In this document: positions 1-64,000 of the stretch, piece after piece
Layout: each line of letters begins with the position of its first letter
Numbering within the stretch: the stretch's first letter is position 1
From: Prorocentrum cordatum
Lineage: Eukaryota > Sar > Dinophyceae > Prorocentrales > Prorocentraceae
Direction of reading: 5' to 3'
NCBI GenBank assembly: GCA_963575745.1
Contig: CAUYUJ010015027.1
Coordinates: 288,796-352,795 of the forward strand
DNA length: 64,000 bases
Notes under the pieces: generated by a model
The model's database searches: none
Told to the model about the DNA's origin: nothing
Seen by the model: the letters and a program-made list of their open reading frames with translations, nothing else
Made by a program: the position numbers and the translations under genes

Positions 1-30
1 ACGGCGAATCACCGCCGCCCCCTGCCTTTG

Positions 31-258
31 TGGAAGCGCCTATGTGGCCGACAGCTGGGCTAGAGCCTGGCCAAGCTAGCGGGCCAGTTGTTCCCCGAGT
101 CGGTTTCGAGAGCCTACGAGGAACGCGTGGGGGAGCAAGAGGTTTGAAAGCGCTCATGTGTCCGAGCGTTTGGCAAGAGCTCTGCCAAGCTGTCGGACCA
201 CGTGTTCTCCCAACCGTTGTGGAAACCCTTCGGGGAACATTTCTGGGAAGATGGCGGG
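31..258. repeat. Two-copy tandem repeat, about 115 bp
   Basis: Two diverged head-to-tail copies begin at about 31 and 146. Both run from GAAGCGC(C)TATGTG-like sequence through a CCAAGCT block to a GGGGAAC-like end. Copies differ at many positions, so the duplication is old. No protein is recognised in it. Confidence 0.6.
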
Positions 259-262
259 GAAG

Positions 263-350
263 AAGAGGAGGAGTAGGAGGAGGAGAAGGAAGAAGGAGGA
301 GGAGGAGGAGGAGAAGGAGGTGGAACAGAAGGATGAGGAGATGAGGAGAA
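263..350. repeat. GGA/AGA-rich purine microsatellite
   Basis: Interrupted GGA and GAA triplets on the + strand. Open frames through it encode only Arg/Glu/Gly runs and are not believed to be genes. Confidence 0.85.
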
Positions 351-351
351 G

Positions 352-735
352 GAGTCTTGGGCGTCTTGGAGGCCTCGTGGGCCGTCTTGGGTGCCTCTTA
401 GGGCCGTCTTTGGCCTCTTGGGCGATCTTTGGGGGCACTTGGGCCGTCTCGGGCCGTCGGAAGGCAGAGAAAAAGCAAATGCCACAATCCTTCAAAAACT
501 CACGGGAAATGATTTTGGCCTTTCGGGGCCTTCCTGGAGGCCCTCTTGGAGGCCTCTTGGGCCGTCTTGGAAGCCTCTGGGGGGCCCTTGGGCCGTCTTG
601 GGCCGTCTTGGACCCTCTTGGGCCGTCTTGGAGGCCATCTTGGACCATCTTGGGCGAACTTGGAGGCCATCCTGGGCCATCTTGGCCGTCTTGGAGGCCA
701 TCTTGGGCCAACTTGGGGCAACAAAGGTATTGACG
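352..735. repeat. Degenerate G/T-rich repeat (CTTGGGCCGTCTTGGAGGCC type)
   Basis: Built from imperfect 10-13 base units alternating GGCCGTCTTGG with AGGCCTCTTGG. It is interrupted at about 455-530 by a non-repetitive island (GAGAAAAAGC..., CTTCAAAAAC, GATTTTGGCC). The same array-plus-island plan recurs at 868, 7524, 15230, 28260, 55610 and 58430. Confidence 0.8.
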
Positions 736-867
736 GATGCGTTTTGAGATCCTCTCCGAGACCTCGGCGGGACGGGCCGAAGCCCCAGGAGGAGGAGTTC
801 TTTTGGAACCGAAATCGTCTAGCACGCCAGGCACCCCTGCGATGAATCGACAGGGGGCGGCGGATCA

Positions 868-1445
868 AAGGGCCTTCGGCCCACCCCGCCACCGTGCCTG
901 CGTTGTGGGCCACAGGCCTCTAAGATGTTCGTTGGGATGTCATGGGGGGCCTCTCGGGGGCCTCGTGGAGGTAAATTTGTAGCCTCTTGGGGGCCGTTTG
1001 GGCCGTTTGGGGGATTGGGAGCGTTTTGGGGACCTCTTGGGGGCCTCTTGGGGCCTTCTGGGGGCACTCAGAGGCGGAAGGCTAGAACTTTCGATTGGTG
1101 TTCCCCTTCTTGAGCCCTTCTTGTAGCCGTCTTGGAGCCCTTTTGGGCCGTCTTGGGCACCTCTTGGGCCGCCTTGGGGCTCTGCTAGGCCGTCTTTGGG
1201 GGCCCTTAGGGGGCCTCTTGGGGCGTCTTGGAGCAGCGGGAAGACGAAAAAGCGAAAGCGCTCAACACATGGAAAAACCACAGGACAATCAATGAGTTTG
1301 GCATCATGGGATGCCTCTTGGGCCTCTCTTCGGGCGTCCGGAAGGCTTCCTTAGGCCGTCTCGGGCCATCTCGGGCGGCTTGGAGTGCTCGCTCGGCGAT
1401 TCGAAGCCCCCTGGAGGGCCTCCTGGACCACCTTTGGCTCCTCAC
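868..1445. repeat. Dispersed G/T-rich repeat, copy near 0.9 kb
   Basis: Starts at GGGCCTTCGGCCCACCCCGC, which reappears as GGGTCTTCGGCCCATCCCGC at 7525. It continues through ATTCGTTGGGAT-like and CCTCTCGGGGGCCTC blocks into the CTTGGGCCGTC array. An island near 1225-1310 (GACGAAAAAGCGAAAGCG) replaces the array briefly. ORFs on either strand here are shadows of the repeat. Confidence 0.75.
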
Positions 1446-1711
1446 GCGATAACGCCCAAGACACTCCGGCAATTGCAGGTCCAGGCTCTCGAAAGGAGTC
1501 CCCAGGATTGTGGGCTGAGGCTCAGGGAATTGAGCAAGGAACCCGAGGACATTCCAACTCGTGCCCGAGGGCACGGTGGCGGATGACGCTGCCTTTTCGC
1601 ACTCGGCATAACTGCCTTAAAGCATACAGGTCCTTTTCAAAACGGAGCGCTCCCCTGGCGGGCCCATGATGTGATCGCATTTCGAAATGGCGCCTCTGTT
1701 GTGGAAAATGA

Positions 1712-1810
1712 AGGCCTGTTTGGACTCGCGGGGCAGGGATGCGGGACGAGAGGGTGTCAGGGCCTGTTTGGACTCGTGGAGAGGGGATTTGGGACGAGAG
1801 GGTCTCTTGA
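1712..1810. repeat. Two-copy 48-bp tandem repeat
   Basis: GGCCTGTTTGGACTCG begins each copy (about 1714 and 1762) and GGGACGAGAGGGT ends each. Confidence 0.7.
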
Positions 1811-2050
1811 AGCATCGTTGCTGCATTCTGGGTTTACTTGGGTCCCCCGCCGTCCCTTCGCTCCCTCTTCATCCTGCGGCTGCTCTTGTTCCTGGTGCTG
1901 CTCCTCACCAGTCCCTCCTCCTCCTTCTGCTCCTCCCTGCTCCCCACTCCCGTGTGGGGGAGGGAGGGGTGGAGAACAGGAAGGAGAGGCTGGCTGCGTA
2001 ATGGGAGGCGGAGGCGGAGGCGGATGCAGCGGCACGCCTCGACTGACCAG

Positions 2051-2233
2051 GTGGGCCTCGGGGGCATCGGCTCCGAGGAGCAGGTGGCGGTCCTGAACGC
2101 CTGCGAGCAGGCGGCGAGGTCGCCGCAGCAGATCACGTGCGCTGCCAGCCAGGGCGTCGAGCAGGACAGCTCGACCCCGCTCGCAGACATCAAGACGGGC
2201 GTGACGCTCTACACGTTCGCGCGCGGCCCTCAG
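2051..2233 (+). CDS. Candidate internal exon, unknown protein
   Basis: A 61-codon open stretch starts after a GACTGACCAG acceptor and could end at CCTCAG followed by GCAGCG, a GC-type donor (dinoflagellates often use GC donors). Third codon positions are almost all G or C, unlike the flanking triplet repeats, which argues for real coding. The peptide begins VGLGGIGSEEQVAVLNACEQ and is mixed, charged and non-repetitive; no domain is recognised. Phase is 0 at both ends, so it could join the EF-hand-like exon at 9325, which also starts in phase 0; that link is inference. The exon could begin earlier, after the AG at 2030. Confidence 0.45.
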
Positions 2234-2276
2234 GCAGCGGCCGCGGCCGCCGGCCCTCCAGTGATGGGCCAGTCTT

Positions 2277-2400
2277 CCACCACCGCCACCACCACCACCA
2301 CCACCACCACCACCACCACCACCACCACCACCACCACCACCACCACCACCATAAGGTGCAGGGGTTCTCCTCCTCCTCCTCCTCCTCCTCCTCCTCCCCC
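2277..2400. repeat. (CAC)n microsatellite followed by (TCC)n
   Basis: About 24 near-perfect CAC triplets at 2280-2352, a short spacer, then TCC triplets to about 2400. It could read as His or Thr runs, but the neighbouring exon candidate ends before it. Confidence 0.9.
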
Positions 2401-3476
2401 TTCTCCCCGTGGTGGAAAACAGGCCCATCATCCAGGCCCCGGGGGGCCCAGCCGAGTGCTGCAGAAGTTGGCTCTGGTGACGGCGGTGCGGCCGCGGCGT
2501 GGCCCGGCCTGCTCGCCAGGAGACCGCTCGTCCGGAGTCCCGCGCTCGCCCGGAGGTGCCCGCTCACCCAGATGTGCCCGCTCGCCCCGGAGACGGCTCG
2601 CCCGGACGACCGCTCGCCCGGAAGCGAGGGGGCCTCCTGGGGACGGCCGCGATGCAGCTCAGGTGCGATCGTGGGATGTGGGGATGGGGAGAACTAGCAT
2701 CTGAGGGTGATGCGGATATGGGGATGATTGATGTTACGGGCAGGAGTTCGAGGCAATGGGAAGTTGGGATGTGGTTGAGGATGAGCAAGAGGGAGGGTGA
2801 GGAATATGAGTGGACTGCGATGGTGTGCGTTGGGAGGCTCTTGGGAGGCTCCTTGGGGAGCTAGCCTTAGGCGGAGACCCAGCTGCTCACTATCGTAGGG
2901 TCGAGCAGCTCGCTGTACTGACAGGTCTGCGATGCCTCCCTGCGGCCTCCGATGGGGCCGTGCGGAGAAGAGAGTTGTTCTTGCGAGGTGGCCTGCTCGC
3001 TGGCGACTGATTTTAATGGCTGCGGCCAGGCGCTGATAAGATGCACTTGCTCCCCAGAGACGACCGGTGGGATCCAGCAGTCTGCCCGACAGGACGTTTG
3101 AGGGCAGCTCGGGCGGACGGCGTGGCCAGGACAGAAGGAGGATGCGGGCGCGGGTGGAGAAGGGGTAATGGGGGAGGAAGCAGGGGATGACGCTGGGGAG
3201 GGTGAAGAGGAGGGAGGAGCGAGGAGGGGCGAAGGAATAGGAAGTAGGAGGTGGAGAATCAAGAAGGGAGAGCAGGGCTGTCGAGGAAGCAGGCGGGCTG
3301 ATGGGGGATGGGAGGTGGCAGGAGTGAGAAGGGAGGGAGGGAGGGAGCGATGGAGGGAAGGATGCTCCGGGGAGCAAGGGGAGTCACACGTGAGCACGGA
3401 GGGCCGATCCTTCTTGGAGGAGGGAGGCGGGAGGATCGAGGAGGGGGTGTGCGACCCGGCTTCCCAAATTAGGCCG

Positions 3477-3597
3477 GAGTGGATGGGGTCAGAGGATCGC
3501 GCCGCACCGCAGGGCAGCGGGGATTCGGCGCGATTTGGAGTCCGTTTTTCTCCGCCCTGGCGTCGCGGTGCGACCACCCGACCCCATCTACTCCTAA
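3477..3597. mobile_element. Inverted-repeat element family G, copy 1 (short)
   Basis: Left end reads GGAGTGGATGGGGTCAGAGG and the right end read in reverse gives GGAGTAGATGGGGTCG. Left interior ATCGCGCCGCA matches larger copies at 25404 and 44236. No ORF, so non-autonomous (MITE-like). An A-family element begins 1-3 bases beyond its right end. Confidence 0.6.
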
Positions 3598-3738
3598 GTC
3601 GGGCCTGTCCCTCTACAGGAGGAGTATTCAAAAATAGTCCAGAAACTAGTCTGAGGTATTTTTGAGCATGTTTGGAATATTGTTTGACTATTTCTTATTT
3701 TTCGTCCAGAATTCCTCTGTAGGGGGGACAGGCCCGAC
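3598..3738 (+). mobile_element. MITE-like inverted-repeat element family A, copy 1
   Basis: Begins GTCGGGCCTGTCCCTCTACA and ends with the inverted counterpart (TGTAGGGGGGACAGGCCCGA plus C). The centre is A+T-rich with no ORF. Flanks read CTAA on both sides, a possible 4-bp target duplication. Five more copies lie in the window. Confidence 0.8.
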
Positions 3739-3920
3739 CTAAATCTATTCTGGCTCCAGTTGGGAGGCCTCCCCACACCTCCAGAAACACGTCCGAAGCT
3801 TTGACCCTCCCTCCTCCTCCCGAGGAGCCGGAGGCCAGGAGCCACGCGCCGCGCTCGTGGGGCAGGCAGCGGGGGTCAGCGTTGATGGGCCTCCGCTGAT
3901 CCCCTCCGATCCCCCCTTGG

Positions 3921-4029
3921 GGGGCCACATGCGAACCCTACCCCTGCCCCCCACGATTTCGAACGAAGTGAACCCCACCCTCCCCCTCCGAAATCGTGGG
4001 GGGCAGGGGTAGGGTTCGCATGTGGCCCC
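3921..4029. repeat. Perfect 41-bp inverted repeat with 27-base loop (family H)
   Basis: The arm at 3921-3961 starts GGGGCCACATGCGAACCCTA and is the exact reverse complement of 3989-4029. The loop holds GAAGTGAACCCCACCC. A related, altered copy lies at 15429-15543. Confidence 0.9.
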
Positions 4030-4785
4030 CTACCCTGGCCGACCCGGGTTTGGGATGCATGAGCCGGAGGCTCTCTTCCGCCCTCCGCTGGCCCGGGTTC
4101 GGGGACCAGTTCGTGTGCGGACTCGGTTCGGGGCATGGCCTCGGGCAAGCTGCAATCCAGGGCTCGGCAATATGCAGCTGGAGCAGACGAAGAATGGAGA
4201 ACGCTTCGACCCCCTGAAGCAGCTCTTTCGGGTGCGCCACTGTCCTGGCTCATCAAAGTCCCTGTTTACGGGACCCCGAGGGTCATGGGCTGGCCAGGGT
4301 AAGCGCGTCCCCAAGCCTCGGAGGTTGATCGAAGCCCCCCCCCCCTTCCAAGCCCTCTTGCGGTTCTCGAGAGGGCGCTGCGGCCGCAGTTCTTGCGGGC
4401 CTGCGCCCGCTGGGTCAGGTCCTGGGTCATTTTTGCCGAAGGGGTTGATGTGCACCCCCGAACAAGTTTCATGAGTCGCATCGCACCTCATCCCGGCGTC
4501 GATGTCAAGGTTCCCCTCAGTGTCTCAGGGCCCATCCCGAAGATTGTCATCGCCTTGGACTTGTCAGTCTTGGGGATGCAGTCGGCAAGTGCACAAGAAA
4601 TTGGCTTTGCTCCATGTTCCCCACAGGAGTCTCGGATCCCCAGATGGCCCCTGTGACCCGCAGGAGCGCGTGAGTTTTTCGGAAGTTTGAAGGCCGATCC
4701 CCAAAGCGCCCTGGAGTACTGATCGTGAAAATTCTTACTGTTCGTGCCTACTTCAAGGAACTGATCCCTACACCGAAGTAAAAAC
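4030..4785. other. No gene recognised
   Basis: Mostly unique sequence with overlapping short ORFs on both strands and no consistent codon bias or domain. I see no repeat or RNA here. Confidence 0.5.
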
Positions 4786-4905
4786 GGCAGAACCTTTCGG
4801 AGATCCGCGCGGATCTCTTGGATCGGCGTTCGGGCCCCCCTGGCGGCGCGTCCGGCCGGCACCGCACCTGGCGCGCTCCGCGCGCCAGGGAGGAGGACGT
4901 GGTTC
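4786..4905. mobile_element. GC-rich inverted-repeat element family C, copy 1
   Basis: Carries TTTCGGAGATCCGCGCGGAT, then CTCTTGGATCGGCG, and later CTGGCGCGCTCCGCGCGCCA. The same order of blocks occurs at 6009 (inverted), 24975, 44733, 47358 and 62155. No ORF of its own. Confidence 0.6.
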
Positions 4906-4954
4906 CAGCGCCGATTCAAGAAACCCGCCTCCGAGTTCCAAGGCCCCCTCCTCC

Positions 4955-5112
4955 TCGTCCTCATCCCGCTCCTCCTCCTCCTCCTCCCCCCCCTCCTCCT
5001 CCCCCTCCTCCTCCCCCTCCTCCTCCTCCTCCCCTCCTCCTCCCCCTCCTCCTCCTCCTCCTCCTCCTCCCTCTCCCCCTCCTCCTCCTCCCCCTCCGCC
5101 TCCTCCTCCTTC
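4955..5112. repeat. (TCC)n pyrimidine microsatellite
   Basis: Interrupted TCC triplets on the + strand, a purine tract on the - strand. Confidence 0.9.
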
Positions 5113-5174
5113 TCCTCCCCCCGTGCCGCTCCTCCTGCCCGAGCTGCAGCAGGCACCACACGCGAGAGAGCTGC

Positions 5175-5318
5175 ATGGTCGAAGTCGCTCCGGGGCTCGC
5201 GCGCCTGGCCGCTGCCGGGCCCGCGGGCGCCGTCCGCCGCCGCCGCCCGAGGTGCGTCCTGGTGCCGGCCCTGCGCCGGGCGCTCCACGCGCTGCGTGCG
5301 GAGACCGGGCGCCCCCCC
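5175..5318 (+). CDS. Candidate coding island, unknown
   Basis: From the ATG at 5175, about 48 codons with strong G/C third positions give MVEVAPGLARLAAAGPAGAV followed by an Arg-rich segment and VPALRRALHALRAETGR, a likely amphipathic helix. A possible acceptor (GAGCTGCAG) lies upstream near 5146; no clear donor precedes the poly-C and GGA tracts. The minus strand is also open here, so strand is uncertain. It may be an exon between those at 2051 and 9325, or of another gene. Confidence 0.3.
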
Positions 5319-5364
5319 CCATGCCAGGCGGGTGCGGGCGTGTCGCGGGGAGGGGGGCGGTCAA

Positions 5365-5530
5365 CGGAGGAGGGAGGAGGAGGAGGAGGAGGAGGAGGAG
5401 GAGGAGGAGGAGGCGGAAGTGGAGGAGGAGGAGGACGAGGACGAGGAGGAGGAGGAGGAGGAGGAGGAAGTGGAGGAGGAGGAGGAGGAGGAGGAGGAGG
5501 AAGTGGAGGAGGAGGAGGAGGAATAATAAT
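5365..5530. repeat. (GGA)n microsatellite
   Basis: GGA triplets with occasional AGTGGA and CGAGGA interruptions. Reads as Gly, Glu or Arg runs depending on frame. Confidence 0.9.
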
Positions 5531-5768
5531 AATAATAAGCATAATACTTATAGTCATAATAATAATAACGGTTATGATAATAAGAATAATAAAAATCACA
5601 ATGCTAATCTTTAATAATAATAATAAGAAGAAGAAGAAGAGAAGCATAATAATACGAATGCTAACATTAATAACACTAATAATGTAGTAATAATCATAAC
5701 AATAAGAAGAACAATAATAATACTAATAATAAGAATAAGAAGAAGAGGAGGAGGAGGAGGAGGAGGAG
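5521..5768. repeat. AAT/ATA-rich triplet island turning into (AGG)n
   Basis: Unusually A+T-rich for this window. AATAAT triplets with interruptions run to about 5740, then AAGAAG and AGGAGG. It looks like a GGA tract that drifted by A/T substitutions. Confidence 0.8.
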
Positions 5769-5811
5769 GGCGGCAGGAGTCGGAGAAGAAACAACTGCCA
5801 AAACGTTCGGT

Positions 5812-5985
5812 AGGTTCGCGTCGTGTCGACCAGTGGCGACCCCGCCGCTGGCGTTCAACGTTACACGCCCCCACCGACCCAGAGTGGGTCCATGTTGAAT
5901 GAGCAGATGTTTCGGAGACGGCCGACTGTGCAAATGTTGAACGATCCCCGCGGTGTCAGGAACCAGCACCAGGGTCGCCGCGCCA
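5812..5985. repeat. Dispersed repeat family D, copy 1
   Basis: Begins GGTTCGCGTCGTGTCGAC, contains GCGTTCAACGTTACAC, and ends TTGAACGATCCCCGCGGTGT followed by CAGGAACCAGCACC. Similar blocks in the same order lie at 7118-7275, and parts recur at 16430-16500 and 16845. Confidence 0.5.
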
Positions 5986-6008
5986 CGGACCTACCGTGCA
6001 CACCTGGG

Positions 6009-6123
6009 GCGCCCTGCGCATTTTTCTTGGAGCGGCGCTGCCCCCCCCTCCGGCGCCTCTGGCGCTGCCCTTGGCGCGCTCCGCGCAGATCCAAGAAATC
6101 TGCGCGGATCGTCGAAAGTTTAG
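6009..6123. mobile_element. GC-rich element family C, copy 2 (inverted)
   Basis: Read on the - strand it gives ACTTTCGACGATCCGCGCAG, then TTTCTTGGATCTGCGCGG and GCGCGCCAAGGGCAGCGCCA, matching family C. GGCGCCTCTGGCGC lies centrally. Confidence 0.6.
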
Positions 6124-6900
6124 ATGGGTGCCGTTGGTTTTTTGTATCCTCTCACGGACGGGGGCCCTGCTGTAAGGGGTCCCTGGTGCCCCGAAGGTGC
6201 ACGAAGGGCGCACCCTTCTTCACCTCTTCGATTGTTGCCTCCCTTTCTGACGCAACGCCTGAGGGGGTCCTGCGAGCGGTCGCCACGAGGAAAGGGGGGG
6301 CCAGTCCGGGACAGCGCTAGGGGGTGATAGGCTCCAGGGGGGACAAAGTTTCGAGGTTCGGGGTTTGAGGTTATCGGATGTGTTCGTCGGTTCTCGGCGG
6401 TTTTGTAGACTCGGATGCTTTCCAGCGGCTGCGCCTCGCCGAGAGCGTTCCGGGGGGGTCCGCATCGTCCCGAACGGCCGCCGGCGGTCCGAGTTCTGAC
6501 CCGACGGCCACAAAGGGATAGGCCGTGGGGTGGAGGCATCGCCGCCGATAGGGGCCCGATAGCCCACCCTGGGGCCCACCCCGCCAAGGACCGCGCGGGC
6601 TTGCTGTCGAGGGCCTACCGCCGATCCATCGGCGATGTGTCACCGAGTCCAGGGCGACGTTTCCCCCCTTGAGCCTTGAGCCGCCGGTCCTCCCGTAACG
6701 TTCCCCCTCCTCCTGAGAAAGAGGGGTCCTGGAGGGTTGGGTGTCTGCTCTCGAGCTCCCACGGGCCCCAGGGTTGTCAAGAGACGACGCAGGAGGGCGT
6801 CCTGGTTCTAGGACAGGCCCCAGGGGTCCAGGGCCCGCTTTTCACTGGGCCCGTTTCGCTCATGGTTCACTGCGTGTGATTGGCTGCCGCGCTTCTCTCC
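6124..6900. other. No gene recognised
   Basis: Unique, GC-rich sequence. Overlapping ORFs on both strands show no domain and no clear coding bias. Confidence 0.5.
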
Positions 6901-6902
6901 TA

Positions 6903-6992
6903 CCCCCTCTCCTCTCTCTCTCTCTCCTGCTTTCCCTCCCCTCGCTCTTTCTCTCCCCCGTTTCTCTCCCCCTCTCTCTCCCCCTGCTACTG
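6903..6992. repeat. (CT)n-rich tract
   Basis: CTCTCT runs broken by CCC and TTT; interrupted pyrimidine microsatellite. Confidence 0.85.
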
Positions 6993-6993
6993 T

Positions 6994-7105
6994 TAGGAGC
7001 GTTTGCTTGGGGCGTCGATCCGCTGGTTGTGGCCCACCATGCTCAGGCACGACACGCTAAGCACGTCCCAGTCCCCAAGCGTCCACGTTGCGAGTTTTTC
7101 CCGGG
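6994..7105. repeat. Dispersed repeat family E, copy 1
   Basis: GAGCGTTTGCTTGG, GGCCCACCATGCTC, GGCACGACACGCTAA and CACGTCCCAGTCCC occur in this order. The same order is seen at 46943-47110 and, partly, at 57000-57170. Confidence 0.55.
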
Positions 7106-7523
7106 TCGGTGTACGGTCGGTTCGTGTCGTGTCGACGCGGCGGCGGTCTCAATGCGAGCGTTCAAGTTGTAACGCCGCCGGTGGCCCAGAATCGGCCGTC
7201 ATCGAACGATATCCCCCTATCGGGAAGCTACGTTCATTCGAGGCTGAACGATCCACGTGGTTTCAGCATGCGTACAGCGCCCAAGTCGTCACAACGCAAA
7301 GCTGTCGTACTTTGGCTCGTCCTCTTTCCTCCCTCCACCTTCTCCTCTTCCGCCTGTTTTCCATCCTCTCCCTCCTACCCTCCACTTCATTTGCCCCAGC
7401 AGACGGGGCGCATGGGACGGCATCAGACGGTCTCCCAGGCCCCAGCGCCATTCGAAAGAATCACGCCCGAGGTTTCGTTGCCCCAGAGCTCTTCGCTTTG
7501 TGTGTGTTTGTAGAAAGTATATA

Positions 7524-8530
7524 AGGGTCTTCGGCCCATCCCGCCACTGGGTTGTGGGTGTGAGGCTTTGTGGACATTCGTTGGGATCTCGTTCGAGGCC
7601 TCTCGGGGGCCTCTCGGAGCCAGATTTGATGCACCTGGGGAGCCGTTTTGGGGTTCCTGGGGGCCTCTTGGGGCGCTCTTGAGTGCTGGGCCTCCTCGGG
7701 CCCACTCGGGGCGGACGGGTCGAATTTTCGGTTCGTGGTCCTTCTCTGGGCCCCCTCTTTGGACCGTCTTGGGCGCCTCTTGGGGCCGTCTTGGGGCCGT
7801 CTCGAGCCGTCTCCCAGCCGTCTTGGGAGCCTCTTGGGCCGTCTTGGGGAGGGAGAGGAGGAGGAGGGGGAGAAGGAGGAGGAGGAGGAGGAGGAGGAGG
7901 AGGAGGAGGAGGGGAGGGAGGAGGAGAAGGAGGAGGAGGAGGAGGAGGAGGAGGGGGAGGAGGAGGAGGAGGAGGAGAGGAGGAGGAGGAGGAGGAGAGG
8001 AGGAGGAGGAGGAGGAGGAGGGAGGAGGAGGGAGAGGAGGAAGGAGGAGGAGGAGGAGGGGAGGAGGAGGAGAGGAGGAGGGAGGGGAGGAGGAGGAGGA
8101 GGAGGAGGAGGAGGGGGAGGAGCAGGAGGAGGAGGAGGAGGAAGGGGAGGAGGAGGAGGAGGAAGGAGGAGGAGGAGGAGGAGGAGGAGGAGGAGGAGGA
8201 GGAGGAGGAGGAGGAGGAGGAGGAGGAGGAGGAGGAGGAGGAGGTAGGAGTCTTGGACCGTCTTGGAGCGTCGGAGGCCGAATAGGCGAAATGGCCAACA
8301 ACCTCCTTCAACGAAAGGCAAATCCATGATTTTGGCCTCTGGTGACGTTCTTGGGAGGCTTCGAGGCCTCTTGGGCCTTCTTGGGAGCCTCTCAGGCCGT
8401 CTTGGGGCTATATCTTGGGCGTCCTGGAGCGATCGTCCGGCGACTCCGGGCCGTGTTGGACCGTCTTGGGGGCCTCTTTTGGCCCCTCTTGGGGCCATCT
8501 TGGGCCCGAACGAGTCACGCGAGAAGACGA
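7524..8530. repeat. Dispersed G/T-rich repeat with internal (GGA)n
   Basis: Opens with GGGTCTTCGGCCCATCCCGC like the copy at 868. It runs through CTTGGGCCGTC arrays, a 400-bp GGA tract (7848-8245), the island GGCCGAATAGGCGAAATGGC with GATTTTGGCC (8275-8338), then more array to about 8530. Long ORFs of 200-345 residues across it are Gly, Arg, Glu, Pro or Ser runs and are rejected as genes. Confidence 0.8.
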
Positions 8531-8813
8531 TCCAAGGCCCAGGGTGTACGCGGCATGCCCCATGAGAGTTGTGAATTCGGGGTCCGGGCCCCTTAAGAAC
8601 CCTGAGGGTCGAGGCTCAGGGGATAGGCACTGGACCTGAGACCGCGCCCACTCCGTGCCCCGAGGCACGTTGGCGGATTTGTTGCTCATCAATCCTCTCG
8701 CCTCTGCCCCTCCTCGCTGCCACCTTCTGAAGCCGTCTGCGTCCCCTCTCAACCGCCGCCTTCTCGCTTCCTCTTAGCTTCCTCTTCGTTTCTTCCTTGC
8801 TTTCCCTCCTTGG

Positions 8814-9085
8814 GCGCTGCCAGCTGCGCAACTGTCACCACTCATGTGAGCGCCTGGGAGGTCTGGCAGAGTGCGATCCTGCGCGGAGCCAAGCTATGAC
8901 TCGCCTCCCTGTGCGCTGCCTGCTGCGAAGCTGTTGGCACTCTCGGAAGATCCTGGGAGGTTCAGCGGAGTGCGGTCCCACGTGGGTCCAGGCTGTTGCT
9001 CGCCTCCCTGTGCGCTGCTAACCGCGCATTTGTCGACACGTTCGGGAGCTCCCGGAGAGAGCCAGCGGAGCAGGTCCGAACCATA
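8814..9085. repeat. Three-copy tandem repeat, about 98 bp
   Basis: Copies start with GCGCTGC at 8814, 8913 and 9012. Each carries an AACTGT-like block, a GGGAGGT-like block and a GCGGAG-type block. Strongly diverged. Confidence 0.6.
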
Positions 9086-9324
9086 AATGCCCATGGTCGG
9101 CCCCGCCGCTGTGCCAGCGCAGCAGCGCAGCCGGAAGGAGGTCAGGTTGAGCGTATGACCAGCTCCAAGTCGATGCCTCGTTTGAGCTGTCGTTGGCCCT
9201 CCTTGCCCTCAGCCTCGCCCTCCGCTGTCGACCTCATTCGTCTTCTTGTTCCCCTCTTGAAGGCATCTCTGGCCCTCTGCCGGAATCGCCGATCCTCGAT
9301 CCTCTCCCCGCCCTCCTCGGCCAG

Positions 9325-9446
9325 GAGCGGCTCGAGGACCTCTTCGACGACCGCGACGTGGACCACTCGGGCTCCCTGGCCATGGACGCCTGCTGCGACC
9401 TCGTGCGGGTCTTCGCGGGCTCCCGCGCGGACGCCGCGACCGTCAG
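9325..9446 (+). CDS. Candidate exon encoding an EF-hand-like segment
   Basis: A 122-nt exon fits between a pyrimidine-rich acceptor ending GGCCAG and a GTCAG|GT donor. It reads ERLEDLFDDRDV followed by the loop DVDHSGSLAMDA and a helix DACCDLVRVFAG. D, D, S, G and L fall at EF-hand loop positions 1, 3, 5, 6 and 8. Position 12, normally Glu, is Ala, so calcium binding may be weak or lost. Third codon positions are nearly all G/C. It starts in phase 0 and ends in phase 2. An exon at 29741 also resembles a helix-loop-helix, but the phases do not join directly, so at least one exon between them is missing if they belong together. EF-hand family membership is inferred from one motif only. Confidence 0.6.
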
Positions 9447-9453
9447 GTTCGGG

Positions 9454-9455
<2 letters not shown>

Positions 9456-9509
<54 letters not shown>

Positions 9510-9620
9510 CTGTTCCTCTTCCCCCTCGGAGGAGGAGTAGGAGAAGGAGGAGGAGGAGGAGGAGGAGGGGAGATGGAGGAGGAGGAGGAGGAGGAGAAGG
9601 AGGACAACGAGGAGCAGTAG
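9456..9620. repeat. (GTC)n microsatellite followed by GGA tract
   Basis: About 17 GTC triplets at 9458-9511, just inside the putative intron after the EF-hand exon, then GGAGGA runs to about 9618. Confidence 0.9.
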
Positions 9621-9669
9621 GGACGAGGAGTGCTCACGGGAGGGAACAGACCATATACAGTTGTGAGTG

Positions 9670-10885
9670 CCACCAGTGTGAATATCTTCTTCGGTGGCGC
9701 TCCTCATAGGGCCGCGAACCCTGTAAGGGGTGTGCCGACATGGGTGCAGCAGATGCATGCGGACGGTGGCACTGGGACCTTCGGTGGAGCTCCCTATGGG
9801 GTCACGAAACGTGTGAGGGGGGTGTCGAAATGGGTGTGGGGGACGCATGTAGACGGTGGCACTGGGGCCTTCGGTGGAGCTCCCTGTGTGGCCACGAAAC
9901 GTGTGAGGGGTGTGCCTACCTGCGTGTGGGGGACGCATGTGGACGGTGGCACTGGGGCCTTCGGTGGAACTCCCTGTGGGGCCACGAAGCATGTGAGGGG
10001 TGTGCCGAAAGGGGTGGGGGGGACGCATGCGGGCGCAGCCACTGGGGCCTTCGGTGGAGCTCCCTATGGGCCACGAAGCGTGTGTTGGGGTGTGCCGGAT
10101 TGTGTGTGTGTATGTGTGTGTGTATGTGTGTATGTGTATGGTGTGTGTGTGTGTGGGGGGGGGGGGGGACGCATGCGGGCGCAGCCACTGGGGCCTTCGG
10201 TGGAGCTCTGTATGGACCTCGAAACGTGTGAGGGGTGTGCCGAAAGGGGTTTGGAGGACGCATGCGGGCGCAGCCACTGGGGCCTTCGGTGGAACTCCCT
10301 GTGGGGCCACGAAGCGTGTGTGGGGTGTGCCGAAAGGGGTGTGGGGGACGCATGCGAGCGCAGCCACTGGGGCCTTTCGGTGGAGCTCCCTGTGGGCCAC
10401 GAAACGTGTGAGGGGGGTGTCGAAACGGGTGTGGGGGACGCATGTAGACGGTGGCACTGGGGCCTTCGGTGGAACTCCCTGTGGGGCCACGAAGCATGTG
10501 AGGGGTGTGCCTACCTGGGTGTGGGGGATGCATGTGGACGGTGGCACTGGGGCCTTCGGTGGAACTCCCTGTGGGGCCACGAAGCATGTGAGGGGTGTGC
10601 CTACCTGGGTGTGGGGGACGCATGCGGGCGCAGCCACTGGGGCCTTCGGTGGAGCTCCCTATGGGGCCACGAAACGTGTGAGGGGTGTGCCGACATGGGT
10701 GTGGGGGACGCATGTGGGCGGTGGCACTGGGGCCTTCGGTGGAGCTCCCTATGGGGCCACGAAGCGTGTGAGGGGTGTGCCGAAATGGGTGTGGGGGACG
10801 CATGCGCGCGCAGCCACTGGTGCCTTCGGTGGAGCTCCCTATGGGGCCACGAAACGTGTGCGGGGTGTGCCGACATGGGTGTGGT
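9670..10885. repeat. 90-bp minisatellite, about 13 units
   Basis: Units start with GGACGCATG or close variants at 9751, 9841, 9931, 10021, 10167, 10256, 10346, 10436, 10526, 10616, 10706 and 10796, with a diverged unit before the first. Spacing is 90 bp except where a TG-repeat plus G run (10101-10168) expands one unit. Each contains CACTGGGGCCTTCGGTGGA and CCACGAA(G/A)CGTGTG. Because 90 is a multiple of 3, long ORFs up to 530 codons appear in several frames of both strands. One + frame gives a Trp/His/Cys-rich 30-residue repeat. Single-base indels change the favoured frame, so coding is not supported. Confidence 0.92.
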
Positions 10886-11255
10886 GACGGGAGGAGGAAG
10901 GAGGAGCGGGAGGAGGAAGGAAGGAACGTGGGGATCGTCTCTTCAAAACGAGGCCCAAACACCACAGGATTGTTGGGAAAAAGAAGGGGTGAGTTCTGTG
11001 GACGTTCCCAGCAGACTCTCCCCCTGCCTTGTGGTGAGGATCCTGCTCAGTGTCTCCGCTGGGGAGTGGGGGGGGGTGTCCGACAGCCGGCCACCGCCGC
11101 GCGTCTGGCAGAGGTCGGCGGGGCCCGGGCAGCTGTATGTGGGAGGGGCCGTTTCGGAGCTCCGAGGCCCCAGAGTGGCCCCACGATGGTATCACGAGTG
11201 CCCCGTCAAGCCTCCAAGATGACTTGGGCGGCGAGCGAGGGGGGGGGAAGTGAGA
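10886..11255. other. Unique sequence, no gene recognised
   Basis: Flank of the 90-bp array, beginning with a short GGAGGAAGG run. No exon with good splice signals was seen. Confidence 0.45.
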
Positions 11256-11257
11256 AG

Positions 11258-11362
11258 TAGAAGGCCTTCTCAGAAGGCGGCGGGACTTCTCAGAAGCCCC
11301 TCGCGCCTTCCGAGAGGCGTCCTGTTTCTTCGGGGAAGGCTTAGACAACTTCTCAGAAGGCC
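11258..11362. repeat. Cluster of TTCTCAGAAGGC palindromes
   Basis: CTTCTCAGAAG occurs three times (near 11267, 11288 and 11350) with related GGCCTTC fragments. A lone CCTTCTGAGAAGGC lies at 46075. Confidence 0.6.
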
Positions 11363-11439
11363 AGGGGACTCCCGAGCCTTATGAGAAGGACAGCGCAAAC
11401 GACACATGAATTGCAAACCAAATTGCAATGCAGAACAAA

Positions 11440-12480
11440 CTGCAAGTCAAGCGCACCTGTTTGCGTGTGGTGGTCGCCGACACGTGCGCTTCAACCCTCC
11501 TGAACCTCTCCAAACCTGGCTTGGCGCGCAAGGCAACAACAACTGCTACGCAATGCGCAAACAACTGTTTTCGTGTGGTGGTCGCCGACATGTGCGCCTC
11601 ACCCCCCCCCCTGAACCTTCCCCAAACCACACGTGGCTGTCACGCGGAACCCCAGGCTCACGCTCGAGAAGCGCCACTACAGCGCAAGCAAAATGCAATG
11701 CACAGAAAACTGCAATTCCAAACAAACTGCAATGCACAAGCAGCTGTCTTCGTGTGGCGGTCGCGGACATGTGCGCTTCTACCCTCCATGCGCCTCCCCA
11801 CGCCACGCTTGGCTCTCACGCGGAACCCTAAGCTTAAGCTCGAGCAGCTAAGGTGAAGCTTAAGTCTCAAGCTTCAAGCTTGCTCTTTTGAAAGCTTGGC
11901 GTCCCGCCGTGCGCTACAACGGCAACAGTTTCAGTGCGGTGGTCGTCGAAACGTGCGCTTCAACCCTCCCTGAAATCCCCCAACCACGCTTAACTCTTAC
12001 GCGGGATCCTGAGCTCAAGCTCGAGCAGTGCCACTGCAGCGCAAGCAAAAATGCAATGCACCAAACATACAAAGCAAAAACACCTGTAATGCAAAACAAC
12101 TGTTATGCAACAACAACCGTTTCGTGTGGTGGTCCCCGACATGTGCGCTTTACCCCTCGCCGGAACCTTCCCAAGCCACGCTTGGCTCTCACTTGGAATC
12201 CCAAGCTCAAGCTCGAGCAGCGCCACTACAGCGCAAGAAAAAACGCAGCAATTCGACAACAAGTGCAATGCATCAACAACTGCCATACACACATCTGTTT
12301 TCGTTTGGTGGTCGCCGACATGTGCGCTTCAACCTTCTCTGTACCTCCCCAGACCATGCTTGGCTCGCACGCGGAATCCGAAGCTCAAGCTCGAGCAGCT
12401 AAGGTGAAGCTTAAGGCGCAATATTTAGGCTTGCTCGTTTGAAGCTTGGCGTTCCGCCGTGCGCTACAACGGCTAGAATT
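11440..12480. repeat. Tandem array, about 180-bp unit, six copies
   Basis: CGTGTGGTGGTCGCCGACA or close variants occur at about 11464, 11572, 11751, 11935, 12123 and 12302. Spacing is 180-190 except the first 108-bp step. Units continue with TGTGCGCTTCAACCCTCC, CACGCTTGGCTCTCACGCGG, AAGCTCAAGCTCGAGCAG and CACTACAGCGCAAGCAAAA-like blocks. A longer-range duplicate (AAGGTGAAGCTTAAG to CGTGCGCTACAACGGC) ends two sub-blocks at 11850-11925 and 12403-12475, 553 bp apart. Confidence 0.85.
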
Positions 12481-12917
12481 GTATCGGTACGTTTTTGTCC
12501 CTCCCCATGTTGTCTCCCCCCTACCCCCCTGGCCTCCTGCCCTCAGTATATCTTCCTCGATGTTGCAGCCTTTGGGCCGTCTTAGGTTTCGCCAGGGGCC
12601 CTGTTGAGGGCCCAGGAGGGCGTCCCAAACCCAACATAGATGTTATACCTATACGACCACCCTGCGGGTGATAAGGAGGGTGGGGGGGGGAGCAATGGGC
12701 AAAAGTGGTGATAATTGCTCTGACGACGCCTGTGGTGCGGAGTCTAGTGAGTAGTGTGATTGTGCACGTGAGCGTGATGTCGATGTGCTTTTCGGTCTGC
12801 ATGTCAGTTTGCATGCAGACTTGCATTGGATAGCTCGCCGCAAGCGGCGATGTTTTGAAATGCGCAACCCACGGCGGGACACCAGCGGGACTCCGCGGGC
12901 CACCGTTTGACGAGCAT

Positions 12918-13290
12918 CATTTGGTCCGGCCGCGGCCCAGCGACAGGAGGATTTCGGGACACCCGGGGACACCGGCGGGACGCCGCGCGGCTCGGGCCGC
13001 CGGAGAAGAAACATTTAGTCCGGCCGCGGCCCAGCCACAGGAGGATTTCGGGACGCCCGCGGGACTCCGGCGGGACACCGCGGGGCACCGGCCGCCGGAG
13101 GAGTTACATTTGGTCCGGCCGCGGCCCAGCCACAGGAGGATCTCCTCTCGCCCGCCCACGCAGCTTCGCCTCGCCCGCACGCACGCACGGCACGCACGAC
13201 GAACCCCGAACCGAAATCGTTTTACCGGTAGGGGTGGTCTCCGTTTCACGTCGGACTCACCCCCCAACCTCCGATAACCTTCTTCCTTCA
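12918..13290. repeat. 94-bp tandem repeat with shared 3' block (family N, copy 1)
   Basis: Three units begin TTGGTCCGGCCGCGGCCCAG-like at 12921, 13015 and 13109 and contain CACAGGAGGATTTCGGGA. After the last unit comes CTCTCGCCCGCCCACGCAGC to GTTTCACGTCGGACTC (13145-13265), which is repeated at 23275-23400. Confidence 0.8.
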
Positions 13291-13793
13291 GGTAGGTTGT
13301 GTTTGACAATTCTGTGTTGATCATGTGACGGTTTTCGGCGCCTGGTCTGCTCCTTCTCTCTGCCCTTCCTCATTATCCCAACTTCTTCTGTTTTGCCCTA
13401 CCTCCTCCATGCTCCTTCTCTTCTCTTATCTTCTCTTCTCCGCCCCTCTTCCTTCTCTCTACTCTTCCGGCCTTCCCTCCTCTCCCCAAGCCGCCCGCCT
13501 TCATTCCCGTCCCATTCTCCTCACTCGTCTTTCCTTGGGCAGGCCACGGGAGCGACGGCTCGGAGCGTCAGACCTCCTCACTCCTGCACCTCCCCTCCTC
13601 CAGTCCTCCAATCCTCCCCCTCGCGGTTCTCTCGATCCTTCTCCCCTCCGCCCTCGTAGCAGACAGCACGGGGACCAACATAGGGCGCCCCGCTTTCATC
13701 CCCCTCCTGGCCCCTCCCTCTCCAGCAGGTCGTCCCCGCCTGTGCCTCGCGGGTGTGGTTCACGGCTCGAGGCCCCGAGGTGTTCAGCATTCA

Positions 13794-13936
13794 GTCGGGC
13801 TTGTATTTGGAATGTTCAAACATAGTGTAACAAATAGTTTGGGACGATTTGTTGTTTTATCATATTGTATAATCTTTTGTTTTTTTGTGGGGTATTTTTT
13901 CCCCAAGAAATCCGCCTGTAGGGGGACATGCCCGAC
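13794..13936 (+). mobile_element. Family A element, copy 2
   Basis: Begins GTCGGGCTTGTATTTGGAAT (left arm degraded after 10 bases) and ends CCTGTAGGGGGACATGCCCG plus AC. The centre is T-rich. It is the most decayed of the six copies. Confidence 0.7.
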
Positions 13937-14104
13937 ATAAGCTCAGCAATCCGATTCAGGGTGTCGCAGCGGCCCCAACGCTGGTTTCTGGCACCGCTTG
14001 GATGGCGAACAGTGGGACACTTAGGCCAGAAGAATTACACCAGAGAACAAAACCCATCAGTGGATGGTTTGAAATGGGATCGATAAAGAGATCGATGGGG
14101 AGAT

Positions 14105-14222
14105 CGACCAGGAACCTGGGAACTCGGGAACCCGGAACCCACGAAAATCGGCCCGAAGCCCACTTTCGCAAAATCTTTCAATTTCCGCTAGGACCCCTTC
14201 AGTGCAAGCGCTGATTGGGGAA
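14105..14222. repeat. Dispersed repeat family K, copy 1
   Basis: GGAACTCGGGAACCCGGAAC, CCCACTTTCGCAAAATCTTT and GACCCCTTCAGTG...CTGATTGGGG occur in order. The reverse complement of the same series is at 59397-59516. Confidence 0.7.
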
Positions 14223-14411
14223 CCGCCCTCAAGAGCATGCGACCCTCCGCCGGCCAAACACACACAGAACATCCTATAGGTATATCCTCCCCAGGAAGCG
14301 CAAGAGCGTCCAACAGAAACGCGAAGAACACTGGGGCATACCCTCCCTGGACCTACCTCGAACTTTGGTGTCGGTCCGACTGTAGCCCTGCTCGCTGACC
14401 ACCAGGAGCAG

Positions 14412-14690
14412 GAGGAGGATCAGGAGGAGGAGGAAGGAGGAAGGGGGAAGGGGGAAGGGGGAAGGGGGAAGGGGGAAGGGGGAAGGGGGAAGGAAGGAGG
14501 AGGGAGGGGAGAGGAGGGGGAAGGAGGAAGGAGAAGGAGGAGGAGGAGGAGGAGGGAGAGGAGGAGGGATGGAGGAAGATGAGGAGGAGGAGGAAGGAGG
14601 AGGGAGGAAAGAGGAGGAGGGAGAAGAGGAGGAGGAGGAGGAGGAGGAGGAGGGGAGGAGGAGGAGGAGCAGGAGGCGGAGGAGGCCGCC
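14412..14690. repeat. (GGGGGAA)n and (GGA)n purine tract
   Basis: Seven-base AAGGGGG units at 14440-14500, then GGA/GAA triplets to about 14680. Confidence 0.9.
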
Positions 14691-14819
14691 GCCCGACCCC
14701 CACGAGCCCGGGCCTGGAAGAGGGCCCGCACGGGGGCGTCAGGGCGGGGGGCGGCGGGCCAGGGGCGGCCCCGCCGGCGGAGGCTGGGCGGAGGCCCGCG
14801 GGGGTGGCGGCGGGGCGCC

Positions 14820-14892
14820 CCGCAGGCCGATTGTCTCGCAGGCCTGGAGGCTGACACCAGCACCGATATCGGCGGTGTACTTCCACCGAGGA
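14820..14892. repeat. Family P 47-bp repeat, copy 1, with leader
   Basis: CCGATTGTCTCGCAGGCCTG leads into GGAGGCTGACACCAGCACCG, a CCGATATCGG palindrome and GTGTACTTCCACCGAGG. The leader recurs at 15174. The 47-bp block recurs at 15543 and 15788. Confidence 0.75.
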
Positions 14893-15152
14893 GGAGGAGG
14901 AGGAGGAGGAGGAGGAGGAGGAGGGAGGAGGAGGAGGAGGAGGAGGAGGAGGAGGAGGAGGGAGGAGGAGGAGGAGGCAGGAGGAGGAGGAGGAGGAGGA
15001 GAGGAGGAGGAGGGGGAGGGGGTGGAGGGCGGGGAAAGGTGGGAGGACGGAGGCTGGAGGAGGTCCTCCTCGTCCTCCTCGTCCTCCTCGTCCTCCTCGT
15101 CCTCCTCGTCCTCCTCCTCCTCCTCCTCCTCCTCCTCCTCCTCCTCCTTCTC
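14885..15152. repeat. (GGA)n tract facing a (TCC)n tract
   Basis: GGA triplets at 14890-15020, then about 40 bases, then TCC/TCG triplets at 15062-15150. The two tracts are mutually complementary and could fold as a long stem. Confidence 0.85.
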
Positions 15153-15173
15153 CTCATCCCCCTCGTCCTCCAG

Positions 15174-15235
15174 CCGATTGTCTCGCAGGCCTGGCGGCTG
15201 ACTGGGAGGCCTGGAGGCTGACTGCTCGAAATCTC
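15174..15235. repeat. Family P leader, repeated
   Basis: CCGATTGTCTCGCAGGCCTG, then GCGGCTGACTGGGAGGCCTG and GAGGCTGACTG: partial duplicates of the 14820 leader. Confidence 0.65.
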
Positions 15236-15385
15236 AGTTGGAACTCCCCCTCTCGGACTCCTCTCGGGGCCCTCTTGGACCGCCTTGGGGCTCTCCTGGG
15301 CCGACCTGGGGCTCTCTTGGAGGCCTCTTGGGCCGTCTTGGGGCGATGTGTGGGGCCTCTCGGGCCGTTCTCAAGCCTGTTAAGA
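15236..15385. repeat. G/T-rich CTTGGGCCGTC repeat
   Basis: Short array of the type described at 352, ending at the island AAGACCCAAATTGGGAATAT. Confidence 0.75.
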
Positions 15386-15428
15386 CCCAAATTGGGAATA
15401 TTCAAAAAATGCATCGCCTCACTAAGGC

Positions 15429-15543
15429 CACATGCGAACCCTACCCCTGCCCCCCACGACTTCCGAGGGGGAGGGGGGGGGGGGTCATGTCGCTCGGGAG
15501 CTCCCGAGCGAAGTGAACCCCACCCTCCCCTTCAGGAATCGTG
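15429..15543. repeat. Family H inverted repeat, copy 2 (altered)
   Basis: Left arm GGCCACATGCGAACCCTACC matches 3924 onward. The centre is changed to a G run and a GCTCGGGAGCTCCCGAGC palindrome. The shared loop GCGAAGTGAACCCCACCC and a shortened right arm (AGGAATCGTGG) follow. Confidence 0.75.
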
Positions 15544-15836
15544 GAGGCTGACACCAGCACCAAGATCGGCGGTGTACTTCCACCGAGGGTCGGGCCGGGC
15601 GAAAGGGGGAGATTGGGACAGGGGCGATTACGAAATCTGCTGCGTGCAGCTGGTTTCGGCCCCGCCGAGGGGCCCGTGCCTCGGTACATGGCCGCCTTTC
15701 CTGGCGCCGGGAGGCGCCGGGAGAATCAGCTACGTGAGCTGATTTTCAAAACCCCCCCTTTGCTATCCCCCCCTTTCACCCGACCCGACTGGAGGTTGAC
15801 ACCAGCACCAATTTTCGGCGGTGTGCTTCCATCGAG
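15543..15836. repeat. Family P copies 2 and 3 with spacer
   Basis: GGAGGCTGACACCAGCACCA at 15543 and GGAGGTTGACACCAGCACCA at 15790, each followed by TCGGCGGTGT(A/G)CTTCCA. Between them is a block (15640-15745) with CTGCGTGCAGCTGGTTTCGG, partly echoed at 17393-17500. Confidence 0.7.
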
Positions 15837-15890
15837 GGGAGAAGATCCCGATCTCGGCTCGGTGACGGCGGACGACGACCCTGGGATTTA

Positions 15891-16040
15891 GTCGGGCCTG
15901 TCTCTCTACAGCAGGAGTATGCAAAGATGTGCAACAAAAATAGTCTGGGGACGATGTTTGGACCATTTTCTTCTTTGTGGGCATTTTTGGGTCTTTTTAT
16001 TTTTCCGTCTAGAATCCGCCTGTAGGAGGACACGCCCGAC
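15891..16040 (+). mobile_element. Family A element, copy 3
   Basis: Begins GTCGGGCCTGTCTCTCTACA and ends TGTAGGAGGACACGCCCGAC. The A+T-rich centre contains TTTTTCCGTCTAGAATCC, the conserved segment before the right arm. No ORF. Confidence 0.8.
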
Positions 16041-16564
16041 CTGAACCCTTGGATCCTGGCATCTCGCAGGGACCCTCACAGATCGATCGGGCTCGAACAA
16101 AAAAGGACGCAGAACGTCGGGGCCTAGGGCTCCAGTCGCGCGTGTTGTTACCATGCTTTCATTGCTTTCGCGCCGTCTGATCTCAGGGGCATGGTCATGC
16201 CGTTTCCGTCTCGCACGGATGCAGGGAGCAGGCGGCGCGGGGATCCGTCGCGACTCACGCAGATGGGCCCCGCAGGGCACCGAAGCAGGCCTCGGGGCAG
16301 CAGGTGCTCGAGAGGCACCGCGACTGGTGGAACCCAGCGCACGGCCTTCGTGGCAGTGCAGCAGAAGCTCGAGTTGAGACGCCAGTGCTCTCAGGCTGCA
16401 CGCGGGAGTCACATTACAGCAGGCTCGTGTCGTGGCGACCCTGGCATTGGTTTCTGGCACAGCATGGACGGTTCAGCCTTGAACGATCGACGGCTCTTCG
16501 ATCGCTGGATCGTTCCGTATTGGCCGAATCTGTGCCATCGGCGGCGGTCAATTTTGAACGCCCG

Positions 16565-16698
16565 CAGCCGTCGGCGTCGGCGTCGGCGTCGGCGTCAGCG
16601 TCGTCGTCGGTGGCGTCGTGGTCTCCGCCGTCGTCGTCGTCGTCGTCGCAGCCGCCGCCGCCGCCGCTGCCGCCGCCACCGCTGCCGCCGCTGCCGCC

Positions 16699-16729
<31 letters not shown>

Positions 16730-16815
16730 TCGTCTGAGTCTGAGTCTGAGTCTGAGTCTGAGTCTGATTCTGAGTCTGAGTCTGAGTCTGAGTCTGAGTC
16801 GTCGTTGTTGTCTTC
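16565..16815. repeat. GTC/GCC triplets and (TCTGAG)n hexamer repeat
   Basis: GTCGGC and GTCGTC triplets give way to GCCGCC at about 16650. Hexamer TCTGAG repeats follow at 16734-16800, then more GTC triplets. Frames read as Ser/Ala/Arg or Ser-Glu runs. Confidence 0.9.
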
Positions 16816-16927
16816 GTCGTCGCGGACGTCGGGGTCGCAGTCGCGTCGACACGACGCGAATCTGCCGTGAGGTGTTCCGCCATCGGGGGGCGACTGTCCG
16901 AGTGCGGCTTGGGGAGTTCACACCCCT

Positions 16928-17150
16928 GCGGTGGCGCGTCGGGGTGCAGGCTTTCCGGCCGTCCTGGAGCAGGCTTCGCGGCCCCGATGGCGGGAGGGTG
17001 TATTTTGACAGGGCGGCACCAGTTCAGGCTGAGGGCACCGGTGCGCGGCGCGTCGGGTTGCAGACCTTCCGGCCGCCCTGGAAGAGGCGCCCCCGACGGC
17101 GGGAGGGTGTTTCTCTGCCAACACGTCAGGCTGAGGACAGCGGTGCTGGC
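16928..17150. repeat. Two-copy tandem repeat, about 112 bp
   Basis: GGCGCGTCGGG(G/T)TGCAG starts each copy (16932 and 17047). Both continue with CTTCCGGCCG(T/C)CCTGGA, GACGGCGGGAGGGTGT-like and CAGGCTGAGG blocks. Confidence 0.75.
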
Positions 17151-17152
17151 TT

Positions 17153-17302
17153 TGAGGAGGAGGAGGAGGAGGAGGAGGAGGAGGAGGAGGAGGAGGAGGA
17201 GGAGGAGGAGGAGGACGGAGGAGGAGGAGGAGGAGGAGAGGAGGAGGAGGAGGAGGAGGAGGAGGAGGAGGAGGAGGAGGAGAAGGAGGAGGAGGAGGGG
17301 GA
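17153..17302. repeat. (GGA)n microsatellite
   Basis: GGA triplets with one GGACGGA interruption. Confidence 0.9.
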
Positions 17303-17737
17303 GTCTGGGCTGGGGCCCCAGCCCAGGCCCGTGGGTTCGGGTCGGACGACAGGGGAGGGGTGTGACGGGGAAGGGGAGGGGCCTGCGAAGTGCTGCGGCA
17401 CGCAGCCGGTCTCAGCCCCGCCGCCCGGCGCTCTCCTCGATGCCTGTGGCGCCTCCGAGGCTGAGAGAGGCCCCAGGAGGAGCAGCTGCGTGAGCTGATG
17501 CGCTAGCCATCCCCCTCGTAGCCCCCCTTCCGAGTGTCGCCCTCGCGCCTGGGCTTGGCGCCGGCGTTGCCCTCGGGGCCGGGGCTGGGGGCCTCGGCCC
17601 AGGCATGCGGTGAAGAGGTTTTCGCACGACGTGGGCCTGGGCAGCCCTCGCCGCCATCCCGCGGGGAATCTCTTCCACGGGGCCCGGAGGTGGCGCCCAG
17701 CCGCGAAGTTGGCCGCACCACAGGTTCTTTGCTACCT

Positions 17738-18460
17738 CCACCGATCGACCTCCAGCGTCCACCAGCTCAGCACTCCGACCTCCAGCCCCTAGCATCCGAC
17801 TCTCCACTTTTCAACTCCACCGATCGACCTGCAACGTTCACCAGCTCAACATTACGACCTCCAACCTCCAGCATGCGACTTTCCGCTTCCACCTCCACCG
17901 ATCGACCTCCCAACCTCCACCAGTTCAGCATTCCAGCCTCCAACCTCCAGCATCTGACTTTCCACTTCCCCCTCCACTAATCGACCTCCAGCGTCCACCA
18001 GGTCAACACTCCGACTTGCAATCTCCATCACCCGACTCTCCACCTCCACTTCCACCTATCGACCTCCGACGATCACCAGCTCAACATTAAGGCCTCCAAC
18101 CTCCAGCATCCAACTCTCCACTTCAAGCTCGACCAATCGACCTCCAGCGTCCACCAGCTCAGCGCTCCGACCACAAACGTCGAGCACCCGATGTTCGATC
18201 CACCTCCACCTATCGACCTCCAGCGTCCAAAAGCCCCGCATTCCGACCTCCAGCATCTAGCTTTCGACTCTCCATTCCACCTCTTTTTATCGCCTCCCGA
18301 CGCCCACCAAATCAGCATTCCAACAACCAACTTTTAGCATCCAACTCTCGACTTCTACCTCCACCAATCGACCTCCACCCTCCACCAGCACAACATCCCG
18401 ACCTCGAATTTCTAACCTCCGACTTCCGTTTCCACCGCCAATCGACCTCCAGCTTATGTG
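17738..18460. repeat. 78-bp minisatellite, about nine units
   Basis: ATCGACCTCCAGCGTCCACC-like starts recur near 17745, 17824, 17902, 17981, 18059, 18137, 18213, 18290, 18367 and 18440. Units contain CAGCTCAACATTCCGACCTC and CTCCACTTCCACCTCC-like blocks. The 78-bp period (26 codons) yields false minus-strand ORFs rich in VDAGGRSVEVE. Confidence 0.88.
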
Positions 18461-19320
18461 CCTTCGGCTGCGCGTGTATCTGCGCCCTGAGTGGTATCTG
18501 AAGGGTGTGACTGGATTGGAATTCCGAGGCGTCCAACTCGTTCGTGTTTGGCTTGGGCTTCGCGGTTAGTGCCGTTTTAAATACATGCTCCGCGTGCGGA
18601 TCATGTATTAAAAATGCAGGGATCTAGTATTAACAACAACGATGAGTTCATGCATACATTCATTCATACATTAATCATGTACCAAATTCCTATATGTTTA
18701 CAATCCCATGTATTTAAAAACTGCCCTGTACAGAAAATTGACGATGACATCCACGGGATTCTTCGACAGGTTCATGCCACAGACACTACGACTTCGACGA
18801 AACTACGTCACTACATCGGATTACAACAGAGGAGTGGGAACACTTGGAACATCAACATGTGAGGTATGCATTATCCTGAGCAAGCCTCCGACGCGCGCTG
18901 CCTCTCATGCGAGGCCATGGCCTTACCCGCCTCGCCCTTCAGGGGCCCGGGTGCATGCCCGCACAGGCGATCCGATCCGATCCGATCTGGCGTCTTGTTC
19001 TTCCGTGGGCCCCAGACCTATTGACGCCTTTCACGAGGATCGATGTTCATCCTGTGCTTCTGTTGCCCGGCTCTGTTTTTTCAAGCATGTACGTGCTGTG
19101 TTTGTTCCAAGACGACTGCCCAGGGGATCGTGTTTTTTTGCATGGGTCGGCGAAGACGACGCCGAAAGACGTTCGACGACAGTCGACCGACGACGCAGAC
19201 GACGCCAGCAGCGCCAGGGAGCACGCGGCGGTCATGTTCGCCGAGTCTCCTCCCGAGGAGCCCCGCCAGAGGGCCAGGGGGGGCGACGGAGGGGAGGCTC
19301 CCGCACCATGTCTCCTGCCC
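18461..19320. other. Mixed unique sequence with a small hairpin
   Basis: At 18581-18608, ATACATGCTCCGC and GCGGATCATGTAT are inverted 13-base arms with one mismatch and a 2-base loop. A weak coding-like stretch (19150-19310, peptide DVRRQSTDDADDASSAREHA) has no clear splice sites. Nothing else is recognised. Confidence 0.45.
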
Positions 19321-19323
19321 CCC

Positions 19324-19489
19324 CCTCATCATCCTCATCCTCATCCTCATCATCAGCAGCAGCATCAGCAGCATCATCCTCACCATCATCCTCATCCACA
19401 TCATCATTTCCACCACCATAAGCATAGTTAGCATTGCCATCATCAGCGTCACCATCATCGTTTTCATCATCAAAACCAACCACCGCCAC

Positions 19490-19542
<53 letters not shown>

Positions 19543-19620
19543 GCATCAGCATCAGCTTCAGCATCAGCATCAGCATCAGCATCATGATCATCAACATCGT
19601 CATCATCATCGTCATCCTTC
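19324..19620. repeat. (CAT)n microsatellite with CAG interruptions
   Basis: CAT/TCA triplets, longest pure run at about 19490-19542, followed by CATCAG repeats. Confidence 0.92.
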
Positions 19621-20156
19621 TCCTCCTTCTCCTCGTCGTCGCGTGGTTGTCGTCCTTGTTCAGCCGTTCTCTTCGCCTTCTCTCGAGCCTCCTCCAGATC
19701 TCCTGATCCTCAGCTTCAGTGACCCCTTTCTGGCTGTCGTCACGTAGTCCATGTTCGTGGTTGATCGATCTTACGGTTCTTCGGGGGTCACTTGTTCCGC
19801 CATGGCATGAAGCAATGTTTCTTGTGTTTGGGAGCGGCCGCTGTGATCAACAGCGGGCAGGGCAAGTTGCGGCAGTAGGGAGGCCATACCCCATAGTCAT
19901 ATTGTATTGCAACCTTTGCGTGCAGGATTCAATTTTATAGTTTGATGTGTGTAGAAGCATAATAGTTGTAGGCGCGTATTGTTTGTCTGGCGGGTGTCAT
20001 ACCGCACCGTATTAACAACCGTGAGCGCACGTAATTCCTGCGACTGACAACCAGTGGCCTGACACAATGAACGTGCCGCGGTGAACGCCCCTGGTCACGA
20101 ACGGGCCAGGACGCGCGACGTACACGAATCACGCCCGCGCGAAACTGCAAGGAGGG

Positions 20157-20240
20157 AGAACGAGAGAGAGAGAGAGAGAGACAGTGAGAGAGAGAGAGAG
20201 AGAGAGACACCCACACACACACACACACACACACCCACAC
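20157..20240. repeat. (GA)n followed by (CA)n
   Basis: GAGAGA to about 20207, then ACACAC to about 20243. Confidence 0.9.
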
Positions 20241-20244
20241 ACAT

Positions 20245-21385
20245 CAACACCCGTGCCTGTCTCAAGAAACGTCATGCTGGCCAGAGTCCGCTAAGGATTG
20301 CTTCTTCAGCATGAAGAACTTAGATCCGCAAAGTTTGTGGGATATTTAGGGGGTGAGATGTTTGACTAGGTGAGTTCGCCTTCGTTAGTTGACGCCAAGG
20401 TTCGGGCGCGGCTCGCTCTGGCAGTCCTGTTAGGCGACAGCCAGCAAATCTGCGCGATATCGGAACCCGTGCGCTCGGTGACAATCTAGTGTTGGAGCGC
20501 GCGCCGTGGGTTACTGGCAGATGTGACGTATCGCCCCCGATGCATTAACGTGCCCGAGACATTTCGCTACATGCTCACTGGCATGCCCATGCGCACTGTG
20601 GCTGTAGGGAAACGTGTCCCGCGTTTCTTCTCTCCCGCTTTCGACCCCCAGGGCGTCTGTAGGAGAACGATTCGGAACACGAAGCTGATCTTGGGGAAAG
20701 CCAGATAACGTTTCCTTCAGGGTCCCTTGCTGAGGATCGGCCCCCGCAGAGTCCCCCCGATCACCGCCCAGCCCGCGGACGACTTGAGTGCACCGAACCG
20801 CGTTGGCGTCTCCCCAGGCGTCATCCATGCTCGACCTAGGAATGGCGTCGGTCAGTCTTTCGGCCCTCAGGGCCGAACAGCTATGCACCGTGCCATGTTG
20901 GAGCGGGGACCGAAGGGAGTCCAGACATGGTGCGGTGCATGGCCCCGCTCTCGCGGCCTTGGCCTGCCCGTCGAGCCGCGCGCTCCACTTCCCGCTGCTG
21001 CTTCTCCTCCCCCGCCTCCCGGTGGAATCATCTATGCAGAGAGGCGTCAATGCGATCACCTGTGCAAGCAAAGGCGCACCAGCGAGACACTCTTACTTAG
21101 GACACTGGTGCGGTAGCGGGGAAGACGAGCTCCACCTCTCTGGCGTTGTGGTGTCTTTCGCTCCCTCCTTCTCCTGAGGAACATGGTCTGCGCCGGGTGA
21201 GCATGGAGGTCCTGCGCGGCGCGAAGAACAACAGACCAGGCTTGCCAGGGCAAGGGACAGGATGTTCCCCTTCTCCATCCTCCCTTCCCCTTATCCTTAT
21301 CCTCCTCCTCCTCCTTCTCCTCCTTCCTCCTTATCCTCCTCCTCCTCCCTTCTCCTTATCCTTATCCTCCATCTCCTTATCCTGC
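20245..21385. other. No gene recognised; pyrimidine-rich end
   Basis: Largely unique. A 186-codon minus-strand ORF (20511-21071) overlaps plus-strand ORFs and has no domain or codon bias. From 21290 the sequence is TCC/TTATCC-rich, which could act as the pyrimidine tract of the acceptor at 21387. Confidence 0.45.
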
Positions 21386-21387
21386 AG

Positions 21388-21620
21388 GGTGATGCCGGGA
21401 ATTGTTCTGCCGTCGCTTGGAGGGGCCCAGGGGGGTGCAGCTTCCATTCGTCTGGACTCTGTCCGGGCCGCTCGGTTGTGAATCTCAGCTCGGCAGGTGG
21501 CACCTTCAGCTCCGTCGCGAAGGCGGCCGCTGGCAGGAAGTCTCAGCTGCCAGAGCCACCACGAGTCCTCAACAGTGAGCAGCTGGGCAGGCTGGTGGAC
21601 GAGGTGTGCGAGGCCCGCGG
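21388..21620 (+). CDS. Candidate exon, unknown protein
   Basis: A long pyrimidine tract ends CCTGCAG at 21387. The frame is open until CCCGCGG followed by a GT donor at 21621. The peptide starts GDAGNCSAVAWRG and ends with a mixed helix-like segment PRVLNSEQLGRLVDEVCEAR. Third positions are mostly G/C. It starts in phase 0 and ends in phase 2. No family is recognised. A downstream alternative acceptor (CTCGGCAG near 21498) would shorten it. Confidence 0.42.
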
Positions 21621-22270
21621 GTGACCCGGTGTGAATCGTCGCCAGGAGGATGGGAATCCGGAGGGAAAGGTGTCCTGAGGTGTTTCACCGTTTTTGGCCT
21701 CCCTGGGCCCTTCACAGGCCCTGGGGCTGGCAACAAAGACGCTCAGGATGAGCAGCTGGCCCTTGGGAGAAAGTTGGCCAGGCCCGTGCAGCCACCTGTC
21801 CGAGTCGATTCGATTTTGCCCGACAGAGCGTTCTCTCTCGAGAGAGGCGTTTGATTTGAGCCAGGGCTCCTCAGTGCAGTTCACAGGGAGACAGGCGCGC
21901 ACTCCTCTTTCACCCCCCTGGCACAGATTTGCCCCTGCTCTCCTCTCCTCTCCCGCCCTCCCCCTCTATAGGAGGAAGGGGAGGAACTCAACCGAGGAAC
22001 AGATACCGATGCAGCTGCTGGTTCTGGCGAGCCCTCTTCCGCTCTGACCCCACCTGCTCTGACCCCATCTCGAAGGCCTCTACGAACGGAGCGCGTTGCA
22101 TGTCGCAGGCAGGGGTGGTAGTTTCATGCAGCGGCCGTGCGGATGCCGGACGAGCTCCGCCCGAGTAGCGATGATGACGAAATAGCAAGATCTGTGCCCA
22201 TGACGGCCCACATCGTTGCGTTAGGGGCGCGAGATTCCCTGTACGACCACCCCTCGGGTGATAAGGAGGT
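21621..22270. other. No gene recognised
   Basis: Unique sequence with a short coding-like stretch near 21740-21850 but no paired splice sites. It ends in CGACCACCCCTCGGGTGATA, which resembles CGACCACCCTGCGGGTGATA at 12653. Confidence 0.4.
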
Positions 22271-22274
22271 TTGG

Positions 22275-23100
22275 GAGTGGGGGAGAACCGACGTCTCGCT
22301 CAATCGATCTCAGCATCGATCTCACTACCGATCTTACTATCAATATCACCCGATTGATATCACAATCAATCTCACCATCGATCTCACAAGTGATTTCATG
22401 ATCGATCTCACAATCGAACCCACTGTCGGTTTCACAATCGATCTCACCATCGATCCCACCATTGATCTCACTATTGATCTCACTATCGATCTCACTCGGT
22501 CGATCTCACAATCTATCTCACTATCGATCTCACTATCGATATTGTTATCCTTCTCACTGTCGACCTCACAATCGATGCCACTGCCGGTCTCATAATCGAT
22601 ATCGCAATGGACATCGATCGATTTTGTTATCGACCTCACAATCGGTCCCACTATCGATCTCGCAAACAATCTCACTATCGGTCTTGCAATCGATCTCAAT
22701 ATCAATAGCACAATCGATTTGACAATCGATCCCATTATTGATGCTTCAATCGATCTTACAGTCGATATCACTATCGATATCACAATCGATCTCACTATCG
22801 CGTTCCCACTAACGATCTCACAGTCGATTTCACGATTGATCTCACTATCGATCTCACAGTCGATCTCATTTTCCCTCTCACGATCGATCTCACAATCAAT
22901 ATCACCTTCGATCTCACTATCGATCCCACGATCGATCACACTATCGATCTCACTATCGACCTGACTATCGATCTCACTATCGATCCCACTCGATCGATCC
23001 CACTATATATTTCACTATCGATCTCACAATCGATCGTGCTATCCTTCTCATTGTATATCTCACTATCGATCTCACTCTCGTTCTCACTATCGACCTCACG
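22275..23100. repeat. 12-bp minisatellite (CTCACTATCGAT)n
   Basis: About 65 imperfect units built on ATCGATCTCACT, ATCGATCTCACA and variants. ATCGAT is self-complementary. Both strands read open as Ile/Asp/Ser repeats and are not genes. Confidence 0.93.
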
Positions 23101-23400
23101 GAACAGCACTGGACATCCACGGGACACCACGGGCCACCGCGGGACAGCACGGGTCAGCATGGGACACCACCGGACACCATAGGGACACCACGGCGGGACA
23201 CCGCCCGCCACCGCCGGACCACCGGGGGGGCGGTCTTTTGGCCCGGCGGCGCCCTGGTCAGAGTAGGGCTCATTCCTCTCGCCCGCCCTCTCAGCTTCGC
23301 CCCGCCCGCACGCACGACACGAACACGAAAGCGAAAGCGATTTCCCGGTGGAGGGTTCTCCGTTTCATTGCAATGCCCCCGCCATCCGACGTTGAGCCGC
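23100..23400. repeat. Family N, copy 2
   Basis: GGGACACCAC-type short repeats (23110-23225) precede CTCTCGCCCGCCCTCTCAGC to TCTCCGTTTCATTGC, which matches 13145-13265. Both copies thus have short GGGACACC-like repeats on the same side. Confidence 0.75.
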
Positions 23401-23568
23401 TGTCCTTGCTGCGTCTTCGCCTCTCCTTTGGCGCGAGCCTCTTCTCTGGCGAGGCGACAGGAGCCAACGAGGCTCAGGGGCCACTCCTCGCCAGAGAGCG
23501 TGGGATGCAGCTGTGCGTTCGTTGCTTTGCTTTCCACCCCGCCCACCCTGAGACCCCCCCCCCCCCCA

Positions 23569-23703
23569 CCCTGACCTTTTTTAGCACTGGAAACCTAAAA
23601 ACCTAAAAAACGAGACGAAACAGCCTAAAACCAAGAGGTAAAATAGCTCTGGGATAGGTTTGTACGTCGGGTGCTATTTTTTAGCCCTCCTGGAAGGTCA
23701 GGG
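23569..23703. mobile_element. Inverted-repeat element family B, copy 1
   Basis: Begins CCCTGACCTTTTTTAGCACT and ends CTCCTGGAAGGTCAGGG. The centre GCCTAAAACCAAGA with CTAAAAACCTAAAAAACGAG is nearly identical to the copy at 25917. The dinucleotide CA flanks both ends. Confidence 0.8.
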
Positions 23704-24789
23704 CAGAGGCCTCTGGACGCCGGCGCTCGAAAGCGGCTCAAAGCGCCAAACGCGGGGGTCTCCTCGGGCCGACCGGCGCCCTCTCGAGGCCGCGGTGAAG
23801 CCCGTGGGCGGGGGACGCTGGCGTTGTTACCTCGGCCCTGGTGGCGAGAGGAGCGCCACACGCAGGAGCTTCCAGCCGTCATTTCCGCCCCGCCGTCCGG
23901 AAGTTCAGAACTGCAAGCCAGCGCACGGGGCGTCCACCTGGTGCCCGCGGCCCCACACAGGCCCCAAATCTGGAGCTGCCAACGGATCCCTTGCAGACTC
24001 AAGCGAGGACTCCTGGTGCTGGTGCAGGCAGTGTTCGGGGAATCCGAGCATGCAGGAACTTCCCAACGTCTGCAGGTCCGCCCCCTTCTCTCTCCGACTA
24101 TAGGTGCAGTGGCGCGCACGCGAAGTGCGCCAGTGGCGATGGTGGTTGAGTTGCTCCACTGATCGCGGTCGACTCCTGCGTCCTTCCTCCATCTCCGGAC
24201 CTCTGTGCTCCTGCAGGGGTCAGAAAGTCCCCTCGCGTCAGCGGCGGCCGCGTAACCGATGCCTAGCAAACTGACCCCCTCGACGACAAGCTCCCCGCCT
24301 CGCTCCAAGACGTGGGCAGCCGACAGGAGAGGGACCCGAGGGCGAGGGGTCAGTTCGGCCGCACACGATACGATCACCTTGGTTGCAACCCCTGGGAGGT
24401 TAATTTTCAGCATCGGCGGTTGCACATTCTTGGTCGAAACCTGTTTTAGTCTCCGAAGCATCCCGCTTGGTCTGGCTTTACTCCTGTCCTTAATCTGGGC
24501 GAATCCTCGGCTTAATCGGGGCCAATCTTGCCTACTGGGCCTCTTACTCGGGATTCATACAGTCAACTTGCACAGTGAGGATGAGCAATTTTCCAAGATT
24601 GCCCTTGCATCCTTCCCCTTCGGCCCATCCTTGGCCGCTCTCGCTGGCCGCGCCCCGCTCGCAAAGTGTCGGCGTGGCCTTCCAAGGCCCTTCCATCCTT
24701 ATCGCGCATCCTTATCATACGGGTTGACTGTAGCCCTTGCGCGCCCTTGCAAAGATCTCTCAGAAATCGCTCCCCTCACGCCCGCGCAG

Positions 24790-24936
24790 GCCACGCGGCG
24801 CAGGTGCCACCAGCAGGAGCGCCACCTCCAGGCGCAGGCGCACCTCGACGGCGCCACCTTCGCGGCGACACGGCCCGACCTGCCGCTGCTCCAGAGGATC
24901 TACCAGCGCCACGCGGGGAGGGACGCGGACCAAGAG
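24790..24936 (+). CDS. Candidate exon, charged helical peptide
   Basis: After a CGCCCGCGCAG acceptor the frame reads ATRRRCHQQERHLQAQAHLD, then a short Ala/Thr stretch and DLPLLQRIYQRHAGRD. Third positions are nearly all G/C until about 24930, where bias ends. A family C element starts about 40 bases later. No GT donor is present at the point where bias ends, so a non-canonical donor or a damaged exon end is possible. Function unknown. Confidence 0.4.
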
Positions 24937-24974
24937 GACTCCCCTCGACGAAGAGAAAACGCCACAACCATATA

Positions 24975-25120
24975 CTTTTGGCGCGCCGCGCGGATTTCTT
25001 GGCTCCGCGTTGGGCCCTCCTCCCTTGCGCGCGGGGCGCGCCAGGGGAGGCGCCAGAGGCGCCGCCGGGGGGTGGGCCCAGCGCGGATCCGAGCAATCCG
25101 CGCGGAGCGCCCACAGCTTA
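24975..25120. mobile_element. Family C element, copy 3, with clear inverted ends
   Basis: GCGCGCCGCGCGGATTTCTT near the left and, reading the right end in reverse, GCGCTCCGCGCGGATTGCTC. Both continue with TCCGCG(T/C)TGGGCCC. The centre has GGGCGCGCCAGGGGAGGCGC. This copy shows the family's terminal inverted repeats best. Confidence 0.75.
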
Positions 25121-25403
25121 CGTTTATGGCGTTGTGTCCTCTTCTGCTGTAGCCATGAGGCACCGATGCCACTGCTCGTCGTGGAGGGTCCTCGTCGTCA
25201 CGACGGCGTCCAGCCCGAGGTGCTGGTCAGAGCGCACCCCGGAAGAGGTCCATGGGAGCAGCGGTGCCGGCGCCTTTCTCGATGTCCCCCCATCGAGGAG
25301 GCCTCCGCCGGCCTGACGGTGGACGGGTGCCTCCAGGCGAGCGCCCCCGAGACGCCTGGGCCCGTGTCCTCCGTCCACGTCCCCTTCTCTAGGCCTCACA
25401 GGT

Positions 25404-25620
25404 GGGGTCCGCGTAGAGGGGGTCGAAGGATCGCGCCGCATCGCCGATGCATCGGCGATGCGGCTCGATGTGGAGCCCGTGTGTCCCCACACGGCGTCGC
25501 CGACGCATCGCCGATGCGTCGCCGATGCATCGCCGATGCATCGTCGATGCATCGGCGACGCATTGGCGATGCGGCGGGATCCTCCGACCTCATCTACTCG
25601 GACCCCATCCGGGAGGCCTC
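25404..25620. mobile_element. Family G element, copy 2
   Basis: Ends carry GGGGTC with AGGATCGCGCCGCATCGCCG on the left and, read in reverse, GATGAGGTCGGAGGATCCCG on the right. The interior is a tandem of GATGCATCGGC/GCCGATGCATC palindromic units plus an outer GGATGGGGTCCGAGTAGATG. Minus and plus ORFs of His/Arg/Cys repeats come from these units. Confidence 0.7.
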
Positions 25621-25710
25621 CACCTTCTCCCCATTGCTCCCCCCTGGCCCGGAGTGCTCATCCCCCGTCCTGCCCCTTCCGTCGCCCCGCCCCGTTAAAA
25701 CGACGCGAAG

Positions 25711-25873
25711 GTCGGGACAAAATCGGATCGGGATAACTCGGAATCTCTGAGAATCGGCGGGTTTGGAGGATGTCTTGGGCGCCGCGGCCGCTCCAGAGCG
25801 TTCCGGAACGCTCTGAGAGCGCTCCGGAACGCTCTGGGGCGATTTATCCCGATCCTAGCCCTGTTTTACCCGT
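25711..25873. mobile_element. Inverted-repeat element family J
   Basis: CGGGACAAAATCGGATCGGG on the left and, read in reverse on the right, CGGGTAAAACAGGGCTAGGA followed by TCGGGATAA. Inside, AGAGCGTTCCGGAACGCTCT and a second close palindrome form a stem. Single copy in the window. Confidence 0.6.
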
Positions 25874-25916
25874 CCTTGCTCGGCCCCCCCTCTTCCCGTT
25901 GCACCCCCCCCCTCTA

Positions 25917-26044
25917 CCCTGACCTTCCAGAGAGCTATTTTATAGCACTGGAAGCCTAAAAACCTAAAAAACGAGACGAAACAGCCTAAAACCAAGACGT
26001 AAGATAGCTCTGTGCTATTTTTTAGCCCTCCTGGAAGGTCAGGG
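25917..26044. mobile_element. Family B element, copy 2
   Basis: Begins CCCTGACCTTCCAG and ends CTGGAAGGTCAGGG, 14-base perfect arms. TA flanks both ends, compatible with a TA target duplication (as in Tc1/mariner-like MITEs, though copy 1 shows CA). Confidence 0.82.
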
Positions 26045-26189
26045 TACTCCTCCCTTCGGCCCTCCCCCCGCCCGCCCGCCGCCCGACTCCCGCCTGCGGC
26101 CCGATGGGGCGCGCGGGAGCAGCCGACGGGGGCCCACTCTGCCCCGGCCCGAGGTGCTGCTGGAGTTCGGGCTCCGCGGCTCAGGACCG

Positions 26190-26397
26190 AAGGAGGAGGA
26201 GGGGGAGCAGGAGGAGGAGGAGGAGGAGGAGGAGGAGGAGGAGGAGGAGGGGAGGAGGAGGAGGAGGAGAGGAGAGGAGGAGGAGGAGGAGGAGGAGGAG
26301 GAGGATGAGGAGGAGAGAGAGGAGGAGGAGGAGACGAGGAGGGGGAGGAGGAGGAGGAGGAGGAGGAGGAGGAGGAGGAGGAGGAGGAGGAGCGGTG
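26190..26397. repeat. (GGA)n microsatellite
   Basis: GGA/AGG triplets with interruptions, followed by unique G-rich sequence. Confidence 0.9.
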
Positions 26398-26574
26398 GGG
26401 GTTGGGGTGCTGGGGACGGGGTGGGTTCGCCCAGGGTGTGAGGTTAGTGGCCGAATCCGCCTGGAAATCAGGCCTTCCTTCATCCGGGGGTCGTCCAAGT
26501 GCTTTTCCTCTGACCTCGCATCTGGCCCTACACTACCTTTCCGAACACCCGAATGAGCGGGGGGGGGAGGGGGG

Positions 26575-26702
26575 ACCTCCTCCTCCTCCCTCCTCCTCCC
26601 CCTCCCTCCTCCTCCTCCTCCTCCTCCTCCTGCTGCTGCTGCTGCAGCTGCTGCTGCTGCTCCTCCTCCTCCTCCTCCTCCTCCTCGTCCTCCTCCTCCT
26701 CA
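26575..26702. repeat. (TCC)n with central (TGC)n
   Basis: TCC triplets flank a TGCTGC run at 26630-26660. Confidence 0.9.
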
Positions 26703-26809
26703 AAGCATATGATGCTCGCCTCTCCAGGCGTCACTCACCAGGGTCTCAAGCGTTCCAGTTCAGTCCAGTCCAGTCCTCCTCACGAGGACTATAGCCTGCC
26801 TACCTCCGT

Positions 26810-26870
26810 CCCTCCCTCCCTCCCTCACTCCTCTCTCTCTCTCTCTCTTGCTCTCTATCACTCTCTATCC
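26810..26870. repeat. CCTCC/CTCT-rich tract
   Basis: CCTCCCTCCCTCC then CTCTCTCT. Confidence 0.8.
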
Positions 26871-27054
26871 ATCCCCCCCGCCGCCGCCCATCCTCCTAGA
26901 GAGAGGATGCGGGGGAAGAGCGGGAGAACGAAAGGAAAGACGAGCGCAAGGACGAGGGTGGGGGCGAGGGCAAGAACGAAAGCAACAGCAAAGAGGAGGA
27001 TGATAGTTTCGAAGTGCTTCTGGAGGGAGGGAAGTGAAGAGCGGCGTTGAGCAA

Positions 27055-27359
27055 ATGAGGAGGAGGAGGAGGAGAAAGAGGAGGAGGAGGAAGAGAAGGA
27101 AATGGAGGACGAGGAGGAGGGGGAGAACGAGTGATGATGCTGCTGATGATGGTGATGATGATGATGCTGCTGATGATGGTGATGATGATGATAAGACAGA
27201 TGCTAATGATAGAAGATGAATATGACGAAGCTGCACATTAATATGATGATGATGGTGGCGATGGTGATGATGCTATGCTGTCGATGGTGATGCTGATGCT
27301 GATGCTGATGATGGTGATGTTGACGATGACGATGACGATGATGGTGTTGATGATGATGC

Positions 27360-27412
<53 letters not shown>

Positions 27413-27482
27413 CTGATGAGGCTGATAGGCGGAGGAGGAGAAGGAGGAGGAGGAGGAGGAGGAGCAGAAGAATAAGGAGGAG
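27055..27482. repeat. GGA tract and (GAT)n microsatellite
   Basis: GGA/GAA triplets to about 27130, then GAT/GCT triplets, longest pure GAT run near 27357-27412, ending again in GGAGGA. Confidence 0.92.
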
Positions 27483-27898
27483 GACGAGGTAAAACGTGCC
27501 TTCGCCCTGGATCCTGACCCCCGTGAGTCCCCAGAGGCTTTGGATTCCGGATGCTTCTGAAAGTCCAGGAATATCGAAATCCATGAACACAAATTTGACA
27601 AGAGCACGCAAAACACGTTTCTCTTGGAGACCACTACTCCCAGCCTCGTTGTTTTCACTGCTTGGACCCGCAGAGAGATCGACACCATCGGGGCCCGCTT
27701 TTCCTCCTGAATAGTGTTTTGTGGACAGCCCCCAGGGGCCTGGTGACGGCCCCCAGAGGCAGATCACTGCCACGAGGCATCCTGCGTGCATCTTTTTCAA
27801 GACGCGATGGGGTTCGGGTAGGTTTTGGTGGAGGGGTCGAGGAGGGGCGATGATCGATCGACCCGCAGTGGCTTCTGGAAACTCAGAACAATGTCATA
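27483..27898. other. No gene recognised
   Basis: Moderate-GC unique sequence without paired splice sites or a convincing coding bias. Confidence 0.4.
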
Positions 27899-28940
27899 CG
27901 TATTGCGAAGGCCTTACGAGCGGTGCCGCCGACCCCGAAGGGGGACGATGACGAAGGCAGCGATGATGAAAAGCATCAAAAAGCTAAGCTCAGGAATGGG
28001 AGGGCGGAGAAGAGAAGGGGGACGGAGGAGGTAAGGAGGAAGGGGACAAAAGATGGAGGAGGGAAGATAATTATGAGGAGGAGGGATGAGGAGCTGGATG
28101 GCGGAGGAGTCGCCATGGATTCGCCATCTACCAGGATAGGTGTGGTGTGTCGCCACTAAGACAAAAGGGTAGCGCGGCAACCACTTTACTATGTACTGTG
28201 TATACACCGTCGGACCGCCGACGACCATGACGCTGCTGTGGGTCAAAGTCCTCAGAGATGCTTCTTGGGGTCTGGTCGAAACGCTCTACCTTGGGCCGTT
28301 TTGGGTCGCTCGTGGAGCCCTCTGGGGCTGTCTGGGGGCGATCTTGGAGGCGGGCCGCCTTGTAGCGTCGGTAAGACGGTGAGGCGAGAACGTTGAAATC
28401 ATGCAAAAACCTCTGGGGAACCGAAGGCTTTTGTTTTCGAGGTACTCTTGGGGCTGCTCTTGGAGGCCTCTTTGAGCGTCTTGCAGGATTCTTGGGACGT
28501 CTGGAAGCCGTCCAGGCGTCTTGGACAGATCGTTCGGCGACTCGGGGCCCTCGTGGACTGCCTTCGGGAGCTTTTGGGGCACTTCTGGCCCGTCTTGAGG
28601 CTTTTTTGCGGCCAGGGAGCCCCCGGCGGGGAAGCGTATCTGACCCGGGAGCCCCCCCTGGTCTGGGCCCGGGCTCGGGCCTGGGACCCCCCCTGGGACC
28701 CACCCCCTCCCGGCGGAGGAGGGATCAACGGGAAGGGGCTTCCCTTCGAGCGTTCGTTTTGACTGACGCGCTTGAGGAGGAGAGCCCAGGAACGGAGAGA
28801 GGAGTGGCGACGGGCACAGGGAAAGGAAAGCGCCGGGAAAGAGGACGACAGAGACGACGATGAACGAATGACGGCGACGACGACTCGAACGGAAAAGCCC
28901 CTCACACACGCCGACATGGTCGGCGGATATGTACATATGT
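27899..28940. repeat. Dispersed 1-kb repeat family L, copy 1
   Basis: Begins ATTGCGAAGGCCTTACGAGC with GTGCCGCCGACCCCGAAGGG. It includes GTCCTCAGAGATGCTTC, the CTTGGGCCGTC-type array, CCGGCGGGGAAGCGTATCTG and GGAGGAGGGATCAACGGGAA, and ends AAGCCCCTCACACACGCCGA followed by GGCGGATAT. The same series of blocks in the same orientation is at 58313-59286. No ORF is conserved between the copies, so it looks non-autonomous. Confidence 0.8.
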
Positions 28941-28970
28941 ATCTAGCTATATGGTGCAACTATGTTCACA

Positions 28971-29010
28971 CGCATACGCACGATAGCGAGTGTGTGTGTG
29001 TGCGTGTATG
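28971..29010. repeat. Short (TG)n tract
   Basis: GTGTGTGTGTGCGTGTATGTG, just upstream of the exon candidate at 29049. Confidence 0.7.
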
Positions 29011-29048
29011 TGCAAATGTGTCCACAGTATCATACTCACCTCTCCCAG

Positions 29049-29184
29049 GAAGTAGACTTCAGAGGCGATGTTTGTGCCGTCCGCGATGCTTCTGGCCGTT
29101 TCGGTCGGGACAACCTTATGACTCTGGAAGTCGGATGCACACCCATCTGGCAGATCGCTACGTCAGGGTCCAAGAACACAGTGG
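29049..29184 (+). CDS. Exon 1 of a phase-coherent exon series, unknown N-terminal part
   Basis: Acceptor CACCTCTCCCAG precedes GAA at 29049. The frame reads EVDFRGDVCAVRDASGRFGR and continues to SGSKNTV. A GT donor follows at 29185, leaving one base (phase 1). The next exon (29741) starts with exactly the two bases needed. Codons are less GC-biased than in later exons. No domain is recognised; the DASGRFG stretch only faintly resembles an EF-hand loop. The true first exon is not seen. Confidence 0.45.
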
Positions 29185-29740
29185 GTCATCCACGCTTGAA
29201 CATGAAATCTGCAAACCACAATGGTTGGCAACAATTTCGCTCAACCTTGTTCTAACACACTTGGTTGTTCAATGGTTTCCTGTGTAGTTCCCCAGCGTTG
29301 TATAAGAGCACCTTCACAGCACACAGTGGGACTCAGTGACTGTGCACGTAGCCGCTGGAAAAGCAGATGTTTTCTTTGGTCACCAGTGTAGTTCGCCCGT
29401 TGTTGCTCATGTCCGCAGGGGTGCTTCTGAACATTTCGTCTCACTGCAAGCTGTGGTAACCCCACCCGTGGCACCACATTGCTTTTTGCATAAGTTTGGG
29501 CACGTGCGTGCAGTTGTCATGCATGCAACCGCTCAAGCCGAACGAACATCTTGACCCGCGATCCCTGAGAGGAAATGGAGGGAGCGAACCCACCAAACAG
29601 AGGTAATAATTGCTCTATTCGATGCTTCTGGGGGGAGGGAGGGAAGGTTCCCCAAAGCATTACGACACATGTTCCTTCTCGATGCTCGAGGGGGGAGGGA
29701 GGGCAGGGGCGCGGTGGTCGACCAGTGCCCTCCCTGACAG

Positions 29741-29864
29741 GAATGCGCCTGGACGCCGTAATGCACCTGGTGGAGCAGCACGTGGGGAGGCAGGGGGAGG
29801 GCCTGATCCACTTCAAGGGCCTTCTGGACCTCGTGGAGCAGGCCGGCCAGATCAGACAAGAAAA
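29741..29864 (+). CDS. Exon 2 of the series, helix-loop-helix (EF-hand-like)
   Basis: Acceptor CCTCCCTGACAG, then 124 nt reading MRLDAVMHLVEQHVGRQGEG followed by LIHFKGLLDLVEQAGQIRQE. The pattern of helix, Gly-rich loop with hydrophobic L/I, then FKGLLDLVEQ helix matches a degenerate EF-hand whose acidic loop residues are mostly lost. The donor is GCAAGT, an ideal GC-type 5' splice site. It ends in phase 2 and the exon at 31055 supplies the missing single base. Its resemblance to the segment at 9325 suggests a calcium-responsive protein, but this is inference. Confidence 0.55.
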
Positions 29865-30164
29865 GCAAGTGCCAGAGATTGCTCCTCGACTGCGGTTTCT
29901 GGGCCTTGGCTTCCCTTCCTGCTGGTAGGTCTGGTGTTCCTTTCCCCAGCTGCGCTATCCCCGCTGATTGCCAGTGTGGAAACCTCACCCTCCGGCAGAG
30001 CTTGACGCAATTCTAGCACGGACTGCTGTGGCCAGGGCTCCGCGGCACACCGACGCCGTCACAGCAAGGCTTTGGCCCAAACGTGGACAGGCAGCGGGGC
30101 GATCAAACAAGGACGCTGCAAATCACTCCCCTTCACTGCCCTGGGTGGGTACCACTGGAAATAA

Positions 30165-30317
30165 GTCGGGCCTGTCCCTCTACAGGGGGAGTATCCCAAA
30201 AAAGTCAAACAATAGTCATGAGACGATGTTTGAAGTATTTTTGTATGTTTTGTTGCAGATGTTTTGGCTATCTGTAATTTTTCGTTCAACATCCCCCTGT
30301 AGGGGGACAGGCCCGAC
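30165..30317 (+). mobile_element. Family A element, copy 4, inside a putative intron
   Basis: Begins GTCGGGCCTGTCCCTCTACA and ends TGTAGGGGGACAGGCCCGAC; arms are near-perfect for about 25 bases (including GGGGGA). It lies between the exons at 29741 and 31055, so it would be intronic. Confidence 0.85.
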
Positions 30318-30504
30318 CAAACACTGCAAACATATCGTCCATGTTCGTCTCCCCTCCTCCTCCCTCCAGCCTTCCCCCTCAGCCGCCCTGGGGCTGGGTT
30401 GGGCTGGGCTGGGCTGGGAAGCAGGAGCCGGGATGCGGTTGAGAGAGACCCGCCGCGTGAACGTCTGGCGTCGGTGCTACCGCTGCGCTGCCGTTGCTGC
30501 CGAC

Positions 30505-30592
30505 GACGCCGCCGTCGTAGTCGTCGTCGTCGTCGTCGTCGTCGACGTCGTCGTCGTCGTCGTCGTCGTCGTCGCTGTCGTCGTTCGTCGTC
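30505..30592. repeat. (GTC)n microsatellite
   Basis: TCGTCG triplets with GACGTC interruptions. Confidence 0.9.
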
Positions 30593-30654
30593 GCCGGCGC
30601 TGTCGCCAGCAGCGCCCTCGTCCAAGGCGTCTGGGCCCTCCTCCCCACTTGCCC

Positions 30655-30835
30655 TCCTCCGTCATTCCTCCCTCCCTCCCCTCCCCTCCCTCTTGTCCCT
30701 CCCCTCCCCTCCCTCCCTCTTGTTCCCTCCCCTCCCTCTTGTTCCCTCTTCCCTCCCCTCCCTTCTTCCCTCCCTCCTCCCTCCCTCTTCGCCCTTCTGT
30801 TTTCGTCCCTCCCCTCCCTCTCGTTCCCTCTTCCC
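30655..30835. repeat. CTCCCCTCCCT pyrimidine repeats
   Basis: TCCCTCCCCTCCCTCTTGT-type units of about 15-20 bp, a polypyrimidine tract. Confidence 0.8.
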
Positions 30836-30837
30836 TG

Positions 30838-30995
30838 CTCCTCTGTCGTCGCCGTCGTCCTCGCTGCCGTCGTCGCCCTCCCATCCCCTCGTTGCCGCCG
30901 TGGTCGTGGTCGTCGTCGTTGTCGTCGTCGTCGTCGTCGTGGTCGTCGTCGTCGTCGTCGTGGTCGTCGTCGTCGTCGTCGTCGTCGCGGTCCTC
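30838..30995. repeat. (GTC)n microsatellite, second block
   Basis: TCGTCG triplets with TGGTCG variants, ending at CGCGGTCCTCC just before the exon candidate at 31055. Confidence 0.9.
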
Positions 30996-31054
30996 CTCCT
31001 TGTCGGGCTGTTCGCCACCTCGTGGGAGGGTCCTGATCCCGATTCCTCGCTCAG

Positions 31055-31336
31055 GCTGGCACCTGCGTCGTGCCACGCGGCGGGCCAGGACCAGGCAGGC
31101 CCCCTGGCCTGGGTGGCTGTAGATACGTCCTTGGCCCCCCTCGATGGCGCGTCCTGCTCGAGCTCCTCGCGGCATCCCTTGGGTGCCTCCGTGGGGAGGG
31201 CCGTGGTGATGGCCCGTTGCCGGCTTGGGTCCACGGGTCCGCCGGCCGTCATTGGGGTCGGGGTTCCTCGAAACGTCCTCCATGAGCCGGCCTGGGTCAG
31301 CGCTTTCGACGGCCGTCACGAGGCTCCATTGCTGGG
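31055..31336 (+). CDS. Exon 3 of the series, unknown
   Basis: Acceptor GATTCCTCGCTCAG; the first base completes the codon left by exon 2. The frame reads LAPASCHAAGQDQAGPLAWV and ends PAWVSAFDGRHEAPLLG. A perfect GTAAGT donor follows at 31337. The next acceptor gives a 101-base intron (31337-31437). Ser/Ala/Gly-rich with no recognised domain; probably a linker or disordered region. Confidence 0.5.
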
Positions 31337-31437
31337 GTAAGTACGTCAGGGGTCGCTGCGTGGCCGACCGTGGTGGAGGCCCTCGAGGGCCCTTCCTCCC
31401 CTGTCCCGCCGTCACTTGATGGCTGAGGCTGGACCAG

Positions 31438-31594
31438 GCCAGTGCCTCTCTGCGTTGCCTACGACCTGGCATCCATGGTGTGTATAGAGGCCGTGCGCGC
31501 GGACCCACAACAGGCCCGCAAGGATCCAACCAACCAGTTGCGATCAGCAACCCTCCAAGACAGAGAGCAGCAACGCCACCGCTCGCGTGTTCAG
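31438..31594 (+). CDS. Exon 4 of the series, unknown
   Basis: Acceptor GGCTGGACCAG. The phase matches exon 3 exactly, giving PVPLCVAYDLASMVCIEAVR and ending QDREQQRHRSRVQ. Donor TTCAG|GTTAGG leaves phase 0, which fits the exon at 32339. The C-terminal half is basic and glutamine-rich. The adjoining 101-base intron has good GT and AG ends, and this is the best splice evidence in the window. Confidence 0.52.
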
Positions 31595-31599
31595 GTTAG

Positions 31600-32030
31600 G
31601 ATGGGCGCCCAGACGAAGACTCCCAGGCCATTCCTTCGACGAGGATCGAGAGGCACCTCTGGGCCCCCAGACAGATGTGTCCAACCCTTGGCACGCATCG
31701 GCTCGCATCATCAGGGGGGGTATGTATCCCAGCCCCAGCCTGCTTCAAAACCAGTGCCCGAGGCGTGCGACGATGGCCCGGCGCCGTTTCAAACCTTGGC
31801 GTGGCCTTGCAAGCTCTCCCAGCATCCTGGCCCCCCTACCCACTTCCCGCCCCGCTCGCCTTCTCCGTCCCGCTCGGGCCCTTTTGCCCCCGTCCATCTC
31901 CTGGCAGGTCCGCCGAAGATGCCAGCGGGGCGACTCCCTCCTCCTCCCCTTCCCGTAGGATGAAACTCTTTGGGGGTTCGTCTGAGCATCAGCGCTGGTA
32001 TTTCCATGGTCGAAACGCTGAGTCCTCGTG
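31600..32030. other. Putative intron sequence, nothing recognised
   Basis: Unique GC-rich sequence with CGCCCCGCTCGCCTTCTCCG, repeated at 32186-32205, marking a small local duplication. No exon is called here. Confidence 0.4.
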
Positions 32031-32261
32031 AAGCTGGCCCAATCTGGCTCAATCCTGGGCCGAACCTGGGCGAATCTAGCCGAATGGTCCTTCCATCGGG
32101 CTCACAGCATTACCCCTGATCGTTCCTGCACGACGACGTCCCAGAAGTTGCCCCTGTCCTCTTCGCGTTCCTCCCGCCTGTCCCGCCCCGCTCGCCTTCT
32201 CCGTCCCTTCCCCGGGGGGCCTCTTGCCCCCCGCCCAGAGCCCGCGCCCCAGGGCCGGAGC

Positions 32262-32330
32262 TCCCGAGCCTCCGAGCCTCCGAGCCTCCGAGCCTCCGCG
32301 CCGGTGCCCGAGCCTCCGAGCCCGATGCCT
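32262..32330. repeat. (GAGCCTCCG)n 9-bp repeat
   Basis: About five GAGCCTCC(G/C)-units plus variants directly before the acceptor at 32338; possibly serves as its pyrimidine-rich region. Confidence 0.75.
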
Positions 32331-32338
32331 CCCGGCAG

Positions 32339-32539
32339 GTGCGCCGGAGGTGCGAGCACACCGACTTCGAGCCCCTGGAGGACAGGTTCGTCCGCTTCGC
32401 GGCCGTCGAGTCCCGCACCGCCTCGGCCGAGGCCGCCCTGGCGGCACCCATCGACCGCAGGGAGTCGGGCAGCAGGAGCACTGCGAGCGGCCCCGCGCCG
32501 AGGCACATCCCCCTGGCGCCGCGGGGCAAAGCCGAAGGG
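32339..32539 (+). CDS. Exon 5 of the series, unknown
   Basis: Acceptor CTCCCGGCAG. Phase 0 joins exon 4. The frame reads VRRRCEHTDFEPLEDRFVRF, then AAVESRTASAEAALAAPIDR and ends with a basic, Ser/Pro-rich tail. Third codon positions are strongly G/C-biased over 67 codons, the clearest coding signal in this region. A GT donor (GTAGGG) follows at 32540. Function unknown; downstream exons are not found before the GGA tract. Confidence 0.55.
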
Positions 32540-32634
32540 GTAGGGGCGGGAGGCTGGAGGTGGATGAGGAGGTGGGGGAAGAGACTGGAGGTGGATGAGG
32601 AGGAGGTCGGTGGATGACGAGGAGGGAGGGTGGG

Positions 32635-32942
32635 GGTTAGGAGCTGGAGGAGGAGGAAGAGGAGGAGGAGGAGGAGGAGGAGGAGGAGGAGAGGAGGAGG
32701 AGGAAGAGGAGGAGGAGGAGGAGGACGAGGAGAAGAATGAGGATGAGGAGGAGGAATATCAGGAGGAAGAGGAAGAGGAGGAGGCGGAGGAGGAGGATAG
32801 GAGGAGGAGGATGAGGAGGAGGAGGAGGAGGAGGCGGAGGAGAGGAGGAGGAGGATGAGAATGAGGAGGAGGAGGAGCAGGAGGAGGAGGAGGAGGAGGA
32901 AGAGAAGGAGGAGGAGGAGGAGGAAGAGGATTAGCAGGAGGA
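32635..32942. repeat. (GGA)n microsatellite with GAA/GAT variants
   Basis: Long purine tract. Reads as Glu-rich or Arg/Gly-rich in different frames; not coding. Confidence 0.9.
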
Positions 32943-33149
32943 GGTGATCGCTTTATTCCTCTCCGGCGTAACGCTCGTTACACGGGCCAACCCGTCCCCC
33001 CCCCTGGGTAACGCTAACGATCGTGCCGCGGGGGAGGGCGCCCTGGCCCCCCCCTGCATGCTGGGAGCGGACCCCCCACAGGTATGGTGCCGTGCTCACA
33101 GGCGTGGCGTGGTCTGAAGGGCACGCATTGGTTCTCACAAGCGTGTTGT

Positions 33150-33159
33150 CGCGCTCGCA

Positions 33160-33213
<54 letters not shown>

Positions 33214-33248
33214 GTTGTCGTCTTGGTCGTCTTCGTCGTCGTCGTCCA
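33150..33248. repeat. (GTC)n microsatellite
   Basis: About 30 TCG triplets with two TTGTCG interruptions. Confidence 0.92.
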
Positions 33249-33589
33249 ACGCAGCTGGCCATGGCTCAGCTACCAGTGGCTGGTTCGACCCCTCTTCTGC
33301 AAGTGCAAAACGCGGTGGCTGTATCTCTTCCTTCTGGCCGGTGCTCGGTGGCAATGCGATACAGTCAACGCGCCTAGTAAGTACGCGTGCCTTCTCCAAG
33401 ATACCCTTGTGTCCTTGCCTCTGCGGCCTGTCCTCTGCCGCTTTCATTGGCCAGCTTTAGCGAACAAATCCCAGCTTCGGCTTCCAAGGGTCTTGCGTCC
33501 CTACCACCCGTCCGTAATGCACGTACTGATTGAAGATCCAGCGCCATGGAGAAGATGAAGACTGGGCGGCCCCCCGCCGTCTCCCGCGG

Positions 33590-33812
33590 GCGCTGTGGTG
33601 TGCGCGGACGCTGAGGTTCACGCAGGTTTCGTGGAGCACACCGGCGCTACGTTGCACACAGCTGCTGCGGTGTACGCAGGCGCTGTGTTGTACGCGAGCG
33701 CTGTGGTGCACGCGGGCACTGTGGTGTACACCGACGCTGTGTTGCACGCGGCTGCTGCGGTGTACACAGGCGTTGTGGTGTACGCAGGCGTTGTGGTGCA
33801 CGCGTATAGAAC
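33590..33812. repeat. 21-bp minisatellite (GTGTACGCAGGCGCTGTGG-like)
   Basis: About nine units with GTGTAC/GTGCAC and GGCGCTGTG blocks. 21 bp is 7 codons, so all frames stay open (for example AVVYAGV units). A related stretch with GTGCACGCGGCTGTTGTGG lies at 34090-34245. Confidence 0.85.
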
Positions 33813-33874
33813 CCTGACGCGCTCCAGTTTCCATAGGGATTTTTCCAAACGTGTATATAAAACGTTTGTTCCCT

Positions 33875-34048
33875 GTGGAATTCAGAGGCGCCCCAATTTA
33901 CAGAAGTATTCCTTTATCGACCAAAGGCTTTTCTGTTGAATCCAGAGGCGCTCCGCTTTCCATAGCGATTCCTTTTCAACGTGAGAATGGGGTGTTCTGG
34001 AATTCAGAGGCGTTTTTTTGTTTCCATAGGGCGTCCTTCAATACTCTC
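33875..34048. repeat. 61-bp tandem repeat, three copies
   Basis: GGAATTCAGAGGCG or GAATCCAGAGGCG at about 33878, 33939 and 34001, each with a TTTCCATAG-like and ATTCCTTT-like block. Confidence 0.7.
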
Positions 34049-34374
34049 ATTATAAACAATGGTTGTCTGTATCATTCTATTCCAAACACGGTTGCTGCAA
34101 GATACACAAGCGTTGCGGTGTGCATGGGCGACGTGGTGCTGCAGTGCACGCGGCTGTTGTGGAGTACGGAGGCACTGTGATGTGTACACAGTTGGCGCTG
34201 TGTTGCACGGAGGCATTGGGTATTGTCGTGCACACAGGCGATTGATGCGCTGGTGGCGCGGACGCACCCAGGCGGGCGCACGCCGCGGCCGCCGTCACCA
34301 TTACCCTCCCTCCCGACCGCCCCCCCGGGTAACGGCCGTTACCCGGGAAAGGAAAAAAGTTGCCACGAGGGAGG

Positions 34375-34560
34375 GGAGGGAGGAGTGGCAGCAGCAGAAG
34401 GAGCATCGTGAGGAACAGCAGGAGCAGTGATTGACGGAAGAGGTAGATCACAGGGGAAAGCGACATGGGGGGACGAGGAGAGGGAGGAGAAAGGAGCAGA
34501 AACGGATGCGAGAGGGAAGAGGGTGAGGAGGAGGAGGAGGAGGAGGAGGGTGGGTGGGTA
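34375..34560. repeat. GGA/AGGAG-rich tract
   Basis: Interrupted purine-rich stretch, densest at 34520-34555. Confidence 0.6.
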
Positions 34561-34844
34561 GACGTTTTGGCGGAGGAGCAGCAGCAACCACCTCGATGAG
34601 CATAAGGGAAAACGTGGTGGAGGAGGGAAGGGAGATGAGGCAGGGGAGGCCGAGTGCGTGGCAGAAGCAGGTGTATGCCTACGGCCGCGAGGGCGAAGCG
34701 AGCCGCCCGCCCCCCCCCCCCGCGAACGGAGGGGTCGCCTCTGCCTTTCGGCCTCCTGACGTCCAGCCGCCTGTTCTCCTTGGGCCGTGCAGGTTTCGGG
34801 ACAGCCCTTCCGAGAATGAGGAGCAATAGGGGGATCGTATAATG

Positions 34845-35345
34845 ATGGCGGTGGTGATGACGATGGTGATAATGGCGTTCGTGATGATGCTGCTGTTGCT
34901 GATGATGATGCTGATGATGCTGATGATGATGGTGGTTGGAGTGGGTCGATGGTGATGGTGATGTCGTTGGTGGTGGTGATCAGGAGGAGACGGAGTAGGA
35001 TCATGGTGGTTGTAATGATTCTGGCAATGATGAGGACGAATTGGGAGGGTGGTGGTTGTGGTGCTGGTAATCGTGATCGTGGTGGTGATGATGGTGGTGA
35101 TGATGATTGTGATGATGCTGTCGATGCTGATGGCGAGGAGGATGATGCTGATGATGATGATGATGATGATACTGATGACGATGGTGATGCTGATTTTACT
35201 GGTTTCGATGCTGATGACCAGGATGATGATGATGCTGATGATGCTGCTGATGATGATGATGGTGATGCTGATGCTGATGCTGATGATGATACTGATGATG
35301 ATGATGATGATGATGCTGATGATGATGATGATGATGGTGATGATA

Positions 35346-35421
<76 letters not shown>
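34845..35421. repeat. (GAT)n microsatellite, left flank of the retroelement
   Basis: GAT/GCT/GGT triplets become a pure GAT run at 35350-35421, right up to the element's first base. Confidence 0.93.
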
Positions 35422-35424
<3 letters not shown>

Positions 35425-35537
35425 GAGTGCGCGCGCAGTAATGATGTCAGAGGGGCTGTTCAGTGAGACGAGTAGGGGGAAGGTAGCAGGAGGTTAGCGT
35501 GCCTCGCCCGTTGCCCCGCTCTGCAGCCTTTTGTTGT
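35422..35537 (+). repeat. Split direct repeat A1
   Basis: Begins TGAGAGTGCGCGCGCAGTAA and ends CTGCAGCCTTTTGTTGT. Same length as A2 and nearly identical. It may hold the promoter or 5' untranslated region. Confidence 0.9.
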
Positions 35538-35584
35538 TTCAGGGTCTGCGCTGCGCCGACCCATCCGCCACGGTGCCCCCGTGT

Positions 35585-36626
35585 ATGTCCGGCTGGCTCG
35601 GCGACGTGCTTGTTGAGGCTTCGCGGGAGGCTGTGCGGACGCTGGGCACCGCGTCCTTGGTGTGGGCTGGCCAGGGTGAGCGGTCGTGCCCCGACTGCAC
35701 CTGCTCGCCACGCCTGGCGTGCCCTGCGTTGCAGTGCCCGCCGTGCACGCTCGGGGGCGCCGCCTGCCCGAGCTGCGCGGAGGCCAGCTGCCCAGAGGCG
35801 GCGCGGGGCCTCGGCGGCTGGTGTCTCCTCGCGGTGCTGGTCGCGGCCATCGCGGGGCTGGCGGCTGGCTGCTGCCTGGGCACCGTGTGGGGCACTGGCG
35901 TTCGGCGTATGCATGGCCGGCTCGAAGCCCATCGCTCCAGGTCGTCTGATCCTGGTGTGGTATGGGGGCGCGGAGGCATATTGGCACGAGCGCCTGCTGC
36001 TCTGCCAGGTCCGGGGATCGACTTGGGTGATCGCAACACCCGATGACGACGTCTATGAAGAAGACATCATGGCGCTCGGTGGCCGTCCGTGCATGCAAGG
36101 GTCTGTGCCGCACGCTCTGCTCAAGCGCTTCGCGCCGCTCGGTCAGTTGCGCTCGAACGCGGATCGGCGCCAGATCTTCGATGATGGGATCGCGGAGGCC
36201 CAGATGCGGAAGGCTGCCCTGGGGGTGGATGGTGCCGCGGCTGACGCCGAAGCAGTTGCCGTTCGCAATCGTGTGGCCGTTCGCGGCTGTGTCGATGGCA
36301 GTGGGCTTCCTGGGGGACAGGCCGCTGCAGCGCCGCCCGCCGCAGGAGGCGCCCTGGTGCCCGCCTCCGCTGGGCCCCCGGCTGGAGCCGCCCCACCGCT
36401 GGCGGGAGGGGGAGCCCCGGCTGCCGGTGGCGCCGGAGTGCTCGCGCCCCCGCCCGGGGCCGCCGTTGGGCCCGCTGGGCCTGCCGTGGTGGCGCCCGCC
36501 GGGGGTGCGCAGTGGATCGTCATGGTAGCCGCCCCTCGTCTTTTCCGTTTTCGTGGCCCTCTTCGGGCCAGTCAGCTGTTGGTCTTCTCCGAGGGCGACG
36601 GCGAGATTTGTTTCAGGCATGGCTGA
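35585..36626 (+). pseudogene. Retroelement gag-like ORF1, frameshifted
   Basis: The ATG at 35585 opens MSGWLGDVLVEASREAVRTL, a Cys-rich segment (about residues 30-75) and a hydrophobic stretch GGWCLLAVLVAAIAGLAAG that looks like one membrane segment. Near 35910-35930 the frame changes. The second frame continues with RLILVWYGGAEAYWHERLLL, TWVIATPDDDVYEEDI and a Pro/Ala/Gly-rich tail to the stop at 36626. I recall this arrangement (short N-terminal helix, membrane segment, WHERL and TPDGDVY-type motifs) from dinoflagellate retroelement models; that is memory, not a search. The product would be the presumed structural protein. Confidence 0.6.
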
Positions 36627-36689
36627 TGATCGCCAGCGTGACCTCTTGCCGCTGCCTCGCCACCAGGATTGTTAGGGCCCTGTGGTCTA

Positions 36690-38745
36690 GTCAGTCGTGG
36701 AGTTCGACAACGTATTTGTAGGCGCGCCTGGTTGGACAGGCGCTCTGATGAAGTCACTTGGGCCCTCAACGAGCTGGGGGGCGTCGGGGGCGCATCGCCT
36801 TGCGGGCCTGGAGGTGAGCAGACGAGGGCTGCCCTGTCCCTGGTCCGAGATGCTGCTGCCGCCGCACCTCTGCCGAAGCAACGGCTCTCCCCGCATGAAG
36901 CCCTTGCGGCGCTTCTGCGCACAGGCGCTCGCTACGGAGGCAGCGAGCGTGCCGGGGACATTGCACCGTTTGGCTCGGCGCCGGTTTCCTTGCCGAGTCG
37001 CGACCTGGTCGGGGGGGACATCTACAAGGTTTTGCCCCGGGCTGCGTCGCGCAAGTTCAAGCGGCTTCGCGACGCCATTTTTCTCAGCGACGAGGAGTAT
37101 GCATTACGTATCAAGAAGGAGAGGCTGCCCAACCTGTACTTCGACCCATTGCTGGAGGCGCATCCTGCTAAGTGGGAGGGAGCCGAGAACGTCGTGACAG
37201 GGGTCTGGCACGATGGATTCGAACCTACAAGGAAAGGGTTGTTCTGTTCTCTGTTCGCTAGAAGATGATGGTTTACGATTTATATGTGATTCACGAAGGA
37301 GCAACATTCGATTTGCTTTCCCAGACGCCATTCAACACGCAACTGGGGGCTCTCTCAGTCGGTTGGAGGCCGCCTCAGGCCAAAATTTTCACGCAGCCAG
37401 CTTCGACATTAAATACTACTTCCATGAGCTCAGGATTGACGAGGAGCTGTCCCAGCACTTCACGCTACCACCAGCGCGAGCGTCGGCAGTGGGGGCGCAC
37501 GTCATCAGCGGCATCAGGGCGGAGCCGAACGAGTTCATGTACCCTGCGCTCCAGACGCTGCCGATGGGGTTCTCGTGGGCCACGTGGGCTGCCCAACTGG
37601 TCCATGAGGAGCTCCTACTGCGCGCTGGGCTTCCTCCTGCCCGGCTCCTGCGAGACGGCGCGCCGCCGCCAGTCCTGGACGAGGGGGCGGCTCACTTGGC
37701 GTACGTTGACAACTTAGGGGCCATTGGCAGCAGCGAGGAGGAAGTGGGGGAGCTACATCGGCAGGTGCCCACTGGAGCACGGAAGGCAGGTTTCCAAGTT
37801 CACGAGATCGACAGGTCAGCACCTCGATGGGCATCGCGGGTGTGCACTTTGGCGGCCAGAGGCAGGTCGCCGCGCTCTCGGCCAAGCGGGCGCGGCGCCT
37901 CTACGCGGGACTCCACGCCCAAGCGCGGCGAAGTCGTTGCGCGGGCAGGGAGATTCGGGCTACGCTTGGGCACCTGCGCTTCGCTTTCCTGCTGCGGCGA
38001 CCCTGCCCGTCGCGCCTCGCCGCCTCCTTCGTTTTCGCCGAGTCGGCGGGGGGGGGGGGCGAGAGCATCTGGCCCAGCGCGAAGCGGGGGCTGCTCATCG
38101 CCGCGGCCATTCTGCCGCTGGTCTACGCGGGCCTCGGGGCGGGCTGGCTTGACCAGGTGGTGGCCACTGGTGCTGGCCAGACTGGTCTTGGCGTGCGCGT
38201 TGCCGGGTGGGCGCCTGCCGGCGTTCGCCTCGCGGGTCGTCGAGACGAGCGCAGGAGGCTCAAGAAGTGCCCGCGTCGCAAGCATCGCGAGGTGGCCTTG
38301 GCCGGCTATGACATAGGCGAACCCCCAGTCGATAGGAACGGCAACCTCGTCTACGACGGAGAGGGGTCGGCCTGGCTCTCCCGTGGCGACTTCCCAGACA
38401 TACAGCCCACTGCCGTCGCAGATGCGAAGCGGGCCGCGGTGGCCAAGCGGCCTTGTGGGGAGCGCGAGGGGGCCGTCCGCGTCAAGGAAGCGCGCGGCGT
38501 CAAGCAAGGCTTCAAGCGCATCGCGCGACGTGGCCGCTGGCGTCGCTGCAAGGTGCTCATGCTGGTCGACAACGTGGGCCTCGTACTTGCCCTTCAGAAA
38601 GGCAGGTGCAGGGGTCCCGCGCTGCTGGGCCAACTACGACAGATGGCTGCCCTTTAGCTCGCCACTGGACTGCGAGCGCAGTGCCGGTGGATACCATCCG
38701 AGGTCAATCCCGCCGATCGTCCATCTCGACAGCGGGAGCCCGCGC
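36690..38745 (+). pseudogene. Retroelement reverse transcriptase plus RNase H, broken
   Basis: Three frames make one protein. The upstream frame (to about 37260) holds LSPHEALAALLRTGARYGG and FKRLRDAIFLSDEEYALRIK. The next (37260-37830) carries the catalytic core: RFICDSRRSN, motif A FDIKYYFHELRI, motif B LPMGFSWATWAAQLVHEELL and motif C YVDN, where most RTs have YxDD. The third (to 38657) has the connection and RNase H region, including LMLVDNVGLVLALQKGRCR. A TAG at 38655 interrupts it, and the same frame then reads CRWIPSEVNPADRPSR, the conserved end of the RNase H domain in Ty3/DIRS-type elements. Two frameshifts and one stop make it inactive as is. The YVDN variant, as I recall, is usual for this lineage. 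Confidence 0.8.
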
Positions 38746-39084
38746 TGAGCAGCTCTCCCCCTGGATGGCGCCCTCCTCCTGGGCTGGCTCATCCCGATGC
38801 CTGGGGTGACTACCAGGGCACCCGCGGTCAGACGGAGGCCCGCAGCAGGGGTCGCGTCGCGCAACGTGACCAGGCGCCTGGAGGTGGAGGCAGCGCTGCC
38901 AGTTGGGAAGCTGGGCTCGCACGCCCGGGCGCCGCTGCCGCTGGGGGGCGCAGGGTCAGGACTATCCGAGCCACCTGTCCTGCCCCGCCCCCCGGCGACG
39001 CCAGCAGGGCTTCGCGGCGGCTCGCGGAGATCGCGGGTCACAACCGCGACAAGGCAGGCTTCCGCTCGGCGCTCAGCCGGCCGC

Positions 39085-39790
39085 GGGGGCATCTCGCATC
39101 TGGAGAGCATCGTGGTCGGGCCAGCGCCGATCGAGGACTGCGACAGGCGCGTCGGGGAGTTCTTCCAGTTCGCCCGCCGCCGGGACTCGATGGGTCAGCA
39201 CCCTAGACTACTTGGAGGAGGCCCTGCTGGAGTGGGCCGACCAGGCGCGCTTGGGCGGCAGGAGGAGGCACGACGAAGAGAAGCTGGAGGCAACTGTCCT
39301 CCTCTTCTAGCCGAACCTCCAGAGGCCCAACACCAAGCCGCTGGCCAGGTTCGAGAGGCCCCATCAAGGCGTGGAGACGACGGCGGCCAGCATTTGGTCG
39401 GTTGCCATCGCCGTATCCGACCGTCTGCGGACTTGCTGTGGCCCTTCATCTCATGGGTCGCACGGGTGTGGCCGTGGCCGTGCTGGTCGCGCTCAGCGCC
39501 TACTTGCGGCGCGGGGAGCTGCGTGGGCTCCGCGCGCGCGATGCCGTCCCGCCCGCAGTTGGCTTCGGGCCTGCCTACCAGAGCTGGTCGCTCGTTCCCG
39601 GGCCCTCCGACGATATCGGGGGCCCGCAGTTGGAGGTTCAGAGGCGCGAGCGGTGGGCCGGCATCAGCTGATCATGCGCGAGAAAGCAAGCGCGGTCAAT
39701 GCCAGGCTGGTGGAGCGTCCGCCGGGCGTCCAGGAGCACCGCGAGCTCTGCTACTCGCACCCTGGCGACATCCTCCTCGGCGGGGTCCGA
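39085..39790 (+). pseudogene. Retroelement tyrosine recombinase, internally deleted and frameshifted
   Basis: The N-terminal part reads LESIVVGPAPIEDCDRRVGE and FFQFARRRD, then in another frame STLDYLEEALLEWADQARLG. The catalytic domain begins AVLVALSAYLRRGELRGLRA with RDAV, matching the first catalytic Arg box of integrases. After VPGPSDD the sequence jumps to QRRERWAGI and MREKASAVNARL, resembling the C-terminal RGRW and RYEKA segments. The H-x-x-R box is missing, implying a deletion of tens of codons, and the position expected for the nucleophilic Tyr reads Arg. Assignment rests on order and motifs and is less certain than the RT. Confidence 0.6.
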
Positions 39791-39804
39791 GGACCCCGAC
39801 CGCT

Positions 39805-40477
39805 TGGCTGGGAGGCGGTGACGTCTTCCTTGGCATCTTCGCCGGGACCGAGGGGATTGGCAGGGCAGTCGCAAGGAGCGGCATCTCGTCGCTAGAGATC
39901 GAGCTCGAGCTCGGCACCGACATTCTTGCGCCTGGGATCATGCCGGCGCCGCTGGAAGTGATGAGCGCGGGCAGGGCGCAAGGAATCTACGTGGCTACGC
40001 CGTGCCGCTCCTTCAGTATAGCGCGACGGGCGCTGCGAACCTCGCCCATGCCCAGTGCCGCGCGTTCTCCTGAGCGCATTTGGGACTTCTTGGATCTCTC
40101 CGCTAAAGATGGAAAGGTGTATGGAAGGCAATGGGTTCGCGGGAGTCACTGGCGTGCTTGTTCGGCAGGCCCTTCGACGCAACATCCCGAGCACGATCGA
40201 AAACCCCGCAACCTACATGCTCTGGAACATGCCGATTTTGAAGAGCCTCCGCAACTCAAAGAATGCGAAATTCATCGTTTTTGACCAGTGCCAGTTCGGG
40301 GCAGAGTTCAGGAAGCGCACCTCCATCCTGATGTCTTCAGATTTTGACGACTCGTTCTTCGATCACAAGTGCACTGGCATGGCAGGCCTGTGCTCCCGCT
40401 CCAATAGGCCACGTTCACACCTCGAAGGAAACGGGGCGGCCCGCTGGATGACGGATCGTGCTGAACGCTACCCCTAG
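39805..40477 (+). pseudogene. Retroelement C5-cytosine methyltransferase-like domain, one frameshift
   Basis: Frame 1 reads DVFLGIFAGTEGIGRAVARS, a motif-I-like SAM loop, then IYVATPCRSFSIARRAL, a motif IV Pro-Cys box. After a frame change near 40115 come IENPATYMLWNMP (ENP in place of the usual ENV of motif VI) and IVFDQCQFGAEFRKRTSIL, recalling the QRRxR-type motif VIII. It ends MTDRAERYP and a stop at 40477. Cytosine methyltransferase genes have been reported in some dinoflagellate retrotransposons. Whether this domain methylates DNA or is a divergent relative is unknown. Its place after the recombinase is where some DIRS elements carry a different (Dam-like) methylase. Confidence 0.65.
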
Positions 40478-40643
40478 TTGTGCTCCGCCGTCGCCGACAC
40501 GATTCGATCCCTGTGGGCCCAGAAGCATGTCGTGGGTGTTTCATCTCTGTCAAGAGCCAGACCGTGATCTGCGGCTTCTCCCTCAACCCACCGGAAGCCA
40601 ATGACAGACCTGAAGGCGGGAACTCTTTTCCAGATGGGGTACG
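40478..40643. other. 3' untranslated part of the retroelement
   Basis: Between the methyltransferase stop and B1. No motif seen. Confidence 0.6.
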
Positions 40644-40734
40644 GGACACTGCTTCAATCGATTTCAGTGGTGCATGGTGGAAAGCCTGCAGTGGATCGCT
40701 CTGGGATATCAGTCTATCGGCCGCGTTAAAGCAT
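40644..40734 (+). repeat. Split direct repeat B1
   Basis: Starts GGACACTGCTTCAATCGATT and ends GGCCGCGTTAAAGCAT. Followed by only CA before A2. Confidence 0.88.
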
Positions 40735-40736
40735 CA

Positions 40737-40852
40737 TGAGAGTGCGTGCACAGTAATGATGTCAGAGGGGCCGTTCAGTGAGACGAGTAGGGGGAAGGTA
40801 GCAGGAGCTTCGCGTGCCTCGCCCGTTGCCCCGCTCTGCAGCCTTCTGTTGT
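40737..40852 (+). repeat. Split direct repeat A2
   Basis: Starts TGAGAGTGCGTGCACAGTAA and ends CTGCAGCCTTCTGTTGT; copy of A1. Confidence 0.9.
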
Positions 40853-40873
40853 GCCCGACCCAACCCTCCCTGG

Positions 40874-40964
40874 GGACACTGTTTCAATCGGTTTCAGTGG
40901 TGTTTGGTGGCAAGCCTGCAGTGGATCACTGTGGGATATCATCAGATTGGCCGCGTTAAAGCAT
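40874..40964 (+). repeat. Split direct repeat B2 (right end)
   Basis: Starts GGACACTGTTTCAATCGGTT and ends GGCCGCGTTAAAGCAT, the last bases before GATGAT repeats resume. Confidence 0.88.
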
Positions 40965-41214
40965 GATGATGATGATGATGATGCCGATGATACTGCTGGT
41001 AATGCTGATGATCATGATGCCGATGCTGATGCTGTTCATGGTGATGATGGTGATGGTGGTGGTGATGGTGATGATTTAGGTGGTGAATATGATGACAATA
41101 ATGATGCTGCTGGTGGTGATGATGCTGATCTGATGGTCGTGAGGCTGTTGATGGTGATGCTGATGGGGATGTTACTGATCATGTTGATGCTGATGGGGGT
41201 AATGATTGTGATGG

Positions 41215-41252
<38 letters not shown>

Positions 41253-41490
41253 CGGGTGACGATGTTGATGCTGTTGATGAAAATGCGGACGATGACGATG
41301 ACGATAACCGTAAGTATGACGACGATGATGATGAATATGAGGATGACGGCGATGATGAGGATGGTGATGGTGATGATGGTGATGATGACGATGCTGATGG
41401 TGACGATGACGATGATGCTGATGATGATGCCGGTTATGATGATGGTGGTGTTCACGATGATAATGATGATGATGAGGAGGAAGAGGATCA
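40965..41490. repeat. (GAT)n microsatellite, right flank of the retroelement
   Basis: GAT triplets restart at the first base after B2 and continue with GCT, GGT and GAC variants. Confidence 0.93.
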
Positions 41491-42008
41491 TGATGATTCC
41501 ACAAGAACCGTTTTTCGTTCCGTGGGGGCCGTTAAGCCTCGAGTAGAGCGTCTCGTTCGCGGGTTCCTTATTGAGCCCGTTCGGCGTCAGGGCCCGCTCG
41601 GCCGATTAATGGGTAGTGGAATGGGCTCAAGTCCCAGATGGTGGTGGGAACTTGGCCCGTTCGGCAGCCAAGCGCGCTTCATCCCAGGGCCGCACGGCAG
41701 CCCAATGGGCTCAGACGTCGAATGAGCTGAGAACGGAGCCCTGGGGCATGGGCCTTCAGAGGCCTCCGGAGCAACAAGATGAGACGCGCGGGGATCTCGA
41801 GCCACGCGTCCGAGGCCTGAAGTTCGGCATGCGGCGCTCCAGAGAGGGCTCGCAGTCGAGGGTCGAGGTCGTTGACGTCTCTTCCTCGGCGGAAGCTGGC
41901 GGAAGGCGATCGCGAAGTGGAACCGAGGTCCGTTGTGCCAGCGGAGGCTGGGCAGAAGGCGGTCGGAGGAGAAGCTGCGCCCCAAAGTCGGGGGTTGCTG
42001 AGGGTGCG
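41491..42008. other. Weak coding-like stretch
   Basis: A + frame at 41740-41910 reads RPPEQQDETRGDLEPRVRGL and VEVVDVSSSAEAGG, mixed and charged, but codon bias is modest and no acceptor/donor pair is convincing. GAGCCCGTTCGGC and GGCCCGTTCGGC repeat locally. Confidence 0.25.
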
Positions 42009-42300
42009 CCTGGCCCAAGGTGCCCCCAGCTACCGCTCAAATATAGAGCGCCTGGGGCCCTCTGAGCCTCGCGAGGGGTGCTTTGGAGTCCGTGGGGCCC
42101 CGCCTCCCCACAGGATTCCCCCTTGGGAGCACTGTCCCAAACCGTCGCACTAAGCAGAGGCTCTGAGCCAGACCCCCCGACCGCCACTCCACGGACCTCT
42201 CGCGGGGTGCATTCTGACCAGGATCTCGAGGCGAATCCAGCCGTGGCGATGAGGGAAGGGCAGCGGCTCCCTGGAAGTCCTGGGGGCACCTTGGGCCAGG
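42009..42300. repeat. Perfect 21-bp inverted repeat with 250-base loop
   Basis: CCTGGCCCAAGGTGCCCCCA plus G at 42009-42029 is the exact reverse complement of 42280-42300. The loop is unique, with no ORF conserved. Confidence 0.85.
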
Positions 42301-43078
42301 GGTACTTCTAGAAACACCCGTCATGGCGCCAGCATCGCAGAGCGGATATCGTTCGGACAACAATGAAATGAGCCCAGATTGTCCTAGAGAAGTCCGTTCC
42401 GGATTTCGAAGCGAAAATCGTGCGGATGTTTTTAGCCAGGAACGACTGCGAAACATCCACGTATGATTCACTTCGTTTTTCGCTCGTCGTTTCGGTGTTT
42501 CACATTGGCAGAAATACGCGCAACAATCTGCTGCAGCACGTCTGCAAGGTCGGTGCAGTGAAATATGTTTGGGTCCAGATTTCCGGAATCTGTCACATGC
42601 CCAACGTGTTGGGAATTTATTTTCCAGGATTTCGGGAAGCGGTGGATGTTGACAGATGTGGGCTTCTTGGGCCCAGCGATATGCATTTACTGCCTCTCGG
42701 ATCCCTGTGACATCGGTTACCAAAGTGTTGGACAGGTGCAATTCTTGGCAGGAAGGGGAGGAGGAGAATGATGAAGAGGGGGAGGTGAGGGGCGCAGATG
42801 GTCTCGATCGCACGTCTGCCGGATCACCAGATTCACGCAGAATGTCTACATGCAGGCTGCCTTGAAGTTCCAGGGATGGCACTGAGCGTATTGGGGCGCA
42901 TCTGCTCATCCGGGCGGTGAACGAACGAACGAGAAAAAGAAGGGGACGCGAATGAGGAAGACGACGACTTACGGGAAAAGAAGGAGGAGGAGGAGAAGGA
43001 GGGAGGAGGAGGAGAGATTTGCTCCCGCCCCGGTCCTGATCCCCGGAGGTCCCCGAGGGCCACGGTTTTGCAAGGGGG
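42301..43078. other. Lower-GC unique sequence, no gene recognised
   Basis: Several short ORFs on both strands without bias. GAGGAGGAG and AAGAAGGAGGAGG fragments at 42745-42770 and 42975-43015. Confidence 0.45.
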
Positions 43079-43079
43079 G

Positions 43080-43195
43080 AGATGGGGGGGAGGGGGGGAG
43101 GAGGAGAAGGAGGGAGGAGGAGGAGGAGGAGGAGGAGGAGGAGGAGGAAGAGGAGGAGGAGGAGGAGGTGGAGGAGGAGGAGGGAGGAGGAAGAC
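43080..43195. repeat. (GGA)n microsatellite
   Basis: GGA triplets after a GGGGGGAG run. Confidence 0.9.
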
Positions 43196-43494
43196 CGGTG
43201 TGAAACTAGGAGTCAGCGACGATGTTGGAATTCACCCCCACAACGGTTCATTTCCATTGAGGGAACTGCCTCGTTGGAAGACAACCGTTTGAAGATCCTG
43301 AAGCATGCCAAAACATGTTTCTCGGGATTTGAACGCCACGTATCAACCTGACTGCTGCGTCTTGACGATCCGGAATCGTGCCAGAGCGCCATTCTTGGGA
43401 CTTCAACACCGCGAATCAACATAACTGTTGCACTTGCAAAATCCTGAATCCTACCAAAACACCAGTTCTGGTACGTTGATCATGGGAAGCCGTG

Positions 43495-43935
43495 GAACTC
43501 TTGCAAACTTTTGAAACGAATGTGGGCGGCGCTAAGGCGAGAGTTATATTTTGAAAAGGAAGAACCTTCAATCCGTGAAGCCCTTGCAAATGTTTTCAAC
43601 GAATGCGCGCGGCGGCGCTCAAGCGAGAGTCACATTTTGAGAAGGAACCGCCTTCGATCCGTGCAATGTTTGCAAATTCTTAAAATGAATGTGCGCGGCG
43701 CTAAGGCGGGAGCTACATTTTGAAAACCACGCGCCTTCAATCCGTGAAGCTCGTGCAAATTTCTAAGACGAATGTGCGCGGTGCTAAGGCGAGAGCTACA
43801 TTTTGAGAACGGCCCGCCCTCAATCCGTGTAACTCTTGCAATGGTTTAAAACGAGTGTGCGCGGCGCTAAGGCGGGAACTACATTTTGAAAACCACCCGC
43901 CCTCCCTCTGTGAAGCTGTTGTCACACTTTTAAGG
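43495..43935. repeat. 84-bp minisatellite, five units
   Basis: GAATGTGCGCGGCGCTAAGG-like starts at 43518, 43601, 43686, 43770 and 43853. Each unit continues GCGGGAGCTACATTTTGAAA, then CCTTCAATCCGTGAAGC and CTTGCAAAT. Confidence 0.9.
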
Positions 43936-44036
43936 CTTCAGGGTCACACGTGGTGAAGAAGTCTCGGGCGAAACCCGGGCCCGCCCTAAAAACTAGCCTC
44001 GGGGTGCGACAGGGAGGAGTTCTCTTTAAGGAGAGG

Positions 44037-44172
44037 GAATGGAGGAGGAGGAAGGGAGGAAGGGAGGAAGGGAGGAAGGGAGGAAGGGAGGAAGGGAGGA
44101 AGGGAGGAAGGGAGGAGGAGGAGGAGGGAGGAGGAGGGAGGAGGAGGAGGAGGAGGAGGAGGAGGGGGCGGA
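44037..44172. repeat. (GGAAGGGA)n and (GGA)n
   Basis: Eight-base AGGAAGGG units to about 44112, then GGA triplets. Confidence 0.92.
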
Positions 44173-44235
44173 CGATGAGAAGGAGGAGTTGGGGTCTGCA
44201 GCCGAGTTTTCTCGGGGTGCTGTCGTCTGCACCTC

Positions 44236-44452
44236 CTAGATGGGGTCGGAGATGATGGGGTCTGTGGATCGCGCCGCAGCGCCGATGCATTGGCAATGCA
44301 ATGGCGATGCGGCTCGATGTGGGGCCGAAGTTTCTTCTTTCCGACGTCGCCGATGCACCACCGACGTCGCCAGGGCATCGTCGATGTATCGGCGATGCGG
44401 CGAGATCCTCCGACCCCATCTACTCGGTCCCTATAGAAGAGGCCTCTAGCAA
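44236..44452. mobile_element. Family G element, copy 3
   Basis: CTAGATGGGGTCGGAG and GGATCGCGCCGCAGCGCCGA on the left; read in reverse on the right, GAGTAGATGGGGTCGGAGGA followed by TCTCGCCGCATCGCCGAT. Internal GATGCATTGGC/GCGATGC units are partly decayed. Confidence 0.7.
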
Positions 44453-44732
44453 CAGAGTTTTCTGGGGGTTCGTTCGTGGAGGCCGAGGCCACCCATCTCT
44501 AGAAGCTTTCTGTCGCGCCTCGAAGGCGTCATTTTAGGGCTTCTTCGAGGAATAGCAAGCTCGGAGGAGCCATGCGTCATCATAGTGGTACGTTCCACGA
44601 TTTTCCAGATCCCAGGATTTCCAGGATTCCTTACTGTTCCGCACGGGGTCAATGAAGCCAGGGCCGCCGGATACTCCGGAACTCCTGGGACGCATTCTGA
44701 GCCAATCACAGTATGACACCATGGACTTCAGT

Positions 44733-44826
44733 TTTCGGATCTTCGCGCGGATTTTTCGGATTGGCGCGCGAAGCGTGCTATGGGCGCTGATCTAAGAACT
44801 CCGCACGGAGCTGCGGAAGCTGATCT
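44733..44826. mobile_element. Family C element, copy 4 (degraded)
   Basis: ATCTTCGCGCGGATTTTTCG, GGATTGGCGCGCGAAGC and, near the right end, CTCCGCACGGAGCTGCGG keep the family order. Confidence 0.5.
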
Positions 44827-45895
44827 TTATGCCGATGTTTCTTCCTAGTAGCACTCCTCTCATGTGTATGTTGTTTTTTGTAATGACCCTGGCGCGACCC
44901 CAATTAGGGGCGTTCTACCTTCCAAAGTAATTCAGAGCATTTCTGAACACTGCAAAGTGCAATGTAATGCAAAAGCTTGATTGGCATTGCTTGGCGTTGC
45001 CGGCGAAGCCAAGAAACCAACTCGGGGAACTTGGGCAACGCCTAAGTAATGGAAGCAAGCACCAGCGAACCAGGCGTTGCTGGGGGCTTCCTTTCGATTG
45101 GGACGCCGCACCCTCCGGTCCTTCACATATTGAGTAAGAAACCCGTAGGAACAACCGAAACGGGGATTTAATTCCGGTCGGTCCCAAAGGAGTCCAGGTA
45201 AAAGGGCGTGGTGGCAAAAAGTTATTTGGCCTTGATATATGAAAGTGATTGCGCCCTTCCTCCGTTCGTTGCAACACGTGCCTGCAAACGGCAATCGGGA
45301 TATGTAAAGAAATTGGGCACACGGCAGACAGAGGTTTCGGATTTTGTTCGAAGACCTCGGCGGCCCATCTGCAACAGTCGTACTGTACGGCGCGAAGACC
45401 TCGGCGGCCCCCTCTGAGTGTATTGCGCCAGAGTATATCGGTTACACTGTATTGCCACACTCGCATCGCACGCAACAGTCGAGCAAGACATTTGCGCCCT
45501 GGAACACACTGCACGCCCCAAATCACAAATCTACTGCACCCCGGACCTTTTTATTGCAATGTGTTGCAGCTGGCGGGTTGCGTTGCACTGTTGCGCTGGC
45601 CGACTGCGGCGTATACCGTCCAGATCGGATCTGGAGCTTGCGAGCAGGGGAAGTGGGGTGCCTAGGATTGTTTCCCGATTCCGACGGAGGAATCGGAAGC
45701 CCGCTTGCAACAAATTGGCAGGCTGTGGCACCTCGAATTCGCGCGAAGCTTCAAGATCCGGGTATCAAAAGTTCAGTTGCGAGCTCTGTGTGACAGTCAC
45801 AGCATGCGAATGCGTCACTGTATCGAATCAGATTCGAAATCCAACAGTACCACCCCTTCCACCTGGACCCCCAGCATGTCCGCCTAATCCAGCAT
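44827..45895. other. Unique sequence with a small direct duplication
   Basis: CGAAGACCTCGGCGGCCC occurs at 45349 and 45391. A 203-codon minus-strand ORF (44915-45526) overlaps plus ORFs and has no domain. No RNA gene recognised. Confidence 0.45.
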
Positions 45896-45914
45896 TGTTC
45901 ATAACATTCTTCTT

Positions 45915-46062
45915 GAGAGAAACAGAGAAAGAAAGACAGAAACAGAGAAAGAGTGAGAGAGAGAGAACATAATAGAGAAACAATATAAAGAGAGAAACAA
46001 GAGAGGGTTTCTTCGAGAGGAAGGAAGAAACAGAGAAAGAGAGAGAGAACAAAATAAAACCA
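45915..46062. repeat. (GA)n-rich tract with AAACAGAGAAAGA units
   Basis: GAGAAACAGAGAAAGA-like units; interrupted purine repeat. Confidence 0.8.
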
Positions 46063-46562
46063 ATGAGAGGTGACCTTCTGAGAAGGCAGGGGGCCTTCCA
46101 GAGGGGTCCCGAGGCGTTCAGGAAGGCGTCCCGGGAGGCAGGATGGCCTTTCAGCGGCTCATGCTTATGCCATATGCTGTTCCTTGCCGAACATCCAACG
46201 ACATGATTTGTTCAACCCGCGGCCCCAGTACCTTGCGTCCCAGATTCACTTTCTGACGGCCCAGGGGCCCGATATCGGGCCTAGAGTCCTGAATCGAGGG
46301 GAACTGCCAGATTGAGCAAATTTCAGATCGTCGGCGGTCCGGGTCGATGCTTGCGGGGGCCTCCTAGGGAGGCGAGGGCTCGACCGGGCCGAGGATCCTC
46401 AGGACGCGTGTTATCCCAAAGTTTGGTTTCCCCGCGCAGCTTGCGCAGGCCCTCGTGGCACCGCCTGCGTCGTGTTGGAAGGGCTTCGGTGGACAAGCCC
46501 ACGTTCGCGCTAGCACACGTCCTGAGGAGCATCGAGGGGGCACCTCCGGCGGGGCTGCCCAG

Positions 46563-46637
46563 GTGTCCGTGGCCAAATTCGTGGACCAGACGCGCTGCCT
46601 GCCACGGCGGCGGGAGCTCCCCGACGCGGTGGCCCAG
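46563..46637 (+). CDS. Candidate 25-codon exon, unknown
   Basis: Between a GGGCTGCCCAG acceptor and a GCCCAG|GT donor lie 75 nt, phase 0 at both ends, reading VSVAKFVDQTRCLPRRRELP then DAVAQ. G/C third positions dominate. The open frame also extends upstream, so the start is uncertain. A TCC tract follows about 10 bases after the donor. Confidence 0.35.
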
Positions 46638-46647
46638 GTGGTCGAGG

Positions 46648-46735
46648 ATCCCTCTGCTCCTCCTCCTCCTCCTCCTCCTCCTCCTCCTCCTCTGCTCCTC
46701 CTCCTCTTCGCACTCTCCGTCGCCTCCTCCTCCTC
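46648..46735. repeat. (TCC)n microsatellite
   Basis: TCC triplets with TGCTCC and TCGCAC interruptions. Confidence 0.85.
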
Positions 46736-46942
46736 CGCCTCGAAGGATCCTTCTCAGCCTCATTCTCCTCCTCCTCCTCATTGTCCTCCTCCTCTGTGGG
46801 ATCGGCTGCCGTTCAGCCTTCAGTCTCGGTGGAGCTTGGAAATCATCGCCTCCATGTGCGTTTTATCTTGGACCACGAGATCACTCGTAATTTGAGGTGG
46901 CACTTCCCGCAGTGAAAGGAAGTCTTGTATGGGGGTTCGGTC

Positions 46943-47110
46943 AAGAGCGTTTGCTTAGCGTGCCGCGCCTCCGGTTCTGGCCCACCGCGCTGCGGCGCGA
47001 CACGCTACTGAACACGTCCTGGTCCCAATGCGCCAACGTCAAGAGCTTTACCCAGCCTCCCATCCCACGAAGCGGAGCGACACGCGATCAGCTCGCATGG
47101 CATAGTGTGT
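46943..47110. repeat. Dispersed repeat family E, copy 2
   Basis: GAGCGTTTGCTTAGCG, TTCTGGCCCACCGCGCTGCG, GCGACACGCTACTGAACACG and TCCTGGTCCCAATGCGCCAA, as at 6994; the right part (CATGGCATAGTGTGTGGCAG) is shared with 57140. Confidence 0.65.
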
Positions 47111-47219
47111 GGCAGGGGCTGCCGCCGCGACGCTCTGAGCACAAGGTCCCGACCGCTAGCTGCTTCTGAGGAGGGGAGTAGACGGCAGCGTCGTTGATGC
47201 ATGTTAGGTTTGCTCAGAG

Positions 47220-47285
47220 AGGCGCGCGCGAGGACGACGGACGAACGACGACGACGACGACGACCGACCGCGCGCGCCCGGCTCA
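47220..47285. repeat. (ACG)n short tract
   Basis: GACGACGGACGAACGACGAC run followed by GCGCGC. Confidence 0.7.
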
Positions 47286-47357
47286 AACCAGCGCCGCCCC
47301 CGCTCTCCCTCCTCTGCGCCGGGCGCGGGGGCACAACCCCAAACACCAAGACGCCTG

Positions 47358-47470
47358 GCGAGCTTGTGGGATCGGTGCTCGACCCCAACGGCGGCTTCTC
47401 CGGCCCTGCCCCTGGCGCGGTCCGCGCGCCGAGCCGAGACATCCGCGTGGACCTCCGGAAGTTTATGTTC
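47358..47470. mobile_element. Family C element, copy 5 (degraded)
   Basis: GGGATCGGTGCTCGACCCCA, CTGGCGCGGTCCGCGCGCCG and ATCCGCGTGGACCTCCGGAA. The first and last blocks are related to family C ends, with substitutions. Confidence 0.45.
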
Positions 47471-47749
47471 GTGTCGTTCGTTCCTCTTCTGTCCTCAGCT
47501 TGTCAGTCTTCTTGCGCCCTGGCCCTGTATTCATCCAGCGTCCCAGCCTTCCAGCTTCCCAGCTTTCCAGCCCGGCGCCCACGGTAGCTTGCGCCCCACA
47601 TATTTTACTTCCACACAGTAAGCACTCCACAGCGTACGCCGCATGGTTTTCGCCCACCCGGGCTGTCACCGCATAACTTACACGACGTAGCTCACACTAC
47701 GTCGTTTAAGCCGTATAGTTGTCGTTTCCAGTGCCAAAACGCATTGTTT

Positions 47750-48440
47750 GGGGTCCACGCTGGCCAACAGGAAGTGTGGAGATCTGTGTGGTCTGGAATT
47801 TCCCACCAAAAGGAAGCCAGGTGGCATGACAGTGGGACCGTCTGGATTTGGAATATGCCCCGTTCGTATCCGAATCGTATACAAAATGTTTGGGATCGTC
47901 AGCCGATGGGGTACGTTCCATTCCCATTGGCCTCCCGTTGGGTCCCGATTTGGATCCAGTTGGGATCATCTGGATCTGTGCCCGTTTCATTCTTATTGGG
48001 ACCCCGTCGGGGTCAATTGAAATCCTTTGAATATGGGATTTGTCCCAATGCTATTGGAATACAACTGGCATCATTTTAGGATGTTCTGCAATCGGAACCT
48101 GCTGCAGTTATATTGAAATCCGCTCTTCCCGAAAAGAGGAACAAATGTTTATCCTCCGGAGGAGCTCCTGCCTGTGCCAGTCCCATGGGAATCCAACTGG
48201 GATCAATTCGAGAACCTGTGAATCTTGCATCTGTTCCATTCCTAGGGTACTCAGAGATATGATGGATTCTTGTTGAAACCCCAATGGACTATCATTGGGA
48301 CCCTTCGGATCTAGAGTATCACGTGTCATTCAGATTGGACTGTTCTTGGGGTCGAAGGCGTCCGATTCGTATATTTTGGATTTGGGATTTGCCCCGTTCA
48401 TGTTGGGATCATATGTGGATCCAGCTGGGGTCCTTCTGCG
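47750..48440. repeat. Diverged tandem region rich in GGGATC and TTGGAAT blocks
   Basis: CTGGATTTGGAATATGCCCC, TTTGAATATGGGATTTGTCC and TTGGATTTGGGATTTGCCCC, with CCAGTTGGGATCAT and CCAACTGGGATCAA, recur at irregular 80-180 bp spacing. Lower GC than the surroundings. No ORF is conserved across units. Confidence 0.6.
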
Positions 48441-48894
48441 TTCTGGACACGGCCCACCCCCACTGGTCTTCTCCATCCTTTTTCCCCTCGTCCTTCTCGT
48501 CATTCTTCTCCACTGCGGTCGCTCGATACGGCCAAGCCCGCGCGACTCGCCGCCTCTCGGCGCCTGGCAGGCTAAGTGCAGGGCGCCTGCTCGGCTTTTT
48601 GTGCTGAGCGGTAGGCTCCTCTGCCCACCCCTTGGCAATATTTGTTCGGCCGCAGCTATCGATTCGACTGCTGGTGCGCCGCTGGTACGCTGGTACTCTC
48701 CTGCTCCCTGTCCTCGGCCTCTGATTGCGCGGGCGGCGCAGAAACTCCTCGCCGCCCTCCTGCTCGGCACTCCTCTCCCTCGGTTGCCGCAGGGCGCCCA
48801 CCCGGCAACCCCCTGGCGAATCACCGGGTTCCCGCTCGTGCCCCCTCCCGCTTCGTGCTCTTCTTGCCTTTTCCCCTTCGTCCTTCCCCCCTCT

Positions 48895-49085
48895 TCCTCC
48901 GCCCCCCCTCGTCAGTCTCGCCCTTCTCCTCGTGTTTCTTGTCCTCGTCCTCCTCGTCCTCGTCCTTCCAGAAGCTTGTCGTTGTCCTCCTTCTCCTTTT
49001 CCTCCTCCGCACTATACCTGTCGGCTTCCGCAGGGAGCCAGGAGTGGCGCGCGCACTGCTGCTCATGCTCGTGCTCTCCCACCCG
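48895..49085. repeat. Inverted duplication, left copy
   Basis: CTCGTCAGTCTCGCCCTTCT, CCTCGTCCTCGTCCTTCCAG, GGCTTCCGCAGGGAGCCAGG, AGTGGCGCGCGCAC and CATGCTCGTG. The reverse complement of this series is at 49905-50110. Confidence 0.75.
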
Positions 49086-49245
49086 TTTCGGCGACGAGAG
49101 AGAAGGGGGCAGAGGTCGACTGAAGGACAGCCAGATTTCCTTCGCCGCGCCTCATGACCTGCGAACTCCCGTTCAACTGTGTGCGCGCGATCCCTGTGGT
49201 ACCCTCTCGTGCGAGCAAGTGTGCACATCGGGCACGCGTATAGAG

Positions 49246-49566
49246 ATGCATATCAATCAGGTGCAAGCGAACACCATCGAGAAACATGGCAATGACATCA
49301 CGGAAAACGACGTTGAGGAGGACGGCGGCACGAGGCGCCTGAGTGTGTTGCTCGCTCTTGCCTGGCACCGCATGGCCTCAAGCGAGAATTTGGCTGACAA
49401 GTACCAGCTGCCTGCCGACATCTACGAGGCTATCACAGAGAGCGTGCGCACCAACACGAACCTGTGCGAAGCCATCGGCCAGGCCGAACGGTTCACGCGT
49501 GCCCACGAGTATTGGCACGGTGCTCCCCCAGAAGGCCTTTTCGATTTTTTCATTACTAATCATTGA
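49246..49566 (+). CDS. Hypothetical protein ORF (possible exon)
   Basis: The ATG at 49246 opens 106 codons: MHINQVQANTIEKHGNDITE, then SSENLADKYQLPADIYEAIT, ESVRTNTNLCEAIGQAERF, HEYWHG and a stop at 49566. The composition is that of an ordinary soluble, helix-rich acidic protein with no simple repeats, unlike nearly every other ORF here. The open frame continues upstream of the ATG (CEQVCTSGTRIE), so it may be an internal exon. No family is recognised. It lies between the two arms of an inverted duplication. An exon-like stretch at 49712 may belong to it. Confidence 0.45.
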   Translation: MHINQVQANTIEKHGNDITENDVEEDGGTRRLSVLLALAWHRMASSENLADKYQLPADIYEAITESVRTNTNLCEAIGQAERFTRAHEYWHGAPPEGLFDFFITNH

Positions 49567-49711
49567 GTTTGCGGAGTACGGGTGGGAGACTCTTAGCGCT
49601 GACGCCCGCTTATCTTTATTCTCGTGTCATTTGCTCATTTGCTTTTCCCTTTTTCACCCCCTCCCTATTGTTATCTTCGGGCAGCCTCCACTCCTCCTCC
49701 CCCCCTGTCAG

Positions 49712-49893
49712 ACACGCATTACCTTCGCGCGAGCGCTCGAGTGCAGCACCGTGTCGGCGCCAGCCAAGTGGCAAGAGGCGGGTACGCCCCGCAGCGACGA
49801 GCGCAGATTGTACAACATTTTCCACACGTGGTATATCCATGCACAGCAGATCCAGTTTGCGAAGTCTTGCTCATTGCTCCCATGTCGTCGTTA
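49712..49893 (+). CDS. Candidate downstream exon, unknown
   Basis: A CTCCTCCTCCCCCCCTGTCAG acceptor is followed by a frame reading TRITFARALECSTVSAPAKW, DERRLYNIFHTWYIHAQQIQ and FAKSC, open until a TAA just after 49890. It could be the terminal exon of the gene starting at 49246. A GC dinucleotide in CACGGT|GCTCCC (49521) would join in phase, but this donor is weak. Confidence 0.35.
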
Positions 49894-49904
49894 AAAATCA
49901 AGGA

Positions 49905-50110
49905 CCGTCCGACAGCGGCTCGTGGCGACACGAGCATGATCCCAATGGTGCGCGCACCATTCCCGGCTCCCTGCCGAAACCGAGCGGGAGAGAGCAGAAG
50001 GGGAATAGGAGGAGGACCACGGGGATCACTTGGAAGGACGAGGACGGGGAGGACGAGGACGGGGAGCACGAGTGACAGGACGAGACTGACGAGGAGGGAG
50101 CGGAGGAGGA
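49905..50110. repeat. Inverted duplication, right copy
   Basis: Reverse complement of the left copy: CACGAGCATGATCC, GGTGCGCGCACCATTCCCGG, GGAAGGACGAGGACGGGGAG and GACGAGACTGACGAGGAGGG. Confidence 0.75.
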
Positions 50111-50720
50111 GGAGGCGGCCCCCGAGGGAAGGCCCCCGTCCAGCCAGAGACCCGCTCCCCTCATAGCCAGCCTCTATCGGGGTGGAGAGGTTGGCTCGTC
50201 GGGGGCACGCGGAGGGGGAAGCCGGGCGGGCCTGGCTGGAGCTGGCCCCACGAGGGCGCGAAGGGTGACCGTGCGTGGCGGGGCGCGGGGCGCGACGCGC
50301 GAAGTTCGGAGGTGTATGTGCAGAGTTGGGCGTGAAGTAATGAGAGTGGCGATACATGGGGGGGGGGAGAAAAGTGCCCGATAGGGCCCCTTAGAAGGAG
50401 CTCGAACAGGCCCTTTTTCGACAGCTCTCGCTGCACCCTCCAATGAATTACAATCGCCCGACCACGTCTCGCGGCCAACAGTGGCAAGTTTTATGGGAAA
50501 TTTGTCAGTGTGCAGGTGAGGCAGGTCCCGGCCCCACTTCAATTCTCTTCAGTCTTAGTTGAAACAGCGTGTCAGGGCGCGTGGGGAGCGGACCAGCAGG
50601 GAGGAACTTTACTTTTGGATGTCGCATCGCCGGAGAAAGAGCCCTCCTGTGCGTTCGATCGTCCCTTGGCTGTGCTAGCAGCTGCCTGCACGGCAGGCGG
50701 CAAACGAGACCCCCACGCCT
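50111..50720. other. No gene recognised
   Basis: Unique GC-rich sequence, including a G run at 50360-50369. Confidence 0.45.
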
Positions 50721-50726
50721 TCCGAG

Positions 50727-50905
50727 GAGGAGGAGGAGGAGGAGGAGGAGGAGGAGGAGGAGGAGGAGGAGGAGGAGGAGGAGGAGGAGGAGGAGGGGAG
50801 GAGGAGGAGGATGAGGAGGAGGGAGGAGGAGGAGGAGGAGGAGGGAGGAGGAGGAGGAGGGGGAGGAGGAGGAGGAGGAGGAGGAGGAGGAGGAGGAGGA
50901 GGGCG
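50727..50905. repeat. (GGA)n microsatellite
   Basis: About 55 GGA triplets with a GATGAGGAG interruption. Confidence 0.92.
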
Positions 50906-51204
50906 GATCCTGTTTGCTCCGAGCGTGGCTTCGGGGCCACGAAGTGTAAGAAAAGCTCTGGCTGACCGGCTGGCGGCAGCAGCGGCGGCCCTCCCACCGC
51001 AAGCCCTCCTGATTCGGGGGCGGCCAACCGGGGGGACCACGGGAGATGGATATCATGGTCGGGGCCATGCTGTCTCCTCGGAGCTCATGGCCCCTCTCCT
51101 CTTACCTCAACGCGTCCCGTGGCCCCCCCCTGGGCCGCGCACGCGCCTCGGGCCATGGTCTGCGACCCCCCCTCTCGGACGCACCCGATTGACCCGGGGC
51201 GGCG

Positions 51205-51322
51205 AGGGCGAGCGGAGGGAGAGGGGGAACGCGGCGCCGAGGAGCACTTGACCTACTCGACGAGCACGCTGACCGGCGGGGACGCGGACGTCCCGCACGG
51301 CACGATCCACTTCCCCGCGATG
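51205..51322 (+). CDS. Candidate exon, unknown
   Basis: The + frame reads GERGAEEHLTYSTSTLTGGD then ADVPHGTIHFPAM, ending at a clear ATG|GTGCGT donor at 51323. Third positions over the last 25 codons are nearly all G/C. The acceptor is not certain (perhaps GGCGGCGAG near 51207). No domain recognised. The GTCGTC/CGCCGC tract follows in the putative intron. Confidence 0.4.
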
Positions 51323-51589
51323 GTGCGTGGCCGCCGCCGTCGTCGTCCTCGTCGCCGCCGCCGGGGTCGCCGGCGTCGTTCCAGAGGCTCCCGGGGCGTT
51401 CCTGGAAGTTCTCCGTCGCCACGGCTGGGCGCAGCTCGGCAATCTTGCCAGGGTGGACCCTCGGAGGGGCCCGTGGCCCGCGGACTCATCTTAGTGTCGG
51501 CCTCTGGCGAGGCCCGTCTTGGAACCCGGGGCCGTCCACTAGAACTTCCCATGCAGTGCACGGTTTCTCCCAGGGCCGTAGGCGACCCG

Positions 51590-51645
51590 AGGAGGAGGAG
51601 GAGGAGGAGGAGGAGGAGGAGGAGGAGGAGGAAGAGGAGGACTGG
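51590..51645. repeat. (GGA)n microsatellite, short
   Basis: About 16 GGA/GAA triplets. Confidence 0.9.
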
Positions 51646-52170
51646 TCGCCTAACCCTCCACCGGGGCAGCGGCACGAGCGGAAGTGGCGACGTCCCAGGA
51701 CTGGGGCCGTTCCCTCGGCCCTGCGTTCCCAGATCTCCGACGGCCTCTGATCTTCCCTGGTCGCCGGGCCCCTGGGAGGAGTCCCTCCTCCGTGGCCAGG
51801 CTCTGATCCCGGGTCGCTCTCTGAGGGTCCAGGGGCCCAGGAAGGTCCCCCGGAGGCCGACGCGGAGAAGCGCTGGAGGTCTGGGTCTGCGTCCCGTGTC
51901 GATCGCAGGCCGCCGGAGCATCGAGAGGAGGGATCTCTCGAGGGCAGTCTGTGTTGCGTGCGCGTCTTTCTCATGACATCGGCTACTCCATGGGGCTGGG
52001 TCCCGAGGGGCTTCTCCGAAGTCTTTCTGTCTTTCGAGCAGTTCTCTTCCTCGCCTGATTGCTATTCTAGGTTCCATGGGGCCTCATTTCTTGCGTCTCT
52101 GGTTGCCCCTCTTGTGGCCTCTAGCGTCGTTTTGGGGCCAAAGACGACCCGAACCACAAGCGGGCGGACT
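51646..52170. other. No gene recognised
   Basis: Open frames exist on both strands across 51250-52077, but the minus frame contains a poly-Leu run from the GGA tract and lacks codon bias. Confidence 0.4.
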
Positions 52171-52199
52171 TTGAAATGAACGATGTGTACAGCATGTAC

Positions 52200-52425
52200 T
52201 CCTGCTGGTGCTCTTGCATCCTCTTCCTCCACTCTCCTCCATTCTTCTTCACCCCATCATCCACCCTCCATCCTCCTCAGCCTCCAATCTCCTCCCTCCG
52301 CCCTTCTCCTTCAGTCTCCTCCATCCTCAACTCTCCCCTCCCCTTCCTCCCGCATGCATCCTTCTCCCTATCCTCCTCCGTCCCCTCCGTCCTCCTTTTT
52401 TCTCAGGTGGCCCTCCCTCTCTCTT
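52200..52425. repeat. CTCCATCCTCC-type pyrimidine repeats
   Basis: Irregular TCCTC/CATCC units of 10-20 bp; Ser/Pro/Leu-rich ORFs are artefacts. Confidence 0.7.
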
Positions 52426-52599
52426 GTCACGCCCTGATACCGAGTGCCCTCAGCCTGCCGAGAGCCCACCAAGGACCGCGGCGACCTTTTGCAGACGTCA
52501 TTTCGGGTAGGAGCGAGGCTCGACCCCGATCCCCCGCTCGGCACAGGCGTCAACGGACGAGAAGAGCGTGGGCTAGGCAAGCGCGTCGCGAAGTTAGGG

Positions 52600-53545
52600 C
52601 CCGCAGTATCTTACAAGGTCGCCACGGTGAAGCAAACAGATTGGATCAGATGCAGAAACCAAGGCAGCAACAACGATATCGGGAGCAGCAGATGCAACAG
52701 CCGTCAGGGTCGTACCCAACGTGGACGTGCATGCTTTGTGGTGCTGAGAATTTGGTGTACGTATCAGGATTCGTGGAGGTTCGCATGTGATCCCCTCGCT
52801 CTGGTACCGCCGTTCCGGCGGCGTTGCCTGCGCCCGTGTTCTCAGTGAGTCGTTCGTTTGCTGCCAGTCGTTACAGCGCGCCGCCGCTGGAAAGGCCACC
52901 GCGCAGTTGGGAGGAGCCACCGTCAAAGAGGGGCAACTTCAGTCGGCAGGCACATGCTGATGCCACGTGGCCTACCAGCACAGAAGAGGCAGAAGCCCAT
53001 CCTGTTTTCCGACGCGGGGAGAAGGGGGCGAGGCAGAAGCAGAGGCGGCAAACGCAGGCCCTCGTCAAGCCCGCGCAGGCCCCCTCAGGCTCCCAGAGCT
53101 CAGCCCGCGTCGCCCCTGATAGCCCGAAACCGAAGCCTGCTGCTGATTGCGGCGCAAGTGAAGCGTGCGCCTCCCGACAGCTCACGGCGCGATCTGCGGG
53201 TGCCGCGGAGCCTTTTCCAGAGGCCCTCGCCCGAGCAGCTCGCCGAAGCGCAAGCAGGCCGATAGGGAGCTCCCAGCAGAGGCGCACGCCACTGCCACGG
53301 GCCCAATTTCAAGCCCAAGCCCTCTGTCGTGCCAGGAGGTGCACCCACCTGCCCTGCGCGCGGGGCAGGCGCTGTTCAGGGTGTCTGGAGAGGGAAGGCT
53401 CTTCGCGCCAAAGGCGAAGGTTTCGTGCGCGAGGAATGGTGGCTCGAGGAGTGCATAGCGGTTGAGGATGTGGAGCAGTGGCGCGACTGGTTTTTGAGGC
53501 GCGCCGCGACCTCCCCAGTCAGTTTTGCCAAGCATTGCTCTTGAA
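52600..53545 (+). pseudogene. Possible degenerate retroelement ORF1 with zinc-finger motif
   Basis: One frame reads QQQRYREQQMQQPSGSYPTW then TCMLCGAEN, a W-x-C-x2-C-G-x2-N start like RanBP2-type fingers; after a frame change CLRPC could supply the second Cys pair. Next comes a 200-codon basic, Pro/Ser/Ala-rich stretch (RRGEKGARQKQRRQTQA), then, in another frame, FVREEWWLEECIAVEDVEQW and RDWFLRR to a stop near 53544. I recall similar fingers at the start of dinoflagellate non-LTR retroelement ORFs, but no reverse transcriptase follows here. Frame changes argue for decay. Confidence 0.3.
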
Positions 53546-54265
53546 CTGGTTCGGTGGTGCGGAGCAGGTGCAGCGCCGTGACACCCCGCAAACCATGTTA
53601 GTCTTGCGCAGCGCACGCTAAGAGATGTCATTGCCAAGTGCCTGACAATTCGTGAGGTTGGCGGGGGCTGGGCGGTGATAGTGGGAGTGATTGGGCATGT
53701 GGCAGTTCCCCCCGCGAAATTGACCAGCACCGCTGTTTTCTTGGGGGGATCAAGAGTTTGTCACAGCCGTCCAAGATTGCCAATGACAGGTTATACTACC
53801 CCTCCCCCTTGGACTACCTCCTGTCCCCCCGCTGCTCTACTCCGCAATTTTTTGGGGGATGCGTGCAGTGGCGCCATTGATGCTGACGGACAGGAGGGAC
53901 GATTAATCGTCTGCGGTCTCCATCGTTCTTCAGCCGGCCCTCCTCTAGCTTCTTCTTCTCCACCGAGTGGCGAATTAATCTTGTCTGCGCGAACGACGGT
54001 CTCTGGCCGAGGGCCCTCCGACGGAACTCCCCCACGACGCCTCTGCGCTTCAAAACTCTCGCGTGTGCTGGCCCGAGCCAGACAAGGAGCATCGGGGAAG
54101 GAGCTCGAGCGAGAGGGTTCCGGACAGCCATAGCGTTTAAGTGGTCGACCGGGGCCGCATTGAGAGCCGCCACGCAGTGCAACTTTGACCTTCCAGGAAT
54201 TGCCGGCGGAAGACAGCCGCAGTTTCGAGGGCCGGTCGAGGACACAACGCATGACCCTTCTCTAC
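53546..54265. other. No gene recognised
   Basis: Unique sequence with short overlapping ORFs and no clear splice pairs. Confidence 0.45.
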
Positions 54266-54266
54266 A

Positions 54267-54424
54267 TATCATTCATTTCTAACTCTTCGGAAGTCCTTTG
54301 ACTTGTTTGGGGGCCAAGATCCTTTCATTTCTAATTGTTCTATCCTGGGCCTCTTCCTGGCCACTAGGGGGCCAGGAAAAATTAGAAACGAGCTAGTAGT
54401 GAGCATGATTAGAAATGAACGACG
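54267..54424. repeat. Nested imperfect palindrome
   Basis: Outer arms TTCATTTCTAA (54270) and TTAGAAATGAA (54410), a second pair TTTCTAATTG (54330) and ATTAGAAACG (54380), and an inner TTCCTGGCC/GGCCAGGAA pair around 54353-54377. Resembles a small MITE. Confidence 0.5.
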
Positions 54425-54735
54425 TGTACTTCAGTATCCCCCTCTTTTTGTTGGCAGCAGTTCTTTGACCGAGGGTTCTCGACCGATCGCCGAGCTCTTC
54501 CTCGGTACCTGTTGCAGGCGCGCGTGCCGAGATGGCGCAGAAAGGCATTGCGTTGACGGAGCGGGGACTGGGTATATTGGAGCGGTGGGGGACCGGATGT
54601 TTCGCATGTGTAAAGTGGGACCAAACCTTGAGACCCCTGGCCAGGGTGGATGGTTGGGGCCTGGGTGTTTTTTCTCCGCCCAGGGCGGGACACACTTTTT
54701 GATCGGCGGGGCGAGAGCGAACCTCTTCCGGCGGG

Positions 54736-55006
54736 ACACACACACCTATATATATATGTATATATACACACATACATACACATGTATGCACGTATGCATG
54801 CATGCTTGTATGCATGCATGCATGCATGCATGTATGCATGTATACAGATATGCATGTATGCATGTATGCATGTTTGTATGTATGCATGTGTGCATGTATG
54901 TATGCATGCATGCATGTTTTTATCTATACATGTATGCATGCATGCATGCATGCATGCACGCACGCACGCACGCACGCACGCATGCATGCATGTATGTATG
55001 TATGTA

Positions 55007-55040
<34 letters not shown>

Positions 55041-55362
55041 GATGGATGGATGGATGTATGTACGTACGTACGTACGTACGTACGTACGTACGTATGTATG
55101 TATGTATGTATGTATGTATGTATAGATGTATTGATGTATAAGTGTATAGATGTAGGTGTATGTATGTATGTATGTATGTATGTATGTAGGTAGGTAGGTA
55201 TGTATGTATGTGTGTATGTATGCATGTATGTGTGTATGTATGTATGCTTGTGTGTGTGTTTGTTTGTATGTATGCATGCATGCATGCATGCATGCATGTA
55301 TGTATGAGTGTGCACGTGTATATGTGTATGTGTGTATGCCTGTATGTGTGTATATTCAATAT
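54736..55362. repeat. Tetranucleotide tract (CATG, GTAT, ACGT, GCAC)n
   Basis: About 630 bp of phase-shifting four-base repeats: TGTATGCATGCATG, GCACGCACGCAC (54955-54980), TATG, GGAT (55040-55055), ACGT (55060-55093), then TATG and GTAG. CATG, GTAC and ACGT are self-complementary. Cys/Met/Tyr or His/Thr/Tyr ORFs are artefacts. Confidence 0.95.
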
Positions 55363-55609
55363 TGCATTGGCGCTTCGCGACATGCGCGTTGGCCTTCCAG
55401 GTTTGACATGCAGGCAGGAATGCAATAAGGTACAACGGAACATTTAGCGACCATTCGTTGTTGCCTTTTCTGGCCTTGCCGTTGTAATGATGTGTTTCGT
55501 TATTCTTCCCTCATGTTTCCGGTTCCTCTTCCTCATTCTCACCCTACCCTGCGAATTCGCCACCATGCTCAGCTCTTTTTGTGTAGGCCCATCCTAGGAG
55601 AGCCTCTTG

Positions 55610-56110
55610 CAAATCTCACGAAGGTTTTTAAGGGCTTGTTGGTGCCTTCTGGAAGCCTCCTGGGTTCCTGGGGGCCACTGGGGGCTTCCCTGGGCCACCC
55701 TGCTTCTAACCGCGGTTTCCTTGAACGACCGGGTCACGATTCGGAATGATTCGGGAGACGTCTTGGAGCCATTTTGGGCCGTCATGGGGCTGGGCCATCT
55801 TGGGGCCCTGTTGTGCCGTCTTGGGGCTCCTCTTGGACTGCCTGGAAGCCCTCTTGATTCAATTCTGGGAGGTGTTCTGGCCTCCTGGGCAGTCTCGGGC
55901 GCCTGGAAGACCGAATTATTGAGAATTCCCCAAATCATGCAAAAACCATGGGACATCATTTTTTTTTGCGTTTCGAATACCCCTTGGGGGTCTTCTTTGG
56001 GTCGTCTTCGGGCGTCTGGTGGGTGTCTGGGGCCTCTGTGGGCTCTCGTGGGGCCGTTCGGCCCTCCTGACCGATTTGGGCTCGTTGCCCAGGCCCCGCA
56101 GGGCCTTTAG
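55610..56110. repeat. G/T-rich CTTGGGCCGTC repeat
   Basis: Same type as 352. An island at 55900-55985 holds AATCATGCAAAAACCATGGG, which also occurs in the 28380 island as AATCATGCAAAAACCTCTGG. Confidence 0.78.
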
Positions 56111-56242
56111 GAGCCCCGGAAAGCACAGGGGACTGTTTGCCAGGGCGTCCAGGGTGCCCTCGGAGCCAAGGATCCAGAAGGGTCCGTTTGGGGGGGGGGG
56201 GCGGGGTCGCAGGGTCGCAAATGATACAAATAAAGAAGAGGG

Positions 56243-56287
<45 letters not shown>

Positions 56288-56290
56288 GAT
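56243..56290. repeat. (AT)n microsatellite
   Basis: About 20 AT dinucleotides with one shift, striking in this GC-rich context. Confidence 0.95.
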
Positions 56291-56446
56291 GTGTATTATG
56301 TCACTGCTGCCTGTGGTATCAGGCTCCATCCTTGTGGCTTCCCCGAAGGGAGGGGGCCAGACGGCGCTGCGGGGCTTGACGCTTCCTCCTGCCGAGTCGA
56401 TCGATCGGACTCTTCTTCTCCCCTTTCCCCCGTCTGCTCCTTATCT

Positions 56447-56520
56447 CTCCTCCTCCTCCTCCTCCTTTCTACCTCATCCCTGCCTCCTCCTCCTACTCCT
56501 CCTCCTCCTCCTGCCTCTCC
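56447..56520. repeat. (TCC)n microsatellite
   Basis: TCC triplets with TTTCTACC and CTGCC interruptions. Confidence 0.85.
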
Positions 56521-56535
56521 ACTGGATACCGGGAG

Positions 56536-56683
56536 GAACGAGGGGTGACTCTCGACGTGACGGTGTACGGAGTGCGCCTGGGGCCAGTTCCTGCCCCAGA
56601 GGCTCTGTCGCGATCGCCCGGGCCACAACTGCAGGAGCAGGCGTGGCACGGCGAGCGGCGACGAGCGCGGCACATAGGGGGAG
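56536..56683 (+). CDS. Candidate exon, unknown
   Basis: One + frame without ATG reads EERGVTLDVTVYGVRLGPVP, then APEALSRSPGPQLQEQAWHG. It looks like ordinary protein, with moderate G/C third-position bias. A possible acceptor is ATACCGGGAG; the frame runs into the GGATA repeat with no donor identified. Unknown function. Confidence 0.3.
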
Positions 56684-56832
56684 GATAGGAGGAGGATAGG
56701 AGGAGGAGGATAGGAGGAGGATAGGAGGATAGGAGGAGGATAGGAGGAGGATAGGAGGAGGATAGGAGGAGGATAGGAGGAGGATAGGAGGATAGGAGGA
56801 GGATAGGAGGAGGATAGGAGGATAGGAGCAGG
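56684..56832. repeat. (AGGATAGGAGG)n repeat
   Basis: AGGAGGAT and AGGAT units alternate about 15 times. Confidence 0.92.
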
Positions 56833-56866
56833 CACAGCAAGGTCGGAAGCGCCGGCCAGCCAGCAG

Positions 56867-56954
56867 GTGCCCCCACCGGAGAGTTTGGTCCTCCCAGGCC
56901 GCCGGGGGGCGGTCGCCGGGGGGCACCCTGCGAAGCTCAAGCTCGACGACGGAG
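56867..56954 (+). CDS. Candidate exon, unknown
   Basis: Acceptor GCCAGCCAGCAG at 56866. The frame reads VPPPESLVLPGRRGAVAGGH then PAKLKLDD before running into a GGA tract. No donor is seen. Short and uncertain. Confidence 0.28.
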
Positions 56955-57000
56955 GAGGAGGAGGAGGAGGAGGAGGAGGAGGAGGAGGAGGAGGAGGACC
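56955..57000. repeat. (GGA)n microsatellite, short
   Basis: About 14 GGA triplets. Confidence 0.9.
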
Positions 57001-57170
57001 TGGCGTGTGGCGCCGCCGGTTCTGGCCCACCACATTTCGGCACGACAGGCTGACGACGCCCTGGTTCTCAACCGTCAAGCGTCCCGAGCCTTTCCCAGCT
57101 GCCCGCCCCGCGGAGCGGGGAACGCGTCATCCGCTCGCAGGGCATGGCGTGGCGCCAGCGCTGTTGGAAA
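57001..57170. repeat. Dispersed repeat family E, copy 3
   Basis: GCCGGTTCTGGCCCACCACA, TCGGCACGACAGGCTGACGA, CCTGGTTCTCAACCGTCAAG and CCGCTCGCAGGGCATGGCGT, matching 46970-47105. Confidence 0.65.
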
Positions 57171-57277
57171 GAAACACACAGACACAATTAATCGCCGACT
57201 CCAACAACAATATAGGAAAACCTGGGAAGTGTGGGGGGGCAGTCCCGGCTGGCTTCAACCGGCCCCCCTAGTATTAA

Positions 57278-57432
57278 GTCGGGCCTGTCCCTCCACAGGG
57301 GGAATGCTCCAAAATAGTTTTAAAAGATAGTCTGGAGACTATTTGTGGAGCATGTTTGGGCTCATTTTGAATATGTTTGGCGTATTTTTCTATTTGTCGT
57401 CGAAAATCCCCCTGTAGGGGGACACGCCCGAC
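57278..57432 (+). mobile_element. Family A element, copy 5
   Basis: Begins GTCGGGCCTGTCCCTCCACA and ends TGTAGGGGGACACGCCCGAC. The A+T-rich centre has TATTTGTCGTCGAAAATCCC before the right arm. Confidence 0.82.
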
Positions 57433-57599
57433 TTTCCCCCAGTGGCCCCTGGAGCGGCCTCGGCACCTCCGTCCTGGGGCGCGGAGCGCTCCAGGGATCG
57501 CCGCCGGGGGCGGCGGCCGTGTGCCGAGGCCGAGCCTGTCGAGGCCTGCCGTGGCGACCTCTGGGAGGGCCCCTGGAGACCCGATGCTGCAAAGGAAGG

Positions 57600-57752
57600 C
57601 CTCCTCCTCCTCCTCCTCCTCCTCCTCCTCCTCCTCCCTCCTCTCCTCCTCCTCCTCCTCTCCTCCTCCCTCCTCCTCCTCCTCTCCTCCTCCTCCTCCT
57701 CCTCCTCCTCCTCCTCCTCCTCCTCCTCCTCCTCCTCCTCCTCCTCCTCAGG
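57600..57752. repeat. (TCC)n microsatellite
   Basis: Nearly uninterrupted TCC triplets. Confidence 0.93.
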
Positions 57753-57930
57753 TCTCATGCGTTTTTGGCCGTTTTCGGCGTCCAGGGGCCCTCGCCGGGC
57801 CTCGGGAGCGTCACAAAAACGATTCGGGACGAAAAACCAGTCTGGACCTCCGGGGCCCACGCACCGAAAAAATTGGAGCAGCCGGATGTCTGGGGCTGTC
57901 TGTGCGCAATCTGGAGCCGTCCCGAGTGTA
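57753..57930. other. Segment similar to 62800-62960
   Basis: CGTTTTTGGCCGTTTTCGGC, GGGGCCCTCGCCGGGCCTCG, GGAGCGTCAC and ACGGGACGAAAAACC-like blocks match TTATTTTCGGCCCC, GGGCCCTCGCTGGGCCTCGG and AGGACGAAAAACCCGTC near 62805-62880. A dispersed repeat with two copies here. Confidence 0.5.
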
Positions 57931-58070
57931 TCGGCCTCGGCCTCGGCTCGTCGGCTTGGCCGCGGAGGTGCGGCTGCTGCAGCGCGTCTCCGAGTACGTT
58001 GGCAGGCTGGAGTTCCAGCGGGAGGCCAAGGCCCAGAGCTCCGGGCGCCGCCCTGCCCTCTGCTGCTCCG
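57931..58070 (+). CDS. Candidate coding island, helical
   Basis: The + frame reads RPRLVGLAAEVRLLQRVSEY then VGRLEFQREAKAQSSGR, a likely amphipathic helix with G/C-biased third positions. Possible acceptor CCCGAG at about 57926; donor unclear. Another frame nearby also looks open. Unknown. Confidence 0.3.
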
Positions 58071-58312
58071 GGCTGCCGTGGGGCAGGCGAGGCTGCCTCG
58101 TCTCTGGAGGATCGAAGCGCGCACGGCAAGAATGGCGACGAAGAGCGACAGCGACGCGGAGATGGTCCACTTGGAAGCCCTGGGCGCCTGTGTCTCCGCC
58201 GTTTTGTTTGTTGGGGCTTCTTGGCGGGCGGGCCACCTGACGAACACGCCATGTTGTTTTTGCGTTTTTTAGACTATGTTTTAGCGTTTTCAGGCCTGTC
58301 GCTGCGAATCCT

Positions 58313-59286
58313 TATTGCGAAGGCCTTTACGGCCAGTGCCGCCGACCCTGAAGGGGGACGACGATGACGACGACGGCGGCGGCGGCGGCGACGATGACGA
58401 TGCTGACGTTGGCCAGAGTCCTCAGGGATGCTTCGTGGGGTCTTGGGGGCCTCTTCGGGCTTCCTGTGGGCCTCTTGTGGGCCTCTTGGGGCCTCTGGGG
58501 AACCTCTTGGGGCCTCCTGGGAGCCTCTCGGGGCAAAGGGTAATGTCCGTTCGGGTCCCCCGTCTCTGCACGCTCTTGGAGCCGTCTTGGGGACTTCTTG
58601 GGCAGTCTTGGAGGCGCTTTGGGGTATCTTGAGGTCCTCTTAGGCTGTTTTGGAGCCCTCCTGGAGGCCTCTTGGGGTGGTCTTGGAGGCCTCTTGAGCG
58701 GCGGGAAACGGAAAAGGCGAGAATGTCCAATTCTTTCAAACGCTTATGCAACTCAATGAATTTTGCCTTATGGAGCCCTCTCGGGAGTGCTCTTGGAGGC
58801 CTCTTGGGTAGTCTTGGAGGCCTCCTTGGCGGTCTGGAGGGCGTGAAGGCGGTTCGGACTGATCGTTTGGCGATTGGGGGGCCCCTTTGGACCGTCTCGG
58901 AGACCTCCCAGGGCTCTGTTGTCCTGTCTTACTCTTTTTGAGGCCCTGCAGGGGACCCCCAGGGTGGATGCGTATCTAACCCCCCCCCCGGGACCCCACC
59001 CCCCTCCCGACGGGGGAAGGGTCAAAGGGAAGGGGCTTCCCTTGCTCTTTCTGAGGCCACGGGACCCCCAGGGGGGATGCGTATCTGACCCCTCCCCCAT
59101 GACCCCCCCCCCTCCCGACGGGGGAGGGATCAAAGGGAAAAATCTTCCCTTCGACTCGATTATGCAATTTCTAGTTTTTTTGACTCGCTGACATGCTCAA
59201 GGAGGAGGGTGCAGGGAAAGAGGACGACGGAGACGACGACTGACGGAGACGTCAAGCCCCTCAGACACGCCGACAGGATCGGCGGA
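58313..59286. repeat. Dispersed 1-kb repeat family L, copy 2
   Basis: TTATTGCGAAGGCCTTTACG, GTGCCGCCGACCCTGAAGGG, GTCCTCAGGGATGCTTCGTG, CTTGGGGCC arrays, two copies of a CGTATCT(A/G)ACCCC...CCCCTCCCGACGGGGG block, GACATGCTCAAGGAGGAG and CAAGCCCCTCAGACACGCCG. Same orientation as 27899. Confidence 0.8.
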
Positions 59287-59396
59287 TATCATTATGTTTG
59301 TTCCCCTTTTTCACGATATCGTATGAGAAGTAGTACTAATTTTAATACTACTACCCGTATTTTTTTTTAGAATTTTTAGCACTACTTCTACCACTT

Positions 59397-59516
59397 ATTC
59401 CCCAATCAGTGCCTTCACTGAAGGGGTCCTCGCGGTAGTTGAAAGATTTGGCGAAAGTGGCCCGCCAATTTTGGTCGCACGCCAGGTTGCCGGGTTCCCG
59501 GTTCCGGGTTCCCAAC
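59397..59516. repeat. Dispersed repeat family K, copy 2 (inverted)
   Basis: CCCCAATCAGTGCCTTCACT, GAAGGGGTCC, AAAGATTTGGCGAAAGTGG and CGGGTTCCCGGTTCCGGGTT: the reverse complement series of 14105-14222. Confidence 0.7.
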
Positions 59517-59699
59517 GAAGCACAGCTATTACGTCGTACCCCGCAGTTGCGGATAAGAGTGAGGGGGCGGCGAGGACGTCGTCAGTCTGCGAGGCTCTGG
59601 AGAAGCCCGTCGCAGGCGCCTAAATTTTACAAATTATGCCGTGAGCCCGCCGTAGGCTCCGATTTTTTCGTTAAAGCAATGCGTGTGTATGTGTGTGTG

Positions 59700-60058
59700 T
59701 GTGGGTCGCGAGGTGGGTTGAGGGTGGGTCGCGGGTGGGTCGCGGGCCGGGTCGCGGGTGGGTCGTGGTGGGTCGCGCATGGGTCGCGGGTGGGTCGCGG
59801 GTGGGTCGCGGGGTGGATTGCGGGTGGGTCGCGGGTGGGTCGCGGGTTGGGTCGCGGGCTGGGTCGCGGGCTGGATCGCGGGGTGGGTCGCGGGCAGGAT
59901 CGCGACGTGGGTCGGTTGGGTCGCGGGCTGGGTCGCGGGGTGCGGGCGGGTCGCAGGCGGGTCACGGGGTTGGTCGCGGGTGGGTCGCGGGCTGTGTCGC
60001 GGGCTGGGTCGCGGGGTGGGTCGCGGGTGGGTCGTGGGGTGTGTCGCAGGGAGGACGA
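59700..60058. repeat. (GGGTCGCGG)n minisatellite
   Basis: About 35 units of 9-11 bp, GGGTCGCGGGT, GGGTCGCGGGCT and GGGTCGCGGGG. Confidence 0.93.
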
Positions 60059-60419
60059 CGACAGCAACAACGACAGCAACAATCATTCTAAGATTGTTCG
60101 CTGTAACTTGCCCGTGTGTCATTCAAAACGAGTTCCACACCCTCGATACCCGCCTTTTTTGTCTTCGATTCCACCCCCTTGGGGGGGATGTTTCCTTTTT
60201 GCGGGGGGCGGCGGGCTTAGGCAGGCGGGCGAACCTGAACGGGCGGACAATCCTTCGTGGGCGTACATGTGCCCGCCATTGGAATTGGTGTGGGCCCTGC
60301 AAAAAGAGGAGGGGGAGAACGAGGGAGAGTGGGAGGAAGGGATGGGGGAGGGACGAAGGAAGAGGGACAACGCCAGGAGAGAATGAGCGAAGAGGGGGGC
60401 GGTTGATTAGAGGCAGAAA

Positions 60420-60715
60420 TAGAGAGAGAGAGAGAGAGAGAAAGCGAAAGAGAGAAACAACACATAAACATATATGAGAGGTAGAGCAAGAGAGAGAGAG
60501 AGAGAGGGAAAGAGAGAGAGAGAGAGAACGAGAAAAAAGTAAAGAAAGAGGGAGGGAGAAAGCAGGAGAGGGGAGGGAAAAGGGAGGAGGGAGAGGAGGG
60601 AGAGGGAATAGGGCAGAGAGGCATAAGGATGAGGGAAGAGAAGGGGGAGAGAGAAGGGAGGAGAGGGGAGGGAGAAGGGAGGAGGGAGAGGGAAGAGGAC
60701 CAGGAAGGTAAGAGC
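60420..60715. repeat. (GA)n and GGGAGGAGG-rich purine tract
   Basis: GAGAGAGA runs at 60422-60442 and 60490-60530, then GGGAGAAGGGAGGAG units. Confidence 0.85.
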
Positions 60716-60829
60716 ATGAAGGTTCGAGGAAATCCTAGGCGAAAGCGCCGTTCCTGAAGGAAGTTTCGGGCGGGAGCCCACGACGGGCGGGCGATCCACT
60801 GACGGGCGGGTCGGGCGGGTGGGACATTC

Positions 60830-61208
60830 AAGCGGGAAGCGTGAGTATGGCGAGAGCGCGGTTACTAAGTAAATTGTAACGGCGTCCTTGGCGCAGCGTG
60901 CTTCCTGAGCGTCGAAATCGCGATTTCTGAATACATTTCATGGACGTCACAGGCGAGAGCGCAATTCTTGAATACAACGTGAGGGGTTCTCTGGCGGGAG
61001 CGGGGGTCTTGATTAAATTGCGAGGGAGTCTTGGCTCAATCGCGACGTTCCTGAATAAATTGTGAGGAAGTCTCAGATGGAAGCGGGGGTCCTGACTAAA
61101 TTGGGAGGAAGTCACAGGCGGGAGCACCGATCCTGAGTAAATTGTGAAGAAGTCTCAGGAGCGGGGGTCCTGAGTAAATTGGAGGAAGTCTCAGGCGGGA
61201 GCCGTTGT
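60830..61208. repeat. About 52-bp tandem repeat, diverged
   Basis: TCCTGA(A/G)TAAATTGTGAGGAAGT followed by CTCAGGCGGGAGC recurs about seven times. Confidence 0.75.
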
Positions 61209-61369
61209 TGTCGTAATCGGGGGGGTCAGGGGCCCAGTTTGAGCAGGAGGACTTTGCCCTGTCAAAAAACAGGGTGCGAGCATCGAGGGGCACATTCTGA
61301 TGGAGAAGAAACAGTATGCACCAGCGAGGGGGGATCAACAATAATTATTCTTCAGGAGTGAGAGTTCAA

Positions 61370-61424
61370 CAACAACAACAACGACAACAACAGCAACAAC
61401 CACCACCACAACAACAGCGCAACC
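61370..61424. repeat. (CAA)n with CAC interruptions
   Basis: CAACAACAAC run; A-rich and unusual here. Confidence 0.9.
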
Positions 61425-61660
61425 AGCAGAATCCTCACCACGGGTCCCCACTTGAGCCACGCACCCACGGACAATGAATGATCGCTCGCCCCCTCACTCT
61501 GGTTAGTAACAGTGGGAAGACTAGACGCAAGTAAACAAGTGAGGACGTCGTTGGCAACAATGTCGAACAATGCAATCAACTAACTTGAGCCCGCACAGAG
61601 AAATGCGTAGCTACAAACGGGAACAAACAAACGGTCCGTTGTTATAGCGTTTTTTTTTGT
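61425..61660. other. No gene recognised
   Basis: Unique, lower-GC sequence. Confidence 0.4.
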
Positions 61661-61686
61661 GTGTGTGTGTGTGTGTGTGTGAGAGA
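61657..61686. repeat. (GT)n microsatellite, short
   Basis: TTTTTTTTGTGTGTGTGTGT then GAGAGAG. Confidence 0.9.
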
Positions 61687-61789
61687 GTGTTCTTTTTTCA
61701 AGTTGGGCCTAAAAAGCGCTAGGCACTTGTTCTGCAACACGCCGAGTCAAACATGTAGAAAACACAAAGTACATATATTCATAGGTGGA

Positions 61790-61817
61790 AGAGAAAAAGA
61801 GAGAGAGAGAGAGAGAA
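61790..61817. repeat. (GA)n microsatellite, short
   Basis: AAAAAGAGAGAGAGAGAGAG. Confidence 0.9.
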
Positions 61818-62154
61818 TGTCCCCAAGCACCAGCTGTGGCGATTCCCAGCTGTGGCGCCCCTGCGCGCGTTCGGTCGCTGGGGCCTGGCCCACGGGGCCT
61901 GGCGTCTTCTCTCTGGGAAGCAGGCATCCGACCAGAGTGCTCGCTGAGCGGTGGCCGGCGCGCACGCACAGATGGCCCGATTGGGGCGTCCCCCAGCAGC
62001 TGGCACCAGTATTAACTCCTTCGTGTTTGGGGTCTCCCCTTTGGGATGCTCTTTGCGTGGGTGGTGCGTCTTCATCTGGCCATGGGCCTTCGGCGAGGGG
62101 GGCTGTGCTCCTGACTTGCAGGTTTCGACCAGCAGACAACGGCATCAACATTGA

Positions 62155-62221
62155 CGTTCGGAGCTCCGCGCGGCTCTTCCAGATCGGTGCTGGACCTCCC
62201 TCCCTGGCGCGCGTAGCGTTA
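62155..62221. mobile_element. Family C element, copy 6 (partial)
   Basis: GTTCGGAGCTCCGCGCGGCT, CTTCCAGATCGG and CCTGGCGCGCGTAGCG. It ends one base before a family A copy. Confidence 0.5.
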
Positions 62222-62222
62222 T

Positions 62223-62373
62223 GTCAGGCCTGTCCCTCTACAGGGGGACGGTTCAAAATAGTCAAAAAATAATATGGGGGCGATTTTTTGTGTATTTTCT
62301 GCCATTTGGAATTATTTCTTGGGTGCTTTTTCATGTTTCGTCCAAAATCCCCCTGTACAGGGACAGGCTCGAC
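62223..62373 (+). mobile_element. Family A element, copy 6
   Basis: Begins GTCAGGCCTGTCCCTCTACA and ends TGTACAGGGACAGGCTCGAC. Centre A+T-rich, including TTTCGTCCAAAATCCCCC. Confidence 0.82.
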
Positions 62374-62443
62374 CTAAGCGTAGCGCGCCAGTGGCAGCGT
62401 TGGAGGACCGTTTCTTCGATTCGGGTCGGGGAAATCACCACCC

Positions 62444-62590
62444 ACCAAACCACCCCAACCCAACCCGAAGGCTCAGATTTACCCTCGATTTCTAGTGGGG
62501 GGTCCGGGAACATCGAAAAAACACATATGGAGCCCATACCCCCCCCCAACCCGAAATTCGGGTCTTCGGGTTGGGTTGGGGTGGTCTGGT
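62444..62590. mobile_element. Inverted-repeat element family I
   Basis: ACCAAACCACCCCAACCCAA plus CCCGAAG at 62444-62470 pairs with 62564-62590 with one mismatch in 27. The 93-base centre has no ORF. The right arm contains GGGTTGGGTTGGGG. Confidence 0.78.
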
Positions 62591-62800
62591 AGGTAGTCAG
62601 GAAAGGAACCCGTTCGTGGCCGAGGCTCGCAGTGGCCAGACGAGCCCCTTCGTTCCTCGGTTGGCGCTGCCCGCGGCACAGCAGCACGATGGCTGTGGCA
62701 ACAAGCCTGACTGGCGCTGAGGCCGTAGACGTACTCAGAAATCCGACGTGGTGGCCCAGGCATGATCGCGTCGTTGAACAAAATCAGGACGGGAGTTTTT
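62591..62800. other. Unique sequence, no gene recognised
   Basis: One frame at 62632-62800 is open, but third positions are unbiased. Confidence 0.35.
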
Positions 62801-62960
62801 TTTGTTATTTTCGGCCCCGGGGGGCCCTCGCTGGGCCTCGGGACCGTCAAAAAACGGCTCAGGACGAAAAACCCGTCCCGGGGAAAGGGCCGGGACTTCC
62901 AGGGACGCCGTCCCTTCCCCGGGATTGGTTTTCACCTTGAATCATTTTCGTTGGGGGTCC
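62801..62960. repeat. Dispersed repeat shared with 57753
   Basis: See the segment at 57753: shared GGGCCCTCGC(T/C)GGGCCTCGG and GACGAAAAACC blocks. Confidence 0.5.
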
Positions 62961-63024
62961 TGGAGGCCGAAAGTATCCCCAAAGCTTCCGTCCAGTTTGA
63001 AAAAAGGCACCAGGACGGCCTCTG

Positions 63025-63046
63025 ATCGCAGCCGTTTTGGCTCAAG
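63025..63046 (+). other. Dinoflagellate spliced-leader relic
   Basis: The 22 bases ending GTTTTGGCTCAAG match the conserved dinoflagellate spliced-leader RNA sequence at 19 positions by eye, including the last 12. Spliced leaders are added to mRNAs in trans; a genomic copy next to coding sequence is the known sign of an mRNA that was reverse-transcribed back into the genome. It is directly joined to an open frame on its 3' side, as expected. Confidence 0.6.
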
Positions 63047-63741
63047 AGGGTCCCGGCGCGGTTGTTGGCAGGGGGGAGGCGCGGGGCGTGCTGCGGCCCA
63101 GCGCCCGGCTCTTGGCCGGCTTCGAGGCCGGCATGCTTCCCTCGCTGCAGGCGCTGCTGGCCAACGCTGGCGTCGGGGGCCCGCAGGGTGGCCGGGGCTC
63201 AGAGGGAAGCGAGGTGCAGCGCAAGCGGGGCTCAGCCAGCGCGCCGGAACCCCTGAGGATCCTGCGATGCCGGAGTTTGGCCAAGCTCGGGGGGGTGGCC
63301 CACACGACTCCTAGCAAGCCATCCCCCCTCCATGACGTCCTTCTCGCCTCGCCCCAGGACGCATGTGTGCGGCCAGAGGGGAGCTCGAATGTCGAGCATG
63401 ACGCTACGGAGGGGGACGGTTTGCTGGGGTCCGTTAGGCCACGCCCGACAAGCCTGCTTTGGGAGCCGCTCGTGGGCCTGGAGGCGGCCGTACGGATTGG
63501 CCGAGCCGGTTTGGGGGAGCCCTCCAGACATTTACAGCGCAGTGTTTTCTACACTGGCGGAGCCACGTTTGCACTGCCACGTCCGAGAGGATGGCGGACG
63601 CGCCACACCGGGGGGGGCCCAAGATCTGCCACGCGCAGCTGCCTGCGGTGGGTGCAGTGGCAGATCTGCACTGCGACGTTTGCACTACCACTGCACTGCC
63701 GCGTCCGAAAGGCAGATCTTTGCGCGAACCACGTATCTTGA
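63037..63741 (+). CDS. Open frame downstream of the leader relic; first part coding-like, unknown protein
   Basis: The frame is open from the relic to a stop at 63741; its first ATG is at 63133. The first 90 codons read with strong G/C third positions: GEARGVLRPSARLLAGFEAG, MLPSLQALLANAGVGG, then a Gly/Ser/Arg-rich stretch and PEPLRILRCRSLAKLGGV. After about 63310 bias falls and the later part (TFALPRPRG, TFALPLHCRV) comes from a local repeat, so the true coding part may stop near 63310. No domain recognised. It may be a retrocopy remnant or a gene whose leader relic remains in its 5' region. A GGCAG acceptor at 63067-63071 offers an alternative start. Confidence 0.4.
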   Translation: MAQEGPGAVVGRGEARGVLRPSARLLAGFEAGMLPSLQALLANAGVGGPQGGRGSEGSEVQRKRGSASAPEPLRILRCRSLAKLGGVAHTTPSKPSPLHDVLLASPQDACVRPEGSSNVEHDATEGDGLLGSVRPRPTSLLWEPLVGLEAAVRIGRAGLGEPSRHLQRSVFYTGGATFALPRPRGWRTRHTGGGPRSATRSCLRWVQWQICTATFALPLHCRVRKADLCANHVS

Positions 63742-63785
63742 GCGCGTGGGTAGTCCACGCCACGTCCGGAAGGACACCGCTTGCA
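63560..63785. repeat. Local repeat and hairpin
   Basis: CGTTTGCACTGCCACGTCCG at 63568 is echoed by GCACTGCCGCGTCCGAAAGG near 63691. AGATCTGCCAC (63622) and GTGGCAGATCT (63657) form perfect 11-base inverted arms. Confidence 0.65.
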
Positions 63786-63848
63786 CTTCCCATCCCCCTG
63801 TATTCGCCCTCGTGGGATGCCCGGTGGGTCCTCGAGGCCGCGGCCGGG

Positions 63849-64000
63849 TCCGCCTCCTCCTCCTCCTCCTCCTCCTTCTCCTCCTCCTCCTCCTCCTCCT
63901 CCCCCTCCTCCTCGTCCTCCTCCTCCTCCTTCTCCTCCCCCCTCCTCCTCCTCCTCCTCCTCCTCCTCCTTCTCCTCCTCCTCCTCCTCCCCCTCCTACT
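63849..64000. repeat. (TCC)n microsatellite running off the window
   Basis: TCC triplets with TTCTCC and GTCC interruptions, to the last base. Confidence 0.93.

Follow-up and report, generated by a model that had tools for sequence, protein, structure and literature searches.

What kind of element lies between two long ATG microsatellites on contig CAUYUJ010015027.1 of the marine dinoflagellate Prorocentrum cordatum, and how did it come to lie there? We analysed a stretch of 64,000 nucleotides of this contig (the window, numbered from its first letter), together with related copies and proteins.

Repeat architecture and ends

Repeat comparison within the window revealed two pairs of direct repeats in the order A1-coding-B1-A2-B2 (Table 1). 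The A pair is 120 bp long and 94% identical (94.8% over a 116-bp window), and the B pair is 97 bp long and 87% identical (86.8% over 91 bp), in agreement with the positions and split-repeat order given in the initial annotation. Divergence within the copy came to 106 of 112 identical positions for A1/A2 and 78 of 87 for B1/B2. No inverted repeat pair of at least 25 bp, as for DIRS proper (DIRS-1 type), was found at 34400-42000. When the genome was searched with B1-A2-B2, all 40 places scored, out of 103 candidates and with the window's own place included, gave a match, and A1 was also present in 14 of 21 stretches (the window and 20 other genomic stretches). The same ends were seen when other genomic copies were compared side by side, which supports the exact ends proposed at A1 and B2. 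The earlier description of a complete-ended element holds for its ends but not for its intactness, as its frames are broken by stops and the core of the tyrosine recombinase (YR) is absent.

Table 1. Features of the element and its flanks (positions in the window)
Feature	Position	Strand	Remarks
Left flank and probable target, (ATG)n microsatellite	35086..35424	.	Tandem Repeats Finder, period 3, 113 copies
A1, left terminal repeat	35418..35537	+	94% to 40733-40852; left end reads ATGATGAGAGTGCG, recurring in other copies
Gag-like ORF, apparently N-terminal part only	35487..36626	+	379 aa open frame, stop-to-stop
Reverse transcriptase (RT) region	37198..37810	+	RVT_1 E 0.015, below Pfam cut-off; motif tables
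RT motif C YVDN	37702-37713	+	Motif tables
RNase H remnant	38550..38740	+	LMLVDN...KGR...WIPSEVNPADRPSR; TAG interruption at 38655-38657
Tyrosine recombinase remnant	39375..39671	+	Box I region (AYLRRGEL), then directly QRRERW; compared with P0007 and L040
Methyltransferase-like domain	39820..40477	+	FAGTEGIG, ATPCRSFS, IENPATYMLW, DQCQFGAEFRKRT; split over two frames
B1	40643..40739	+	87% to 40873-40969
A2	40733..40852	+	B1/A2 junction GCATCATGAGAGTG compatible with a circle junction
B2, right terminal repeat	40873..40969	+	Runs on into ATG repeats
Right flank and probable target, (ATG)n-like microsatellite	40963..41497	.	Tandem Repeats Finder, period 3

Coding content of the window copy and its relatives

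Remnants of RT, RNase H, a recombinase-like and a methyltransferase-like domain were found between A1 and B1 in the order originally suggested, but scattered over several frames with stops in the ORF list. The window copy is thus a dead member of its family, here called the ATG family. Its Gag-like ORF resembles, by eye, the N-terminal half of a 636-aa frame (P0004) in another copy, L040, and its YR lacks the segment between box I and the RGRW box. Besides the Gag-like frame, L040 retains a frame of 1464 aa carrying RT, RNase H, a partial YR and the methyltransferase-like domain, where the C-terminal part of YR differs from that of P0007 and looks frame-shifted. None of the copies read was fully intact. 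Comparison of the window frames and L040 with families and PDB sequences turned up nothing beyond weak RVT_1 and DNA_pol_viral_C rows; for the methyltransferase part the rows were weak and unrelated. The RVT_1 match was below cut-off in P0003 (E 0.0014) as well as in the window copy, and viral contigs gave no match to P0003.

The sequences P0007-P0013, P0015 and P0016 come from gene models, and several of these seem to leave stretches out. One of them, the Prorocentrum relative P0007, spans RT and YR and continues into motif I of the methyltransferase. Its RT-RNase H-YR part is co-linear with the metagenome protein P0018 over 871 alignment columns (28% identity, E 1e-63). P0018 carries Pfam RVT_1 and a Phage_integrase match (E 6e-5, below cut-off), and P0007 aligns across this Phage_integrase part; in the Pfam scan the YR of the ATG family had no match of its own. 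RT and RNase H were therefore recognised in Pol through the weak RVT_1 match and this co-linearity, and YR through the comparison of P0007 with P0018. Repeat order and co-linearity bear out the PAT/Ngaro-type anatomy first proposed, and the element is a YR retrotransposon of this anatomy. An LTR retroelement or a LINE was ruled out because the repeats are split and because Pol of the relative aligns co-linearly with a protein that has RT, RNase H and YR. In a tree of 11 rows without family names, the six Prorocentrum rows formed one group and P0017/P0018 another; three of its eight inner branches are shown as open.

In related gene models such as P0007, YR still has box I, a PTKTG stretch and the RGRW box; the position of the usual His-x-x-Arg reads YSLR. 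RT motif C of the ATG family departs from the usual YxDD. Among 21 copies examined, 19 were readable, and these had DN (14), DS (2), GN (1), DD (1) or a broken motif (1); P0014 and P0019 read YVDN. A literature search on YVDN pointed only to papers on other elements.

The domain behind YR is a divergent methyltransferase-like domain, probably of the C5 type. A model of P0020, a homologue, most closely resembled C5 DNA methyltransferases, DNMT1 giving the best rows and DNMT3 rows standing lower. PF00145 gave no row up to E 10 in the three members scanned, where HMMER filters drop most weak matches. The methyltransferase seems distinct from the published Dnmt3 type.

Apparent insertion into ATG microsatellites

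The ATG family appears to insert its DNA into runs of ATG repeats. Strongly ATG-like 3' flanks (score of at least 0.7) were found in 25 of 29 independent copies, the window included, as compared to 12 of 923 background stretches; at a score of 0.6 the figures were 27 of 29 and 77 of 923. Left flanks reached at least 0.6 in 13 of 14 cases, against 2.2% of 4709 background windows. With fixed-window scoring, only 16 of 20 right flanks reached 0.5 and 15 of 20 reached 0.6. The left flank of L042 was GAG-rich, and the right flanks of L004 and L024 had short ATG runs only. No empty site was observed; the targets are themselves repeats.

Such a location could in principle result merely from a repeat-rich genome, or from loss of insertions elsewhere, and the window does hold 31 simple-repeat arrays above the score used. 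However, 19 of these are of GGA/CCT type and only four of ATG type, two of which flank the element, yet it is ATG that the family uses. The excess of ATG-like flanks over background, and the different repeat found at a second family (below), likewise argue against this explanation, which we regard as highly improbable.

Alternatively, the repeats could be a product of the element itself, made or lengthened once it has inserted, perhaps by slippage from its short end sequences. A1 begins and B2 finishes in ATG, and therefore the ends could seed a repeat; the right flanks of L004, L018 and L024 are indeed short. Against such growth, many flanks are long and imperfect like old arrays (in the window, about 340 bp to the left of the element and 535 bp to its right), and L048, the A repeats of which are identical at 112 of 112 positions, scores perfectly for ATG over the 60 bp to its left and is followed on the right by a repeat of about 120 bp. 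Growth after insertion is thus unlikely, and we retain the reading that the repeats are targets.

A second family with a probable TA-type target

A second family has a layout identical to that of the ATG family. It yielded 17 B-A-B places, 94-100% identical, together with 19 matches of A1 type; in its copy L051, B1 equals B2 over 133 bp. TA or alternating repeats were present in 14 of 17 flanks, at a level that is reached by 1.3% of window positions and was chosen after the values were seen. Since the family was found via a copy whose TA/ATAC flank had raised the idea, the independent figure is 13 of 16. With C5329 set aside, 14 of the remaining 16 copies have a match that extends 11-14 bases past B2 into the repeat. 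The exceptions were the right flank of C16275 and the left flanks of C16198 and C14077. Because this related family of the same genome lies mostly in TA-type repeats, each family may have its own type of simple repeat for landing.

dN/dS ratios and multiplied defective lineages

Between L040 and L047, dN/dS was 0.09 for RT and 0.18 for the methyltransferase, and between the window copy and L040 it was 0.16 and 0.29, respectively; these ratios between subfamilies are rough, because dS is often above 1. Some pairs had high values (RT of L033-L034, 0.68; methyltransferase of L033 and the window copy, 0.78). Relative to L047, the copies L048, L049 and L050 have five deletions in common (218, 55, 332, 28 and 112 bp), and this multiplied lineage has deletions in both YR and methyltransferase in common. 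A methyltransferase deletion was present in 7 of 12 young copies aligned. We infer that defective lineages were mobilised in trans.

Proposed cycle of integration

The B1/A2 junction has only about 3-4 bases in common with the ATG target, and ends and junctions alike fit circle recombination through a core of 2-4 bases. On this sequence evidence, an inserted copy would be transcribed, and Gag and the Pol protein (RT, RNase H, YR and methyltransferase) would act on the transcript. The B1-A2-B2 arrangement would allow the cDNA to close into a circle, with a B-A junction reading GCATC-ATG-AGAGTG in the ATG family and GAG-AT-GCGTTG in the second family. YR would then recombine this junction with a short core of like sequence within a microsatellite, which is (ATG)n in the first family and (TA)n or alternating repeats in the second, and would leave no target-site duplication. 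The circular intermediate, the lack of duplication, the role of YR and an active methyltransferase are what we infer from these features.

Host homologous recombination could instead join an ATG-ended cDNA to ATG repeats without YR, which would accord with the decay of YR in the copies read and with the multiplication of a lineage devoid of part of YR. However, homologous recombination generally needs far more than the 3-4 or so matching bases that junction and target have in common, and the YR boxes are kept in gene models such as P0007. We consider the host route very unlikely. We consider it likely that the window copy, a dead split-direct-repeat YR retrotransposon, entered through recombination of a circle junction with a microsatellite core by YR, presumably without target-site duplication.

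With moderate confidence, we extend this reading to dinoflagellate YR retrotransposons: their families would each home to a separate microsatellite class via a 2-4 base core, with an RT lineage that uses YVDN and a fused C5-type methyltransferase. Abundant simple repeats would be shared sites where insertion does no harm, and lineages with a defective pol but a retained Gag would spread with the help of intact relatives.

Since two families with different repeats reveal their targets in the sequence itself, the recombination core is directly testable. Microsatellite homing is a possible reason for the build-up of YR elements in a 4-Gb genome without hits in genes, and a possible tie between simple repeats and transposons in dinoflagellates. 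Two more points are open to testing: the YVDN motif of an RT whose dN/dS is low, and a methyltransferase seemingly unlike the published Dnmt3 type.

Comparison with known elements

It had initially been implied that split repeats are new for dinoflagellates. This did not stand, since a paper of 2018 had described SymbioDIRS-Dnmt3 elements of Symbiodinium, in which the repeats run A-coding-B-A-B and a DNA methyltransferase is present (PMC5890265), and the kind of element is therefore known. The main novelty, in our view, is the choice of a particular microsatellite for insertion, a point absent from the initial annotation. Target choice of YR retrotransposons seems little described in the literature searched, which covered few subscription papers and yielded no microsatellite target beyond TATE in telomeric repeats; the available portions of PMC5890265, PMC6681497, PMC3411680, PMC8547959 and PMC4157794 likewise contain none beyond TATE. 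A term search of the accessible text found no mention of DIRS in the Prorocentrum genome paper (PMC10666404) or in a review (PMC11453091).

It is possible, though we think it the less likely reading, that the element simply belongs to the SymbioDIRS-Dnmt3 families. The host group, the A-coding-B-A-B order, RT, RNase H, YR and a cytosine-type methyltransferase are alike, as far as the accessible part of PMC5890265 describes them. The layout described there is different: a Dnmt3-type DNMT shares the ORF of RT and YR has a separate ORF, whereas in L040 a single frame continues from RT into YR and a divergent methyltransferase, with the apparent frame-shift in its YR. The DNMTs were sought there with Pfam profiles such as PF00145, which gave no row in our scan, subject to the same filtering of weak matches. 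Insertions of SymbioDIRS-Dnmt3 in S. kawagutii were mostly intronic and intergenic, and the available text mentions no microsatellite target (PMC5890265).

PAT/Toc3 elements have A1-B1-A2-B2 split direct repeats and YR, and Toc3 members were found in algae, without a Gag zinc finger (portions seen of PMC4157794). The DIRS-class methyltransferase is, however, described as a Dam-like adenine type (PMC5890265, in part), whereas the one found here is C-terminal and C5-like in appearance. Ngaro elements of Cafeteria share the A1-[ORFs]-B1A2B2 order, Gag, RT, RNase H and YR, and some types favour certain insertion places (virophage-like elements), with a suggested dependence on ORF1; they differ in that the part of PMC8547959 available names no microsatellite target, and the domain list of its legend no methyltransferase. 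In kinetoplastids, VIPER likewise has A1-B1-A2-B2 repeats, while TATE lies in telomeric repeats (PMC6681497, in part), in contrast to the interspersed, family-specific ATG or TA microsatellites used by the elements described here.

Repeats, ends and copies of the element

The initial annotation had described a complete-ended PAT/Ngaro-type retroelement, and both of its repeat pairs were present where it had placed them, in the split order A1-coding-B1-A2-B2 that it had proposed. The element is about 5.55 kb long and is embedded within an ATG microsatellite, with arrays on both sides, and no inverted repeat pair of at least 25 bp was found within 34400-42000.

Split repeats and flanking arrays of the window copy
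Feature	Position in window	Length and identity
A1 and A2	35418-35537 and 40733-40852	120 bp, 94% identical
B1 and B2	40643-40739 and 40873-40969	97 bp, 87% identical
ATG microsatellite, left of element	35086-35424	
ATG microsatellite, right of element	40963-41497	

Other copies were found by searching the genome (4.13 Gb, 21,875 contigs) with B1-A2-B2, a search that the annotation had suggested. This gave 103 candidates, and all 40 that were scored matched (76-100% identity, the window's own copy included). Stretches around 20 of the 39 other scored places were examined at length together with the window; A1 was also present in 14 of these 21, and none was found within the stretch read in the remaining 7. 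When copies were aligned side by side, A1 started as ATGATG|AGAGTGCG, B2 in most cases ended as GCATC|ATGATG or something close to it, and GCATC ATG AGAGTG was the usual reading of the internal B-A junction. Only about ATG(A) is common to the junction and both outer ends, as would be expected if a circle with B and A joined recombines with an ATG repeat. At two of the loci, L014 and L015 (contigs C13204 and C1325), both the copy and its flank are the same, and therefore the assembly has either a duplicated stretch or two haplotypes here.

Probable insertion into ATG repeats

The B1-A2-B2 search provided 30 loci for the target count, 29 of them independent (L015 repeats L014) and the window copy among these. 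Each 3' flank was scored for the ATG unit over the best 45 of 120 bases, with 923 window stretches, handled like the flanks and on both strands, as background. A score of at least 0.7 was reached by 25/29 flanks vs 12/923 background stretches, and at least 0.6 by 27/29 vs 77/923. In a fixed 60-base window, right flanks reached at least 0.5 in 16/20 cases and at least 0.6 in 15/20 (L043 and L044 being one flank entered twice), and left flanks did so in 14/14 and 13/14, against 4.8% and 2.2%, respectively, of 4709 background windows. The weakest left flank, that of L042, is GAG-rich. Since 19 of the 31 arrays listed in the window are of GGA/CCT type and only 4 of ATG type, the bias is toward ATG and not toward any microsatellite. 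The arrays of the window are mostly trinucleotide; a block of 4-base repeats, ATGC and then ATGT units, is present at 54794-55306.

A second family in TA-type repeats

Searching the genome with the methyltransferase-like domain gave 10,217 first-look candidates, of which 129 were scored. Many of these matched at 33-41% identity within open frames as long as 1972 aa and look like additional families of this type. We read one such family, that of contig C5329 (L051), in which B1 and B2 lie downstream of the methyltransferase-like domain, are identical over 133 bp and enclose A2; a distance of 6.8 kb separates the outer ends. The C5329 B-A-B stretch had 42 matches in the genome: 17 B-A-B places (94-100% identity), 19 limited to roughly the initial 108 bp of A2 and so representing A1, some of them without a nearby B-A-B, an additional piece in C3126, and 5 weak matches (69-74%). 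A1 starts as AT|GCGTTG, B2 ends as GAGAT|ATAT, and the B-A junction reads GAGATGCGTTG.

The query extended 14 bases beyond B2 into the repeat, and the match reached 11-14 bases into it at 14 of the 16 B-A-B places other than C5329; right flanks other than that of C5329 were scored from about 14 bases or more beyond B2. TA-like sequence (at least 0.54 over 24 bases, a level chosen after the values were seen and met by 1.3% of window positions) was present in 14 of 17 flanks from 9 copies. The independent count is 13/16, because the right flank of C5329 had raised the idea. The exceptions were C16275 right, which is GC-rich past the matched bases, C16198 left, with only CATACACAT, and C14077 left, with (CT)n. 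The second family has the same layout as the ATG family and a different microsatellite.

Coding frames and loss of the recombinase core

The coding region of the window copy is broken. In the copy L040, a 636-aa Gag-like frame is followed by one 1464-aa frame, both open as they stand, and Pfam recognised only a weak RVT_1 match (E 0.0014) in its proteins. The Prorocentrum gene model P0007 aligned with the metagenome protein P0018 over 871 columns spanning RT, RNase H and YR (28% identity, E 1e-63); P0018 itself matched RVT_1 (E 3.5e-7) and Phage_integrase (E 6e-5, below the curated cut-off). Tyrosine recombinases usually carry a His-x-x-Arg motif, at the position of which the gene models have YSLR. 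The C-terminal part of the L040 YR is unlike P0007 and looks frame-shifted. Among other RT-query matches, the gene model P0013 also carries SAP, cold-shock and methyltransferase domains and may be a false join of element and host gene. Another relative, P0002, bears the name of a green alga (Pyramimonas sp.); it is 68% identical to Prorocentrum RT across 38% of the query and perhaps reflects contamination or transfer.

Five deletions (218, 55, 332, 28 and 112 bp, with L047 as reference) are common to L048, L049 and L050; in the protein table, these three copies have no YR box I and an incomplete methyltransferase. Their Gag-like frames are still open (611-625 aa), and their A repeats are identical at 110-112 of 112 positions, so that these copies look young. 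The methyltransferase deletion was present in 7 of 12 young copies aligned (L019, L020, L021, L023, L024, L025 and L030, with L019-L021 being other labels for L048-L050). This multiplied lineage without a YR core was probably moved by proteins of its relatives. The window copy lacks the region between approximately PTKTG and the LRHAG box, and L031, L032, L033 and L036 appear to lack it too; together they would form another group of copies devoid of the YR core.

RT motif C and apparent selection

RT motif C was readable in 19 of 21 copies examined, and ended in DN in 14, DS in 2, GN in 1 and DD in 1 (L033), and was broken in 1; at its first position, C or H often stands instead of Y. The environmental relatives P0014 and P0019 have YVDN, and P0017 and P0018 have YIDD. 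Among ten copies (45 pairs per domain), dN/dS, a rough ratio here with dS often >1, was low between subfamilies for RT (L040-L047 0.09, window-L040 0.16) and methyltransferase (L040-L047 0.18, window-L040 0.29), and higher for close or decayed pairs (RT L033-L034 0.68; methyltransferase L033-window 0.78; YR L037-L041 1.5). The low RT values between subfamilies suggest selection on an RT in which Asn replaces the second Asp, and we infer that such an RT would work.

Comparison with known elements

The anatomy of the window element is shared by Ngaro and PAT/Toc3, and its repeat order is found in VIPER according to PMC6681497, which also locates TATE in telomeric repeats. The A-coding-B-A-B order together with YR and DNMT is already known from dinoflagellates in SymbioDIRS-Dnmt3, according to PMC5890265. 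Within the literature searched, the interspersed microsatellite targets differing by family, the fusion of RT, RNase H, YR and methyltransferase in that order, and the presence of YVDN in YR retrotransposons of this kind are new.
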